Assembly: GCA_016874295.1 (NCBI GenBank)
Contig: VGUH01000010.1
Location: forward strand, 1 to 64,000
From: Gammaproteobacteria bacterium
GTDB taxonomy: Bacteria > Pseudomonadota > Gammaproteobacteria > Steroidobacterales > Steroidobacteraceae
DNA length: 64,000 bases
Direction of reading: 5' to 3'
Under the pieces are notes generated by a model. That model was not told where the DNA came from. It saw only the letters and a program-made list of their open reading frames with translations, and ran no database searches. Position 1 is the stretch's first letter, and each line of letters begins with the position of its first letter. This document shows, one piece after another, positions 1 to 64,000 of the stretch. The translations under genes were made by a program, and so were the position numbers.

Positions 1-948
1 GCCCGCGAGCCGGGCGCCGCCGCCGTGGCGAGGCCATCCGTTCAGGCACCCGGCGCGCCGCCGAGGCCAGGTGCGCTGAGTCCTGCGGTGCGCAGGCTGC
101 TGGCGGAACGCGGTCTCAGCGCGGATGCCATCCGGGGCAGCGGGGAGGGCGGTCGCCTCACCGTCGATGATGTGCTCGCCGCCGCGCCCGGCGCCGCCGC
201 GCCCGGCGCCGCGGCGCCCGCAGCCGCCGCAGCAGCAGCGCCGGACGAGCCGGGTGTGCGGCGCGTGCCGCACACGCCGATGCGCCGGCGCATCGCCGCG
301 CACATGGTCGAGAGCCTGCTGCGCACCGCGCCGCACGTCACGACCGTGTTCCAGGCCGACATGAGTGCGGTGCTCGCCGATCGCGCCCGGCGCAAGGCGC
401 AGTTCGAGCGGCAGGGACATCCGCTGACGCTCACCGCCTATTTCGTGGCCGCCTGCGTCGCCGCGATTCGTGAGGTGCCGGAAGCGAACGCGCGCTGGAC
501 CGACGACGCGATCTTCGTGCACGAGCGCATCGACATCGGCATCGGCACGGCGCTGCCGGGTCGTGGCCTGATCGTGCCCGTCATCCGCGACGCCGGAAGT
601 CTCGATATCGCGGGCATCGCGGCGGCGCTCGCTGCGCTCGTCACTAAGGCACGCGACGACGCCCTCACGTCCGCTGACCTCCAGGGCGGCACGTTCACGA
701 TTTCGAATCACGGCGTGAGCGGCAGCTTGGTGGCGGCACCGATCGTGATCAACCAGCCGCAGTCCGCGATTCTTGGCGTCGGCAAGCTGGAGAAGCGGGC
801 CATCGTCACGAGCGAGGGCGGCGAGGACCGGATCGTGATCCGGCCATGCTGCTACGTGACGCTGACCATCGACCATCGCGTGCTGGACGGCCACCAGGCG
901 AACCGCTTCATGGACACGCTGGTGCGCCGCCTCGAGGACTGGTCCTGA
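1..948 (+). CDS. 2-oxo-acid dehydrogenase E2 (lipoamide acyltransferase), 3' part
   Basis: The reading frame is open from the first base, so the gene begins upstream; 315 codons are visible. They encode the C-terminal part of an E2 core subunit, which moves acyl groups from lipoyl-lysine to CoA in pyruvate, branched-chain or acetoin dehydrogenase complexes. Visible parts in order: the E1/E3-binding domain (about residues 27-60, SPAVRRLLAERG), an Ala/Pro-rich flexible linker (about 61-80), and the catalytic acyltransferase domain ending in the HxxxDG active-site motif (DHRVLDG, residues 291-297). The lipoyl domain must lie outside the window. The acyl specificity cannot be read from this part; a branched-chain role would suit the leucine genes 40 kb away but is inference. 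Confidence 0.9.
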   Translation, partial: AREPGAAAVARPSVQAPGAPPRPGALSPAVRRLLAERGLSADAIRGSGEGGRLTVDDVLAAAPGAAAPGAAAPAAAAAAAPDEPGVRRVPHTPMRRRIAAHMVESLLRTAPHVTTVFQADMSAVLADRARRKAQFERQGHPLTLTAYFVAACVAAIREVPEANARWTDDAIFVHERIDIGIGTALPGRGLIVPVIRDAGSLDIAGIAAALAALVTKARDDALTSADLQGGTFTISNHGVSGSLVAAPIVINQPQSAILGVGKLEKRAIVTSEGGEDRIVIRPCCYVTLTIDHRVLDGHQANRFMDTLVRRLEDWS

Positions 949-1078
949 GGTGAAACGGCGCTGACGCGCGCTGTCTGGCCTTCCTTTCGTTCGCGTACAC
1001 GCTCCGCTGCGTCCGCGTACAAGCGGCGTTCGCGCGTGATGTGTTCAAATTCCCTCGGCGCTTCGCAGGGGGTCGTCC

Positions 1079-3076
1079 GTGCGCACTTTGATCACTGGAA
1101 TTTCGGCGTGCCTCGTGCTGTTCGCAGCAACTCCCGCGACCCGTGCATGGGCGCACGCCGGTGACGAAATCCTGCCCGTCAGGCTGGCGGTGACCGAGTG
1201 GGCTTCCGCCCTGCAGGGGCGTGACAAGGTCGCGATGGAAACCCTGCTGTCGGAACAGTTCCCTCAAAAGGCAGCTTACATCGCCACATTGCCCCTCACA
1301 CCCGTCACGCGGGTCGACCTGCGCCATGCCACGCTGAACATCAAGGGCACCACGGCGAGCTTCACGCCGGTGATCATCTATCCGATGGTCAACATGCTGA
1401 ACCCCGTTGCACTGTCGCTGAGCCTGGGTCTGGAGGGCTCGGACTGGAGGATTGTCGCCATCGCGCCCGCGCCCGACGTGCCGGACGAGGCGAAGATCCG
1501 CAACAGCGTTCTGCAGCGGGTTGCCCACGATGTAAAGGTGACACTGAGGGACGCAGGGACGTCAGGCCCTATCAGCGCCCGCATCCATGTGCGTGACCAG
1601 TCCGGCGATTACTGGCCGCCACAGGGTCATGCCCGGACGATTGCCGAGGGGTGGCGGGAAGATGTCGGCGGTGACGTGATCGTCGGCGGCAGGGTCTACG
1701 CGTACGTTCCACCTGAATTCACGCTGCAACTCCCGGACGGACGCTACGAGATGGAAATTGTACGAGGCCCGGAGTACGTGCCGGAGCACGTGACATTCAG
1801 TGTCAGCCCGGGAAACGTGCCCGGGCTCGCCGTCTCTCTTGAGCGCTGGATCCACATGGCCAGCCGGGGCTGGTTCTCTGGCGACACCCACACCCATTTC
1901 CTCTCCCCGCATTCCGCGCGGCTGGAAGCCGAGGGGGAAGACCTGAACGTCGTGAACGTGTTGCTGTCCTCAGGCGGCAACTACTTTTCCAGCATCGCCG
2001 ACTTCACGGGTGGCGTTGACCCGGTCTCGGATGAGGACAACATCGTCTATGTCTCCGAGGAGACGCGCCACGACTTCCTCGGCCACACGGTGCTGCTGAA
2101 CCTCAAGGAACTTATCTATCCATTCGGCTGGGGCGAACCCGATACCGGGGTGCACGGCGGCTACGACCATCCCACGATGGCCCACCAGGCGGACATGGCA
2201 CACGCGCAGGGCGGCCTGGTGGCCTGGGCCCACATGCCGTTTCCCAATGGAGAACTGCCGATCGACGCGGCCCTCAACAAGATTGACGCGGTCGAGGCCG
2301 TCGTGTTCGGCAATCCCCTGCTGGAGCATCCCGCATGGAACAGGCGCGGCGAGTGGACGCCGCCGCCGGTGTCCCCACTCAAGCTTTGGTACTCGCTGCT
2401 GAATGTAGGTATCGACTTGCCCGGGCTTGGCTCTACGGACAAGATGTGGAATTCGCAGGTCGTCGGTTCTGTGCGCACTTACGTGAAAGTGGACGGGCCG
2501 CTCACCTATCAGAAATGGGTCGACGGCATCCAGGCCGGGCGGACTTTCATTTCCTCCGGCGCGATGATTGATTTCAGCGTGGACGGAAAGCTGCCCGGGA
2601 CGACGATCGAGCGGGGTACGGGCGGCAAGCTCCCGTTTCGCGCGGTCGTGGATTCGTACCAGCCCGTGGAGCGGATCGAGGTGCTGGTCAACGGCGCAGT
2701 CGCCGCCACGCTCGAAAACACCGAGAAGCGCCGCCATCTGGACTTCGAGGGCGAGGTGGCAGCAGACGGCAGTTCGTGGATTGCCGCCCGCGCCTACTCG
2801 CGGCAGGAGCTGCCCTACCAGTACCACGACAACGGCACGCCCTCTATCGTGTTCGCGCATTCGAGCCCGGTGTACGTGGAGGTCGGCACGAGCGAGCGAA
2901 GATCTGCTTCGGATGCCGCCTACCTTGCGGAAATCTGCGAGCGCACGATCCGCTGGGCCAAAACCGCCGCGCGCTATCACAGTGAATCGCAGCGCGCGGA
3001 AGTGGTGGGGTTGTACGAACGGGCGCGCGCTTTTTATCTCGAACAGATGGGCGCCGGGAACGAGGCTGGCGAATGA
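1079..3076 (+). CDS. Secreted CehA/McbA-type (PHP-fold) metallohydrolase
   Basis: 665 residues from a GTG start. The N-terminus is a clear signal peptide (cleavage near the ATRAWAHA segment), so the protein should be periplasmic. After about 250 residues of unassigned sequence there is a PHP-like domain: GDTHTHF supplies the HxH metal pair (His271, His273), with further candidate ligands in AWAHMP and GSTD. CehA and McbA members hydrolyse carbamate and ester bonds, but most relatives are uncharacterised and the substrate is unknown. A beta-rich C-terminal part follows from about residue 490. The stop overlaps the next start (ATGA), so the two are probably co-translated. It opens the hydrolase cluster that extends to 13.3 kb. 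Confidence 0.82.
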   Translation: MRTLITGISACLVLFAATPATRAWAHAGDEILPVRLAVTEWASALQGRDKVAMETLLSEQFPQKAAYIATLPLTPVTRVDLRHATLNIKGTTASFTPVIIYPMVNMLNPVALSLSLGLEGSDWRIVAIAPAPDVPDEAKIRNSVLQRVAHDVKVTLRDAGTSGPISARIHVRDQSGDYWPPQGHARTIAEGWREDVGGDVIVGGRVYAYVPPEFTLQLPDGRYEMEIVRGPEYVPEHVTFSVSPGNVPGLAVSLERWIHMASRGWFSGDTHTHFLSPHSARLEAEGEDLNVVNVLLSSGGNYFSSIADFTGGVDPVSDEDNIVYVSEETRHDFLGHTVLLNLKELIYPFGWGEPDTGVHGGYDHPTMAHQADMAHAQGGLVAWAHMPFPNGELPIDAALNKIDAVEAVVFGNPLLEHPAWNRRGEWTPPPVSPLKLWYSLLNVGIDLPGLGSTDKMWNSQVVGSVRTYVKVDGPLTYQKWVDGIQAGRTFISSGAMIDFSVDGKLPGTTIERGTGGKLPFRAVVDSYQPVERIEVLVNGAVAATLENTEKRRHLDFEGEVAADGSSWIAARAYSRQELPYQYHDNGTPSIVFAHSSPVYVEVGTSERRSASDAAYLAEICERTIRWAKTAARYHSESQRAEVVGLYERARAFYLEQMGAGNEAGE

Positions 3077-3897
3077 GGGTGGCGGTGAAAGCACTTGCTG
3101 CGGTACTGGCGCTGCTTTTCACGGTACTGCCCGGCGGCGAGCCGGCGCGCGCGGCGGAGCACTGCGCGGCGGCCCCGGACGACGATCGCTGGTTCATGGT
3201 CGTGAAGACCGTGGCCACGGATCCTGCGCGCGAGGCGGAATTCAACGACTGGTACGACCGCATCGACATCCCCGACGTGCTCGAGGTACCGGGCTATGTC
3301 CGCGCGCGCCGCGGTTTGGGCCAGCCGCTACCCGGGCGCCCCTGGGCCGATCTCCAGGCAATCGAGGGTCGGTACGTCGCGCTGTACGACATCCGCTCGG
3401 CGAACATCGACGCGACCATCGTCGATATGATGCTGGCGGCGCAGAAAATGGTCGCACGCGGCCGCTCCACCGACCTGCTGAAGGTAGTCGGGCGCTTCTA
3501 CTACCAGCAGCTGGGGCCGGCTGCGGACTCGGCGCGCACGCCGACACGAGGCGGCTCGCATTATCTTGTGCTCGTGACCGGAGACTGCTGTGCGGATGCC
3601 GCGGCGACAGCGCGCTTTGACGCTTGGTATCGCGATGCGTGGGTGCCCCGGGTGACGGCTGCGGAAGGCGTGCTTCGTGCGACGCGTTACGCGCTGCATC
3701 GTGTCGCGATGTTCGATCCGTTGCCGATGCCACCGTTCCTTGCGGTGATCGAGATTGAGGCTGATTCGGCGGATGCCGCCGTACGGGCGCTCGATGCGGA
3801 TCGGACCGCGCTGGCGGAGTCGGCGCGGCGCCATGGCCTGGTCGCTCCCGACCAGGCCACGGTCTACCTGCGGATCGGCGACATCGCGCGGCGCTAG
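3073..3897 (+). CDS. Secreted protein with two dimeric alpha/beta-barrel-like repeats
   Basis: 274 residues; the first 25 or so form a signal peptide ending near EPARAAE. The mature protein holds two copies of one unit: the first contains FNDWYDRIDIPDVLEVPGY (about residues 57-75), the second the weaker FDAWYRDAWVPRVTAAEGV (about 183-201). Each is preceded by a hydrophobic strand and followed by an Arg-rich strand. This resembles small EthD/DUF1330-like ferredoxin folds that normally dimerise; here the dimer would be intramolecular. No catalytic residues can be named and the function is unknown. It overlaps the upstream CehA-like gene by four bases and ends at a CTAG shared with the stop codon of the convergent receptor gene. 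Confidence 0.75.
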   Translation: MRVAVKALAAVLALLFTVLPGGEPARAAEHCAAAPDDDRWFMVVKTVATDPAREAEFNDWYDRIDIPDVLEVPGYVRARRGLGQPLPGRPWADLQAIEGRYVALYDIRSANIDATIVDMMLAAQKMVARGRSTDLLKVVGRFYYQQLGPAADSARTPTRGGSHYLVLVTGDCCADAAATARFDAWYRDAWVPRVTAAEGVLRATRYALHRVAMFDPLPMPPFLAVIEIEADSADAAVRALDADRTALAESARRHGLVAPDQATVYLRIGDIARR

Positions 3898-6431
3898 AAC
3901 CGATAGATCGCCTGTACCCCTACCGTGCGCGGGCGGAACGTCTGTGCGCGAGAAAGGGTGCCCGCCGGCTGTACAAATCGGTTCAGCGTTGGCGACGAGT
4001 CGAGAAGATTGTTCACGAACAGCGTCATGTCGAGCCCTTCCAGGAATTGGGCGCCGATTCGCAGGTTGACGAGGTCCGTATCCGGCGGCGGCGTGAACGT
4101 CGGGTCGAACCCACCGTTCGCGGGGTTACTGATGGGGGTCAGGTCGGTTTCGGCGTCGATGTGGGCCCAGTCCACGAGTACGGAAAGAGGCGTATTCCCG
4201 GGACCGTTGAACCGATACTCTGCCACGAGGTTTAGTGTCCAGGGCGGCCCGCCAAGCTTGTCACCATCGCTAACCAGCGGCAGGGCTCCCGCGGCCTGCG
4301 CATCCGGTGTCGCCCAGGCAGTTTCCGAAAAACTTGCGTCGGTGTAGCCGAAAGCCGCCGACAGCGTGAATCCTTCGACCGGTGCGAGCGTCGCGGTCAG
4401 CTCAGCGCCATCGATGTCGGCGCTGCCGACATTGTTGAAGTAGCGGAAACCGCAGGCGGGGAGTTGAATGTTCTGCTGGATGTTATCCCAATCGATGTGG
4501 AAGACGGCGACTTCGGTGCTCAGCATGCCGCCAAAGAACCGGTTCTTGGCGCCGAGCTCGTAGCTCCAGAGCTCGTCAGAATCAAAGGCCAGCGGACGGT
4601 CGATCAGGCCCTGATCGCCGAGCGCTGTACCCGGTATGGGATCGCCGTTCGCATCCCCGCCGACACCGCAAGGAATGCCGACGGCGGCGTTGGCGCCACC
4701 GATTCGATAGCCCTTGGAAGCGCTGGCGTAGAGGAGATCGTCGTCGGTCGGTTGCCAGGACACGCCGAACTTCGGGGTGACCGGCGTTTCCTTACTTGTT
4801 ACCTGGTCGGTTGTGAACGGGCCAAGAACGGGGCCAACGACCTCGTTGAAGATGCTGAATTCGGTTTCGGAAACGCGCACGCCGGCCGTCAGCGTCAGGC
4901 TGTCGATGATCTCGTAGTCGATCTGCGCGAAACCGGCGAGCTGGGTGTCATCTGCGACTTCAAGATTGTCGAAAATGAATCGGCCGTCGACCAGCGGAAT
5001 GCCGAAGAATCCCTCTATTGGGTCGGGCCCGAGTCCAAAGCCGAACAAGTCCTGGAATTGGGTATCGAGCACCTGCCCGAGGAACAGGTCCTCGACTTGC
5101 TGGACCGCCGTCTGCTCGTTTTCCGAATAGAAGACGCCGACCTGCCACTCGAGGCGTTCGAATTGGTCGGGATTCGACTGCAGGCGCGCTTCAAACGTAT
5201 AGTTTTCCTGTTCGTTGGTATCGAAACTGGTCGCGTTCTGACCCGGCAGTACCGGTCTCGAGAACCCGAACGGACTGACTGGAGGGATGATGCCCAGGCC
5301 GCTGTTGACGATGCCCGTGAAGAGGACCTGGTCGAAAGTCGTGAAGTCGTCGGCCAAGGTCTGTTTACGGTCGAAATAGGACGCGACAGCCGTAAGTGTC
5401 ACCGACTCCGCTTCCCATACAGCCTTGATTGACGGAAGGAAGAAACGGTCTTCGCCAGCCTGCCGTGTCGGTTCGCCGCTGCGGAACCTGCCCGCACTGA
5501 AGTCGGAGAATCTCAGCGGCGCGGTGTAGGCGCCTGCAAACGAGGCGCTCAGCGGCGCTGGACCCGTGTCTTCGATCCACAAATTGTTTCTGTCGTTGTA
5601 ATCCTGTTCCTGGTAGTAGAGCGACGGCGAGATCGTCACGTTCTCGGTGAGCGCCCACTTCAGGTCGAAGCGCCCGGCCAGGTTGTCGATCGAATCCGAA
5701 TCCTCGTCCACCAGTTCCAGCGTTCCGGGGTCGGTCGCGCTTTCCGTGACGCGATCAACGAAGCCGCCGTCGCGCCGGTACCAGGCGCTCGCGCGAAACG
5801 CCAGACGATCCTCGATCATCGGACCGCCAACTGCAGCTCCAATCTCGTAGCTGTAATCGCCTGACTTGCTGTTCGCTACGACTGCGCGATTGTATCCGGA
5901 GAATTCACCCAGATCGGGCTCCGGTGTGATGAAACGCAATGTGCCGCCCTGCGAACCCGCCCCGAACAGTGTGCCTTGGGGTCCGCGCAGGACTTCGACG
6001 CGCTCCAGGTCGAATATCAGCGGAAATACGTCGAATGCGTTGAATCCGATCTGGCGCACCTGAATTGGTACGTCGTTGATGTAGATACCGGTGGTGCCCG
6101 ATCCCGCGCTCGAATCAACGCCGCGGATGGCAATCCGCGCAATCGTCGTGCCCAGGTTGTTGAATGTTAGATTCGGCGTCACCCGGGAAACGTCTTCGAT
6201 GGATAGCAGTCCCCTGCGATCCGAGTCTTCCTGACCCAAAGCCGTCACACTGATGGGCACATCGGATAGAAGCTGGGTGCGCCGCTGCGAAGTTACGACG
6301 ATCTCCTCGAGCATCTGTGCGCATGCGTTGCGCGCTGGCATCAGTGCGACACACACGGCTGCCGCAAGCACCGGGTATCTTGTTCGCGATGATGAATGGC
6401 TTTCCTGATTGCCGACTGACGCGAATCCCAT
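3894..6431 (-). CDS. TonB-dependent outer-membrane receptor
   Basis: 845 residues from the ATG at 6431, chosen because a GGGGGGA Shine-Dalgarno run lies about six bases upstream and the signal peptide (cut near NACAQ) starts here; in-frame ATGs further upstream give no signal. The plug follows (EEIVVTSQRR, then VEVLRGPQGTLFGAGSQGG), then a 22-strand-type barrel with the usual DDDLLYASASKGYRIGG segment near the end and a terminal Phe, as expected for BAM-assembled barrels. Such receptors take up large or scarce substrates with TonB energy. This one faces away from the metal-hydrolase genes at 6.8-12.6 kb and converges on the CehA pair, so it probably imports their substrate. No siderophore genes are nearby. 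Confidence 0.93.
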   Translation of the reverse strand: MGFASVGNQESHSSSRTRYPVLAAAVCVALMPARNACAQMLEEIVVTSQRRTQLLSDVPISVTALGQEDSDRRGLLSIEDVSRVTPNLTFNNLGTTIARIAIRGVDSSAGSGTTGIYINDVPIQVRQIGFNAFDVFPLIFDLERVEVLRGPQGTLFGAGSQGGTLRFITPEPDLGEFSGYNRAVVANSKSGDYSYEIGAAVGGPMIEDRLAFRASAWYRRDGGFVDRVTESATDPGTLELVDEDSDSIDNLAGRFDLKWALTENVTISPSLYYQEQDYNDRNNLWIEDTGPAPLSASFAGAYTAPLRFSDFSAGRFRSGEPTRQAGEDRFFLPSIKAVWEAESVTLTAVASYFDRKQTLADDFTTFDQVLFTGIVNSGLGIIPPVSPFGFSRPVLPGQNATSFDTNEQENYTFEARLQSNPDQFERLEWQVGVFYSENEQTAVQQVEDLFLGQVLDTQFQDLFGFGLGPDPIEGFFGIPLVDGRFIFDNLEVADDTQLAGFAQIDYEIIDSLTLTAGVRVSETEFSIFNEVVGPVLGPFTTDQVTSKETPVTPKFGVSWQPTDDDLLYASASKGYRIGGANAAVGIPCGVGGDANGDPIPGTALGDQGLIDRPLAFDSDELWSYELGAKNRFFGGMLSTEVAVFHIDWDNIQQNIQLPACGFRYFNNVGSADIDGAELTATLAPVEGFTLSAAFGYTDASFSETAWATPDAQAAGALPLVSDGDKLGGPPWTLNLVAEYRFNGPGNTPLSVLVDWAHIDAETDLTPISNPANGGFDPTFTPPPDTDLVNLRIGAQFLEGLDMTLFVNNLLDSSPTLNRFVQPAGTLSRAQTFRPRTVGVQAIYRF

Positions 6432-6833
6432 GACAAGTCCCCCCGCGAGGTTGATGTACTGACGCCTCGGCCGTACGGTCCGAACCAGATGGGCCATACA
6501 TAGCACCTGGAGGTGAGGCATTATTGGTGTTTCCTGCAGACCGGTTGTACGAGAGCGAAGTAACGCCCGTGTTGTGCGCCAGCAACACGGATCGAGTTCC
6601 GCCTGGCCGCGATACCAGCAAGAACGAAGTGCTGGGGGGGCCGATTCCAGATCGCTCCCCGGCAACGCCGCTGTTGGCCGGCCGGACTTTGCGCGATTGG
6701 CCTCCCCGTCTGCGCGGAGGTACAACAGCCCTGCGCCATACGCCAATACCGGATCGCCAACCGTCGAGCACGATGACGGCGGTCCGCCCGCTCGCGCTCT
6801 GTTGCGATGCCTGCCGATGGAGCACTTTCACTC
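6432..6833. other. Divergent intergenic region, about 400 bp
   Basis: This stretch separates the start of the TonB receptor gene (minus) from the metallo-beta-lactamase-fold gene (plus) and must carry both promoters. I see no convincing sigma-70 pair, riboswitch or coding segment. In-frame ATGs for the receptor at 6521 and for the hydrolase at 6807 were rejected as starts because the extra N-terminal residues do not form export signals. Confidence 0.5.
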
Positions 6834-7763
6834 ATGCGTTTGATCCCGTTCGTTAACCTGCTGTTCTGGTCCGCGTTGGCGCTCCCAGCCTGCGCGGGCG
6901 AACGCCCGGGCGAAGCCCGTATCGAGGATGTGAAGGTCTACAAGGGGACCTTCGCCACGGTGAATTCCTTCATCTTCTCGAATGGCCGGGAGCTCCTGGT
7001 CTTGGACGTGCAGCGCAAGCCCGATGAGGCGCGAAAGCTGGTCGAGGAAATCCGCCGGATCGGGCTGCCGCTCCGGACCGTCCTGATCAGCCACGGCCAT
7101 ACGGACCACTTCACTGGCATGGGCGTCTTCCGGCAGGAGTTCCCGGAGGCCCGCATCGTGGTCGCCAATGACGACATCAAGCGCGACATCAAGGCCTATG
7201 CGGTGTACATGGATTCAGGCGGCGCGACCGGCGGCGAGCCCGCCCTGGATCCGTCGATCAAGCCAAAATCCCCTGAATATCCGCAGGGCTTCGACTACGA
7301 GGGTAACATCAAGGCGTTGGGGTCGAACCGCCTGGAACTGCCAGCCGGCGGGACGCTCGAGCTCACGACTGACTACCTGCCCACCGAAGCGGACTACATG
7401 ACGACCGTATACAGCCCGGACCTCAACGCGCTGTTCCTGTCGGACCTCGGTTACAACAAGGTCCATCACTGGCTGGGGGACGACATCAGCTGGCAGGACA
7501 TAGCGAACTGGCGCCAGGAACTCGGGCGACTTAAGCGTGAGTACGCGGACCGGAACCCCGTCGTCTACCCCGGACACGGCGACCCCGCCGACATGAGCCT
7601 GTTCGACGAGTCGATCCGCTACCTGGATGATTACACACGGGTGATGAAGGGAGCGACCTCACGCGAGGCCGCCATGCGAGAGATGATCGCGCTGTACCCG
7701 GACTACAAGGAAGCCAACTTCTTCCTGAAGTACAGCGTGGAAAACCATGTGAAGGAGCCGTAG
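6834..7763 (+). CDS. Secreted metallo-beta-lactamase-fold hydrolase
   Basis: 309 residues from the ATG at 6834, which gives a clean signal peptide (MRLIPFVNLLFW, cut near LPACAGE). The MBL zinc motif HxHxDH is complete (SHGHTDH, His87 to His92), followed by a later Asp in LFLSDLGYN and a His in VYPGHGDP, so the fold should bind two metals. The overall form resembles quinoprotein relay/hydroxyacylglutathione-like MBL proteins rather than class B beta-lactamases with known antibiotic activity; substrate unknown. The next gene starts four bases after its stop, so they are probably one operon. It acts in the periplasm if the signal peptide is used. Confidence 0.85.
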   Translation: MRLIPFVNLLFWSALALPACAGERPGEARIEDVKVYKGTFATVNSFIFSNGRELLVLDVQRKPDEARKLVEEIRRIGLPLRTVLISHGHTDHFTGMGVFRQEFPEARIVVANDDIKRDIKAYAVYMDSGGATGGEPALDPSIKPKSPEYPQGFDYEGNIKALGSNRLELPAGGTLELTTDYLPTEADYMTTVYSPDLNALFLSDLGYNKVHHWLGDDISWQDIANWRQELGRLKREYADRNPVVYPGHGDPADMSLFDESIRYLDDYTRVMKGATSREAAMREMIALYPDYKEANFFLKYSVENHVKEP

Positions 7764-7767
7764 GACA

Positions 7768-9486
7768 ATGCACCGCATGACCGTGATCCGGGTCGTCAAT
7801 CTGGCGCTGATCCTGACTGGCTTGCCTGCGTTTGCCGATGGCGCGCCCGCCGATGGTCCGGCTGCGCTCATCCTCACCGGCGGGCGGGTCCACTCCGCCG
7901 GAGGCGTCGTCGAGGCGCTGGCCGTCGATGGCCGCGGCGTCATCGTCACGGTCGGAAATGCCGCCGAGGTGGCGAAGCTGCGCGGCCTGAACACTCGCGT
8001 GATTGAGTTGGCCGGAAGATCGGTGCTGCCGGGCTTTCACGACATGCACGTGCACCCGCTGTTCGCCGGTCTTCGTCGGCAGGAGTGCGTGATTCCGCAA
8101 GGATCCGACGAGAGGAGCCTGAAAAAGGGGGTGACGGATTGCGTCGCCCGGGTGCCGCGGCCCCAATGGATCACGGGCGGGCAGTGGGACGCGTCCGCGA
8201 TCGGCCGCATTCCGGACCGCAAGATGCTTGACAAGGTGGCTCCCGATCAGCCGGTTCTGCTGTCGGACACGAGTGGACACAGCGCGCTCGTCAACTCGAA
8301 GGCCCTGGAAGTAGCGGGCATCACACGCGCCACCGCGGATCCGGAGGGTGGCATCATCGAGCGCGATTCCGCCGGTGAGCCGACCGGCGTGCTGCGGGAG
8401 TCTGCAATCGAACTCGTGCGCAGCCTTGTTCCGCTGCCGACGGACGAGCAGGTCCGTACGGCTCTCCAATGGGCCGTGCAGGACATGCTGGCGAACGGGA
8501 TCACCTCCTTTACCGAGGCATCCATGGGGTTCGCGGCCGGACCCATGAAGGAGCTCGAGGCCTACGTAGCGCTCGCCGATGCCGGGCTGCTCAGGCAGAG
8601 CGTTCGCCTGTGCCTCAACTGGATGCCCGGAAGCAAGGAGGCCGAGGACGTGATCGCGTCACGCAACTTCTACGCGCGCGACCGCGTCTCGCCGGACTGC
8701 ATCAAGATCTTCCTGGACGGCGTGCCTACTGACAGCCATACGGCGGCGATGCTCGAGCCCTACGCCGACACCATGGAAGGGCGCGACGATCGCGCGAGCC
8801 GCTACGGGATGCTCCTCGTCGAGCAGCCGGTACTCGACCAAGCTGTCACGCGTTTCGACCGAATGGGGCTCGCGGTCAAGTTCCATGCTGCCGGCGATGC
8901 GGCAGTGCGTGCCGGACTGCATGCAGTCGCGGCGGCTCGCAAGGCAAACGGGTTCAGCGGCGTCCTGCACGACGTGGGTCACTGCACCTTTGTCGCCCAG
9001 GAGGACCTGCAGCTGGCGAGGTCGAGCGCCGCAACGCTCGAGGTCTCGCCGTATCTGTGGGGCCCGACACCCATCAACGACGACATTACCAAAGCTGTCG
9101 GGCCGGAGCGGATCAGCCGCGTCTGGCCGGTGCGGGAGATGATCGACTCCGGGGCGCTCGTCGTGCCGGGCTCGGACTGGGCGGTCGTGCCGTCCGTCAA
9201 TCCGTGGATCGCCATCGAGACGTTAGTGACGCGCGAACGGCCAGGCGGCAGCCACGACTCGTTCGGCAAGGCCGAGGCGATCACGCTGCGCGAGGCGCTT
9301 GACCTCTTCACCGTCAACTCGGCGCGGCATATCGGCATGACCCACCGGCGCGGCCAGATCGACCCTGGCATGCTCGCCGACCTCGTCGTCGTCGACCAGG
9401 ACCCGTTTGCAGTGCCTGTAACGAGCCTGCACAAGACGATGGTGCTGATGACGATCGTCAACGGGGAGATCGTATTCGAACGCTGA
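7768..9486 (+). CDS. Secreted amidohydrolase (YtcJ-like), copy 1
   Basis: 572 residues. A signal peptide (IRVVNLALILTGLPAFA) precedes a full amidohydrolase-superfamily TIM barrel: metal motif HDMHVHP, a conserved KIFLDGVP segment, KFHAAGDAAVRA with a metal-ligand His, and GSDWAVVPS with the catalytic Asp. YtcJ-like enzymes cleave C-N bonds of amides, hydantoin-like rings or N-formyl groups. The start is four bases after the preceding MBL gene; a second in-frame ATG three codons later is an alternative. It has a paralogue downstream (9670-11427) with the same order of motifs. The exact bond cleaved is unknown. Confidence 0.86.
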   Translation: MHRMTVIRVVNLALILTGLPAFADGAPADGPAALILTGGRVHSAGGVVEALAVDGRGVIVTVGNAAEVAKLRGLNTRVIELAGRSVLPGFHDMHVHPLFAGLRRQECVIPQGSDERSLKKGVTDCVARVPRPQWITGGQWDASAIGRIPDRKMLDKVAPDQPVLLSDTSGHSALVNSKALEVAGITRATADPEGGIIERDSAGEPTGVLRESAIELVRSLVPLPTDEQVRTALQWAVQDMLANGITSFTEASMGFAAGPMKELEAYVALADAGLLRQSVRLCLNWMPGSKEAEDVIASRNFYARDRVSPDCIKIFLDGVPTDSHTAAMLEPYADTMEGRDDRASRYGMLLVEQPVLDQAVTRFDRMGLAVKFHAAGDAAVRAGLHAVAAARKANGFSGVLHDVGHCTFVAQEDLQLARSSAATLEVSPYLWGPTPINDDITKAVGPERISRVWPVREMIDSGALVVPGSDWAVVPSVNPWIAIETLVTRERPGGSHDSFGKAEAITLREALDLFTVNSARHIGMTHRRGQIDPGMLADLVVVDQDPFAVPVTSLHKTMVLMTIVNGEIVFER

Positions 9487-9669
9487 TCGGTCAAAGCGAC
9501 CTTTCTGGTATTGCCAGTTGAAGTGTAGGGTGTCTGCTGCGGCGTCAAGACGGCAGATGATGAATCCTTGGAGGATCGCGCATGCGCGGCATGCTGCGCT
9601 TATCCGCGGTACGGGTACACCCTTGCCCGGCCAGGCTTGCGGCCGCGCTGGGCTAGTAGGATCGCTGAA

Positions 9670-11427
9670 ATGACGATACCCACGAGCGTCCTGCGGCTGG
9701 CAGTCGCATCGATTGCAATGTCCTGGAGTGCCACGGCCGTGGCGGCCGAGCCGGTCGACACGATCCTGAAGAACGGTGAGATCTACACCATCGATTCGGC
9801 GCAGCCCTGGGCCGAAGCCGTGGCTATACAGGATGGCTTGATCGCCTATGTGGGCACGACCGAAGGGGCGATGGCTCTCGCCCGCGTTTCGACCCAGGTA
9901 ATCGACCTGGGCGGTCGATTTGCAATGCCCGGGCTGGTCGACGCGCATGTGCACCCGATCATGGGCGGGCTCAAGACGCTCTACGAGTGCAACTTCGAGT
10001 TTACCGCCACGCCTGACGAGATCGCCGCGATCGTCGCCGGCTGCGCAGCGCGGCTTCCTGCGGGCACCCTCATCCGGGGCGGGCAGTGGGACAGCGCCTT
10101 CTTCGAGTCTCACCCGCTCGAGTCACCGCGCGGCTTTCTCGACCGCGTTACCGACCGCCACCCGGTGATGCTGATCGACGACAGCCAGCACAATGCCTGG
10201 GTCAACAGCGCCGCCCTGCGCATGGCCGGCATCGACCGGGACACGCCGGATCCGCCCGGGGGACGCATCGTGCGCGACGCATCCGGCGAGCCGAACGGCG
10301 TGCTGCTGGAGGCTGCGTTCCGCATCCTGCTCAGGAAGTCCTTGCCGCCCTGGACGCCGGAGCAGCACGTCGCGGCTGCCGAGGCGGCGGCAAGAATGGC
10401 GAACGCCTACGGCATCACGTCGCTCAAGGACGCCGGCGCCTACGACGAATACGCGGCTGCGTACCAGGCGGTCGATGCGGCGGGCAAGCTGCACCTCAAC
10501 GTCGTGACCAGCTTGAGGACCAGCAACGATCGCGCGGAACCGCTGGACTACGGGGATTTCGAGGCGCGCCGCACCCGCTATGCGTCGCGGCACGTGTACA
10601 CGAACTTCGTGAAGATCTTCCTCGACGGTGTGCCGACGCCAGCCCGCACGGCCGCGATGCTGGCGCCCTACGTATCGGACCAGGAGCACGGCTCGACCTT
10701 TACGGGCGAGCTGCTGCTCGATCCGGGGCTGCTGGCGAAGGACGTCACGGAGCTCGATCGGCGTGGCTTCACCATCAAGATCCATGCAGCCGGCGACCGC
10801 TCGATCCGCGTCGCCCTCGACGCGATCGAGGCGGCTCGACGCGCCAACGGGTCGAGCGGGCTGCGCCACGAACTCGCCCACGCCGGCTTCATCGATCCGG
10901 CGGACATCCCGCGCTTTGCGCAGCTCGACGTCGTCCCGGACTACTCGCCCGTGATCTGGCATCCCTCGCCGATCATCTCCTCGATCATTGCCGCGCTAGG
11001 CGAGCGCGGTCGGCACTACTGGCCGACGCGCAGTCTGCTCGACAGCGGCGCCCTGATCGCCGGCGGGTCGGACTGGCCCGCCGCGGTCCCGGACCAGAAC
11101 CCGTGGGTCGGCCTCGAGGCGCTGGTCACGAGGCAGGATCCCCGCGGCAAGACGCCCGGACTCCTATGGAAGGAGGAGGGGATCAGGCTCGACGAAGCGG
11201 TCAGGATCTTCACGATCAACGGCGCCCGCGCGATGAGACTCGAGAAGCAGATCGGCTCGCTGGAGGTCGGCAAGTCTGCGGACCTGATCGTGCTCGACCG
11301 AAACATCTTCGAAGTCCCGATCACGGATGTCGGTGACGCGCAGGTGCAGATGACATTCTTCGAAGGCAGCCTCGTCCATGTCGCCCCGGCCGTAACGTCG
11401 GCGGGCGGCGGGCAGACGGGCGATTGA
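9670..11427 (+). CDS. Secreted amidohydrolase (YtcJ-like), copy 2
   Basis: 585 residues from the ATG at 9670; an earlier in-frame ATG at 9568 is disfavoured because the signal peptide (LRLAVASIAMSWSATAVAAE) begins at 9670. The barrel repeats the landmarks of copy 1: VDAHVHP, KIFLDGVPTPARTAAML, KIHAAGDRSIRV and GSDWPAAVP. It is therefore a tandem paralogue, probably diverged for a related substrate. A 183-base gap with no recognisable signal separates the two copies, whereas the HDAC-like gene follows after 18 bases. Substrate unknown; secretion suggests hydrolysis in the periplasm after TonB-dependent import. Confidence 0.86.
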   Translation: MTIPTSVLRLAVASIAMSWSATAVAAEPVDTILKNGEIYTIDSAQPWAEAVAIQDGLIAYVGTTEGAMALARVSTQVIDLGGRFAMPGLVDAHVHPIMGGLKTLYECNFEFTATPDEIAAIVAGCAARLPAGTLIRGGQWDSAFFESHPLESPRGFLDRVTDRHPVMLIDDSQHNAWVNSAALRMAGIDRDTPDPPGGRIVRDASGEPNGVLLEAAFRILLRKSLPPWTPEQHVAAAEAAARMANAYGITSLKDAGAYDEYAAAYQAVDAAGKLHLNVVTSLRTSNDRAEPLDYGDFEARRTRYASRHVYTNFVKIFLDGVPTPARTAAMLAPYVSDQEHGSTFTGELLLDPGLLAKDVTELDRRGFTIKIHAAGDRSIRVALDAIEAARRANGSSGLRHELAHAGFIDPADIPRFAQLDVVPDYSPVIWHPSPIISSIIAALGERGRHYWPTRSLLDSGALIAGGSDWPAAVPDQNPWVGLEALVTRQDPRGKTPGLLWKEEGIRLDEAVRIFTINGARAMRLEKQIGSLEVGKSADLIVLDRNIFEVPITDVGDAQVQMTFFEGSLVHVAPAVTSAGGGQTGD

Positions 11428-11445
11428 AGGAGCGAGGATGCTCAC

Positions 11446-12573
11446 ATGAGCCAGTTGACGCGGTGTACGGGTTTCGTCTGCCACGAGTACTATTTCTGGC
11501 ACCACACTGGGGCGAGCGCAGGCCCGCTGCCCTACGGGCTTGCCGTACAGCCGGACGCGCACCCGGAGAGCCCGGCAACCAAGCGCCGGCTTCTAGGCCT
11601 GCTGGACGTCGCCGGGTTGCTTGCCAAGCTAACCCGCATTGAGCCGCGACTCGCCACAGAGGAGGAGTTGCGCTATTTCCATACGCCGGACTACATCGCC
11701 CGCGTCGAGGCGATGAGCAAAGGCATCGGCGGCGACGCCGGCGAGCTCACCCCGATCGGCACCGGTTCCTTCCACATCGCCAGGCTATCTGCGGGCGGGG
11801 CGATGGCCGCAGCCGATGCCGTCATGGCGGGCGAGGTCCGCAACGCCTATGCGCTCATCAGGCCGCCCGGGCACCACGCCGAAGCGGACCGCGGCCGGGG
11901 TTTCTGCATCTTCGCCAATAATGTGCTGGTCGTGCATCACCTCCGGCGCCGGCACGGAGTGAAGCGCGTCGCGATCGTCGATTGGGACGTACACCACGGC
12001 AACAGCCAGGAAGGCGCGTTCCTGCAGGATCCTTCGGTGCTGACCATCTCGCTGCATCAGGACAACTACTACCCGCCGCAGTCCGGCGCGTTATCGCAGA
12101 ACGGCGAAGGGCCCGGCATCGGCGCCAACATCAACGTCCCGCTGCCGCCCGGATCCGGGCACGGCGCGTATCTGGATGCCTGGCAGCGTGTCGTGCTGCC
12201 GGCAGTGCGCCGTTTCCGGCCGGAATTCATCATCGCCTCGAGCGGCTTCGACGGCAGTGCCATGGATCCGCTGGGGCGGAACATGGCAACCAGCGAGACC
12301 TATCGCGCGCTTGCGCGGATGACGGCGGCTCTTGCGGACGAGCTGTGCGGTGGACGCCTGCTGGCACTGCACGAAGGCGGCTACTCCACCGCCTACGTGC
12401 CGTTCTGCGGCCTTGCCACCCTGGAAGAGTTCTGCGGTATCAAGACAGAGTTTGCCGATCCGTATCTGCCCATCTTCTCCGGAATGGGCGGTCAGGGACT
12501 GCAGCCGCACCAGAAGTCGGTTATCGATTCTGCCGCGGCGCTCGTCGAGCGGGTTCCCGCGTGTCCGGCCTAG
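11446..12573 (+). CDS. Class II histone-deacetylase-family amide hydrolase
   Basis: 375 residues without an export signal, so cytoplasmic. The arginase/deacetylase active site is intact: IRPPGHHAE (charge-relay histidines), DWDVHHGN (zinc Asp and His), a third zinc Asp in SGFDGSAMDP and the HEGGYS loop near the end. Bacterial members deacetylate acetylpolyamines, N-acetylated xenobiotics or similar amides; there are no histones to act on. It closes a four-gene plus-strand set (MBL, two amidohydrolases, this gene) and could finish the breakdown of an amide product imported after periplasmic cleavage. That role is inference from position. Confidence 0.88.
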   Translation: MSQLTRCTGFVCHEYYFWHHTGASAGPLPYGLAVQPDAHPESPATKRRLLGLLDVAGLLAKLTRIEPRLATEEELRYFHTPDYIARVEAMSKGIGGDAGELTPIGTGSFHIARLSAGGAMAAADAVMAGEVRNAYALIRPPGHHAEADRGRGFCIFANNVLVVHHLRRRHGVKRVAIVDWDVHHGNSQEGAFLQDPSVLTISLHQDNYYPPQSGALSQNGEGPGIGANINVPLPPGSGHGAYLDAWQRVVLPAVRRFRPEFIIASSGFDGSAMDPLGRNMATSETYRALARMTAALADELCGGRLLALHEGGYSTAYVPFCGLATLEEFCGIKTEFADPYLPIFSGMGGQGLQPHQKSVIDSAAALVERVPACPA

Positions 12574-12592
12574 TCGCGCAGTGACTTGCAAC

Positions 12593-13312
12593 CTAGAGGT
12601 TTCGCAGGTCGTCGGTCTCCTGTCGCAGACGTTCCAGAAATTGCCGCAACTCCGCGCGGCGCGCCTCGACGCGCGCCCGGCCGGCGGGCGACAGGACACG
12701 CGGCGGGACACTCGCGAGGTTGCCTTCCAGCATCGCCACGGCCGCCGGGCCGTCGGGCGAACCTCCATTCGGATCGACAAGCGCGAGGATGCGCGCCGCT
12801 CCGATCGACCCGAGCCAATCAAGGGCGTCGGCGTCGTGGAGGTAGAGCGCCTCGGGGCCGACGGGCTCCCGGTCGAACATGTGCGTGCGGATCGCGCCGC
12901 GCACCGACTCGACCTTGCGCATCGGGAACCCGGTATCCGCCAGCATCGACTCGACGATCCGCGCAGCCTCGTCGGCGTGGTCGGTCTTCGGATCGGCCCA
13001 CGGGGGAAATGCGGCGACGTCGTGCAGGTAGGCAGCCGCGAATATGACGTCGGCGTCGAGCGGAACGCCGTCCTCTGCCGCAAGTTCGAGCGCGAGTGCA
13101 TGAATGCGCGCGGAATGGGAATAGCCCCAGGCCGGGTTGCGGAAGTGCTCCTTGGCGAATTCGCGGACGCTATTCCGCCAGTCGAAGCCAGCCGCGGGGA
13201 CTGGCGTCGCCTTGGGTTCGTCCGCTCCTGCCCCGGGTGTCGCGAGAACCGCAGTCAGCAGCATGAAGAGAACGGAGAGGAAGCTGTGTCGCGCCGCACG
13301 CGGGTAATTCAT
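12593..13312 (-). CDS. Secreted HD-domain phosphohydrolase-like protein
   Basis: 239 residues from the ATG at 13312, chosen for its AGGAGA ribosome site and the signal peptide it opens (ends near GAGADE). The rest is an HD domain: HSARIHALALEL supplies the first His, YLHDVAAF the HD pair, then TDHADEAARI and HDADALDWLG with the last Asp. HD proteins are metal-dependent and usually cleave phosphoesters or hydrate nitrile-like groups such as cyanamide. Export of an HD protein is unusual. It converges on the HDAC-like gene with a 19-base gap. Function unknown. Confidence 0.78.
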   Translation of the reverse strand: MNYPRAARHSFLSVLFMLLTAVLATPGAGADEPKATPVPAAGFDWRNSVREFAKEHFRNPAWGYSHSARIHALALELAAEDGVPLDADVIFAAAYLHDVAAFPPWADPKTDHADEAARIVESMLADTGFPMRKVESVRGAIRTHMFDREPVGPEALYLHDADALDWLGSIGAARILALVDPNGGSPDGPAAVAMLEGNLASVPPRVLSPAGRARVEARRAELRQFLERLRQETDDLRNL

Positions 13313-13419
13313 GAACTCTCCTGTCTCCGTCGTACAGCGCTCAGCGCTGCAACTGGGCCCACGAGTTTCGGTCGCGCTCAAACGTCCAGATACGCGGCCA
13401 ACTTGCCAGGGCGCGATCA

Positions 13420-13759
13420 GCAGGAGCCAAGTCCACGGGGTGATTGAGCCGACCGCGCAGCTCGGCACACGGTGCATCTCGGCGTGGCTCCTGAGGCTGT
13501 TCCTCGAGGACCTTCACGGCCAGGGACTGGGTCCCCGTGCAGCCTGCCCAGGCGGCCCCGCACGCGGCGGCATGGGTGGCATCGCCGGCATTGCGCCAGC
13601 TGGTGAAGGCCTTCCGGGCCGTTGCCACCGCACGCTCCAGATGGGCTTCCGAACACATCGGCGAGCGTGCCGCGACCGTAGTGCTGGCCGGATGCGGATC
13701 TCCTGGCTGTCTGCAGCGATCCTACGGCCATCGATGGTCATCTCGTACTTCTGGGGCAT
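13420..13759 (-). pseudogene. Aldehyde dehydrogenase remnant, frameshifted and truncated
   Basis: The minus strand starts at ATG 13759 (AAGGA upstream) with MPQKYEMTIDGRRIAADS, a typical aldehyde dehydrogenase opening. The match then moves to another frame: IRPASTTVAARSPMCSEAHL, followed by ERAVATARKAF and, further on, VLEEQPQEPR. These correspond to the INPATG, AVxAARxAF and LTxEQGKP landmarks of the family. Only about the first 100 residues are recognisable; the cofactor-binding and catalytic Cys parts are absent. One frameshift near 13690 plus loss of the 3' end make it non-functional. It lies back to back with the AraC-type regulator, which may once have controlled it. The right-hand boundary is approximate. 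Confidence 0.62.
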
Positions 13760-13862
13760 CGACCTGCCGTCCTTATGTTGAGCCATGCGATCAGTTTGCG
13801 TCGGGGCCGGGCAGTGCAGTCTAGGCGGACTGCGCAGCCCGCCGGTACCAAAGCGCAAGTGG

Positions 13863-13891
13863 TTGACAGGCGTGGTGCCGGGCGCAATAAG
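13863..13891 (+). promoter_or_regulatory. Sigma-70 promoter of the araC-type gene
   Basis: A perfect TTGACA (13863-13868) is followed after 17 bases by AATAAG (13886-13891), four of six matches to TATAAT. The GTG start of the regulator lies about 45 bases downstream of the expected transcription start. TGACAG (13864-13869) and CTGTCA (13892-13897) form an inverted pair around the promoter and could be an autoregulatory site. Confidence 0.55.
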
Positions 13892-13944
13892 CTGTCAGAC
13901 GCGAGGCCGCCGCTGGACGGTGGCTGGCCCCGAGGGGGCAGGCC

Positions 13945-14898
13945 GTGTACCACTCATACCCCATAGTCGCGACCCAGCCGCGCGAGCGGTTCGACTGTTT
14001 CCGGTCGATGCTCGATGAACTGTTCTGCCCCATGGAAGTGGATGCTCACCGGGTCGTGCGGCAGTCATTCAGCGGCCGCATCGATGCGGTTGAGCTCGGG
14101 CAGGTGCGCCTGGTGCGGGTGGCGACGAGCGCCATTCAAGTGCGGCGGCGACCAGAGGACATCGCGCAGATCGTGGCACCGCCCTACTTGGTCAAGTTCC
14201 CACTCACGGGAGACTGTCTCTGGACGCAGCGCGGCCGGCAGGTCCACGCTCGGCCCGGCGACTTCCTGATCTGCTCGACCTCGGAGCCCTACACGCTGAC
14301 CTTCACGGGAGAGTACGAAATGCCGGTGATGGTCGTGCCGAATGCTGTCATGCGCCGGCTCACGCCGGACCCCGGGCAATTCCTCGGTCAGCGCATGGGT
14401 GGGGAGGATGCCGACTGCGGACTGCTGAGCAACTTCGTCGCGCAGGTTGTGGCGCGCATGAGCCGGCTGTCCGAACCGATGGTTCACCGCATCGAGTCCA
14501 ACGTCCTCAATCTGCTGGGCGCCGTCCTGGCCGCCCGGGCACGTACCGGCCGGCTGTCGCGCGAACAGATGCTGGCGCAGATTACGGCCTATATTGACGA
14601 ACACCTGCATCGTCGCAATCTCGGTCCGATGACGGTCGCGGCGGCTTTCGGCGTTAGCACGCGCACCGTCCACATGCTTTTCGAGTCCATGCCCCTGACC
14701 ATCGGTCGCCATATTCGTGCACGCCGCGTCGAGGCCTGCCGGCGCACTCTCGAGACCGAGGGGTTTTCACGGGTGCCCCTGACCGACGTGGCGCTGCAGT
14801 GGGGTTTTTACGACCTGTCACACATGATCCGTTGCTTTCGCGAGGAGTACGGCGAGCCCCCACGAAGATTCCAGTTGCGCAGCAAACACAGCGGGTGA
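13945..14898 (+). CDS. AraC-family transcriptional regulator
   Basis: 317 residues from a GTG preceded by a GAGGGGG ribosome site. The N-terminal half looks like the AraC effector-binding cupin of the type found in catabolic activators (QSFSGRIDAVELGQVRLV, then VKFPLTGDC and RPGDFLICSTSEPYTLTF). The C-terminal 100 residues are the twin helix-turn-helix region: LGPMTVAAAFGVSTRTVHML for the first helix pair and LTDVALQWGFYDLSHMIRCF for the second, ending near FREEYGEPPRRF. It sits between the dead aldehyde dehydrogenase and the paa operon. Its target could be either neighbour; Paa operons are more often controlled by PaaX or PaaR, which are not seen here. Confidence 0.88.
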   Translation: MYHSYPIVATQPRERFDCFRSMLDELFCPMEVDAHRVVRQSFSGRIDAVELGQVRLVRVATSAIQVRRRPEDIAQIVAPPYLVKFPLTGDCLWTQRGRQVHARPGDFLICSTSEPYTLTFTGEYEMPVMVVPNAVMRRLTPDPGQFLGQRMGGEDADCGLLSNFVAQVVARMSRLSEPMVHRIESNVLNLLGAVLAARARTGRLSREQMLAQITAYIDEHLHRRNLGPMTVAAAFGVSTRTVHMLFESMPLTIGRHIRARRVEACRRTLETEGFSRVPLTDVALQWGFYDLSHMIRCFREEYGEPPRRFQLRSKHSG

Positions 14899-15137
14899 CT
14901 GCAGCATGGTACAGAAATAGCTGCGCGGAACGCCAAGACGGCTGCGGAGACGCTCGGATGGAATATGCTCGCGCGTGAGGATTGCTGGAGCCGTGCATCA
15001 GCCGGGTTTCGTGACGTGGCTTGAGGGGAAATGAACACCGGATCAAGTACTTCGGCGGCGCCGGCCGATGCGACCCTGACATACTGCATGTCGGTGTCTC
15101 GGTGACGGCGATGTGGCGCGTGCAGCTCGACACGCCT

Positions 15138-15257
15138 GGTAACGCAAGCGCTGTCGATGTCGTCCAGCGGGTCCCGGCGTTACAGTTCAGCGCCTGGACC
15201 CCGGCGTCCACGATCTTCAGTTTGCGCGGCATTTCCCAAGACGGTTCCGGAGATTGA
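15138..15257 (+). pseudogene. TonB-dependent receptor plug remnant
   Basis: About 40 codons ending in TGA at 15255-15257 read VDVVQRVPALQFSAWTPAST and then IFSLRGISQDGSGD. This is the plug-domain segment that in intact receptors runs DVLRRVPNLQF...FSIRG(V/I)SQN. Neither a signal peptide nor any barrel sequence surrounds it, so it is an internal fragment left by a deletion. It ends three bases before the paaA start codon, suggesting that the left end of the paa operon is a recombination joint. The remaining 14899-15137 interval shows no gene or clear promoter. Confidence 0.6.
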
Positions 15258-15260
15258 GTC

Positions 15261-16259
15261 ATGTACACGCAAGGTCTTGATTCACTGGGAAAAGACTGCC
15301 TGCGTGACGAAACGCGGGATGGTGCGGCGCTGGAGTCGCGCTTCCAGGCGCGGGTGGACGCGGAGGAAAAGATCGAGGCCAAGGACTGGATGCCCGAGGC
15401 CTACCGGCGCACGCTGATCCGCCAGATCTCCCAGCATGCCCATTCCGAGGTGGTGGGCATGCTCCCGGAAGGCAACTGGATCACCCGCGCGCCCTCGCTG
15501 AAGCGCAAGACCATCCTGATCGCGAAGGTCCAGGACGAGGGCGGGCACGGCGCCTATCTCTACAGCGCCGCCGAGACGCTCGGCGTCGCGCGTGCCGAGC
15601 TCGTCGACCAGCTCCTCGCCGGCAAGGCGAAATACTCGAGCATCTTCAACTATCCGACGCCGACCTGGGCGGACGTGGGCGCGATCGGCTGGCTGGTGGA
15701 CGGGGCGGCGATCATGAACCAGATTCCGCTGTGCCGCTGTTCCTACGGCCCCTACGCGCGGGCGATGGTGCGCATCTGCAAGGAAGAGAGTTTCCACCAG
15801 CGCCAGGGCTACGAGATCATGCTCACGCTCGCACGCGGCACCGAGGCGCAGCGCGCGATGGCACAGGCGGCCCTCGACCGCTGGTGGTGGCCGTCGCTCA
15901 TGATGTTCGGCCCGACCGATACCGACTCGAAACACGGTGCGCAGTCCATGCGCTGGAAGATCAAGCGCTTCTCGAACGACGAGCTGCGGCAGAAGTTCGT
16001 GGACACGACCGTGCCGCAGGCCGACTATCTCGGCCTCGGGGTGCCGGATCCCGAGCTCGCCTGGGACGAGGCGGCGCAGCACTACCGATTCGGCCCGATC
16101 GACTGGAGCGAATTCGAGCGGGTGCTCGCGGGCCATGGACCGTGCAACCGCGAGCGGATGGAGGCGCGCTGCAAGGCGCACGAGGAGGGCCGCTGGGTAC
16201 GCGAGGCCGCGGCGGCCTGGGCCGCGAAGCGGTCTGCCGTGGCCATGCAGGCGGCCTGA
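15261..16259 (+). CDS. paaA: Phenylacetyl-CoA epoxidase catalytic subunit PaaA
   Basis: 332 residues, the usual PaaA length. PaaA is the oxygenating subunit of the PaaABC(D)E multicomponent monooxygenase, which forms the 1,2-epoxide of phenylacetyl-CoA in the cytoplasm. Ferritin-like di-iron ligands are visible in [12 protein letters not shown] (EGGH) and [13 protein letters not shown] (EESFH). The segments [10 protein letters not shown]-like [10 protein letters not shown] and [11 protein letters not shown] are typical of the family. First gene of a same-strand set with short gaps that runs to 25.6 kb; paaB follows after 21 bases. Confidence 0.97.
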
Positions 16260-16280
16260 CGCCGCACGGAGGGGCTGCAG

Positions 16281-16571
16281 GTGAACAAGGAACAGGACTG
16301 GCCGCTGTACGAGATCTTCATCCGCGCGAAGTCGGGTCTCGACCACAAGCACGTCGGCAGCGTGCACGCGACCGACGCAGCAATGGCGCTCGAGCACGCG
16401 CGCGACCTGTACACGCGCCGGCAGGAGGGCGTCAGCATCTGGGCCGTCCGCTCGGCGGACATCGTCGCCTCCGACCCCGCCGAATCGGATGCTTTCTTCG
16501 AGCCGGCGCGCGACAAGATCTACCGCCACCCGACCTTCTACGACATCCCGGACGAGGTGAAGACGCTGTGA
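16281..16571 (+). CDS. paaB: Phenylacetyl-CoA epoxidase subunit PaaB
   Basis: 96 residues, matching the family length. PaaB is a small structural subunit that bridges PaaAC heterodimers in the epoxidase complex. The signature WPLYEIFIRAKSGLDHKHVG near the N-terminus and YTRRQEGVSIWAV in the middle identify it. The stop codon overlaps the GTG start of paaC (GTGA), which suggests coupled translation. Confidence 0.97.
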   Translation: MNKEQDWPLYEIFIRAKSGLDHKHVGSVHATDAAMALEHARDLYTRRQEGVSIWAVRSADIVASDPAESDAFFEPARDKIYRHPTFYDIPDEVKTL

Positions 16572-17317
16572 CGCCCGAGGTCCGCTATGTCCTCAGGCTC
16601 GCGGACACGAACCTCGTGCTCGCCCAGCGGCTCGGCGAGTGGGTGGGGCACGCGCCGGCGCTCGAGGAGGATCTCGGGCTCGCGAATCTCTCGCTCGACC
16701 TGCTCGGCCAGGCGCGACTCCTGCTCGCGCGCGCCGGCGAGCTCGAAGGACTGGGCCGCGGCGAGGACCAGCTCGCCTACCTGCGCGAGGAGTCGGAGTA
16801 CTTCAATCTGACGCTGGTGGAACAGCCGAACGGCGATTTCGGCGACACGGTCGTCCGCCAGTTCCTGTTCGACGCCTGGCAGCTCGGGCTTTACGAGGCC
16901 CTGGTCGCATCGGGCGATGCGGCGCTCGCCGCGATCGCGGCCAAGGGCGCGCGGGAAGCGGCGTATCACCTGCGTTACAGCGGCGGCTGGCTGGTGCGGC
17001 TCGGCGACGGCACCGCGGAGAGCCATGCGCGCGTCGCCGCTTCGCTCGCGCGGCTCTGGCCCTACACCAACGAGCTGTTCCACGACGACGATGTCGACCG
17101 CGCGGCCGCCGCGGCCGGTATCGGCGTGCTCCCGTCGGCGCTCGCCCCGCCCTGGTCCGTGCGCGTGGACCAGACGCTTGCGCATGCGACCCTGGCGCGG
17201 CCCGCGCACTCGAGTTTCGTCTGGTACGGCAAGCAGGGGCGCCACAGCGAGCACCTCGGCTACCTGCTGGCCGAGATGCAGTCGCTGCACCGCGCGCACC
17301 CGGGCGCGAGCTGGTAG
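16568..17317 (+). CDS. paaC: Phenylacetyl-CoA epoxidase structural subunit PaaC
   Basis: 249 residues from GTG at 16568, the first start after the paaB overlap and the one that leaves a family-length N-terminus (TPEVRYVLRLADTNLVLAQR). PaaC has the same ferritin-like fold as PaaA but serves as its non-catalytic partner, stabilising the heterodimer. LANLSLDLLGQARLLL and FVWYGKQGRHSEHLGYLLAE are the family hallmarks. It ends six bases before paaD. Confidence 0.96.
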   Translation: MTPEVRYVLRLADTNLVLAQRLGEWVGHAPALEEDLGLANLSLDLLGQARLLLARAGELEGLGRGEDQLAYLREESEYFNLTLVEQPNGDFGDTVVRQFLFDAWQLGLYEALVASGDAALAAIAAKGAREAAYHLRYSGGWLVRLGDGTAESHARVAASLARLWPYTNELFHDDDVDRAAAAAGIGVLPSALAPPWSVRVDQTLAHATLARPAHSSFVWYGKQGRHSEHLGYLLAEMQSLHRAHPGASW

Positions 17318-17323
17318 CGGGCG

Positions 17324-17836
17324 ATGGGCGCCGAGGCCAGCGTCGCGTCGGCGCTACCGCCGGAATTGCTGACGCGCTTGTACGGCATCCTCGCGCAGGT
17401 CGCGGATCCGGAAATCCCCGTGCTCTCGGTGCTCGACCTCGGCGTCATCCGCCACCTGGCGCTGCGGCCGGGCGGGCAGCTCGAGGTCGGCGTCGCGCCG
17501 ACCTACTCCGGCTGCCCGGCAAGCGCAGTGATCAAGGCCGACGTCGTGCGGGCGCTCGCCACCGCCGGCTTCGACGCCGTCGCGGTCGACGTGCTCGCGC
17601 CGGCGTGGTCCAGCGACTGGTTGAGCGAGGCGGGCCGTCGCAAGCTCGAGGCCTTCGGCATCGCGCCGCCAGCCGGCCGCGCGTGCGCTTCTGCGCGGGA
17701 CGATGGACCTGCCGCCTGCCCGCGCTGCGGCTCGCAGCGCACCACGAAAGTCAGCGAGTTCGGCTCGACGCCGTGCAAGGCGCACTACCGCTGCGACGCC
17801 TGTCTCGAGCCGTTCGACTATTTCAAATGTATCTAG
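17324..17836 (+). CDS. paaD: Phenylacetate degradation protein PaaD (MIP18-like Fe-S assembly factor)
   Basis: 170 residues. The N-terminal domain is MIP18/DUF59-like (VADPEIPVLSVLDLGVIR, then PTYSGCPA with the conserved Cys). The C-terminus is a zinc-ribbon-like module with CPRCGS and a CKAHYRCDAC cluster. PaaD is required for phenylacetyl-CoA epoxidase activity, most likely for maturing an iron centre, by analogy with its homologues. It lies between paaC and paaE as in other paa operons. Confidence 0.94.
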   Translation: MGAEASVASALPPELLTRLYGILAQVADPEIPVLSVLDLGVIRHLALRPGGQLEVGVAPTYSGCPASAVIKADVVRALATAGFDAVAVDVLAPAWSSDWLSEAGRRKLEAFGIAPPAGRACASARDDGPAACPRCGSQRTTKVSEFGSTPCKAHYRCDACLEPFDYFKCI

Positions 17837-17846
17837 CTTGCGCCGC

Positions 17847-18929
17847 ATGCTGAAATTCCACCCGCTCGTCATCGCCAGCCGCGCCGCGATCGCCGACGAC
17901 GCGATCGCGCTCACATTCGCCGTGCCCCCGGGCCTCAGGGACGAGTTCCGGTTCCGGGCCGGCCAGCACGTTGCGCTGCGCCAGGTGATCGGCGGGCAGG
18001 AGGAGCGGCGGACCTATTCGATCGTCAGTCCCGAGGGCGCGGATTCGCTCGCCATCGGCGTGCGCGTGCAGCCAGGAGGCCGCATGTCGGCGCACCTGGC
18101 GCGGCACGCGCAGCCGGGCGAGACGCTCGAGGTCATGACGCCGAACGGCAGCTTCCTGCTCGAGGACGGCGCCGGGCCGCGCAGCTACATGGCGTTTGCG
18201 GCGGGGAGCGGCATCACGCCGGTGCTCTCGATCGCCGCCACGGCGCTCGCACGCCACCCGGGCAACCGGTTCCAGCTCTGGTACGGCAACACCGGCAGCG
18301 CGCGCACGATGTTCCTCGAGGAGGTCATGGCGCTCAAGGACCGGAACCTCGCGCGCTTCTCGGTCGCATTCGTGATGAGCCGCGAGCCGCAGGACGTCGA
18401 ATGGCTGAACGGGCGCATCGACGGCGAGAAGCTGCGACTGCTTGCGCGCCATGACCTCGCGGTGCCGTCGATTGACGAGTTCTTCGTCTGCGGACCGGGC
18501 TCGATGGGCGAGGAGATTTCGGGCGCGCTGGCCGCGCTGGGCGCCCGGGGTCGTATCCACGTGGAGCACTTCACGCCGATCGCAGGCAGCCAGGCCGCGC
18601 AGGCTCGCCCCGCCGCGCAGCCCGCGACCGCCGGCGCCGCCAGCGCCGCCAGCGCCGAGGTGAGCGTCGTGATGGACGGCCGCCGACGCAGGTTCACGAT
18701 GCCGCGGGATGGCGAGCCGATTCTCGATGCGGCGGAACGCGCGGGACTCGACCTGCCATTCTCGTGCCGGGCCGGCGTCTGCTCGACCTGCCGCGCGAAA
18801 CTCGTCTCCGGCAGCGCCGAGATGGCGCACAACGTCGCGCTCGAGGATTGGGAAGTGGCGGCAGGCTATATTCTCTGCTGCCAGGCGCGGCCGACCAGCG
18901 CCGCGCTCGAGATCAGCTATGACGAGTGA
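17847..18929 (+). CDS. paaE: Phenylacetyl-CoA epoxidase reductase PaaE
   Basis: 360 residues from ATG 17847; a longer in-frame reading overlaps paaD and is not conserved in character. PaaE passes electrons from NAD(P)H to the PaaA di-iron centre. In order: a ferredoxin-reductase FAD domain (residues 1-105, with RTYSIVSP), an NAD(P) domain (110-235, AFAAGSGITPVLS and FFVCGPGSMGEE), an Ala/Pro linker, and a plant-type 2Fe-2S domain (270-360) with CRAGVCSTCRAK and a fourth Cys near ILCCQARP. All cofactor motifs look intact. Confidence 0.96.
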   Translation: MLKFHPLVIASRAAIADDAIALTFAVPPGLRDEFRFRAGQHVALRQVIGGQEERRTYSIVSPEGADSLAIGVRVQPGGRMSAHLARHAQPGETLEVMTPNGSFLLEDGAGPRSYMAFAAGSGITPVLSIAATALARHPGNRFQLWYGNTGSARTMFLEEVMALKDRNLARFSVAFVMSREPQDVEWLNGRIDGEKLRLLARHDLAVPSIDEFFVCGPGSMGEEISGALAALGARGRIHVEHFTPIAGSQAAQARPAAQPATAGAASAASAEVSVVMDGRRRRFTMPRDGEPILDAAERAGLDLPFSCRAGVCSTCRAKLVSGSAEMAHNVALEDWEVAAGYILCCQARPTSAALEISYDE

Positions 18930-18982
18930 CCGCCGGATGACCCGCCAGACGATCCTGCACGACGTCGCGGGGCGCTAGTGCG

Positions 18983-19432
18983 ATGACGGACGAAAGCCCG
19001 AAGGCGCGCGAGCGGCAGCGCAGCGCGGAACGCACGGTCGAGGCGCTCTGGCGTGGCGATGCCGCGTCGCAGGGCCTCGGCATGCAGGTCGAGTCCAGCG
19101 GCCCGGGGCACGCCACGCTCAGCATGCGCGTCCGCCCGGACATGGTGAATGGCCACGGCATCTGCCACGGCGGACTGGTGTTCACGCTCGCGGACAGCGC
19201 ATTTGCCTTCGCCTGCAATTCCTACGGCGACAACACGGTCGCCGCGGGCGCGGCGATCGAGTTCCTGAAGCGGGTGCACGAGGGCGACGTGCTGCATGCG
19301 GCCGCGACCGAGCGCTGGCGCGCCGGGCGTGCCGGCATCTACGAGGTCGAAGTCCGCAATCAGCGCGGCGAGCTGGTCGCGCTGTTTCGCGGTCGCAGCC
19401 ACCAGGTGGCCGGGAGGGTGATCGATGACTGA
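18983..19432 (+). CDS. paaI: Hydroxyphenylacetyl-CoA thioesterase PaaI
   Basis: 149 residues with a single hot-dog fold. The active-site region NGHGICHGGLVFTLADSAFA is typical of PaaI, which hydrolyses hydroxyphenylacetyl-CoA or other dead-end CoA esters and so rescues CoA when the ring-opening route stalls. It overlaps the following thiolase gene by eight bases. The 53-base gap after paaE contains no recognisable gene. Confidence 0.94.
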   Translation: MTDESPKARERQRSAERTVEALWRGDAASQGLGMQVESSGPGHATLSMRVRPDMVNGHGICHGGLVFTLADSAFAFACNSYGDNTVAAGAAIEFLKRVHEGDVLHAAATERWRAGRAGIYEVEVRNQRGELVALFRGRSHQVAGRVIDD

Positions 19433-20630
19433 GGCGTTCATCTGCGATGCCGTCCGCACGCCCATCGGGCGTTACGGCGGCGTGCTGTCCGGCGTGCGCA
19501 CGGACGATCTCGCGGCGATCCCGATCGCCGCGCTCATGAAGCGGAACGCGCGCGCCGACTGGGGCGCCGTCGACGACGTCGTGTTCGGCTGCGCGAACCA
19601 GGCGGGCGAGGACAACCGGAATCTCGCGCGCATGGCGGCGCTGCTCGCCGGACTGCCCGTCGAGGTGCCGGGTGTCACGGTGAACCGGCTGTGCGGCTCG
19701 GGCCTCGACGCAGTGGCCATCGCGGGGCGGCAGGTGCGCTCCGGCGAGGCGGAACTCGTCGTCGCGGGCGGCGCGGAGAGCATGAGCCGTGCGCCCTACG
19801 TGCTGTCGAAGCCGGATGCCGCCTTCGCGCGCACCCAGCAGCTGTTCGACACGACCATCGGCTGGCGGTTCGTGAATCCGCTCATGAAGCAGCAGTACGG
19901 CGTGGACTCGATGCCGGAGACCGGCGAGAACGTCGCGGCGGAGTTCGACATCTCGCGCGCGGACCAGGACGCGTTCGCGCTCCGGAGCCAGCAGCGGGCG
20001 CTCGCTGCCCAGGCGAATGGCCGGCTCGCGGCGGAGATCGTCGCGGTCACGCTGCCGGCAAGAAAGGGCGAGCCCGTGGTCGTGGACCGCGACGAACACC
20101 CGCGCGAGACCAGTCTCGAGGCGCTCGCGAGACTCGGCACGCCATTCCGGGCGGGCGGTACCGTCACTGCCGGCAATGCCTCCGGCGTGAATGACGGCGC
20201 CTGCGCGCTGATCGTCGCCAGCGAGCGCGCGGCCGCGCGCCATGGCCTCAAGCCGCGCGCACGCATCCTCGGCGCCGCAGTTGCCGGGTTGCCGCCGCGC
20301 ATCATGGGGATCGGTCCGGCGCCTGCCAGCGAGAAGCTCATGGCGCGGCTCGGCCTCGGGATCGGCGACTTCGACGTCATCGAGCTCAACGAGGCCTTCG
20401 CCTCGCAGGCGCTCGCCGTGCTGCGCCGGCTCGGGCTGCCGGACGACGCACGCCACGTCAACCCGAACGGCGGCGCGATCGCGCTCGGACATCCGCTCGG
20501 CATGAGCGGCGCGCGGCTCGCGGCCACGGCGACGCTCGAGCTCGAGCGCAGCGGCGGCCGGCGCGCGCTCGCGACCATGTGCATCGGGGTCGGACAGGGC
20601 ATCGCGCTCGCGATCGAGCGGGTGCCGTGA
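19425..20630 (+). CDS. paaJ: 3-oxoadipyl-CoA / 3-oxo-5,6-dehydrosuberyl-CoA thiolase PaaJ
   Basis: 401 residues, the length of PaaJ/PcaF thiolases. The nucleophile Cys is in VNRLCGSGLDAV, the active His in NPNGGAIALGHPLGMSG and the second Cys in TMCIGVGQG. In the Paa pathway this enzyme cleaves both 3-oxo-5,6-dehydrosuberyl-CoA and 3-oxoadipyl-CoA with CoA. Its stop overlaps the GTG start of the next gene. Other thiolase roles are possible on sequence alone, but the position within the paa operon supports PaaJ. Confidence 0.93.
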   Translation: MTEAFICDAVRTPIGRYGGVLSGVRTDDLAAIPIAALMKRNARADWGAVDDVVFGCANQAGEDNRNLARMAALLAGLPVEVPGVTVNRLCGSGLDAVAIAGRQVRSGEAELVVAGGAESMSRAPYVLSKPDAAFARTQQLFDTTIGWRFVNPLMKQQYGVDSMPETGENVAAEFDISRADQDAFALRSQQRALAAQANGRLAAEIVAVTLPARKGEPVVVDRDEHPRETSLEALARLGTPFRAGGTVTAGNASGVNDGACALIVASERAAARHGLKPRARILGAAVAGLPPRIMGIGPAPASEKLMARLGLGIGDFDVIELNEAFASQALAVLRRLGLPDDARHVNPNGGAIALGHPLGMSGARLAATATLELERSGGRRALATMCIGVGQGIALAIERVP

Positions 20631-22741
20631 CCCAGCCCGAAGCCGTCGCGCGCGACGGCGAGGTGGCGGTGTTCACGTTCGATCACCCGCCGGTGAATGC
20701 GCTCGCGCAGCCGGTGCGCGCAAGGCTGCTCGCGGCGGTCGAGGCGCTCGATGCCGATCCCGGCGTGCGCGCGATCGTGCTCATCGGCAGCGGGCGGAAC
20801 TTCGTCGCCGGCGCCGACGTGCGGGAGTTCGATCGCCCGCCGCTCGAGCCCTTCCTGCCGGCCCTGCTCGCGCGGGTCGAGGCCTGCGGCAAGCCGGTCG
20901 TTGCGGCGCTGCATGGCGCGACGCTCGGCGGCGGCGCGGAGACGGCGCTCGCCTGCCATTACCGCTGCGCCGCAGGCGACCTGAAACTCGGCTTCCCGGA
21001 GGTGAGCCTGGGCCTGCTGCCCGGCGCCGGGGGCACGGTGCGGCTGCCGAGGCTCGCGGGCTGGCAGGCGAGCCTCGAGCTCATGACCTCGGGCAAGCCG
21101 ATCGGCATCGACCGCGCGATCGAGCTCGGCATCGTCGACCGGCGGGTGGACGGCGACCTGCGCGCCGGCGCGATCGCCTGGGCGCGCGAGCTCGCGCATG
21201 CGCACGCTCCGCCGCGCCGCGTCCTCGATCTGCCAGTGCCGGCTTCGCGCCCGTCGCAATTCGAGGAATTCCTGCGTGCCCTGCCGGCGGCTGCGCGCAG
21301 GCTCCCGGCGCCGCCCCGGATCGTGGAGGCCCTCGCGTCCGCGGCGCTGCTGCCGGCGGACGCCGCGCTCGCCCGGGCGCGCGCGCTGTTCATGGAATGC
21401 CTCGCATCCACCGAGTCGCGCGCGTTCAGGTACCTGTTCTTCGCGGAGCGCGGCGCCGTGCCCGACGTGGTGCTCGCGCGCGCCGTGGGGCAGGCCGCCG
21501 TCCTTGGCTCCGGCACGATGGGCGCCGGCATCGCGATCAGCCTCGCGACCGGCGGCATCCCGGTGCTGCTCATCGAGGCGAAACAGGAGGCGCTCGACGC
21601 CGGGCTCGCGCGCGTCAGGGCCGCGATCGACGCCGCCGAGCGCAAGGGCCGGCTCGACCGGGACGAGGCGGAAGCCGCACGCGGCCGCGTCCAGGGCTCA
21701 TTGACCCTGGCCGCCGTCGCCGGTGCCGACCTCGTGATCGAGGCGGTCTACGAGAACCTGGCGGTCAAGCGCGAGCTCTTCGGCCGGCTCGGCCAGCTCG
21801 CAAAACCGGGCGCCGTGCTCGCGACCAATACCTCGACCCTCGACGTGGACGCGATCGCCGGGGCCTCGGGACGGCCCGCGGACGTGGTCGGAATGCATTT
21901 CTTCAGCCCGGCGAACGTCATGCGGCTCGTCGAAGTCGTGCGCGGGCGGGAATCCTCGCGCGCGGCGCTCGCGACGGTACACTCGGTCGCGAAACGGATC
22001 GGCAAGATCGCGATCCCGGTCGGCAACGCCTTCGGCTTCGTCGGCAACCGCATGCTCTACGCCTATGGCCGCGAGAAGGAGCTCATGCTGCTCGAGGGCG
22101 CAAAGCCGGAGGTGATCGACAAGGCGCTCGTGGACTTCGGCATGGCGATGGGGCCGAATGCCGTCGGCGACCTGGCGGGCCTCGACATCGGCTGGCAGGT
22201 GCGCAAGGAATGGCGCGACAAGCCGGAAGACCCGCGCTTCTACCGCGCGTCCGACCTGCTGGCGGAGCTCGGCCGCTACGGGCAGAAGACCGGGCGCGGC
22301 TTCTACCGCTACGACACCCCGGGCGGCGAGCGCACGCCCGACCCGGAGGTCGTCGAGCTGATCCGTGCCGAGGCGGAACGGCTGGGCGTGCGCCAGCGAC
22401 AGGTCGAACCGGGCGAAATCGTCGCCCGCTGCATCCTCGCGCTGATCAACGAGGGCGCGCGCATCCTCGAAGACGGCATCGCCGCGTCGCCGTCCGACAT
22501 CGACGTGATCTGGTGCAACGGCTACGGCTTTCCGCGCCACCGCGGCGGGCCGATGTTCTACGCGGACACGCTCGGCCTCGCGACCGTGGTCGATTCCATC
22601 CGCAAGCTGGCCAGGGCCCATGGCGAGCGCGACTGGACGCCGGCGGGCCTGCTGGTCACGCTGGCGGGCGCGGGCGCAAGCTTCGCATCCTGGCAGTCGG
22701 GGCGCGCAGCCGCCGCGGACGGCGGCGGGAGGCAGGGATGA
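20627..22741 (+). CDS. Fused enoyl-CoA hydratase / 3-hydroxyacyl-CoA dehydrogenase
   Basis: 704 residues from GTG 20627, which overlaps the paaJ stop. The N-terminal crotonase domain (1-190) keeps both catalytic glutamates, in LGGGAETALACH and GFPEVSLGLLPGAGG. The dehydrogenase half starts with the NAD motif LGSGTMGAGIAIS (about residue 297) and has the catalytic His in GMHFFSPANVM; a C-terminal helical domain includes NGYGFPRHRGGPMFY. This FadB/FadJ-like fusion probably replaces the separate PaaF/PaaG and PaaH steps of beta-oxidation of the ring-opened product. The paaZ start codon overlaps its stop (ATGA). Confidence 0.93.
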   Translation: MTQPEAVARDGEVAVFTFDHPPVNALAQPVRARLLAAVEALDADPGVRAIVLIGSGRNFVAGADVREFDRPPLEPFLPALLARVEACGKPVVAALHGATLGGGAETALACHYRCAAGDLKLGFPEVSLGLLPGAGGTVRLPRLAGWQASLELMTSGKPIGIDRAIELGIVDRRVDGDLRAGAIAWARELAHAHAPPRRVLDLPVPASRPSQFEEFLRALPAAARRLPAPPRIVEALASAALLPADAALARARALFMECLASTESRAFRYLFFAERGAVPDVVLARAVGQAAVLGSGTMGAGIAISLATGGIPVLLIEAKQEALDAGLARVRAAIDAAERKGRLDRDEAEAARGRVQGSLTLAAVAGADLVIEAVYENLAVKRELFGRLGQLAKPGAVLATNTSTLDVDAIAGASGRPADVVGMHFFSPANVMRLVEVVRGRESSRAALATVHSVAKRIGKIAIPVGNAFGFVGNRMLYAYGREKELMLLEGAKPEVIDKALVDFGMAMGPNAVGDLAGLDIGWQVRKEWRDKPEDPRFYRASDLLAELGRYGQKTGRGFYRYDTPGGERTPDPEVVELIRAEAERLGVRQRQVEPGEIVARCILALINEGARILEDGIAASPSDIDVIWCNGYGFPRHRGGPMFYADTLGLATVVDSIRKLARAHGERDWTPAGLLVTLAGAGASFASWQSGRAAAADGGGRQG

Positions 22742-24783
22742 GGCTCGAGAGTTACGTGGCCGGCGCCTGGCAGGCCGGCGGCGGGCGCGCGATCCTGCTG
22801 CGCGATGCCAGCACGGGCGCCGTGGTCGCCGAGGCGAGCAGCGAGGGGCTCGATTTCGCAGCCGTGCTGCGGCACGCTCGCGAGGTCGGCGGTCCGGCGT
22901 TGCGTGCGTTGACCTTTCACGAGCGCGCCGCGCTGCTGCGCGCCCTCGGCAAGCGCCTGCTCGACTTCAAGCCGGAGTTCTATGCGCTCTCGCACGCGAC
23001 GGGCGCGACCAGGGGCGACTCCTGGATCGACATCGACGGCGGCATCGGCACGATGCTGGTGTTCGCGAGCAAGGGCACGCGCGAGCTGCCGAACAGCCGC
23101 GTCTACCTCGACGGCGCGCTGGAAGGATTGTCGAAGGGCGGGAGCTTCGTGGGCCAGCACCTGTGCGTGCCGCTCGAGGGCGCCGCGGTGCACATCAACG
23201 CCTTCAATTTCCCGGTCTGGGGGATGCTCGAGAAACTCGCTCCCGCGCTGCTCGCCGGCGTGCCGGCGGTGGTGAAGCCCGCCACCGCGACCAGCTACCT
23301 CACCGAGCTGGTGGTGCGCCGCATCATCGAGACGGGACTGCTGCCGCCCGGGGCGCTGCAGCTCATCTGCGGCGGGGTGGGGGATCTCTTCGACCACCTT
23401 GGCTGCCAGGACGTCGTGTCCTTCACCGGCTCGGCCTCGACGGCGGCGCGGCTGCGCACGCATCCGGCGGTGGTGCGCCACGCGGTGCGATTCGTCGCCG
23501 AAACCGACTCGCTCAATTCGTCGATCCTGGGCCCGGACGCAGGGCCGGGAACGCCGGAGTTCGGCCTGTTCGTGCGCGAGGTGGCGCGCGAGATGACCGT
23601 GAAGGCCGGCCAGAAGTGCACCGCGATCCGCAAGGCGATCGTGCCGCGCGGGCTGCTCGGCGAGGTCGTCGCGGCGCTGCAGGCAGAACTCGCGAAAGCC
23701 GTCGTGGGTGACCCGCGCGCGGCCGGCGTCGGCATGGGCCCGCTCGCAAGCCTCGCGCAGCGCGACGAAGTGCTCGCGCGCCTTGCCGAGCTCGAGAGCG
23801 AGGCCGAGCGCGTCGCCGGCGACCCGGAACGCTTCGAGGTCACCGGCGGCGATCGCGCGCGCGGCGCGTTCCTGCCGCCGCTCCTGCTCCTGTGCCGAGA
23901 CGCCGCAAGCGCCCGCGCGGTGCACGCCGTGGAAGCTTTCGGCCCCGTGTCGACGGTGATCGGCTACGACGGCCTGCCCGGGGCGATCGCGCTCGCGCGC
24001 CGCGGCGAGGGCAGCCTCGCGGGCTCGGTGTTCACCGCGGACGAGGCGGTCGCCGCCGAGCTCGTGCTCGGCCTCGCGCCGTACCACGGTCGCGTGCTGG
24101 TCGTGAACCGGCATTGCGCGCAGGAATCCACCGGCCACGGCTCGCCGCTCGCGCCGCTGGTGCACGGCGGGCCGGGCCGCGCGGGCGGCGGCGAGGAGCT
24201 CGGCGGCATCCGCGGCGTGCTGCACTACATGCAGCGGACCGCGGTGCAGGGCGCGCCCGACGTGATCACCGCCGTCGGCGGGCGCTGGGCGCGCGGCAGC
24301 CGCGAGCGCGACCCGGGCGTGCATCCGTTCCGCAAGCCATTCCACGCGCTCGCGATCGGCGATACCTTCCGCTCGGCGGAGCGCGAGGTGACGGTCGACG
24401 ACATCGAACGGTTCGCGGCGCTCAGCGGCGACAATTTCTACGCCCACATGAGCGAGCAGGAGGCGGCGCGGAACCCGCTGTTCGGCGGCCGGGTGGCGCA
24501 CGGCTATTTCCTGATCTCGGCGGCCGCGGGCCTGTTCGTCGACCCGGACTACGGACCGGTGCTCGGCAACTACGGCCTCGACGCGCTGCGCTTCGTGAAG
24601 CCGGTCAAGCCCGGCGACCGCATCCAGGTACGCTTGACCTGCCGCGAGAAGTCGCTGCGCGCCGACAAGGGCTGGGGCGAGGTGACCTGGGACACGGAGA
24701 TCACGAACCAGGCCGGCGAAACGGTCGCGGCCTACCACGTGCTGACCATGGTGAGCGTCCATGCCATCCCCGATCGACCTTGA
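22738..24783 (+). CDS. paaZ: Oxepin-CoA hydrolase / 3-oxo-5,6-dehydrosuberyl-CoA semialdehyde dehydrogenase PaaZ
   Basis: 681 residues, the same length as the E. coli enzyme. The N-terminal aldehyde dehydrogenase (1-520) has the catalytic Cys in [13 protein letters not shown] and the [12 protein letters not shown] cofactor loop. The C-terminal MaoC-like hydratase (530-681) keeps [13 protein letters not shown] and [11 protein letters not shown], including the Asp and His that open the oxepin ring. PaaZ hydrolyses oxepin-CoA and oxidises the aldehyde formed, channelling the intermediate between the two sites. Its last 23 bases overlap the next gene. Confidence 0.97.
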
Positions 24784-25576
24784 GGCGCTTCGCGCCGGGT
24801 TCCCGAGCCTCACGTTCGAATCGCCCGCGGACGGCGTGCTCGAGCTGGTGATCGCCAACGAGGGCCGCCGGAACGCGGCGACCGAGGCGATGCACCGGGA
24901 CCTCGCGCACGTGTGGCGCGCGATCGACGCGGACGCGGGCGTGCGCGCCGTGCTGGTGCGCGGCGCCGGCGAGCACTTCTCCTCGGGCGGCGATTTCGCG
25001 CTGATCGAGCGCATGATCGAGGACGAGGCGACGCTGCTGCGGGTCTGGCGCGAGGCGAGCGACCTGGTCTACAACCTCGTCGACTGCAGCAAGCCCGTGG
25101 TGTCCGCGATCCGCGGGACCGCGGTCGGGGCAGGTCTCGCCGTCGCCCTGCTCGCGGACATCTCGGTCGCAGGGCGCAACGCGAAGATCCTCGACGGACA
25201 TACCCGCCTCGGCGTCGCCGCGGGCGACCACTCGGTGATCATCTGGCCGCTCCTGTGCGGCCTCGCCAAGGCGCGCTACTACCTGCTCACCAACGAGCCG
25301 CTCACCGGCGCGGAGGCGGAGCGCATCGGGCTCGTGTCCCTGTGCGTCGACGACGGCGAGGTGCGCGAACGCGCGCTCGCGGTCGCCGCGAAGCTCGCGG
25401 CGGGAAGCGGCAGCGCGCTCACGTTCACCAAGCGCGCGCTCGGCAACTGGCTGCGCCTCGCGGGGCCGTCCTTCGACGCCTCGCTCGCGCTCGAATTCCT
25501 CGGTTTCCGTCTCGCGGACGCGAAGGAAGGACTCGACGCCGTGCGCAGCCGCCGGCCGCCGAAGTTCACGCGCTGA
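24761..25576 (+). CDS. Crotonase-fold protein of the paa operon, catalytic Glu pair replaced
   Basis: 271 residues of enoyl-CoA hydratase/isomerase family. The oxyanion-hole region is FSSGGDF and [16 protein letters not shown]. The positions that hold the two catalytic glutamates in ordinary hydratases read GAGLAVALL and [12 protein letters not shown], so neither Glu is present, while the Asp after VAAG and the following IIWPLL are typical of a distinct crotonase subgroup. It may be an isomerase acting at the PaaG step or another CoA-ester hydratase; the sequence does not settle this. Overlap with paaZ suggests coupled translation, and a GC-rich hairpin after its stop may end the operon. Confidence 0.82.
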
Positions 25577-25580
25577 GATT

Positions 25581-25601
25581 GCGGCGCGCCGTGCGCGCCG
25601 C
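25581..25601 (+). terminator. GC-rich hairpin ending the paa operon
   Basis: GCGGCGCGC and GCGCGCCGC form a perfect nine-base-pair stem around a CGT loop, five bases after the last paa stop codon. No T-run follows, so it may slow polymerase or act with Rho rather than as a classic intrinsic terminator. It separates the paa operon from the riboswitch leader. Confidence 0.5.
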
Positions 25602-25611
25602 TACCATCCGC

Positions 25612-25705
25612 ACTGCCTTGGGGTGGTCCCGAAGGGACCTGAGATGCCGGTCTGGCCGGCGAACCCGTCGAACCTGATCCGGTTAGGACCGGCGTAGGGA
25701 GCAGG
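25612..25705 (+). promoter_or_regulatory. Thiamine pyrophosphate (TPP) riboswitch
   Basis: The conserved THI-box elements occur in the right order: GGGGTGG, then CTGAGA (25639-25644), ACCCGTCGAACCTGATC (25663-25679), GGTTAGGACCGG, and CGTAGGGA (25693-25700). TPP binding should lower expression of the downstream genes. The GGGAG ribosome site (25697-25701) for the GTG at 25707 is part of the closing 3' strand, so ligand binding would directly hide it and block translation. The aptamer defines the following genes as a thiamine uptake and salvage operon. Confidence 0.95.
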
Positions 25706-25706
25706 C

Positions 25707-27791
<2,085 letters not shown>

Positions 27792-27800
27792 GGTGAAACC

Positions 27801-28043
27801 ATGCACGTCGCCGTTGACTTGAGCCTCTATCCGCTGACCGGCGAGTTCGTCCCGCCGATCCTCGACTTCATCGAGCGACTGAAAGGCCACCCGGGCCTCA
27901 GCGTCGTCACGAACTCGATGAGCACGCAGGTGAGCGGCGACTACGAACTCGTTTTCGACGCATTGCGCGCCGAGATCCGCGCGAGTCTCACCGCGCTGCA
28001 TCGCGCGGCGCTGGTCATGAAGGTGCTGGGTGGCGCCGGCTGA
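27801..28043 (+). CDS. YkoF/MTH1187-family thiamine-binding-like protein
   Basis: 80 residues, a single ferredoxin-like unit: MHVAVDLSLYPLTGEFVPPI and LSVVTNSMSTQVSGDY are characteristic of the family. YkoF of Bacillus binds thiamine or its HMP moiety with two such units in one chain; single-unit forms are expected to oligomerise. It starts nine bases after the receptor and has a GAGGTGAAA ribosome site. Its last 14 bases overlap the permease gene. A likely intracellular thiamine/HMP binding or delivery protein; the precise role is unknown. Confidence 0.8.
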   Translation: MHVAVDLSLYPLTGEFVPPILDFIERLKGHPGLSVVTNSMSTQVSGDYELVFDALRAEIRASLTALHRAALVMKVLGGAG

Positions 28044-28584
28044 GCTCGTCGCGGTCGGTTTCGGCCTCGCCTACATCCTGCTCGCGATCCGCGAGCAGCG
28101 GGCCTGCTGGATCGCGGGCGGGATCAGCACGGCGATCTTCGCCGGCGTATTCCTCCACGCCGGCCTGCCGCTGCAGGCGGCGCTGCAGCTCGTCTACGTC
28201 GCGATGTCGGCCTGGGGATACCACGCCTGGCGCAGGGACGCCGCCGCCGCCGCGCCTGTTCGGCGCTGGTCCGTGCCGAGGCACCTACTGGCGCTGGCCG
28301 GCGTCGGCCTCGCGACGGCGGCCAGCGCGCCGCTCGCAGCGCGCTACGCACTCGCCGCGGCGCCGGTCGCCGATTCGCTCGGGACCTGGGCGAGTCTGGT
28401 CGCGACCTGGCTGCTCGCGCGACGTGTCGTCGACACCTGGCTGTGGTGGATCGCGATCGACACGGGACTCGCAGGTCTTTTCTACTCGCAAGGCCTCGTG
28501 GCGACGGCTGCGCTGTACCTCGCCTTCGGGCTGCTCGCAGCCGCGGGCTGGCGCAGCTGGCGGAAACGGATGCCCGCCCCATGA
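28030..28584 (+). CDS. PnuC-family permease, probable thiamine transporter (PnuT type)
   Basis: 184 residues from GTG 28030, about six membrane helices. VAMSAWGYHAWRR near residues 58-70 corresponds to the conserved Trp-rich substrate loop of PnuC transporters (WGYxxW), and DTWLWWIAIDTGLAGLFYSQ to the second. PnuC-type carriers move vitamins by facilitated diffusion, with trapping by phosphorylation inside; those in TPP-regulated operons carry thiamine. The adjacent kinase gene, overlapping by ATGA, fits that trapping mechanism. Confidence 0.9.
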   Translation: MAPAELVAVGFGLAYILLAIREQRACWIAGGISTAIFAGVFLHAGLPLQAALQLVYVAMSAWGYHAWRRDAAAAAPVRRWSVPRHLLALAGVGLATAASAPLAARYALAAAPVADSLGTWASLVATWLLARRVVDTWLWWIAIDTGLAGLFYSQGLVATAALYLAFGLLAAAGWRSWRKRMPAP

Positions 28585-29429
28585 GCGCCGCACCCGCCGA
28601 TGCGCGCATCGCGACGGCCGTGCAGGCGCTCGGGCTCGCGCGACCGAAGGTCGTGGCGCTCGACGGCGGAGTCGCGAACCGCAGCTACCGCCTGCGTGCA
28701 GCGGGGCAGGACCTGGCGCTGAAGCTGACCGGGGAATCGGCTGACGCGCTGGGCGCGAATCCGCAGTCGGAACTGGCAATGCACTCGCTCGCGGCCGGTG
28801 CGGGGCTTGCGCCGCCCGTCGTCCTGGCCGATCCGGCGCGCGGATTCATCGTCTCGCGGTTTGTGACCGGGCGCGTGCTGAGCGCGGATGACTTTGGCGA
28901 CCCGCGACTGTTGCTGCGGGTCGGCGCCTGGGTCGCCGCGCTGCATGCACTGCCGGTGCCGGCGGGGCTGCCGCGCGTGGACCTCGGCGAGCGGGCCGCG
29001 GGCTATCTGGCGCGCGTCGTCGCGCAGGCCGGCGACCGGTTTGCCCGGGACCTGATGAGCGCGCTCGCGCTGAGGCGTGCGGCATTACCGCCACCCGCGA
29101 GACCTGCCGCCTGTCACCACGACCTGCACCATCGAAACTTCATCGACGATGGCGCGCGCCTGATGGTGGTCGACTGGGAGTACGGGGGCTCCGGCGACCC
29201 GGCGGCCGACCTCGCGTCCTGCATCGGCTATCACGACCTGGGCGAGGCAGCGGTCGAGGCGCTGCTCGCGGGCTACGGCAGCCCGGATGCGGCGCTGCGT
29301 GCGCGAATCGCGGCGCTCGGCTGGATCTTCGACTGTCTCTGGTATGCGTGGAACGCGGCTGCGGAACTCGCGGGTCTCGCGCCGGATCCCGCGGAGCAGG
29401 CGCGGCTTGCCGCGCGACTCGCGCATTGA
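28581..29429 (+). CDS. APH-fold kinase, probable thiamine kinase
   Basis: 282 residues from ATG 28581, overlapping the permease stop (ATGA). It has the aminoglycoside/choline kinase fold: a nucleotide loop around [12 protein letters not shown], the catalytic loop [10 protein letters not shown] (HxDxxxxN) and the metal-binding [17 protein letters not shown]. ThiK-type enzymes phosphorylate thiamine to thiamine monophosphate and trap it after import. A choline or ethanolamine kinase could look similar; operon context under the TPP riboswitch favours thiamine. Confidence 0.85.
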
Positions 29430-29444
29430 GAAGATGCGCGACCC

Positions 29445-29762
29445 ATGCCCGAGATCACCGTAACAGACCGCGACGGCGGCGTGCATCGCGTCAATGCGCG
29501 CGAGGGCGCCAGCCTGATGGAGACGCTGCGCGAGCTCGACTACGGCGTCGCCGCGATCTGCGGGGGCATGTGCTCCTGCGCGACCTGCCATGTGTACATC
29601 GCCGAGCCCTGGCTCGACGGCCTGCCGCCCATGCAGGGCGACGAGCGCGAGATCCTGCAGGAGCTCGAGAGCTTCCGGCCGCGCGGGTCGCGCCTGTCCT
29701 GCCAGGTCCCCGTCGTGGCGGGGCTTGCGGGCCTCGAAGTCGAGATCGCGCCGGAAGAATGA
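29445..29762 (+). CDS. Adrenodoxin-type 2Fe-2S ferredoxin
   Basis: 105 residues. Cluster ligands are in [14 protein letters not shown] with the last Cys in SRLSCQVPV, the spacing of vertebrate-type ferredoxins that serve cytochromes P450 or other oxygenases. It begins 15 bases after the kinase gene, on the same strand, so it may be read as the tail of the thiamine operon although no thiamine step in this operon needs it. No partner reductase or P450 is visible in the window. A strong hairpin follows its stop. Confidence 0.92.
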
Positions 29763-29765
29763 AGG

Positions 29766-29793
29766 AAATGAAGGGGACGCGCCCCCTTCATTT
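29766..29793. terminator. Bidirectional hairpin terminator
   Basis: AAATGAAGGGG (29766-29776) pairs perfectly with CCCCTTCATTT (29783-29793) around a six-base loop. The stem ends in AAA/TTT on both strands, and it lies between the convergent ferredoxin and gpmA genes, even covering the gpmA stop codon. It can serve both transcripts. A related but imperfect hairpin sits at 59839-59861. Confidence 0.75.
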
Positions 29794-30540
29794 ACGTTCC
29801 GCCTGGGCCGCCACCGCTCGCGCGGCCGCCTCGATGGCTGCCGCGTCGCCGAGGAAACGCCGCGGGGCGGAGGGCCGCAGCCGCGCGTCCAGCTCGTACA
29901 GGATCGGCACGCCGGTCGGGATGTTGAACTCGACGATCCCGGCGTCGCTCATGCCGTCCAGCATCTTGACCAGCGCGCGCAGGCTGTTGCCGTGCGCGAC
30001 CACCAGCACGTCGCCGCCGCCCTGCAGCGCGGGCACGAGCCGCTCGCGCCACCACGGTTCGACGCGCGCCAGCGTGTCCTTCAGCGATTCGGTCGCCGGC
30101 AGCCGCGCGGGGTCGATGCCGCGGTAGCGGGCGTCGAAGCGCGGGTGGCGCGGATCGTCCGCGGCGAGCGCCGGGGGCGCGATATCGTAGCTGCGCCGCC
30201 AGATCTTGACTTGTGCCGCGCCGTACTTCGCGGTCGTCTCCGCCTTGTCGAGACCCTGCAGCGCGCCGTAGTGGCGTTCATTGAGCCGCCAGTCGCGCTC
30301 GACGGGGATCCACATCCGGTCCATCTCGTCGAGCGCGATCCAGAGCGTGCGGATGGCGCGTTTCAGCACGGACGTGAAGGCCCGGTCGAATTCGAAGCCC
30401 GGCTCGCGCAGGAGCCGTCCCGCCGCCGCCGCTTCCTCGCGGCCCTGCGCGGTCAGGTCGACGTCGGTCCAGCCGGTGAACAGGTTCTCGAGGTTCCAGG
30501 CGCTCTGGCCGTGGCGCAGCAGCACGAGCTTGGCAGGCAT
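29788..30540 (-). CDS. gpmA: 2,3-bisphosphoglycerate-dependent phosphoglycerate mutase
   Basis: 250 residues, the standard GpmA length. The phospho-His is in [12 protein letters not shown], followed by [27 protein letters not shown] and a second active-site His in [11 protein letters not shown]. It interconverts 3- and 2-phosphoglycerate in glycolysis and gluconeogenesis. Its ATG is only eight bases after the stop of the giant glutamate dehydrogenase gene, so the two are probably co-transcribed. Confidence 0.97.
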
Positions 30541-30548
30541 GTCGCCGG

Positions 30549-33500
30549 TCAGCCTTCCGCGAGCTGGCGCACGGCTTGCAGCGCCACCGACAGGGTCGGG
30601 AAGTCGACGCTGCCCTTGGCGCGCATCTCGCGTACCGTGCGGCTCACGTTGTCATGCGCCGGTCCGCCCTCGCGGAGCCAGGCGTCGATGCGCCGCGCCA
30701 CGTCACCACCACGGCCGCGGCTGAGCACCTGGTGGGCCAGCCGCCGCTGCAGCAGGTAGGCTTCCTCGCGCATCGTGCCGCGGGCCAGCGCCTGCCAGTG
30801 GCCCTCGACCGGCAGCCGCTCGATCTCGCCGCGGATCCAGTCGAGGCCGATCGTGGCACCGAGGCCGAAGTAGACGCGCGCAGCCTGCGAGACGCTGGCG
30901 CGTCGTGCCAGCGCGACTTCCACGATGTCGACGCTGGAATGGAACGCGCCCAGGCTCGCGACGCGGCGCGCGACGCCGTCCGGCACGCCGTCCGCCGAGA
31001 AGCGCCGAAGCGCCTGCTGGTAAAGCTCGGACTCGAGGCCCTCGAGCAGATCGGGAAGATCCGCCATCAGCTCACGGATGCCGGGTCTCAGCCGGCTGAC
31101 CGCGCGCTCGATGTCGAGATTGCTGCCGAGATTGCGCAGCACCCAGTAGGTCAGGCGCCGGAGCAGGCGCATGGTCTCGTGCAGCATCGCGTACTGCAGC
31201 CCGGCCGGCGCCCGGTCGTCGAGCGATTCGATGTCCGCCCACAGGTCGCGCATGTCCGTGATCTCTCGCGCGATGGAATACGCGCGCGAGATGCTGCCGA
31301 CGTCCGCGCCGGTGTCCTCCTGGGTGCGGACCGCAAATCCCGGCCCCATGCGATTCACGAGGCTGTTCGTGACCGCGGTGACGATGATCTCGCGCCGCAG
31401 CTGATGCTTCTGGATCTCGCGCGCAAAGCGCCGCTGCACCGGTTTCGGGAAGTAGCGCGTGAGCTCGGCGCCGAGGTACGGGTCCTCGGCGATGTCGGTG
31501 TCGATCAGCCGGCCGGACAGCCAGATCTTCGAGTACGACAGCAGCATCGCCAGCTCGGGGCGCGTCAGCCGCTGGCCCTTGCGGTGCCGCTCGACGATCT
31601 CGTCGTCGGTCGGCAGCGACTCCAGCGCCCGGTCGAGCGTGCCGGCCCGTTCCAGCGAGCGCAGCAGGTACCCGAGCTCGAAGATCCGCTCGGCAGCGGT
31701 TTCGTGCAGCCCGGAGATCGCCAGGCACTGCAGGTAGTTGTTGCGCAGCACGAGGCCCGCCACTTCGCCGGTCATGCCCGCGAGCAGCCGGTTGCGCGAC
31801 TTGCGCGGCAGCCGGCCGGCCGCCATCAGCGGGTTGAGCAGGATCTTGAGATTGACCTCGACGTCCGAGCAGTTGACACCCGCGGAATTGTCGATGAAAT
31901 CGGTGTTGATGCGCCCGCCGGCCAGTGCGTACTCGACGCGCCCGCGCTGGGAGCAGCCGAGGTTGCCGCCCTCGCCGACCACGCGGCAGCGCAACTGCGC
32001 GCCGTCGACGCGCACCGCATCATTGGCGCGATCGCCGATCTCGGCGTGCGTCTCGCCGGAGGCCTTGACGTAGGTGCCGATGCCGCCGTTCCACAGCAGG
32101 TCGACCGGGAGCCGCAGGATGGCGCGGATCACGTCATTGGGGGCGGCCGCCTGCGCATCGATGCCGAGCAGGGCGCGGGCTTCCGCCGACAGCGGCACCG
32201 ACTTCTGCTGCCGCGAGTGCACACCGCCGCCCCGGGACAGCAGGCGCTGGTCGTAGTCCTCCCAGCTCGACCGCGGCAGCGCGAACATGCGCTGCCGCTC
32301 GGCGTAGCTGGTGGCGGCATCCGGCGCCGGGTCGATGAAGATATGCCGGTGGTCAAAGGCCGCGAGCAGGCGGATGTGCGGCGAGAGCAGCATCGCGTTG
32401 CCGAACACGTCGCCCGACATGTCGCCGATGCCGGCGACCGTGAAGTCCCGCGCCTGGGTATCGAGCCCGAGCTCGCGGAAGTGGCGCCGCACGGACTCCC
32501 AGCCGCCGCGCGCGGTGATGGCCATCTCCTTGTGGTCATAGCCGGCGGAGCCGCCGGATGCGAACGCATCGCCCAGCCAGAAGCCGTACTCCTCGGAAAT
32601 CGCGTTGGCGACGTCGGAGAATTTCGCCGTGCCCTTGTCGGCCGCCACGACCAGGTAGGCGTCGTCGCCGTCGTGCCGCACGACGCGGGGCGGCGCCACG
32701 ACCTTGCCGCCGACTACGTTGTCCGTCACGTCGAGCAGGGCGCAGATGAAGGTGCGGTAGCAGGCCGTGCCTTCCGCCTGGGCCTCGTCGCGTCCCGGCG
32801 GCAGGCGACGCGGCACGAAACCGCCCTTGGCGCCGACCGGCACGATCACGGTGTTCTTGACATTCTGCGCCTTCATGAGGCCGAGAATCTCGGTGCGGAA
32901 GTCCTCGCGCCGGTCGGACCAGCGCAGCCCGCCCCGCGCGACCCGCCCCATGCGCAGGTGCACACCCTCGACGCGCGGCGAATGGACGAAAATCTCGAAC
33001 ATGGGCTTCGGCAACGGCACTTCCGCGACGCGGCGCGGGTCGATCTTGAGCGCGAGATACGGGCGCGGCTCGCCGGCGGCGTCGGTGCGGAAATAGTTGG
33101 TGCGCAAGGTCGCGTCGAGCGCCGCCAGGTAGACGCGCAGTATGCGGTCATCGTCGATGCGGGTGACGCCGGCCAGCAGCCGCTCGAGTGCGCGGCGCTG
33201 CGCGCCTTCCGCCTTGCGGCGCTGCGACGCGCCGAGGGCGGGGTCGAATCGGGCGGCGAACAGCTGCAACAGGTGACCGGCAGCGGCCGGGTTCCTGGCG
33301 AGCGCCTCTTCCACGTAGGCCTGGGACAGCGGCAGGCCGAGCTGCACGAACCAGCGCGCATAGGTCCTGAGCACCGTCGCCTCGCGCCAGTCGAGGTCGG
33401 CGGCCAGCACCAAGCGGTTGAAGCCGTCGTTGTCGACGTCACCTGCCCAGACGTGCGCAAAGGTGGTCTTGAATCGCGGCCCGTCGGTCGCAAGGTCGAT

Positions 33501-35366
33501 GCAGATCGCGCGCGGATGTTCGAGTTCGAAGTCCTGGATCCAGAATGTCCGGTCACCCGAGACGATCTCGTAGGGCCGCTCGCTGATCAGTTTGAGCCCG
33601 AGATTCTCGATGGTCGGCAGGACGTCGGAGATCGGGATCGGGCGCAGCGCGCGGAACAGCTTGAACTGCACCTTGTGGTCCGGCTGGCCGGGCCGGCGGT
33701 ACAGGCTCATCGGCAGCGTGTCGGGCGCCGCCGCGAGGCGCTCGAGCGTCGCAATGTCGTCGACCGCGTCCGCGAACGGCGTGTCCTCCTGGTAGGCGGC
33801 CGGGAAGGCGCCGCCCCAGTCCCGCGCGAGCCGCAGCGCCGCCGCCTCGCCGTGGGCTTCCATGAGCCGGTCGCGCAGGCGGTCCTGCCAGGTGCGCACG
33901 GTCTCGGTGATGGCACGCTCGAGCGCAACCGCGTCGATTTCCCGTTCCGCGTCGGGAGGCGTGCGCACCAGGAGGTGCAGGCGGGCGAGCACCGACTCGG
34001 ACAGGTTCACCTGTGACTCGATCGCCAGGCCGCCGAATGCGGCGCGCGCGAGGGCCTCGATGCGTTCGCGCGCCTGCGTGTTATAGCGGTCGCGCGGCAC
34101 GTAAACGAGGCAGGAGTAGAAGCGGCGGAACGGGTCGCGGCGCGCGAACAGGCGCACCTGCGCGCGATCGTAGAGGTTCACGATGCCGCGCACGATGCGC
34201 ACCAGGTCCGGCACGGTCGCCTGGAACAGCTCGTCGCGCGGGTAGGTCTCGAGCGCGTGCACGACGGCCTTGTGGTCGTGACTCGTAGGCTGCAGGCGGA
34301 AGTGATCGATGACCCGCTGCACCTTGTGCCGCAGCAGCGGGATCTCGAAGGGACTCCGGCTGTAGGCGGACGAGGTCCACAGGCCGATGAAGCGCCGTTC
34401 GCCGGTCACCCGGCCGGTCCGGTCGTAAGTCTTGACGCCCACGTAGTCCAGGTACGTCGAGCGGTGCACCGTCGAGATGGAATTCGCCTTGGTGATGATG
34501 ATCGGCTCCGGCGAGCGCGCGAAGCTGCGCACCCCACCGGCGAGCACGATGGTCCTCGGCTTGCGCCCGGCTGCTGCGCGCATGACGCCGAGACCGGTGC
34601 GGGGTATGGGCACCAGCCGGTCGCGGCGCGGACCGCGCCGCAGGCGGTACTCCCGGTAGCCGAGGAAAGTGAAATGGTTGTCCTCCATCCACTCGAGGAG
34701 TTCGCGGGCCTCGCGGATCTCGCCCCTGAAGCCGCGCACCCGGGCGCCGCCGATCGCCGCCGCGGCCGCGCGCGCCTTGCCGCGCATGCGCCGCCAGTCG
34801 CCGGTCGCCGCGCGCACGTCGCCGAGCGTCGCGCGGATCCGTGTCTCGATCTGTGCCAGGCGATCCGCGTCCGGCTCGCGGTCGATCTCGATCAGCTGCC
34901 AGGATTCGAGCTTCGCGCCTGGTGGTGCATCGTCAAGGTAGATCCCTTTCAGCCGGCCGCGGCGGTCGCGGACCACCGAGAACACCGGGTGGGCGAGCAG
35001 GTGTACGGCGAGCCCACTATGGGTGCATACCATGCCGAGCGAATCGACCAGGAACGGCATGTCGTCCGTGACGACCATGATGACCGTGTGCGAGGACGCG
35101 AAGCCGTCGCGATCCGGGTCCGGGTTGAACACGCGCACGAGCGGCTTGCCGCCGGCGCGCGCCAGGCCCAGCGCGAGATGCGCGAGTGCCGCGCCGGCGA
35201 GGTCCCGGGGCGGACGCTTGACGAGGTCGAGCTCGGAGACGCCGTGAAAGAAATTGTGCACCAGCCGGCCGGCGGCGACCGGCAGGTCCTTGCGCCCGGC
35301 GCGGCGTGCGGCGGCGGCGATGCGGTCGATGATGGTCTTGCGGGCGGCGGGAATTCTGCCTGGCAT
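30549..35366 (-). CDS. gdhB: Large NAD-dependent glutamate dehydrogenase (GDH180 class)
   Basis: 1605 residues from ATG 35366, close to the roughly 1,600-residue GdhB-type enzymes; longer readings add a low-quality leader. It deaminates glutamate to 2-oxoglutarate with NAD in the cytoplasm, mainly for catabolism of amino acids. The first 700 residues are regulatory (ACT-like) sequence typical of the class. The catalytic core holds [17 protein letters not shown] (substrate Lys), [20 protein letters not shown] and [19 protein letters not shown] (dinucleotide fold). No frameshift or missing motif was seen. A perfect TATAAT lies 40 bases upstream on this strand. Confidence 0.97.
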
Positions 35367-35405
35367 TCGGGAGTCGAGCTGCCTCGGAAGTGCGTGGCGG
35401 CGCGG

Positions 35406-35411
35406 ATTATA
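35406..35411 (-). promoter_or_regulatory. Candidate -10 box of the glutamate dehydrogenase gene
   Basis: The minus strand reads TATAAT at 35411-35406, about 40 bases before the ATG. No acceptable -35 hexamer lies 16 to 18 bases upstream, so the gene may need an activator or the match may be chance. A second minus-strand TATAAT lies at 35481-35476. Confidence 0.3.
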
Positions 35412-35454
35412 CACGCGCCACGCAACCCCTTCCGCGAGGCAGGTTCCGCCGCTC

Positions 35455-35483
35455 CTGCCGGACATTCACCCGTGGATTATAGT
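35455..35483 (+). promoter_or_regulatory. Candidate promoter of hppD
   Basis: TATAGT (35478-35483, five of six) is preceded by CTGCCG (35455-35460, three of six) with a 17-base spacer. It would give a leader of about 20 bases before the hppD ATG. The -35 element is weak. Confidence 0.35.
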
Positions 35484-35510
35484 GGTGTGCCAGTCCACCT
35501 GGAGCCGGCC

Positions 35511-36557
35511 ATGGCCGACCTGTCCGACAATCCGCTGGGTACCGACGGCTTCGAGTTCGTCGAGTACACGGCGCCCGACCCGCAGCTGCTGCGCCGGCTG
35601 TTCTCGCGCATGGGTTTCCCGGTCAGCGCCCGCCACCGCAGCAAGGACGTCACCCTGCATCGCCAGGGCGACATCAACTTCGTCATCAACGCCGAGCCCG
35701 GGGGTTTCGGCCAGCAGTTCGCGCGCACGCACGGGCCCTCGGCCTGCGCGATGGCTTTCCGCGTGAAGGACGCCGCTCACGCCCTGAAGCGCGCCGTCGA
35801 GCTCGGCGCCCGGCCGGTCGAGACCAGCGTCGGGCCGATGGAGCTCAGGATCCCGGCGATCGAAGGCATCGGCGGGAGTCTCATCTACCTCGTGGACCGT
35901 TACGGCGAACGCACGATCTATGACGTCGACTTTGTCCCGGTGACCGACCCGGGACCGGCGCGCGGCGCGGGCCTCGTGCTGATCGACCACCTGACGCACA
36001 ACGTGAGCCGCGGCCACATGGACAAGTGGGCCGGTTTCTACGAGCGGTTGTTCAATTTCCGCGAGATGCGCTATTTCGACATCGAGGGAAAGAAGACCGG
36101 CCTGTTCAGCCGCGCGATGACGAGTCCCTGCGGCAAGATCCGCATCCCGATCAACGAAAGCCAGGACGACAGGAGCCAGATCGAGGAGTACCTGCGCGAA
36201 TACCGGGGCGAGGGCATCCAGCACATCGCGCTCTCGACCAACGACATCTACGCGACGGTCGATGTGCTGCGCGCGCAAGGCGTCGAGTTCCAGGACACGC
36301 CGGACACCTATTACGAGGGCGTCGAGGCGCGGGTCGCCGGGCACCGCGAATCCCTGCAGCGCGTCAAGGAGCGCCGCATCCTGATCGACGGCAGCGCGGC
36401 CGACGGAATTCTGCTGCAGATTTTCACCAGGAACGCGATCGGCCCGATCTTCTTCGAGATCATCCAGCGCAAGGGCAACGAGGGCTTCGGCGAGGGCAAC
36501 TTCCGCGCCCTGTTCGAGTCGATCGAACTCGACCAGGAGCGCCGCGGAGTCATCTGA
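35511..36557 (+). CDS. hppD: 4-Hydroxyphenylpyruvate dioxygenase
   Basis: 348 residues from ATG 35511 (GGAG eight bases upstream). It converts 4-hydroxyphenylpyruvate to homogentisate in tyrosine catabolism. Two VOC domains are visible; the iron ligands of the second are in LIDHLTHNV, GIQHIALSTNDI and FFEIIQRKGNEGFGEGNF, all present. The motif IRIPINESQDDRSQIEEYL is typical of the bacterial enzyme. Homogentisate dioxygenase and the later steps are not in the window. It is transcribed divergently from the glutamate dehydrogenase gene. Confidence 0.97.
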   Translation: MADLSDNPLGTDGFEFVEYTAPDPQLLRRLFSRMGFPVSARHRSKDVTLHRQGDINFVINAEPGGFGQQFARTHGPSACAMAFRVKDAAHALKRAVELGARPVETSVGPMELRIPAIEGIGGSLIYLVDRYGERTIYDVDFVPVTDPGPARGAGLVLIDHLTHNVSRGHMDKWAGFYERLFNFREMRYFDIEGKKTGLFSRAMTSPCGKIRIPINESQDDRSQIEEYLREYRGEGIQHIALSTNDIYATVDVLRAQGVEFQDTPDTYYEGVEARVAGHRESLQRVKERRILIDGSAADGILLQIFTRNAIGPIFFEIIQRKGNEGFGEGNFRALFESIELDQERRGVI

Positions 36558-36559
36558 TA

Positions 36560-36602
36560 GGGGCCTGAGCCCCGTCGGGGAGAATCGGGGTCAAATCCCC
36601 GA
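36560..36602 (+). terminator. Two small hairpins after hppD
   Basis: GGGGC-CTGA-GCCCC (36560-36573) is followed by TCGGGG-TCAAAT-CCCCGA (36585-36602). The pair lies directly behind the hppD stop and could terminate or attenuate transcription before the GGDEF/EAL genes. There is no T-run. Confidence 0.4.
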
Positions 36603-36716
36603 ATCCCGGTTCCTCGACCGCTTCACAGATGGCCCCGTTCCGGGGCGGACGTGCGTCACAGGTTTTGCAGCCCGCTGTGCACGCCGACTTCTGTCGCATG
36701 ACACTCCGTTTTACAG

Positions 36717-37499
36717 ATGACGGCAGGTCGAGGCATGGCGGTCGGCACGGCTACAGGGCATTTCGGGGACACCACGCGCATCACGCGCGTCGGCTTTGCC
36801 GACGGATGGACCGGCGTGCTGGCCATCGGCACCATCGTCTACGTCGCGGCGGCGATCTGGTTCACGCTGTCGGACCTGCCTTCTTCGCCCGCACTGGATA
36901 TCTATCGTCTGATTTCGGACCAGCCCGCGGCGTTCGCGGCCGCGGTGCTCGCGATCATCGCCGTGCGTTCGACCCGGCACCCCGCCGCGCGCAGGACATG
37001 GACCTACCTCGCCGCTGCGATCGTAACCTACAACCTTGGCAACCTGGTCGACGCATTTCTCAGGATTGCGGGCCTGACGCCCTTCCCGTCGCTGGCGGAC
37101 TTCTTCTACCTCGCATTCTTCCCGATCCTGATCTCGGGAATCTTCGTGTCGCTTCGGGCGAGCTCGCTGCGCGTGTCCTGGGGCCGGCTGCTGCTCGACT
37201 CGCTGATCCTCGTGCTCGGCTTCGGCACGTTCTTCTGGTTCTTCGTGATCAGCCCGGCCGCGGCGGCGAGCGAGGAGGCGCTCGCCCCCTTCGTGCTGAC
37301 CCAGGTCTATATCGCGTTCGATTGCCTGATGCTCATGGCCATCGGCGTGCTGCTGATGAATGCGACGGCATGCCCGCTGCGCAAGACGACGGTGGCGCTG
37401 CTGGCTGCCGGTTTCGGGTTCATGTTCCTCGGCGACATCATCTGGGCCGCCTCGGTGGTCGTGGGCCGGTACATTTCCGGCGACAACTTCTCGGAGTGA
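36717..37499 (+). CDS. Membrane sensor half of a broken GGDEF/EAL protein
   Basis: 260 residues, almost entirely hydrophobic, with about seven predicted membrane helices. It ends in VVGRYISGDNFSE at a TGA. The sequence then continues in the +2 frame as MYLACYAGLASAAQVQIRDK, exactly where an uninterrupted membrane sensor would go on, so a one-base deletion near 37497 is likely. The TGA and the next ATG overlap (TGATG), which could allow reinitiation. Start ATG 36717 or 36735. It probably sensed a membrane or extracellular signal for the cyclic-di-GMP output domains downstream. Confidence 0.68.
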   Translation: MTAGRGMAVGTATGHFGDTTRITRVGFADGWTGVLAIGTIVYVAAAIWFTLSDLPSSPALDIYRLISDQPAAFAAAVLAIIAVRSTRHPAARRTWTYLAAAIVTYNLGNLVDAFLRIAGLTPFPSLADFFYLAFFPILISGIFVSLRASSLRVSWGRLLLDSLILVLGFGTFFWFFVISPAAAASEEALAPFVLTQVYIAFDCLMLMAIGVLLMNATACPLRKTTVALLAAGFGFMFLGDIIWAASVVVGRYISGDNFSE

Positions 37500-37774
37500 T
37501 GTACCTCGCCTGCTACGCCGGCCTTGCGTCCGCGGCCCAGGTGCAGATCCGGGACAAGTCGCGGCCCGAGCGGCAACGCTCGCCGGCCGCGGGCGCGTTC
37601 ACACAGGTCATCGCCTATGCCGGCCTCGGAATGTCGTTCTTCGTGCTCGTGTACTTCGCGGCGGGGGACGGCCGCAGCCCTGTGACCATCATGACCGGGG
37701 CGATCTTCGTGCTGGCGATCCTGGTCCTGGCGCGCCAGAGCGTGATCCTGCGCGACGACGCCGAGGAGCGCTAG
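37499..37774 (+). CDS. Second fragment of the broken membrane sensor
   Basis: 91 residues with two to three more membrane helices (AGLGMSFFVLVYFAAG, AIFVLAILVLARQSVILRDD). It is read from the ATG overlapping the upstream TGA. It ends at an in-frame TAG at 37772-37774; beyond it the same frame continues without a gap into the PAS domain. Read through, the junction would be AEER-stop-RKAVDLIEARF, as expected of one continuous chain. It has no function of its own that I can name. Confidence 0.5.
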   Translation: MYLACYAGLASAAQVQIRDKSRPERQRSPAAGAFTQVIAYAGLGMSFFVLVYFAAGDGRSPVTIMTGAIFVLAILVLARQSVILRDDAEER

Positions 37775-37783
37775 CGCAAGGCT

Positions 37784-39556
37784 GTGGACCTGATCGAGGC
37801 GCGCTTCGCCTCGCTGATCCGCAACGCCTCCGACGTCATCATGATCGTCGACGCGGAGGGGCGCATCGAGTATGCCTCGCCCGCGGTGCAGCGCACCTTC
37901 GGCCTGTGGCAGGATGACCTGGTCGGGCGCCCGCTGGCGGAAATCTGGCGCGACGCGGACCGGGAGCGCATCGTCGCATTCATGGCCGAGGTCACAGCCA
38001 GCCAGGGCGTCTCGGTCGGTCCGGTCGAGATCCCGGTCAGCACCAAGACGCGGGGCTTCATCCTCGAGTGCGTCGGCAGCAATCTCCTCGGCGATCCCGC
38101 CGTCAAGGGCCTCGCACTCAATCTGCGCGACGTCACCGATCGCAAGGCGCTGGAGGACCAGCTGCGGCAACTGGCATTCCACGATCCGCTGACCCTGCTC
38201 GCCAACCGCAGTCTGTTCCGCAACCGGGTGGAGCACGCGCTTGCGCTCGCGCGCCGCACGCAGGAGCGGCTGGCGGTGCTGATGGTCGACCTCGACAACT
38301 TCAAGAACATCAACGATTCGCAGGGCCACGAGACCGGCGACCGGCTGCTGCAGACGGCAGCCCAGAGGCTGGTCAAGTGCACGCGCGCGGCCGACACCGT
38401 CGCGCGGCTCGGCGGCGACGAATTCGCCGTGTTGCTCGAGGGTATAGCCGATGTCGAGCAGGCCGAGCAGATCGCCATCTCGATCACCGAGGCGTTCCGC
38501 GTCCCGATCGAGATCGACGGCAACGAGCTGCTGGTGACCGCGAGCGTCGGCGTCCCGCTTTCGGAGCCGGGCGACGACACGGAAAACGTGCTGCGCAACG
38601 CCGACATCGCGATGTACGGCGCCAAGACCGCCGGCAAGGGCCGGTACGTGGTATTCCACGCGCACATGCAGGAGCAGCTGCGTGAACGCCTGCGCCTCGA
38701 GGACGACCTCAATCAGGCATTCGAGAAGAACGAATTCTTCCTCGAGTTTCAGCCGATCGTCGACCTCAAGACCAGCGAGTTGCTCGGTGTCGAGGCGCTG
38801 GTGCGGTGGCAGCACCCGGCGAGCGGCCGGATGCTGCCCGGACAGTTCATTCCGCTGGCGGAGGAGACCGGCCAGATCATCGCGCTCGGACGCTGGGTGC
38901 TCGAGGACGCGTGCCGGCAAGTCAGCCGGTGGCGCCGCCGCATGCCGGCCGGTGAAGGGCTGCGTATCGCGGTGAACATCTCGGGCCGTCACCTGCAGCA
39001 GGGCGACCTGTTCGGCGATGTCCGGCACGCGTTCGAGATTTCCGGTCTCGAGCCTGAATGTCTCCTCATCGAGCTCACCGAAAGCACGATGATGCACAAC
39101 TCCGAGGCGACTCTGCTCAAGCTCCGCGACCTCAGGTCGCTGGGCGTGCGCCTCGCGATCGACGACTTCGGGACCGGCTACTCGCCCCTGTCTTACCTGC
39201 ACCGTTTCCCGATCGACATCCTGAAGATCGACCGGTCCTTCATCAGCCGTCTGACGGAATCGAGCGAGGGGCCGAAGCTCGCGCGCGCGGTCGTGATGCT
39301 GGGCGAGACGCTCGAGCTCGAGACCGTGGCCGAGGGCGTCGAGGTCGAAGACCAGGTCGCGCAGCTTGTGAAGCTCGGCTGCGTGGCCGCGCAAGGTTTC
39401 CTGTTCTCGCACGCGACCACCCTCGATGAGGTCGGGGCATCGCGCTTCGCGCAGCGCCGCGAGCAGCTCCGGCTCGCGCACGCGGGCTACGACCGCCTGA
39501 CCGCAACCGGCCGCTACCGCGTCGCCGAAATCGTCCGCAAGCGCGGAGCGGCCTGA
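37784..39556 (+). CDS. PAS-GGDEF-EAL cyclic-di-GMP enzyme
   Basis: 590 residues from GTG 37784 (AAGG just upstream). A PAS domain (about 1-130: SLIRNASDVIMIVDAEGRIE) is followed by GGDEF (140-300) with the active ARLGGDEFAV and an RxxD inhibitory site (RAAD) five residues before it. The EAL domain (310-565) keeps VEALVRWQHP, VNISGRHL, IELTES, DDFGTGYSPLSY, LKIDRSF and AEGVE, so both cyclase and phosphodiesterase could be active. The intact gene probably included the membrane sensor encoded just upstream, now cut off by a TAG and a frameshift; the remaining protein would be soluble. Confidence 0.92.
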   Translation: MDLIEARFASLIRNASDVIMIVDAEGRIEYASPAVQRTFGLWQDDLVGRPLAEIWRDADRERIVAFMAEVTASQGVSVGPVEIPVSTKTRGFILECVGSNLLGDPAVKGLALNLRDVTDRKALEDQLRQLAFHDPLTLLANRSLFRNRVEHALALARRTQERLAVLMVDLDNFKNINDSQGHETGDRLLQTAAQRLVKCTRAADTVARLGGDEFAVLLEGIADVEQAEQIAISITEAFRVPIEIDGNELLVTASVGVPLSEPGDDTENVLRNADIAMYGAKTAGKGRYVVFHAHMQEQLRERLRLEDDLNQAFEKNEFFLEFQPIVDLKTSELLGVEALVRWQHPASGRMLPGQFIPLAEETGQIIALGRWVLEDACRQVSRWRRRMPAGEGLRIAVNISGRHLQQGDLFGDVRHAFEISGLEPECLLIELTESTMMHNSEATLLKLRDLRSLGVRLAIDDFGTGYSPLSYLHRFPIDILKIDRSFISRLTESSEGPKLARAVVMLGETLELETVAEGVEVEDQVAQLVKLGCVAAQGFLFSHATTLDEVGASRFAQRREQLRLAHAGYDRLTATGRYRVAEIVRKRGAA

Positions 39557-39580
39557 GTCAAGGCGCGCGCCCCTTCGATT

Positions 39581-40680
39581 TCACGGCCGGTGCGGGCGCG
39601 CGAGGTAATCGCGGCCCTGCATCTCGTGCAACCGGCTCGCGGCGCGCCGGAACTCGAAGGCGAGCCGCTCGCCGCGGTACAACCCGCCAGGCGCGTCGCG
39701 GGCCGCCGACACGAATAGCTTCACGCCGCGGTCGTACAGTTCGTCCACCAGCGTCACGAACCGCCGTGCCGCGTCGTCCATGCGGGCGTCCAGCACCGGG
39801 ACTGCGGACAGGAACACGGCGTGAAAGCAGCGCGCGATCTCGATGTAATCTGCCGCAGAGCGCGGGCCCTCGCAGAGCTCGTGAAAGTCGAACCAGACGA
39901 CGTCCTCGGTACAGCGACGTGTACGTATCGAGCGCCCTTCGACCTCGATCTCTGCATTGCGCGCACCGCCCTCGCCGGTCAGCCGCTCGAACTCTGCCTC
40001 CAGTCGTACCTCGGCATCGGTGATGCCCGGGCCGAGCCACAGCGTCGCGCGCTCGAGCTCGCGCAGGCGGTAGTCTACCCCGGCGTCGAGCTCGACCACC
40101 CGGCAGTGCTTCTCGAGCAGGGCGATGGCCGGCACGAAGCGCTCGCGCTGCAGCCCGCCGTGGTACAGCCCGGAGGGCGGGAGGTTGGAGGTCGCGACCA
40201 GGGTGACGCCGCAGCGGAACAGCGCAGCCAGCAGGTTCCCGAGGATCATCGCGTCGGCGACGTCGTTGACCACGAGTTCGTCGATGCACAGGATGCGCGC
40301 CTTCGCGGCGACGTCGGCCGCGACCTGCTCGAGCGGCGAGCGGCGGTCGCGGTGACGCCTGAGCCGGCCATGCACGTCCTGCATGAAGCGGTGGAAGTGT
40401 TCGCGCCGCTTCTCGCGTACCGGCAGCTCGGCGAAGAACTCGTCCGCCAGCAAGGTCTTGCCGCGACCCACGCCGCCCCAGAGGTAGAGGCCGCGCAGCG
40501 GGGCGCGCGACCGCGGCAGCAGGTCAAGACCGCGGCCGAGCAGGGAATTGCGCGCCAGCACACGGCGCCTCAAGTCCTCGAGCCGGTCGAGTACCGCACG
40601 CTGCGCCGCGTCGGGCGCGGCGCCCCGCGCCGCGAGCGCAGCCAGGACGCGCGCGGTCAGGGGATGTCTTGCGGCCGGGC

Positions 40681-40684
<4 letters not shown>
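39581..40684 (-). CDS. zapE: Cell division protein ZapE (AFG1-like ATPase), probable CTG start
   Basis: 367 residues if read from CTG 40684. Walker A is GGVGRGKT, Walker [17 protein letters not shown], and the sensor region [12 protein letters not shown], as in ZapE, which binds GTP/ATP and helps shape the Z-ring, mainly under low oxygen or heat. The first ATG/GTG/TTG codon in frame is TTG 40573, but 37 codons before it already look like a ZapE N-terminus ([19 protein letters not shown]). CTG 40684 has GGAG eight bases upstream and overlaps the acetoacetyl-CoA synthetase stop as CTGA, mimicking the ATGA overlaps seen elsewhere here. Confidence 0.85.
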
Positions 40685-42621
<1,937 letters not shown>

Positions 42622-44220
42622 CTAGAGTCCCTGGTAATTCGGCCCCGAGCCCCCTTCGGGCGTGGTCCAGGTGATGATTCCGTAGGGATCCTTGATGTCG
42701 CAGGACTTGCAGTGCACGCAGTTCGCGGCATTGATCTGCAGGCGCTTGCCGCCCGCGCCGTCGTCCACCATTTCGTAGACATTCGCCGGGCAGAAGTTTT
42801 CGCAGGGATTGCCGAACTCCGTCGTGCAGCGCGTCGCGCAGATCGTCGTGTCCGAGACGACGAGGTGCACGGGCTGGTGCTCGTCGTGCACGTTGCCGGC
42901 GTGATACACGGCGGCGAGCCGATCGCGCGGCGGCAGCGTCCGCGTCACCCAGTCACGGTCCACGGCGGGAGCGTTCTCCAGACGGTGCAGGGCCAGGTGA
43001 TTTTCCGTGTGCGACAGCGTCCAGGGCGAGTAGCCTGCCGTCGCGGACTCCCAGGCGCCGTTCACCATTCCGAACCAGAGCCCGCGGTGAAAGCCAGGCT
43101 TGATGTTGCGCACGCGCTTGAGCTCGCGGCCGCCCTCGGAGGCGCGCCAGTGCGCCTCGAAGCCGGCGGTGCCGCCGGTCTCGGCGAGATGCTCGGCCGC
43201 CAGCACGCCGCAGCGGATCGCCTGGTGCACGCCCTTGATCTTCGGCACGTTCAGCGTGCCGGCCGCGTCGCCGACGATCAGCAGCCCCGGCGCCTCCATG
43301 CGCGGCAGCGACTGCCAGCCGCCGGCGGCGATCGTGCGTGCGCCATAGGCGAGGATCTCGCCGCCGTCGAGCAGGGGACTGATGCGAGGGTGGTGCTTGA
43401 ACTGCTGGAAGGCCTCGAAAGGCTTGAAGCGCGGGTCCGCGTAGTCGAGCCCGATGACGTAACCGACGTACACGCGGTCGCGGTCGAGGTGGTAGAGGAA
43501 GCTGCCGCCGTAGGTCTTCGCGTCGACCGGCCAGCCGACTGTGTGCTGGATGAGACCGGGCTCGGCGCGTCCCGGCGGAAGCTGCCACAGCTCCTTGAAC
43601 CCGAGGCCATAGGTCTGCGGTTGCCGGCCATCGGCGAGACCGAGCCGCGCGACCAGCTGCTTGGTGACGCTGCCGCGGCAACCCTCGGCGAGGATCGTCG
43701 TGCCGGCGCGGATGTCCGCGCCCGGCGCGTAATTCGGGCCGGGCTCGCGGTCCCGGTCGAGGCCCATGTCGCCGATGCGCACGCCCGCGACCCGGCCATC
43801 CTCGACGATCGCCTCGGCGGCGGCGAAGCCCGGGAACACGTCCACGCCGAGCGCCTCGGCGCGGGCGGCGAGCAGGGGCGCGAGCTGGCCCAGCGAGACG
43901 ATGAAGTTCCCGCGATTGTGCATCTGCGGCGGAGTCGGCAGACGAAAGCCGCGGCTCTTCGTGAAGTACCAGAACTCGTCGCGCGTCGCCGACACGCAGA
44001 TATCCGGCGGCGTCTCGCGCCAGCCCGGGAGCAGCGTGTCGAGCGGCTCGGGCTCGAGCACGCAGCCGGAGACCAGCTGCGCGCCGATCGCGGAGGCTTT
44101 CTCCAGCACGCAGACACCGCGGTCGGGCTGCAGCTCCTTGCAGCGGATGGCGGCCGCGAGGCCGGCCGGCCCGCCGCCGACGATCACGACGTCGTATTCC
44201 ATGACGTCGCGGTCGGTCAT
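42622..44220 (-). CDS. Electron transfer flavoprotein-ubiquinone oxidoreductase
   Basis: 532 residues from ATG 44220, which overlaps the stop of the M16 gene (ATGA). The FAD motif is VVIVGGGPAGLAAAIRC; FAD/ubiquinone core motifs follow (LVIGDAAG-like LLIVGDAAGTLNVPKIKG). The C-terminus carries a 4Fe-4S ligand set in CATRC, FCPANVYE and CVHCKSCDIKDP. It feeds electrons from ETF, reduced by acyl-CoA dehydrogenases such as LiuA, into the quinone pool at the inner membrane. Its location between leucine genes and acetoacetyl-CoA synthetase fits this. Confidence 0.96.
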   Translation of the reverse strand: MTDRDVMEYDVVIVGGGPAGLAAAIRCKELQPDRGVCVLEKASAIGAQLVSGCVLEPEPLDTLLPGWRETPPDICVSATRDEFWYFTKSRGFRLPTPPQMHNRGNFIVSLGQLAPLLAARAEALGVDVFPGFAAAEAIVEDGRVAGVRIGDMGLDRDREPGPNYAPGADIRAGTTILAEGCRGSVTKQLVARLGLADGRQPQTYGLGFKELWQLPPGRAEPGLIQHTVGWPVDAKTYGGSFLYHLDRDRVYVGYVIGLDYADPRFKPFEAFQQFKHHPRISPLLDGGEILAYGARTIAAGGWQSLPRMEAPGLLIVGDAAGTLNVPKIKGVHQAIRCGVLAAEHLAETGGTAGFEAHWRASEGGRELKRVRNIKPGFHRGLWFGMVNGAWESATAGYSPWTLSHTENHLALHRLENAPAVDRDWVTRTLPPRDRLAAVYHAGNVHDEHQPVHLVVSDTTICATRCTTEFGNPCENFCPANVYEMVDDGAGGKRLQINAANCVHCKSCDIKDPYGIITWTTPEGGSGPNYQGL

Positions 44221-45602
44221 GGCATGCGCGCCCCGGCAAACTGCGGCAGCGCCTTGACGCTCCCGCCGACCCCTGCGACGTCCCCCGCAACCACGACCGA
44301 CATGCGCTCGGGCCGGATGAACTCGCGCGCCATTGTCGAGACCTGCTCGGGCGTCACCGCGCGGATGTTCGCGACCCAGTGACTCAGGAAATCGCCCGGC
44401 AGGCCGTGCAGGTCCATGAAGGCGAGCTGGCCGAGTACGCCGGCCGGCGAGGAATTCGAAATCACGAATACGCCGGCGCGATAGTTCTTGACTGGGTCGA
44501 GTTCGGAGATCGCCGGGGCCTCGCGCTGGAGCCGCTCGATCTCCCTGAAGATCTCGGTGAGGGCCGCAGCCGTGTGCTCGGCCGTGACCTCGGCGGACAG
44601 GACCCACAGCGCGCCGCCGCGGCGCGGCCTGATCGATGAATCGGGCGAATAGCTGTAGCCCTTGTCCTCGCGCAGGTTGGTGGTGATGCGCGAGCCGAAC
44701 GTGCCGCCGAGCAGGCTGTTCATCAGCGAGGTCTGGAAATAAAGCGGATGCGGCGGGTCGGGAACCGGCACGGCGATGCGGACCGAAGATTGCGGGGCCT
44801 CCGGGCTGTCGACCAGCGCGAGCTGCAGCTCCTCGCTCGGCTTGGCCGGCAGGTCGGTCGCGGCCTCGCCTGCGCGCCAGTCACCGAACGCACTGCGCAG
44901 TGCCTCCTCGAGCGCCGCACGATGGTAGCGGCCGGCGACATAGACGTGCGTGCGGCGCGCCCCGAAGTTGCGCTCGTAGAAGCCGCGCAGTCTGGCGATG
45001 TCGTAGCCGGCGAGCTGGCCCTCCAGCGGAAGGACCCGCCCGAAGGGGTGCTCGCCGAACACGAGCTTCGCCAGCGCCTCGTCGGCGAGCGTCTGCGGGT
45101 CGGAGCGCGCGACCGCGAGGTTACGCTCGAAATTCGCGAGCACTCGCGGCAATTCGGATTCCGGGAAGCGTGGGTTGCGCAGCACGTCGGCGAGCAGTGC
45201 CGCCGCGGCAGGCGCGTGTTCGGAAAGCACCGAGAGGCTCGCGGTCGTCTGTTCCCCGCCGGCGCCGATCGAGAGCGCACCGCCCATGCCCGCCGCGGCG
45301 CGCGCGATGTCGGCGGCCGAGCGGGTGGTCGTGCTTTCCTTCAACATCTCCACGGTGACGTCCGCGAGCCAGGTATCGCGCCCCTCGTCGATGTTGCCGG
45401 TGCGGACCGATGCCACCAGGGTGACCTTGGGGACGGTCCCGTAATCGATGAAGGTGATCGCGAGTCCGTTGTCGAGGCGCACGGTTTCCCGCGACGGCAG
45501 CTTGAACTCGTGCGGCGCGCCCGGGGGCGGGGGCAGTTCCCGATCCTGCGCAAACCCAGGAAGCGCGAGCAGGGCGGCGAGCAGGGCGGCTCGGCGCCTC
45601 AT
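44217..45602 (-). CDS. Secreted M16-family peptidase-like subunit lacking the zinc motif
   Basis: 461 residues with a signal peptide (RRAALLAALLALPGFAQ). The fold is M16 (insulinase), but where active subunits have HxxEH this one reads VTVEMLKESTT, so it should not bind the catalytic zinc. In two-subunit M16 enzymes the non-zinc partner supplies the R/Y substrate motif (here GYSYSPDSSIRP). It overlaps the start of its active partner's stop by ATGA and is clearly paired with it. Periplasmic. Confidence 0.9.
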   Translation of the reverse strand: MRRRAALLAALLALPGFAQDRELPPPPGAPHEFKLPSRETVRLDNGLAITFIDYGTVPKVTLVASVRTGNIDEGRDTWLADVTVEMLKESTTTRSAADIARAAAGMGGALSIGAGGEQTTASLSVLSEHAPAAAALLADVLRNPRFPESELPRVLANFERNLAVARSDPQTLADEALAKLVFGEHPFGRVLPLEGQLAGYDIARLRGFYERNFGARRTHVYVAGRYHRAALEEALRSAFGDWRAGEAATDLPAKPSEELQLALVDSPEAPQSSVRIAVPVPDPPHPLYFQTSLMNSLLGGTFGSRITTNLREDKGYSYSPDSSIRPRRGGALWVLSAEVTAEHTAAALTEIFREIERLQREAPAISELDPVKNYRAGVFVISNSSPAGVLGQLAFMDLHGLPGDFLSHWVANIRAVTPEQVSTMAREFIRPERMSVVVAGDVAGVGGSVKALPQFAGARMP

Positions 45603-47053
45603 GGCGCACCCCCGGCAGGCGCCGGCTGCGCGCGGCCCGGCTCGACGACCTGCACGGTGCGGCGCCCGGGCGCGAGATAGACGCGCGCGACCGCGCTGAT
45701 CTGCTCGGGCGTTACTGCGCGGAAATCGGCCTCGAGACGGTTGATGAGACCCGGGTCGTCGTCGAACAGCGCGAATGAAGCGAGCAGGTCTAGGAGGCCG
45801 AAGCGCGTGCTCGAGCCGGCCAGGTCGTAGAGCGAGGCGCGCAGCTTGGTCAATGCGCGCGCGAGTTCCTCCGTCGTGGGCGGCTCGGCCTGGATGCGGG
45901 CGATCTCGGCGTCGATGTCGGCGATGATCGCCTCGGGCGTCGCGCCGGGATCGTGGACCAGGTACAGCATCCACAGCATCGGGCCGTCGTAGGTGAACTC
46001 GTTGCCGAGCAGGTTGATGCCGCCGCCGACGCCGCCCGCGTAACCGCGCTCCTGCACCAGCCGCTGCCACAGGCGGCTGTCCTCGCCCTGCAGCAGGATG
46101 GTGTCGAGCAGGCTGAAGGCGTAGTGCTCCGACGTGCCGCGCTCCGGTACCTGCCAGGCGAGCGCCAGGGCAGGGCGCGGCGCGAGCCGGTCGACGTATG
46201 CGTCGCGTTTCTCGCCCTGCTGCACGGGCTCGGCGAGGTCCGGGCGCGCGGGCTGCGGCCGCGCCGGAATGGAGCCGAAGTGCTTTTCGACCCAGGCGCG
46301 CGCGACCGGCGGCTCGAAGTCGCCGGCGATCACCAGCACCGCGTTGTTGGGCGCGTAGTAGGTGTCGAAGAAGGCCTGCGCATCCGCGAGCGTCGCGGCG
46401 TCGAGGTCGGCGAGGTCGCCGTAGAAATTGTGCGCGTTGAACCAGTTCGTGTTCGCGACCTGCGGCATGGTCAGCCACGGAAAGCCGCCGTACGGCTGAT
46501 TGAGCACGTTGTCGCGCACCTCGTTCTTGACCACGCCCTGCTGGTTCTCGAGATTCGCCTGCGTGATCGCCAGCGCCTTCATCCGGTCGGCTTCGGCCCA
46601 GAGCACGGTCTCGAGCACGTGCGCCGGCACGATCTGGTAGTAGTTCGTGTAGTCGAAACGCGTCGAGCCGTTCACGACGCCGCCGTTACCCTCGACGAGC
46701 CGGATGAACTCCATCTTCCCCAGGTTGCCGGAGCCCTGGAACATCAGGTGCTCGAACAGGTGCGCGAAGCCCGTGCGGCCGCGCGGCTCGATGCGAAAAC
46801 CGATGTGGTAGTACACGCCGACCGTCACCGTCGGTGCGGTCACATCGCGGGACAGCACGACTTTGAGCCCGTTGCCGAGGCGGTAGTACTCGATCGGGAT
46901 ATCGATCGCGCCCGCCGGTGGAGCCGGCGTGGCGGCTACGACTTCGTCCGGGCCCGGTACGGGCGGCGCTGCAGCCGGCGGCTGCGCGGCGCAGGCAGCA
47001 AGCGCCGCGGCGCAGGCGAGCGCGCCCCATCGCGCGAATTGCCGACCGGTCAT
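45599..47053 (-). CDS. Zinc-dependent M16-family peptidase, lipoprotein
   Basis: 484 residues from ATG 47053. The N-terminus ends in a lipobox (ALAAC), so the protein is probably anchored to a membrane facing the periplasm. The inverted zinc motif HLFEH (in GFAHLFEHLMFQGS) and a downstream Glu (VKNEVRDN) give a complete active site. It degrades peptides or small unfolded proteins together with the non-zinc partner encoded next. Why this pair sits inside a leucine catabolic gene block is not evident from the sequence. Confidence 0.93.
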   Translation of the reverse strand: MTGRQFARWGALACAAALAACAAQPPAAAPPVPGPDEVVAATPAPPAGAIDIPIEYYRLGNGLKVVLSRDVTAPTVTVGVYYHIGFRIEPRGRTGFAHLFEHLMFQGSGNLGKMEFIRLVEGNGGVVNGSTRFDYTNYYQIVPAHVLETVLWAEADRMKALAITQANLENQQGVVKNEVRDNVLNQPYGGFPWLTMPQVANTNWFNAHNFYGDLADLDAATLADAQAFFDTYYAPNNAVLVIAGDFEPPVARAWVEKHFGSIPARPQPARPDLAEPVQQGEKRDAYVDRLAPRPALALAWQVPERGTSEHYAFSLLDTILLQGEDSRLWQRLVQERGYAGGVGGGINLLGNEFTYDGPMLWMLYLVHDPGATPEAIIADIDAEIARIQAEPPTTEELARALTKLRASLYDLAGSSTRFGLLDLLASFALFDDDPGLINRLEADFRAVTPEQISAVARVYLAPGRRTVQVVEPGRAQPAPAGGAP

Positions 47054-47063
47054 CACCGGTCCC

Positions 47064-47831
47064 TTACCTGGGCGCCATGCGAATGGCGCCGTCGATGCGG
47101 ATCGTCTCGCCATTCAGCATCCGGTTCGTGACGATCGCGGCCACGAGTTCCGCGTACTCCTCGGGCCGGCCGAGACGCGGCGGGAAGGGCACCTGCTTGC
47201 CGAGCGAGTCCTGGGCTTCCTGCGGTAGGCCCGCCATCATCGGTGTGCCGAAGATGCCGGGGGCGATGCAGACCACGCGGATGCCGAAGCGCGCGAGTTC
47301 GCGCGCGAGCGGCAGCACCATGCCGGCGACGGCAGCCTTGGAAGTCGCGTAGGCGACCTGGCCGATCTGCCCTTCGAAAGCCGCGACCGAAGCGGTGTGG
47401 ACCAGGAGGCCCCGTTCGCCGTCCTCGCCGGGAGCGTTGTGCTGCATGATCCCCGCCGCCGCGCGGTCGAGCAGGAAAGTGCCGAGCGTGTTTATCGCCA
47501 GTACGCGCTGGAAGGCAGCAACGGGCAGTGGCCCGTCCCTGCCGAGCAGCTTGCCGGGCGTCGCGACGCCGGCACAGGACACGGACACGTTTATCCCGGC
47601 CATGCGCGCCGCGGCCGACTGCACGGCGGCCTCCACTTCGGCCTCCGCCGTCACATCGCAGCGGTGGTAGCTTGCGGCCGTGCCGAGCCCAGCGGCGGCC
47701 CTGCGGCCCGCCTCGTCCTGGACGTCGAGCAATGCCACCTGGCCGCCGCCGGCGACCAGCCGCGCGGCCGTGGCCTGGCCGAGTCCCGAAGCGCCGCCAC
47801 TGATGACGGCCTTGACCTGGTTCAGGTTCAT
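47064..47831 (-). CDS. Short-chain dehydrogenase, 17beta-HSD10-like
   Basis: 255 residues. The cofactor motif is SGGASGLGQATA, the acidic LLDVQDEAG suggests NAD, and the catalytic set is HTASVAAFEGQIGQVAYATS with YxxxK. The C-terminal NRMLNGETIRIDGAIRMAPR is characteristic of 3-hydroxyacyl-CoA dehydrogenase type II, which oxidises 3-hydroxy-2-methylbutyryl-CoA in isoleucine breakdown. With IVD and IcmF nearby, a branched-chain role is likely. It follows the next SDR by 28 bases. Confidence 0.87.
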   Translation of the reverse strand: MNLNQVKAVISGGASGLGQATAARLVAGGGQVALLDVQDEAGRRAAAGLGTAASYHRCDVTAEAEVEAAVQSAAARMAGINVSVSCAGVATPGKLLGRDGPLPVAAFQRVLAINTLGTFLLDRAAAGIMQHNAPGEDGERGLLVHTASVAAFEGQIGQVAYATSKAAVAGMVLPLARELARFGIRVVCIAPGIFGTPMMAGLPQEAQDSLGKQVPFPPRLGRPEEYAELVAAIVTNRMLNGETIRIDGAIRMAPR

Positions 47832-47859
47832 GCGTCTCCCGCAAACTACAGTCTACAGG

Positions 47860-48621
47860 CTAGAGCCTCAGGCCGCCGTCCACCTCGAAGACCCGGCCGG
47901 TCACAAACTCGTTTTCGGCGATGAACACCGCCGTTGCGGCGATTTCCGCCGGCTCGCCGAGCCGGTGCAGCGGCACCGCGGCCTTCACCCGCCCGACCAT
48001 CTCCGGCCTCATCGCCGCGAGGATGTCGGTCGCGCAGAAGCCCGGTGCGATCGCCGCGGCGCGTATGCCGTAGCGCGCGAGCTCCCTGGCCCAGACCACG
48101 GTCATCGCGGCAACGCCGGCCTTCGCAGCCGAGTAGTTGGTCTGGCCCGGGTTGCCTTCGCGCGAGATCGACGAGATGTTGACGATCAGCCCGCCGTGGC
48201 CGCACTGGATCATGCGCTCGGCGCCCTCGCGTCCGCACAGGAACACGCCGGTCAGGTTGACGTCGATGACCGCCTGCCACTGGGCAAGCGACATCTTCGA
48301 ATGAATGACACCGTCCTGGGCCTTGACCAGGAGGGCGTCCCGCGTGATGCCCGCGTTGTTGACCAGGATGTCGAAGCGGCCGAAATCCGCGGTCACTGCG
48401 TCGAAACAGCGGATGACATCGGGCTCGGAGGTGACGTCCACGACATGGGCCTTCGCGCGCACGCCCGCGGCCGTGCACTGGCCGACCGTTTCGTCGAGCG
48501 CCGCGCCGTCGCGGTCGAGCGCTGCGACCTCGGCGCCGCGCGCCGCGAAAGCGAGCGCGATCGCGCGCCCGAGGCCACGGGCCGCGCCCGTGACGACCAC
48601 GACTTTCCCGGGAAGCTGCAT
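47860..48621 (-). CDS. Short-chain dehydrogenase, FabG/acetoacetyl-CoA reductase-like
   Basis: 253 residues with TGAARGLGRAIA, NNAGITRDAL, NISSISREGNPGQTNYSAAK (Ser, Tyr, Lys catalytic set) and the ending FVTGRVFEVDGGLRL. It resembles 3-oxoacyl-ACP and acetoacetyl-CoA reductases; LDRDGAALDE suggests NAD preference. In this gene block it may act on 3-hydroxyacyl-CoA esters. A strong hairpin lies between it and liuD. Confidence 0.85.
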   Translation of the reverse strand: MQLPGKVVVVTGAARGLGRAIALAFAARGAEVAALDRDGAALDETVGQCTAAGVRAKAHVVDVTSEPDVIRCFDAVTADFGRFDILVNNAGITRDALLVKAQDGVIHSKMSLAQWQAVIDVNLTGVFLCGREGAERMIQCGHGGLIVNISSISREGNPGQTNYSAAKAGVAAMTVVWARELARYGIRAAAIAPGFCATDILAAMRPEMVGRVKAAVPLHRLGEPAEIAATAVFIAENEFVTGRVFEVDGGLRL

Positions 48622-48656
48622 GGATCCCTTTACTGCACTGCGAATGCAGACGCTGA

Positions 48657-48689
48657 AATAGCCAAAGGTTCAAGACCTTATCGGCTATT
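48657..48689 (-). terminator. Strong hairpin after liuD
   Basis: AATAGCC (48657-48663) pairs with GGCTATT (48683-48689), and inside it AAGGT (48665-48669) pairs with ACCTT (48675-48679), giving 12 base pairs and a five-base loop. It lies 16 bases after the liuD stop. It could end the liu transcript or protect its 3' end while allowing some read-through into the dehydrogenase genes. Confidence 0.6.
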
Positions 48690-48704
48690 GCGCCGCAAGA
48701 CAAC

Positions 48705-50675
48705 TCAGCATGGGTCGATGTCGAAGAGGACGGTTTCGGCCTCGACCAGTTCGCCGGCGCGCGCGAGGACGTTGGCGACGGTGCCGGCACGGCCTGCGCG
48801 GATGGCGTGCTGCATCTTCATGCCCTCGACCACTGCGAGCACGTCGCCGCGCGTCACCGCATCGCCGACCTGCACGCGCAGCTCGACCACGCGGCCCGGC
48901 AGCGGCGATGCGGGATGGGCATCCGCGTCTTCTGCGCTGCGCTCGAACGGCCACGCCGGCGCGAGCTCGATCTGGTCGGCGCTCTCGCCGACGACCTGCA
49001 GGCGCTCGCGGTCGCGGATCAGCTCGAGCTCGCGCGAGCCGTGGCCGGCGTCGGCGGCGAAGCGACCGGCGCCGAGTGCCCGCACCTGTCCCGTGACCCG
49101 CGTGCTGCCTGCTGTGAGCTCGAGCGTCTCGCCGTCGCGCCGCGCGCGCCAGCGGCGGTGCAATGGCGTGCAGAGACCCACTGACTGTTCCGCGGCGGCG
49201 CCGGCGCGCCAGCCGTCGCCGAGTTCCCAGGCTGATGGCGACGACCCTGTAGCGGGCTGGCGCGTATCGAGCGCGATCTGCGCCGCCAGCAGCAGCGACT
49301 CGGGTTGCGGTTCGGGAACTGCGGTGAGCGCGGTCAACTCCCGATCGATGAAACCCGTGTCGACGTCACCCGCGACGAACGCCGGATGCGCCGCGACCGC
49401 GCGCAGCAGTGGCAGGTTGTTGGCGACGCCGAACACCGCGGTGCGGTCAAGGCAATGGCGAAGCTTCGCGAGCGCGCCGGCACGATCGGGACCCGATGCG
49501 ATCACCTTCGCGATCATCGGGTCGTAATGCACCGTGATTGCGTCGCCGTCCGCGATGCCGGTATCGATGCGCCACTCCGCATCCGCGGGCGGGTGCGCGA
49601 AGCGGCGCACGCGCCCGACCGACGGCAGGAACCCGCGCCGGGGGTCCTCGCTGTAGATGCGCGTCTCGATCGCGTGGCCCTGCTGACGGATCGCTTCCTG
49701 GGCAAGCGGCAGCCGCTCACCCCCCGCGACGCGCAGCTGCCACTCGACAAGGTCGAGCCCGGTGACCGCCTCGGTGACCGGATGCTCGACCTGCAGGCGG
49801 GTGTTCATCTCCATGAAGTAGAACTCGCCGCCCGCATCGACGATGAACTCGACGGTTCCGGCGTTCACGTAGCCGACCGCAAGGGCGGTACGCACGGCCG
49901 CGGCAGTCATGGCCGCGCGCGTCGGCGGGTCGATGAAGGGCGAGGGCGATTCCTCGATGATCTTCTGGTAGCGGCGCTGCACGGAGCACTCGCGTTCGAA
50001 CAGGTGTACGCAGGAGCCCGCAGCGTCGGCGAAGACCTGGACCTCGACGTGCCGCGGGCGCTCCAGGAAGCGCTCGAGCAGGAGCCGGCCGTCGCCGAAT
50101 GCGCTCTCGGCCTCGCCGCGCGCGCCGCGGATCGCCTCGTCGAGCTCGGCCGGCGCGCGCACGACCCGCATGCCCTTGCCGCCGCCGCCGGCGACCGCCT
50201 TGACGAGCAGCGGGTATCCCACGCGCGCCGTTTCCGCGGCGAGCCGCGCGGGCGACTGGTCCTCGCCCATGTAGCCAGGGACGACCGGCACGCCGGCTGC
50301 CGATGCGAGCGCCTTCGCCTCGTGCTTGAGCCCCATCGCGCGGATCGCTGCCGCGGGCGGACCAACGAACACGACGCCTGCGGCGGCGCAGGCCTCGGCG
50401 AACGCGGCGTTCTCCGAGAGAAATCCGTAGCCCGGGTGGATCGCGTCGGCGCGCACCTCGCGCGCGGCGGTGAGGATTGCCGCGGCGTTCAGGTACGACT
50501 CGCGGGCCGGCGCCGGGCCGATGAGGCGGGCCTCGTCGGCGAGGCGCACGTGCATTGCGCCCTGGTCGGCGTCCGAGTGAACGACGATCGTGTGCACGCC
50601 GAGCCGGTTGCAGCTGCGGATGACGCGGCAGGCGATTTCCCCGCGGTTCGCGATCAGGAGCCGGCGGATCCTCAC
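48705..50675 (-). CDS. liuD: Methylcrotonoyl-CoA carboxylase biotin-containing subunit
   Basis: 656 residues from GTG 50675, overlapping the liuC stop. Biotin carboxylase domain (1-450) starts with IRRLLIANRGEIACRVIRSC and has the ATP-grasp loop KAVAGGGGKGMRVV and EMNTRLQVEHPVTE. The biotinyl domain ends the protein with the biotin-Lys in AVVEGMKMQHAIRAG. It carboxylates biotin with bicarbonate and ATP for transfer by LiuB. Propionyl- or acyl-CoA carboxylase chains look alike, but the neighbours identify it as 3-methylcrotonyl-CoA specific. Confidence 0.94.
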   Translation of the reverse strand: MRIRRLLIANRGEIACRVIRSCNRLGVHTIVVHSDADQGAMHVRLADEARLIGPAPARESYLNAAAILTAAREVRADAIHPGYGFLSENAAFAEACAAAGVVFVGPPAAAIRAMGLKHEAKALASAAGVPVVPGYMGEDQSPARLAAETARVGYPLLVKAVAGGGGKGMRVVRAPAELDEAIRGARGEAESAFGDGRLLLERFLERPRHVEVQVFADAAGSCVHLFERECSVQRRYQKIIEESPSPFIDPPTRAAMTAAAVRTALAVGYVNAGTVEFIVDAGGEFYFMEMNTRLQVEHPVTEAVTGLDLVEWQLRVAGGERLPLAQEAIRQQGHAIETRIYSEDPRRGFLPSVGRVRRFAHPPADAEWRIDTGIADGDAITVHYDPMIAKVIASGPDRAGALAKLRHCLDRTAVFGVANNLPLLRAVAAHPAFVAGDVDTGFIDRELTALTAVPEPQPESLLLAAQIALDTRQPATGSSPSAWELGDGWRAGAAAEQSVGLCTPLHRRWRARRDGETLELTAGSTRVTGQVRALGAGRFAADAGHGSRELELIRDRERLQVVGESADQIELAPAWPFERSAEDADAHPASPLPGRVVELRVQVGDAVTRGDVLAVVEGMKMQHAIRAGRAGTVANVLARAGELVEAETVLFDIDPC

Positions 50676-51469
50676 GCGTCGCGGATCCAGCCGGGCGTGC
50701 GCCGCTCGAGGAAGGCCGTGAGCCCCTCGCGCGCCTCGGCGCCCGCGCGCACGCGCGCGATCCAGCGCGCGGTGTCGGCGAGCAGGGCGTCGTCGCCTGC
50801 GTCGCTGCGACCGGTGACGTGGCGCAACAGCCGCTTGATCTCGGCCTGCGCGCCCGGTGCGCCGGCGAGCAGGGCCGCCAGGATCGCTTCGGTCGCGTCC
50901 GCGAGCGCAACGTCGTCCGCGACCTCGTGGACCAGGCCGATACGCCGCGCCGTCGCAGCGTCCATCACCTCGCCGGTGAGGCACCAGCGCCGCGCTTCCC
51001 GCAGGCCGATCGCGCGCACGACGTAAGGCGAGATCATCGCGGGCACCAGGCCGAGCCGCACCTCGGAGAGGGAAAAGCGCGCGCCGGCCGCCGCGAGGGC
51101 GATATCGCAGGCGGCGATGAGCCCGATGGCGCCGCCAAACGCGGCGCCGTTGACCAGCGCGACGGTCGACTGCGGCTGCCGTTCGAGCGTCTCCAGCATC
51201 TTCGCGAAGTGACGCGAGTCCGCTTCGTTCTGCTCCGGGGCCGCCGCGCCGGCAGCGCGCATCTCGCCGATGTCCGCGCCGGCGCAGAAAACGTTGCCGG
51301 CGCCGGTCAGGACGATGGCGCGCACCGTGTTGTCCCCGGCCAGCGCGCCGAGCGCGGCCGTGAGTTCGCCGACCAGCGCCGCGGACAGCGCGTTCTTCGC
51401 CTCGGGCCGGTCCAGGGTCAGGGTGACAATGCCGCGGGCATCCCGGGTCGTGCGCAGCATCGCCGTCAC
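50672..51469 (-). CDS. liuC: 3-Methylglutaconyl-CoA hydratase
   Basis: 265 residues from GTG 51469, which overlaps the liuB stop (GTGA); ATG 51460 is the alternative. It is a crotonase with [29 protein letters not shown] and [18 protein letters not shown], the last two being typical of LiuC, which hydrates 3-methylglutaconyl-CoA to HMG-CoA. The usual second Glu is in SEVRLG. It lies between the two carboxylase subunits as in Pseudomonas liu operons. Confidence 0.92.
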
Positions 51470-53076
51470 ATCCGGAACACGCCGTAGGACTCGGCAGCGG
51501 GCGCGGGTCCATGTGCCACGACCTCGAGCGCGAGACCGAGCACGCGGCGCGTGTCGAGCGGGTCGATGACGCCGTCGTCCCAGAGCCGGGCCGTGGCGTA
51601 GTAGGGGTTGCCCTGGCGCTCGTACTGGTCGCGGATGCCCGCCATGAAGGCCTCCTGCTCGGCGTCCGGCCAAGCGCCGCCTTTCGCCTCGATGCCGTCG
51701 CGGCGCACGGTGGCGAGCACGCTCGCCGCCTGCTCGCCGCCCATCACCGAAATGCGCGCGTTCGGCCAGGTCCACAGGAAGCGCCCGCCGTAGGCGCGCC
51801 CGCACATCGCGTAGTTGCCAGCGCCGAACGACCCGCCGATCACCACGGTCAGTTTCGGTACGGTCGAACAGGCGACCGCGGTCACCATCTTGGCGCCGTC
51901 GCGCGCGATGCCGCCCGCCTCGTAGCGGCGGCCGACCATGAAGCCGGTGATGTTCTGCAGGAACAAGAGCGGCACCTTGCGGCGATTGGCGAGCTGCACG
52001 AAGTGCGCGCCCTTCAGCGCCGACTCCGAGAACAGGATGCCGTTGTTGGCCAGGATCGCGACCGGGTAGCCCCACAGGTGCGCGAAGCCGCAGACCAGCG
52101 TCTTGCCGTACAGCGCCTTGAACTCGTGGAACTCCGAGCCGTCGACCAGCCGGGCGATCACCTCGCGCACGTCGTAGGGCTGGCGCAGGTCGCGCGGCAC
52201 GATGCCGTAGAGTTCGCCGGGCTCCTGCGCCGGCGGCGCTGCTGGCCGCCGCCCGAGCCAGGCGGCCGGGCTACGGTGCAGGCTGCCGATGGCTTCACGC
52301 GCCATGGCGAGCGCGTGCGCGTCGTTCTCCGCCAGGTGGTCCACGACACCCGACGTGCGGGCATGCACGTCGCCGCCGCCGAGCGTCTCGGCGTCGACGA
52401 CCTCGCCGGTCGCCGCCTTCACGAGCGGCGGCCCGCCGAGAAAGATCGTGCCCTGCTTGCGTACGATGATCGACTCGTCGCACATCGCGGGGACGTAGGC
52501 GCCGCCGGCGGTGCAGGAGCCCATCACCACCGCGAGCTGCGCAATGCCTGCCGCGGAGAGACGGGCCTGGTTGTAGAAGATGCGGCCGAAATGCTCGCGG
52601 TCGGGGAACACCTCGTCCTGCAGCGGCAGGAATGCGCCGCCCGAGTCGACCAGGTAGATGCAGGGCAGCCGGTTCTCGAGCGCGATCTCCTGCGCGCGCA
52701 GGTGCTTGCGCACCGTCATCGGGTAGTAGGTCCCGCCCTTGACGGTGGCGTCGTTGGCGACCACCAGGACCTCGCCGCCGTGGATGCGCCCGATGCCTGT
52801 GACCACGCCTGCGGACGGCGCGTCGTCGTCGTACATCCCGCCCGCGGCGAGCGGCGAGAGTTCGAGGAAGGGACTGCCGGGATCGAGCAGCGCTTCGATG
52901 CGCTCACGCGGCAGCAGCTTCCCGCGCGCCACGTGCCGGGCGCGAGCGTCCTCGCCGCCGCCCTGGGCCGCGAGCGCCTGGCGGCTGCGCAGGTCGGAGG
53001 TCAATGCGGCCATGTGCGCCGCGTTCCCGCGAAACTCCGCGCCGCCCGTGTCGACACGCGAGGCGATGCGCGTCAT
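51466..53076 (-). CDS. liuB: Methylcrotonoyl-CoA carboxylase carboxyltransferase subunit
   Basis: 536 residues, the length of MCC beta chains. Crotonase-type repeats with [52 protein letters not shown] and [15 protein letters not shown] are all characteristic of the 3-methylcrotonyl-CoA enzyme. It transfers the carboxyl from LiuD's biotin to 3-methylcrotonyl-CoA. The start overlaps the liuA stop (ATGA). Confidence 0.96.
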
Positions 53077-54239
53077 GGCGCGGTCGCCCTGAGCAGCTCG
53101 CGGCCGATCAGCATGCGGCGGATCTCGTTCGTGCCGGCGCCGATTTCGTACAGTTTCGCGTCGCGCAGGATGCGCCCGGCGGGGTACTCGTTGATGTAGC
53201 CGTTGCCACCCAGCACCTGGATGGCCTCGAGACCGGCACGCGTCGCGTTTTCCGACGCGATCAGCATGCAGGCAGCGGTGTCATAGCGGGTCGTGCGCCC
53301 GGCGTCGCAGGCGCGGGCCACCGCATACGCGTACGCGCGCGCGGCGTTGCAGGCGGCATAAAGGTCCGCGAGCTTGGCCTGCATGAGCTGAAAGCTGCCG
53401 ATCGGCCGGCCGAATTGCTCGCGGTCGTGCAGGTAGGGAATGACCAGGTCGAGCGCGGCGCGCATGAGCCCGAGCGGTCCCCCCGTCAGCACCAGGCGCT
53501 CGTAGTCGAGCCCCGACATCAGGATCTCCACGCCGCCGCCGGGGCGCCCCAGGAGGTTCGCATCCGGGACCAGGCAATCCTCGAACACGAGCTCGCAGGT
53601 GTCCGACCCGCGCATGCCGATCTTGTCGAGCTTCTGCGCGGCGCGATAGCCCTTCATCCCGCGTTCGACGATGAACGCGGTGATGCCCTTCGCGCCGCTC
53701 CCCGGTTCGATGGTCGCATAAATGATTGCCGTGTCGGCTTCCGGCCCGTTCGTGATCCACATCTTCGTACCGCTCAGCAGCCAGCCGCCGTCACGCCGCT
53801 CGGCCCGGGTGCGCATGGAGACGACGTCGGATCCGGACCCGGGCTCGCTCATCGCGAGCGCACCGACGTCTTCGCCGGACACTAGGCGGGGCAGGTAACG
53901 GCGCTTCTGGGCATCGTTGCCGAAGCGCCGCAGCTGGTTCACGCACAGGTTCGAATGCGCACCATAGGAGAGGCCGATTGAACCGGACGCGCGGCTGATC
54001 TCCTCCATGGCGACGACGTGCTCCAGATAGCCGAACCCGAGCCCGCCGTATTCCTCGGGGACTGTCATGCCGAGCAGGCCCATCGCGCCCATCTCGGGCC
54101 AGAGCTCGCGCGGAAAGCGGTTGCTGCGGTCGATCTCATCGGCCTGGGGCGCGATGCGCCGCTGGGCGAACTCGCGGACGGCCTGGCGCAGCTCCTCGAC
54201 CCGGGCGGGCAGGTCGAAATCGAAATCGACCGCAGACAT
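53073..54239 (-). CDS. liuA: Isovaleryl-CoA dehydrogenase
   Basis: 388 residues from ATG 54239; GGAG six bases upstream decides against the in-frame GTG at 54251. It is an acyl-CoA dehydrogenase: [14 protein letters not shown] (flavin region), [11 protein letters not shown] and the catalytic Glu in [19 protein letters not shown], which is the isovaleryl-CoA dehydrogenase position and signature. The end [20 protein letters not shown] completes the family pattern. It oxidises isovaleryl-CoA and passes electrons to ETF. First gene of the liu operon, with a promoter containing a GntR operator. Confidence 0.95.
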
Positions 54240-54266
54240 TCGGAACTCCACCCCCGAGGTCTCGGC

Positions 54267-54295
54267 TTGCTTCCAATATCATATTGTCCGACAAT
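54267..54295 (+). promoter_or_regulatory. Candidate promoter of the GntR regulator gene
   Basis: TTGCTT (54267-54272) and GACAAT (54290-54295) are 17 bases apart on the plus strand. The -10 box lies within the palindromic operator, so the regulator would repress itself. Match quality is modest (three and four of six). Confidence 0.35.
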
Positions 54296-54306
54296 CGGAC
54301 AGGCAA
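54278..54306 (-). promoter_or_regulatory. liu operon promoter
   Basis: On the minus strand TTGCCT (54306-54301) and TATGAT (54283-54278, five of six) are 17 bases apart. The expected start near 54271 gives a leader of about 30 bases before liuA. The spacer is occupied almost entirely by the regulator operator. Confidence 0.65.
54283..54301. promoter_or_regulatory. Palindromic operator for the GntR/FCD regulator
   Basis: Two overlapping perfect palindromes: ATTGTC-C-GACAAT (54283-54295) and TGTCCGA-CAA-TCGGACA (54285-54301). The core TTGTCCGACAA fits the TNGTNNNACNA pattern bound by FadR-subfamily GntR proteins. It lies between liuA and the gntR gene and fills the spacer of the liu promoter, so bound regulator would exclude RNA polymerase. 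Confidence 0.7.
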
Positions 54307-54324
54307 GTACTTGAGACTCAACAT

Positions 54325-55083
54325 ATGCGCCCGATGTTCGACCCGGTCAGCTATGCCCCCGCCTATCTGCGGGTGTCGGAGGCGATCCGCACCCGGATCC
54401 TCGGCCGCGAACTCCGGGAAGGGCAGGTCCTGCCGACGGAGACCGAGCTGGCACGCCAGTTCGAGGTGAACCGCTCGACTGTCCGGGAAGCCTTGCGCAA
54501 GCTCGAGAGTGCCGGGCTGCTGGGCCGGCGCCGCGGCGGAAAACGGCTGATCGTCACGCGCCCGACGCGCGAGGCGGTCGGCGGCGGCCTGTCGCAGGCG
54601 CTCACCTTGCATCGGGCACGCGTGGTGGACGTGTGGGAGGCCCTGCAGGCGGTCCAGCCCGGCATCGCGTCGGCCGCCGCCCTGCGCCGTTCGCCGGCCG
54701 CGCTAGCCAAGCTGTCCGCGTGCGCGAACCGGTTTGCGGCGCGTTCCGGCGAGCGTGAGGCGACGGTGACCGACGTCGCGGATTTCTTCGACGCGCTCGC
54801 CGAGGCCGGCGCGAATCCCGTCTTTCACCTGCTGAACGAGCCGCTGCTGCGCCTGCTGAAGCCGAGTCTTGCCGTGATCATCGACCGCGTGCCGCAGGCC
54901 AGGGTTCGAATCGGGGCGGCGCAGGTGGCGATCCTTGCCGCCGTCAAGGCGCGCGACGCGAAGCGGGCCGCCGAGTGGATGACCCGCCACGTGCGCGACT
55001 TTCGCCGCGGCTACGAAGTCGCCGGGATCGACCTGGCGACCGAGGTGGGGGAACCACCGGCGGTGACGTCTGCGATCAGCTGA
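54325..55083 (+). CDS. GntR-family regulator (FCD/FadR subfamily)
   Basis: 252 residues from ATG 54325. The winged helix-turn-helix covers about residues 15-80 (LPTETELARQFEVNRSTVRE, then LRKLESAGLLGRRRG). The C-terminal FCD all-helical effector domain has Asp and His candidates for the metal site (VWEALQAVQPG, FDALAEAGAN, MTRHVRDFRRGY). It is divergent from liuA and has a strong operator in between, so it probably represses the liu genes and itself until an acyl-CoA or acid intermediate is present. In Pseudomonas the liu operon is controlled by a MerR protein (LiuR) instead. It overlaps the convergent thiolase gene by eight bases. Confidence 0.88.
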   Translation: MRPMFDPVSYAPAYLRVSEAIRTRILGRELREGQVLPTETELARQFEVNRSTVREALRKLESAGLLGRRRGGKRLIVTRPTREAVGGGLSQALTLHRARVVDVWEALQAVQPGIASAAALRRSPAALAKLSACANRFAARSGEREATVTDVADFFDALAEAGANPVFHLLNEPLLRLLKPSLAVIIDRVPQARVRIGAAQVAILAAVKARDAKRAAEWMTRHVRDFRRGYEVAGIDLATEVGEPPAVTSAIS

Positions 55084-56257
55084 GCTCGACCGCGACCGCC
55101 GTCGCTTCACCGCCGCCGATGCACAGCGCCGCGAGGCCGCGCTTCCTGCCGTGCCGCCGCAGCGCATGAATCAGGGTCGTCAGGATGCGCGCGCCCGTCG
55201 CGCCGATCGGGTGGCCGAGCGCGCAGGCGCCGCCGTGCACATTGACCTTGTCGTGCGGGATGCCGATGTCCCTCATGGCCGCCATGGTCACGACCGCGAA
55301 GGCTTCGTTGACCTCGAAGAGGTCGACGTCGGCGGCCTTCCAGCCGGCGCGCTGGAGCGCCGACTGGATCGCGCCGACCGGCGCGATCGTGAACCACTCC
55401 GGCTCCTGCGCATGGCTCGCGTGCGCGACGATGCGCGCGATCGGTTTGAGCCCGGCCCTGGCGGCGGCGCTTGCACCCGCGAGCAGGAGTGCGGCGGCGC
55501 CGTCGGAGATCGAGGAGGAGCTCGCCGCCGTGACGGTGCCGTCCTTGCCGAATGCCGGCTTGAGCGTCGGAATCTTGTCCACCGAAACCGTGAATGGTGT
55601 TTCGTCGCGCTCAATGCGGCGCTCGCCCTTGCGGTCCTTGACCGTGACGGCGCAGATCTCATCGACGAACGCGCCCGATTCCACGGCGGCAATCGCGCGG
55701 CGCACCGACTCGGCCGCGAACGCGTCCTGGTCAGCGCGCGTGAATGCATAGCGTGCCGCGGTCGCATCGGCAAAGCAGCCCATGAGCTTGCCGTCCCAGG
55801 GGCTCTGCAGGCCGTCGTAGAACATGTGGTCGAGGATCTCGCCGTGACCCATGCGGTAGCCGGCTCGCGCCTTGGGCAGCAGGTAGGGGGCATTGGTCAT
55901 CGATTCGAGCCCGCCGGCGAGCACGAAGTTGGCGCTGCCCGCGGCGATCTGGTCGGCACCGTACATCACTGCTTTCATGGCGGAACCGCACATCTTGTTG
56001 ACCGTGGTCGCGGGCACGGCGCGCGGCACGCCCGCGGCGATGGCCGCCTGCCGGGCGGGTGCCTGTCCCTGGCCGGCAGGCAGCACGCAGCCCATCACGA
56101 CTTCGTTGACGAACGCGGGATCCGCACCCGCACTCTCGAGCGCGCCAGCGATTGCCGCCGCACCGAGCGCGTGGCCCGGAACATTGGCGAACACGCCGAG
56201 CATGGCCCCGATGGGCGTGCGACGGGCGCTCAGGATGACGACAGATTCGTGGGCCAT
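55076..56257 (-). CDS. Acetyl-CoA C-acetyltransferase (thiolase)
   Basis: 393 residues from ATG 56257; upstream in-frame codons give an unlikely leader. Nucleophile Cys in VNKMCGSAMKAV, His in HGGACALGHPIGATGAR and the second Cys in ALCIGGGEA. AtoB/PhaA-type thiolases interconvert two acetyl-CoA and acetoacetyl-CoA; here it would cleave acetoacetyl-CoA made by the synthetase at 40.7-42.6 kb. It converges on and overlaps the regulator gene by eight bases and diverges from icmF with 150 bases between. Confidence 0.92.
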   Translation of the reverse strand: MAHESVVILSARRTPIGAMLGVFANVPGHALGAAAIAGALESAGADPAFVNEVVMGCVLPAGQGQAPARQAAIAAGVPRAVPATTVNKMCGSAMKAVMYGADQIAAGSANFVLAGGLESMTNAPYLLPKARAGYRMGHGEILDHMFYDGLQSPWDGKLMGCFADATAARYAFTRADQDAFAAESVRRAIAAVESGAFVDEICAVTVKDRKGERRIERDETPFTVSVDKIPTLKPAFGKDGTVTAASSSSISDGAAALLLAGASAAARAGLKPIARIVAHASHAQEPEWFTIAPVGAIQSALQRAGWKAADVDLFEVNEAFAVVTMAAMRDIGIPHDKVNVHGGACALGHPIGATGARILTTLIHALRRHGRKRGLAALCIGGGEATAVAVELS

Positions 56258-56407
56258 GGTTGCTATCCCGTTCCGGCGGATGGAGGCTATTTTGCCGTGC
56301 AACAGGCTGGCTGTCGCCCCGGCTGTGGCGAGACAACTGCCGCCTGCCACTTAGCCGGCCGCGGACCGCAACGCTAAACTGTCCGGAAGTCGCGCGTGGG
56401 AGACCCG

Positions 56408-59400
56408 ATGAGCAGCCCGGCCGAGCGGATCGACAAGGCGGCAGCCGCCGACCGCAGTCCCCTGCGCTTCGTGAGCGCAGCCTCGCTGTTCGACGGCCAC
56501 GACGCCGCGATCAACATCATCCGCCGGATCCTGCAGGCGCACGGGGCGGAAGTCGTGCACCTCGGCCATAACCGCAGCGTCGCCGACATCGTCCGGGCCG
56601 CGATCCAGGAGGATGCCGATGGCATCGCCGTCAGCAGCTACCAGGGCGGGCACAACGAGTACTTCCGCTACATGGTGGACCGGTTGAAGGCCGAGGGTGC
56701 GTCGCACATCCGCATCGTGGTCGGCGGCGGCGGGACCATCGCCTCGCACGAGGTCGAGGAACTCGAGGCTTACGGCATCGAGAAGATCTACACGCCGGAC
56801 GACGGCCTCCGGCTCGGTCTCGACGGCATGATCGAGGACGTCATCCGGCGCGTGCGCGCGTCGCCGCGGCCGGTATTTGACGGCACCGGCGTCAGTGCCG
56901 ACGACCCGGTGAACCTCGCGCGGGCGATCACGCTGCTCGAACAGGGCCACGAGCCGGAGGTCGCGCGCGTCAGGAGCGCCGCGGGCAAGACGCTCAATCG
57001 CCCGCCCGTGATCGGCATCACCGGGACCGGCGGGGCCGGCAAGTCCTCGCTCACCGACGAGATCCTGAACCGCATCGTGCGCTTCTTTCCGGACCGCCGC
57101 GTCGCCGTCGTCGCCATGGACCCGACACGCAGGCGCTCCGGCGGGGCGCTGCTCGGCGACCGGATACGCATGAACGCGCTCGCGAACGAGCAACTCTTCA
57201 TGCGCTCGCTGGCGACGCGCCGGCAGCACCTCGCGACCTCCGCGGTGCTGGCCGACACCGTCCAGCTCCTGAAGTCGGCGGGATTCGACCTGATCGTGGT
57301 CGAGACGGCGGGTATCGGGCAGAGCGACACCGAAATCGTGGACCTCGTCGACCTGTCGCTGTACGTCATGACGGCCGACTACGGCGCCGCCAGCCAGCTC
57401 GAGAAGATCGACATGCTGGACTTCGCCGACTTCATCGTGCTCAACAAGTTCGAGAAGCGCGGCGCCGAGGACGCGCTCCGCGACGTGCGCAAGCAGGTGG
57501 CGCGCAATCGCAAGCTGTTCAAGACGCCGCCCGAGGCGCTGCCGGTGTTCCCGACCATTGCCAGCCAGTTCAACGACGCCGGCGTCAACGCGCTGTTCGC
57601 GGCGCTCTGCGCGCGCCTGAACGAACAGTGGGGCCGCGTCCGGCCGTGGCACCCGGAGGGCCTCGCGCCGGTCGGTGTGCCCGCGCGGCAGGCGATCATT
57701 CCGGGCGCGCAGGTGCGCTACCTCGCGGAGATCGCGGCCGGCGGCCGCGGCGCGCAGCGTGCCGCGCTGGCGGGTGCCGCCGCCGCAAGCCGTGCGCACG
57801 GCCTGCACCGCGCCCTGCAGGCGATCGGCGACGCGGAGCTCCCGGCCCCGCTCGAGCGCTGCGCGGAGGCCGCGCTAGCCGCGGGTGACGCCTCGCGGCA
57901 GGTATTGCACCGCGCTTATAACGCCGCCCTTGACGAGATCGGGGCGGAGAGCCTGGCATTGCTGCGCGAGTGGCCCGCGCGCCGCGCGGCCGCGGCGGCC
58001 GACGAGTTCTGCTATCGGGTGCGCGACCGCGAGGTGCGCGGGCCGAACTACACCGAGTCGCTCTCGCACCTGCGGCTGCCGAAGATCGCGGCGCCGGCGC
58101 ACGAGGACTGGGGCGCGCAGCTCGCGTTCCTGCTGACCGAGAACCTGCCCGGTTCCTACCCGTACACCGGCGGCATCTATGCCTACCGGCGCGAGGACGA
58201 GGATCCGACCCGCATGTTCGCGGGCGAGGGGATGCCGGAACGCACCAACCGGCGCTTCCACTATCTGGCGCGCGGGCACCAGGCGACCCGGCTTTCGACG
58301 GCATTCGACTCGACCACGCTCTACGGCGAGGATCCGGACGAGCGGCCCGACGTTTACGGGCGCATTGGCAATTCGGGCGTGTCGATCGCGAGCCTCGACG
58401 ACATGAAGCGGCTTTATTCGGGATTCGACCTGTGCGCGCCGTCGACCTCGGTGTCGATGACGATCAACGGACCCGCGCCGATGATCCTCGCCATGTTCAT
58501 GAACACCGCCGTGGACCAGCAGGTCGAGAAATGGCTGCGCGCGAATGGGCGCTGGGAGGAGGCGGAAGCAAGGATCGCGAAGCTGTTTGCCGGCCGCGAG
58601 CGGCCGGGCTACCGCGGCGAGTTGCCCGCCGGCCACGACGGCTCGGGGCTCGGCCTGCTCGGCGTGAGCGGCGACCAGCTGGTGGACGCCGGGACTTACG
58701 CGCGGCTCCGCGCCGACGCGCTCACGCGCGTGCGCGGCACGGTGCAGGCCGACATCCTCAAGGAGGACCAGGCGCAGAACACCTGCATTTTCTCGACCGA
58801 GTTTGCGCTCAGGATGATGGGCGACGTGCAGCAGTTCTTCACCGCTAATGGCGTACGCAATTTCTACTCGGTGTCGATATCCGGCTACCACATCGCCGAG
58901 GCGGGGGCGAACCCGGTCTCGCAGCTCGCGTTCACGCTCGCCAACGGCTTCACGATCGTCGAGTACTACCTGTCGCGCGGCATGAAGGTTGACGACTTCG
59001 CGCCCAACCTGTCGTTCTTCTTCTCGAACGGCATGGACCCGGAGTACGCGGTGATCGGGCGCGTGGCGCGGCGCATCTGGGCGCGCGCGATGCGTGACCG
59101 CTACGGCGCCTCGGCCCGCAGCCAGATGCTCAAGTACCACGTGCAGACGTCCGGGCGCTCGCTGCACGCGCGCGAAATCCAGTTCAATGACATCCGCACC
59201 ACGCTGCAGGCGATGTACGCGCTGTTCGACAGCTGCAACAGCCTGCACACCAACGCCTACGACGAGGCGATCACCACGCCGACCGAGGAGAGCGTCAGGC
59301 GTGCGGTGGCGATCCAGCTCATCATCGCGCGCGAGCTCGGGCTCAACCAGAACCAGAATCCCTGGCAGGGCTCGTTCGTGATCGAGCGCCTGACCGAGCT

Positions 59401-59836
59401 GGTCGAGGAGGCGGTGTACCGCGAGTTCGAGGATCTGTCCGAGCGGGGTGGCGTGCTGGGCGCCATGGAGACCATGTACCAGCGCGGCAAGATCCAGGAG
59501 GAGTCGCTGTACTACGAGCACAAGAAGCACGACGGCAGCCTGCCGATCATCGGCGTCAACACCTTCCTGCCGGAGCAGGGCAGCCACGACGAGATCAGGA
59601 ACGCCGAGCTGATCCGGTCGACCGAGGAGGAGAAGCAGGCGCAGGTCGCCGCGGTGCGCGCCTACAACGAAGCGCACGCCGCGACGCAGGCGGCGGCGCT
59701 CGGCCGCCTGCAGGCGACGGCCGCGTCGGGAGGCAACGTGTTCGGCGAGCTCTTGGAGACGGTCAAGTCCGCGTCGCTGGGCCGTATTTCGCGCGCGCTG
59801 TACGCGGTCGGCGGCCAGTATCGCCGCAACATGTGA
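56408..59836 (+). CDS. icmF: Fused isobutyryl-CoA mutase with G-protein chaperone (IcmF)
   Basis: 1142 residues from ATG 56408 (GGAG upstream). Domain order: B12 binding (about 20-150, ASLFDGHDAAINIIRRIL with DxHxxG-like lower ligand), a MeaB-type GTPase chaperone (about 200-420: GITGTGGAGKSSLTDE, VVETAGIGQSDTEIVD, VLNKFEKRG), a linker, and the mutase TIM barrel (about 560-1140: SYPYTGGIYAYRRE, RNFHYLARGHQ-like RRFHYLARGHQATRLSTAFD, GNSGVSIASLDDM). IcmF interconverts isobutyryl- and butyryl-CoA and some isovaleryl/pivalyl-CoA, and repairs its own cofactor. It needs adenosylcobalamin. It joins the leucine/isovalerate block by position. Confidence 0.95.
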   Translation: MSSPAERIDKAAAADRSPLRFVSAASLFDGHDAAINIIRRILQAHGAEVVHLGHNRSVADIVRAAIQEDADGIAVSSYQGGHNEYFRYMVDRLKAEGASHIRIVVGGGGTIASHEVEELEAYGIEKIYTPDDGLRLGLDGMIEDVIRRVRASPRPVFDGTGVSADDPVNLARAITLLEQGHEPEVARVRSAAGKTLNRPPVIGITGTGGAGKSSLTDEILNRIVRFFPDRRVAVVAMDPTRRRSGGALLGDRIRMNALANEQLFMRSLATRRQHLATSAVLADTVQLLKSAGFDLIVVETAGIGQSDTEIVDLVDLSLYVMTADYGAASQLEKIDMLDFADFIVLNKFEKRGAEDALRDVRKQVARNRKLFKTPPEALPVFPTIASQFNDAGVNALFAALCARLNEQWGRVRPWHPEGLAPVGVPARQAIIPGAQVRYLAEIAAGGRGAQRAALAGAAAASRAHGLHRALQAIGDAELPAPLERCAEAALAAGDASRQVLHRAYNAALDEIGAESLALLREWPARRAAAAADEFCYRVRDREVRGPNYTESLSHLRLPKIAAPAHEDWGAQLAFLLTENLPGSYPYTGGIYAYRREDEDPTRMFAGEGMPERTNRRFHYLARGHQATRLSTAFDSTTLYGEDPDERPDVYGRIGNSGVSIASLDDMKRLYSGFDLCAPSTSVSMTINGPAPMILAMFMNTAVDQQVEKWLRANGRWEEAEARIAKLFAGRERPGYRGELPAGHDGSGLGLLGVSGDQLVDAGTYARLRADALTRVRGTVQADILKEDQAQNTCIFSTEFALRMMGDVQQFFTANGVRNFYSVSISGYHIAEAGANPVSQLAFTLANGFTIVEYYLSRGMKVDDFAPNLSFFFSNGMDPEYAVIGRVARRIWARAMRDRYGASARSQMLKYHVQTSGRSLHAREIQFNDIRTTLQAMYALFDSCNSLHTNAYDEAITTPTEESVRRAVAIQLIIARELGLNQNQNPWQGSFVIERLTELVEEAVYREFEDLSERGGVLGAMETMYQRGKIQEESLYYEHKKHDGSLPIIGVNTFLPEQGSHDEIRNAELIRSTEEEKQAQVAAVRAYNEAHAATQAAALGRLQATAASGGNVFGELLETVKSASLGRISRALYAVGGQYRRNM

Positions 59837-59838
59837 TT

Positions 59839-59861
59839 GTGAAGGGGTGCGTCCCCGTCAC
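59839..59861. terminator. Hairpin between icmF and plsC-like gene
   Basis: GTGA-a-GGGG (59839-59847) and CCCC-g-TCAC (59853-59861) pair around a five-base loop with one mismatch. It lies between the convergent icmF and acyltransferase genes and covers the latter's stop codon. It recalls the perfect terminator at 29766-29793. Confidence 0.5.
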
Positions 59862-60574
59862 AAGAGCGGCTCGCGGGTTGCGGCGGCAATGCGCTCGCGG
59901 GCGGCGTCGCGCAATTCCGACGCCGCGTCGCCGGCACCCGTGCGGGCGGGCAGCGGATCGAGCACCTCGATGGCAATGCGGGACCAATGCGGCCACCGCT
60001 GCGTGCCGCCCAGCACCTCGCGCGTGCCCCGGATCGCGACCGGTGCGACCGGAAGACCGGTGCGCGCCGCCAGCGCGAACGCCCCGTCGTGGAACCGGCC
60101 GATCCCCTGGTCGGGGCTGAATGTCCCCTCCGGGAAGAACGCGACCGCTTCGCCGCGCTCCAGGGCCCGCAGGATCCGGCGCGCATCGCCGGCGCCCTCG
60201 TGGCGATTGTTGCGCTCGACGAAGTGGTGGCCGAGCCGCTGCAGCAGGTAGCCGAGCACCGGTGCGCGCGATGCCTCTTTCTTGATCACGAAGCCGAAGC
60301 GCGGCGGCAGGTGGGCGAACAGCAGCGGCCCGTCGAGATAGCTGGCGTGGTTCGCGACGATGACGCAGCCCGTCGCCGGTAGGCGGTCGAGACCGTTGCG
60401 GCGCACCGGCAGCCCGCTCAACAGGAAATAGGCGCGGCAAACCGCGCCCGCCGTGGCGCGACGCGCGGTGAGCCCCGGCAGCAGCAGGATCGCGAAGCCT
60501 GCGAGCAGCACGACCGGGATTACGAGCAGGAAGGCCCAGAGGCCCCATGCGAGTTGCAGCGGATTCCGGGTCAT
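59858..60574 (-). CDS. 1-Acyl-sn-glycerol-3-phosphate acyltransferase (PlsC-like)
   Basis: 238 residues. The first 40 form a membrane anchor (LLVIPVVLLAGFAILLLPG). The acyltransferase HxxxxD motif is in VANHASYLDG and the glycerophosphate-binding motif in FFPEGTFSPDQG, both intact. It transfers the second acyl chain to lysophosphatidic acid, or a related lysophospholipid, at the inner membrane. Divergent from xerD across about 200 bases that contain a perfect GTTATAAC palindrome (60626-60633) but no clear promoter pair. Confidence 0.9.
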   Translation of the reverse strand: MTRNPLQLAWGLWAFLLVIPVVLLAGFAILLLPGLTARRATAGAVCRAYFLLSGLPVRRNGLDRLPATGCVIVANHASYLDGPLLFAHLPPRFGFVIKKEASRAPVLGYLLQRLGHHFVERNNRHEGAGDARRILRALERGEAVAFFPEGTFSPDQGIGRFHDGAFALAARTGLPVAPVAIRGTREVLGGTQRWPHWSRIAIEVLDPLPARTGAGDAASELRDAARERIAAATREPLL

Positions 60575-60770
60575 GGGGCGGGGCGTCGATTCGGCCTCAG
60601 GTACTGTGAACTGGTTCCGGTTATGTTATAACGGTCATAGGGCTCTGTGAGGCGGGTCACGCTGACCGCAGCCGGGCCAAACCATACTGCGCCCGCGTTC
60701 TGTCGCACCAGCCTGGTGCGCGCGATCCCGCGCCGGTACAGGCAGCCGCGACGGACAGCAGGACAGGTCC

Positions 60771-61730
60771 ATGAGCGCAGCCATGAAATCATCGACATCG
60801 GTACGTGCCGCGACCCTGGCGACCGCCAGCGGACCGGACGAGTCGGTCGAACCGGTAATCACGCGCTTCCTCGACGCAGTCTGGATGGAGCATGGCCTGT
60901 CGCCGAACACGCTGGCCGCCTACCGTGCCGATCTCACCGCGCTCGCGCGCTGGCTCAGGAAGCGCGGCACGGCCCTCGACCGCACGTCCCGGAACGATCT
61001 GCTCGCGTTCATCGCCTGGCGCGTGGAGACAGGTGCCCGGCCGCGTTCCACGGCACGCCAGCTCTCGAGCTTCCGCCGCTTTTTCCGCTACCTGGTGCGC
61101 GAGGGCGTCGTCAAGGAAGACCCGACCGCGCAGATCGCCATGCCGAAGATCGGCAGGAGCCTGCCGCGTTTGCTCACCGAGGCGCAGGTCGAAGCATTGC
61201 TCGCGGCGCCGCAGACCACGGAGCCGCTCGGTCACCGCGACCGTGCCATGCTCGAGGTGCTCTACGCGACCGGCCTGCGCGTCTCCGAGCTGGTCAGCCT
61301 GCGCCATAGCCAGGTCAACCTGAACCAGGGCGTGCTGCGCATCGTCGGCAAGGGCAATCGCGAGCGGCTGATCCCGCTCGGCGAGGAGGCCGTGCGCTGG
61401 CTCAACGATTTCATGCGCGGCGCCCGCGGCGAGATCCTGCTCGACCGGCAGACGGATCACCTGTTCCCCACGCGGCGCGGCGACCGCATGACGCGCCAGG
61501 CGTTCTGGCACATCATCAAGCGCTACGCGAAAAAGGGCGGCATCGACAGGGAGCTGTCGCCGCACACGCTGCGGCATGCGTTCGCGACCCACCTGCTGAA
61601 CCACGGCGCCGACCTGCGGGTCGTGCAGATGCTGCTCGGCCACTGCGACCTCTCGACGACCCAGATCTACACGCACGTGGCGCGCGAACGCATGAAGGAA
61701 TTGCACGCGCAGCACCACCCGCGCGGCTGA
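60771..61730 (+). CDS. xerD: Site-specific tyrosine recombinase XerD
   Basis: 319 residues; ATG 60771 or 60783, the first 25 residues being poorly conserved in character. The N-terminal SAM-like domain starts ITRFLDAVWMEHGLSPNTLA. The catalytic residues are visible: Arg in ATGLRVSELVSLR, Lys in IVGKGNRERLIPLG, HTLRHAFATHLL (HxxR), GH in LLGHCDLSTTQIYTHV with the nucleophile Tyr. XerD resolves chromosome dimers at dif with XerC. It is followed by dsbC, the arrangement found in Escherichia and Pseudomonas. Confidence 0.96.
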   Translation: MSAAMKSSTSVRAATLATASGPDESVEPVITRFLDAVWMEHGLSPNTLAAYRADLTALARWLRKRGTALDRTSRNDLLAFIAWRVETGARPRSTARQLSSFRRFFRYLVREGVVKEDPTAQIAMPKIGRSLPRLLTEAQVEALLAAPQTTEPLGHRDRAMLEVLYATGLRVSELVSLRHSQVNLNQGVLRIVGKGNRERLIPLGEEAVRWLNDFMRGARGEILLDRQTDHLFPTRRGDRMTRQAFWHIIKRYAKKGGIDRELSPHTLRHAFATHLLNHGADLRVVQMLLGHCDLSTTQIYTHVARERMKELHAQHHPRG

Positions 61731-61806
61731 TATCATTCCACCCGTCGCCGAACTGCCGACCCGCCGAGGGGTCCAAGCAGACCCGGAACCGAGAATCGAG
61801 GCCCGC

Positions 61807-62574
61807 GTGCTGCGAATCCCCCAACTGCTCGTTCCCCTGACCGCTTCCCTGGCGATTGCCGGCGCGGTCAGCGCCGCCCCGCCGGCCCGGCCGGCGGCGG
61901 CGAAGCCGGACGTCCGCGCCGAAATTGCCAAGCGGCTCGAAATCCGGGTCGAGGACGTCCGGCCGTCCGCCGTCGACGGCCTGTATGAGGTCAGTTCGGG
62001 CACCGAGGTCGGCTATGTCTCGGCGGACGGGCGCTTCTACGTGGCCGGCGATGTGTTCGACATGGACACGAAGCAGAACATCACGGAGGAACGGCGCAGG
62101 CACGGCCGGCTCGCGCTGCTAGCGGGCGTGTCCGACAGCGATGCGATCATCTTCGCGCCGAAGGCGCCAGCCCGCCACACGGTCACGGTGTTCACCGACG
62201 TCGACTGCGAGCACTGCCGCCGCCTGCACGCCGAGATCGGCGAACTCAATCGGCTCGGTATCCGCGTCCGCTACCTGATGTATCCGCGCGGCGGCCCGGG
62301 TACCGACTCCTGGAAACAGGCCGAGGCCGTGTGGTGCAGCTCGGATCGCAACGATGCGCTGACGCGCGCCAAGCGCGGCGAGGCGATCAAGGCCGGCCGC
62401 TGCGAAACGCCGATCGCGGCGCAGTATCAACTGGGCAAGGAAATCGGCCTTACCGGAACGCCCGGGATCGTGACCGGGACGGGAGACTTGCTGGCCGGCT
62501 ACGCGTCGGCCGCCCATCTCGCGTCGTATCTCGACGAGCCCGAGAAGATCGCCGCGCAGAGCGCGCGGAATTAG
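61807..62574 (+). CDS. dsbC: Thiol:disulfide interchange protein DsbC
   Basis: 255 residues from GTG 61807. Signal peptide (LLVPLTASLAIAGAVSAA) then the dimerisation domain (EIAKRLEIRVEDVRPSAVDG) and a thioredoxin domain with the active Cys pair in VDCEHCRRLHAEI (CEHC). A second Cys pair (VWCSSD and GRCETPIA) matches the structural disulfide. It isomerises wrong disulfides in the periplasm. Convergent with fdxA, three bases apart. Confidence 0.94.
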   Translation: MLRIPQLLVPLTASLAIAGAVSAAPPARPAAAKPDVRAEIAKRLEIRVEDVRPSAVDGLYEVSSGTEVGYVSADGRFYVAGDVFDMDTKQNITEERRRHGRLALLAGVSDSDAIIFAPKAPARHTVTVFTDVDCEHCRRLHAEIGELNRLGIRVRYLMYPRGGPGTDSWKQAEAVWCSSDRNDALTRAKRGEAIKAGRCETPIAAQYQLGKEIGLTGTPGIVTGTGDLLAGYASAAHLASYLDEPEKIAAQSARN

Positions 62575-62577
62575 CCG

Positions 62578-62901
62578 TCACCGCTCGAGGAGCGGCAACT
62601 TCTCCTTCACGTCCTTCCACGCATCCGCATCCGCGGGCGGCTCCTTGCGGTGCGTGATGACCGGCCATTCCCGGGCCAGCTCTGCGTTGAGCGCGAGGAA
62701 CGGCTCCTGGCCGGCCGGCACTTCCTCCTCGGAGAAGATCGCATCCACCGGACATTCCGGCTCGCACAGCGTGCAGTCGATGCACTCCTCGGGATCGATG
62801 ACCAGGAAATTCGGTCCCTCGTGGAAGCAGTCCACCGGGCAGACCTCGACGCAGTCCAGGTACTTGCACTTGATGCAGGCTTCGGTGACGACGAAAGTCA
62901 T
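62578..62901 (-). CDS. fdxA: 7Fe ferredoxin FdxA
   Basis: 107 residues, the exact family length. The N-terminal cluster motifs are [19 protein letters not shown] and the second set [18 protein letters not shown], giving one 3Fe-4S and one 4Fe-4S cluster. ATG 62901 is the start because the conserved [11 protein letters not shown] follows at once. A low-potential electron carrier of the Azotobacter type. Confidence 0.97.
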
Positions 62902-62970
62902 GCGCACATTCCGGCACTGGCTCCGGGTTTTCGGGGCGGCGCATTGTGCCACAGCGCCGTTCGCCGGCCG

Positions 62971-63498
62971 TCACTCGATGGTATGGAAGTGCAAGCCCTC
63001 GCGGCCGGCGCCACGGTCCGCGAGATAGCGCCTGAGCGCGAACTCGACGCTGGCGAAGGCGATATCCCTCCACGGGATCTCGCGCTCCTCGCACAGGACC
63101 GTTTCGAGGCTCTCGATTCCCACGCCGAACGCGGGATCCGCGAGCCGCGCGCGGAACAGCACGTGCACCTGCTCCGCATGCAGCACGTGCACGATGGCGA
63201 GCGGGCTGCCGACACTGACGCGCGCCAGCGCCTCCTCGTGGCACTCGCGGGCCGCCGCCTGCTGCAGCGTCTCGCCGATTTCCATGAAGCCGGCCGGCAC
63301 GGTCCAGTAGCCGCGGCGCGGTTCGATGGCACGCCGGCAGATCAGGATGCGGCCGTCAAGCTCGGGCACGCAACCGGAGATCAGCTTCGGGTTGCGGTAG
63401 TGGATGGCGCCGCAGGCCGTGCACACGGAGCGGGGCAGGTGGTCCCCATCGGGAACGCGCTGCGCCACGGGCGCGGCGCAGCTCGGACAGAATTTCAT
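62971..63498 (-). CDS. Nudix hydrolase with N-terminal zinc ribbon
   Basis: 175 residues. The zinc ribbon uses FCPSCAAP and SVCTACGAIHY. The Nudix box is GFMEIGETLQQAAARECHEE, with the later glycine of the consensus replaced by Leu (EEALA in place of EExGU). The form resembles NADH pyrophosphatase (NudC)-like and ADP-ribose hydrolases with a Cys4 ribbon. It ends a short minus-strand pair after the fdxA gene direction and lies beside tRNA-Leu. Substrate uncertain. Confidence 0.88.
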   Translation of the reverse strand: MKFCPSCAAPVAQRVPDGDHLPRSVCTACGAIHYRNPKLISGCVPELDGRILICRRAIEPRRGYWTVPAGFMEIGETLQQAAARECHEEALARVSVGSPLAIVHVLHAEQVHVLFRARLADPAFGVGIESLETVLCEEREIPWRDIAFASVEFALRRYLADRGAGREGLHFHTIE

Positions 63499-63567
63499 CG
63501 CCGGAATTGTCGTCGCCGCCGCGGCGGCTGCCAAGGGCCGGCCTGCGCGTCGCTGGCGGGCACGCCG

Positions 63568-63573
63568 TATACT
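63568..63573 (+). promoter_or_regulatory. -10 box of the tRNA-Leu gene
   Basis: TATACT (five of six) lies 12 bases before the tRNA 5' end. No clear -35 hexamer is visible at 16 to 18 bases upstream. A GCGCGCCTCGC discriminator, GC-rich as in stable RNA promoters, follows. Confidence 0.5.
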
Positions 63574-63584
63574 CGCGCCTCGCT

Positions 63585-63673
63585 GCCGGGATGGCGGAAT
63601 TGGCAGACGCAGTGGACTCAAAATCCACCGGACCGGAAGGTCCTTGCGGGTTCGACTCCCGCTCCCGGCACCA
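63585..63673 (+). tRNA. tRNA-Leu (anticodon CAA), CCA encoded
   Basis: The acceptor stem GCCGGGA (63585-63591) pairs with TCCCGGC (63663-63669), followed by discriminator A and CCA. The D-loop is GGCGGAATTGGCAGACGC, the anticodon loop CTCAAAA gives anticodon CAA for the codon UUG, and a long variable arm (GGACCGGAAGGTCC) and GGTTCGACTCC T-loop follow, as expected for tRNA-Leu. Confidence 0.95.
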
Positions 63674-63729
63674 GCGAATTTCCCGCCCGGCCTGCGACCT
63701 TTCCGGGGGCTCGCGCATCTAAGCGTCCG

Positions 63730-64000
63730 ATGCCCCGATTCTGCGACATCGCGCTGCCCGAAAGCCTCGTGGCTTCCGTCAGGGCGGGCGACCCGGATGC
63801 CCTCGAGGCGGTCTACGCCGCGACGGCCGGGTCCGTGTACACGCTCCTCAGGCGCCTGGTGCGCCGGCCGGCCATCGCCGAGGAATTGCTGCAGGAGACC
63901 TTCGTCGACGTCCTGGAGCACATCGGCGCCTACGAGGGCCGCTGTCCGCTGCCGGCGTGGATTCGCGCGATCGCCGTCAACCGCGCACTGATGCACCTGC
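63730..64000 (+). CDS. ECF sigma factor, 5' part
   Basis: The first 90 codons are visible; the gene runs past the window edge. They match region 2 of ECF sigma factors: RAGDPDALEAVYAATAGSVY, the helix ELLQETFVDVLEHIGAYEG and LPAWIRAIAVNRALMHL. It should direct RNA polymerase to a stress-response regulon. The adjacent anti-sigma factor would lie downstream and outside the window. Confidence 0.85.
   Translation, partial: MPRFCDIALPESLVASVRAGDPDALEAVYAATAGSVYTLLRRLVRRPAIAEELLQETFVDVLEHIGAYEGRCPLPAWIRAIAVNRALMHL

Follow-up and report, generated by a model that had tools for sequence, protein, structure and literature searches.

An interrupted membrane-sensor GGDEF-EAL gene in a draft gammaproteobacterial genome and its probable decay

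The window, the whole stretch of 64,000 nucleotides that was analysed, belongs to contig C10 of a gammaproteobacterial draft genome (G000, the own genome below) of 2.37 Mb in 46 contigs, 98.8% complete. According to the reading of its open reading frames, positions 36717–39556 of the forward strand hold one gene in three pieces, interrupted by one frameshift and one in-frame TAG. The features of the locus are the following.

36717..37499, + strand: piece 1, N-terminal part of the membrane sensor, 260 aa, stopping at a TGA (ORF; six hydrophobic segments by hydropathy)
37497..37501, + strand: TGATG, where the TGA of piece 1 (37497–37499) overlaps an ATG (37499–37501) in another frame; the frameshift site (ORF reading)
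37499..37774, + strand: piece 2, C-terminal part of the sensor, 91 aa, stopping at a TAG (ORF; two hydrophobic segments by hydropathy)
37772..37774, + strand: in-frame TAG separating the sensor from the PAS domain; a sense codon at this position in ten aligned relatives
37784..39556, + strand: piece 3, PAS-GGDEF-EAL frame, 590 aa, beginning at a GTG, with the TGA ending at 39556 (ORF, Pfam)
37823..38146, + strand: PAS domain (PF08448, 41.6 bits)
38174..38641, + strand: GGDEF domain, with the GGDEF motif at 38411–38425 (Pfam, 161.7 bits)
38384..38395, + strand: RxxD (RAAD) motif, five residues before GGDEF (R201 and D204 invariant in alignment A3)
38702..39412, + strand: EAL domain (Pfam, 242.9 bits)

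The earlier note had placed the first break at a TGATG and taken the second for a TAG without a change of frame. Both placements hold; the frame of piece 2 carries on unshifted past the TAG as far as the TGA ending at 39556. No run of more than three equal bases lies within 50 bases around the frameshift. In shuffles that kept the codon-position composition, the 590 codons of piece 3 were stop-free in 0 of 500 cases and the 260 codons of piece 1 in 20 of 500. The estimate of seven or more membrane helices needs a small correction: hydropathy gives six plus two hydrophobic segments, and the predicted model of an intact relative's sensor has about ten long helices (mean pLDDT 73.8).

Neither piece 1 nor piece 2 has a Pfam match above the cut-off, piece 2 showing a weak DUF7937 match below it. 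When the piece-1 parts of 13 members were compared with Pfam, the best E-value was 0.0029 (DUF6410), and the window's member had no match above the cut-off. The sensor has no NCBIfam match above the cut-off and no sequence match among solved structures; a fold search gave none at E 0.001 (best E 0.022). Weaker relatives of the sensor's membrane domain family occur in Actinoplanes, Streptomyces and Chloroflexi records.

The PAS, GGDEF and EAL domains of piece 3 are all above the Pfam cut-off. The RxxD motif is the inhibitory site of GGDEF enzymes, and the EAL residues E337, N398, E430, D460, D461, K481, E517 and Q537 (numbered in the 590-aa frame), all of them kept, are catalytic motif residues. 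Judged by its domains and motif residues, piece 3 is of the GGDEF-EAL c-di-GMP enzyme type. The catalytic half had been called fully intact, which is right for the frame and the motif residues, RxxD included, but too strong for the sequence as a whole: of 199 GGDEF/EAL columns that do not vary among nine relatives, 18 are altered in the window copy, one of them by a Ser-to-Pro change directly after the DDFGTGYS stretch. No motif residue is among the altered invariant columns listed. When the nine relatives were left out one by one, each had between 1 and 7 changes of this kind across the two domains, except the distant relative L034, in which 23 of 222 invariant columns are altered. The predicted fold of piece 3, based on six sequences, is of moderate confidence (mean pLDDT 74.7, pTM 0.50). 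The closest solved catalytic halves by sequence include 5m3c (E 9e-114), 4rnh (E 3e-102) and 5xgb (E 3e-65), with the PDB titles 'Diguanylate cyclase', 'Motility regulator' and 'PA0861'; we take them to be MucR, MorA and RbdA. Membrane GGDEF-EAL proteins of this type are intact chains, whereas the window gene is split and its sensor has no solved match.

A search of 98 genomes for piece 1 found a relative in 20, the own genome included. The sensor tree left out rows with a stop in the best match or with a short match, among them that of congener G003 (L117), and grouped 14 relatives with the window; G003/L117 was restored for the branch-length comparison and the complete-frame count, which brings the clade to 15 relatives. 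A break in the G003 copy was considered and rejected, since the counted stop sits upstream of the start codon. Thirteen of the 15 relatives have one complete frame. Ten full-length relatives can be aligned with the three pieces over their whole length, every one of them in a single frame. Identity to the DNA of the closest relatives is 44–51% in piece 1, 40–45% in piece 2 and 63–67% in piece 3, with one relative whose third part is itself frameshifted aligned in two parts; piece 2 is also given as 36–45% identical to relatives, and piece 1 is 45–51% identical to the sensors of the six congeners. Because these ten relatives align across all pieces in one frame and 13 of the 15 are complete, the locus is, as the earlier note had proposed, one gene and not three. 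Three separate genes as the ancestral arrangement were rejected, being found in 0 of the 15. The intact relatives have about ten membrane helices followed by PAS, GGDEF and EAL domains, and, set against the intact frame of these close relatives, the window copy looks like a pseudogene by that comparative standard.

The other two clade relatives, L026 (G001:C104) and L032 (G004:C74), carry one frameshift each, at positions other than that of the window; both come from incomplete drafts, and their frameshifts fit parallel decay and also draft error. None of seven window neighbour proteins stands beside the gene in the congeners' stretches, and of 63 loci tested only L154, distant and 38% identical, has three of the seven.

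The window copy has long end branches: 1.11 for the sensor against a clade median of 0.19, 0.53 against 0.12 for PAS and 0.40 against 0.09 for GGDEF+EAL. Distance ratios, taken with one set of five congeners throughout, are 2.23 for piece 1, 1.80 for PAS and 1.73 for GGDEF+EAL. An own-genome paralogue, C9:72121, with an uninterrupted catalytic half 52% identical to that of the window gene, has a GGDEF+EAL ratio of 1.27 (GGDEF 1.07, EAL 1.37; six rows). As the ratios of the window gene exceed that of the intact paralogue and are highest in the sensor, its sequence seems to have been under weaker constraint along the whole length, most of all in the sensor; since the gene lies outside the congeners' neighbourhood, hidden paralogy could account for part of the divergence. 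The suggestion that the output domains were kept while the sensor was lost is partly borne out: the sensor has changed faster and the frame and motifs of the output half are preserved, but the enzyme half is accelerated too. Only 18 of the 199 invariant columns being altered, constraint apparently lasted through most of the branch, and both breaks probably arose late.

Broken genes elsewhere in the genome were sought by comparing orthologues, 829 kb of own DNA against 793 kb of G003, because codon-bias scans for breaks proved too noisy and were rejected, the first missing three known stops and the second a known gene. The own side has ten flags in eight of 206 genes (74,739 codons), and six genes stand as broken: a FimX-like gene, a second GGDEF-EAL gene and those for a TPR protein (judged from the flag and a codon scan), a methyltransferase (two stops), a DUF4124 protein (for which only the flag was used) and a deoxynucleoside kinase. 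Two flagged genes, an aminotransferase and a PadR/PspC pair, proved to be gene-boundary effects and were removed before the count. In the reverse comparison, 209 G003 genes have three flags, of which two stand; the third lies close to where an alignment ends and was discarded by its flag only. The resulting background, 4 of ~202 genes against 2 of 209, is ~2% in the own genome and 1% in G003, with no clear difference between them.

Of the own GGDEF/EAL proteins compared with G003, 4 of 10 are interrupted; among the G003 counterparts it is 1 of 10, the FimX-like one on its C24. Beside the window gene, the interrupted genes are the following.

G000:C7:107663-108145 (L065): TAG in the GGDEF domain
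G000:C14:49243-49932 (L066): TAA in the FimX-like EAL domain
G000:C9 near 15,300 (L070:10317): frameshift beside a (GC)n run in gene C9:14244

Set against the 4 of ~202 other own genes, 4 of 10 gives a Fisher p of ~0.0002, and leaving out the window gene (3 of 9) gives a p of ~0.002; the denominators used were 201 and 203, since the motif pattern caught three of the signalling rows in the set of 206 but not the FimX-like one. With the window gene left out, the excess is weaker when counted per codon (p ~0.011, from hand-rounded codon totals), GGDEF/EAL genes being longer than average. The excess is support and not proof, since it was the window gene that led to the comparison and the signalling and background genes did not receive equal scrutiny. 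By domain, in-frame stops in the own genome fall in 1 of 10 GGDEF, 1 of 8 EAL and 1 of 33 ABC matches and in 0 of 8 tRNA-synthetase and 0 of 21 TonB-receptor matches. The six congeners have such a stop in 0 of 67 GGDEF matches; for ABC, only the own match has one among the matches listed for the own genome and congeners, and for TonB receptors the counts are 1 of 64 in G002 and 0 of 25 in G003.

Other own stops or frameshifts lie at L250:15059, L067:6140 and 6422, L070:4496, L254:8495 and G000:C1:136538-136966, in otherwise conserved genes for the deoxynucleoside kinase, methyltransferase, TPR protein, DUF4124 protein and an ABC ATPase. In G003:C1, frameshifts near 126,784 and 47,278 affect a putative dGTPase-type phosphohydrolase and a putative POT-type transporter (named by eye).

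Most probably these observations reflect genuine gene decay of fairly recent date, in a draft genome whose c-di-GMP network is shrinking. The ancestral gene would have encoded a membrane-anchored, sensor-regulated c-di-GMP enzyme, with a sensor of about ten helices followed by PAS, GGDEF and EAL domains. A frameshift and a nonsense change, both probably of fairly recent date, would then have broken it in this lineage, whose small genome is losing several of its GGDEF/EAL genes. The single-frame relatives, the excess of broken GGDEF/EAL genes, the long end branch and the intact paralogue count for decay; the background of broken genes, which is not clearly above that of G003, and the constraint still visible on the enzyme half count against it.

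Sequence or assembly error, with an unbroken gene in the organism and one or both breaks as artefacts, is rather unlikely. Such errors would be in keeping with the 46-contig draft, with the few non-signalling genes that are broken as well and with the incomplete drafts of the two relatives in which the same gene is broken. Many apparent bacterial pseudogenes have been argued to be assembly artefacts, and elevated counts of genes with internal stops are often due to assembly error, according to the available part of one report (PMC11017572). Errors are not expected to cluster in GGDEF/EAL genes, however, as the breaks do here, nor to spare the TonB-receptor and tRNA-synthetase matches; the frameshift of the window lies outside any base run, and two errors would leave the fast divergence of the whole copy unexplained.

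With the gene decaying, translation from 36717 would halt at the TGA and only most of the sensor would be made. The TGATG is an arrangement that allows translational coupling, and re-initiation at the overlapping ATG, only two bases before which stands a GGAG, could give a short membrane fragment. The first start past the TAG is the GTG nine bases on, preceded at 15 bases by GAGGAG and at two bases by AAGG, neither of them well placed; a weak restart there could yield some soluble PAS-GGDEF-EAL protein no longer under sensor control. A scan of 36400–39700 for sigma-70-like promoters, with other promoter kinds outside its reach, found none, and terminator-like sites number two, no more than in shuffles. 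Because the ribosome sites are poorly placed and no sigma-70-like promoter was found, the soluble product is possible but probably scarce. We infer that the organism itself carries the breaks and makes little or no product from the gene.

A working split gene, in which the soluble PAS-GGDEF-EAL protein is made by restart and kept by selection as a sensor-free enzyme, is improbable. The 590 stop-free codons with their motif residues, the slower divergence of the enzyme than of the sensor and the coupling permitted by the TGATG would suit it, as would the nonsense changes before GGDEF in dgcE, dgcQ and dgcN of Shigella flexneri, with which c-di-GMP is still raised (PMC11327459, available part). 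Against it stand the GTG of piece 3, which has neither a well-placed ribosome site nor a promoter-like site, the acceleration of the enzyme half and the absence of the same split from all 15 clade relatives. Its extension to the whole network is more doubtful again: c-di-GMP signalling would have been rewired, with sensor-enzyme genes broken and their catalytic halves, such as 37784–39556, translated by restart, always on and selected.

Recoding, in which an amino acid would be inserted at the TAG and programmed frameshifting would restore the full protein, is very improbable. TAG is an ordinary terminator here (it ends 9 of the 46 other window genes called by a codon-bias caller), and a search for a suppressor tRNA found none: the 39 tRNA matches in the genome all have sense anticodons and none has CTA, TTA or TCA. 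The frame does continue exactly across the TAG, further in-frame TAGs occur in the own genome and the tRNA set is incomplete, with no Ile or Tyr gene, so that a suppressor may be missing from it, but the breaks are shared with 0 of the 15 clade relatives and other own breaks are TAA and TGA.

Gene decay in the window would be a further case of a known phenomenon, ordinary loss that leaves an enzyme fragment which may still be usable. S. flexneri has several genes for diguanylate cyclases in which a stop codon precedes a GGDEF domain that is itself intact, and c-di-GMP is still raised by three of these genes, as described in the available part of the report (PMC11327459). Like dgcE, dgcQ, dgcN and dgcM of that species, the window gene has a stop before an intact catalytic part, in a genome with several such genes broken, and, like the degenerate Shigella cyclases, it is intact in other species of the group. 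The Shigella genes, so far as the same part of the report goes, were verified by whole-genome sequencing and assayed for activity, whereas the window gene is known from the sequence of a draft assembly; unlike them, it is frameshifted as well and has an EAL domain that looks active. The layout of the intact relatives, with about ten helices, PAS, GGDEF and EAL, is like that of Escherichia coli DgcE (ten-helix MASE1, PAS, GGDEF and a degenerate EAL; PMC11327459, available part). Unlike DgcE, the window gene has a piece-1 sensor part with no Pfam match above the cut-off and an EAL domain that keeps its motif residues. A literature search found no paper joining diguanylate cyclases with draft-genome stop errors, and in a search for Steroidobacteraceae with pseudogenes or genome reduction the family name was absent among the matches listed.

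The locus clearly exemplifies a GGDEF-EAL gene that is broken while its catalytic half is still whole, and 4 of 10 genes of this kind in the genome are interrupted. Should the breaks be real, it shows an uncultured lineage losing second-messenger signalling and offers a test of whether broken sensor genes still feed the c-di-GMP pool, as has been reported for Shigella. The own genome has one PilZ match and no flagellin match; flagellin is also missing in five of the six congeners, so its absence is common in the genus, is not a mark of the own genome and is not tied to the breaks. One GGDEF-EAL protein, encoded in the G000:C18:8442 region (L280), is 93.7% identical to its counterpart on G003:C102 (L271), and the main segments of the other nine GGDEF/EAL counterparts are 59–86% identical between G000 and G003. 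This pair may reflect recent transfer, strong constraint or a misbinned contig.
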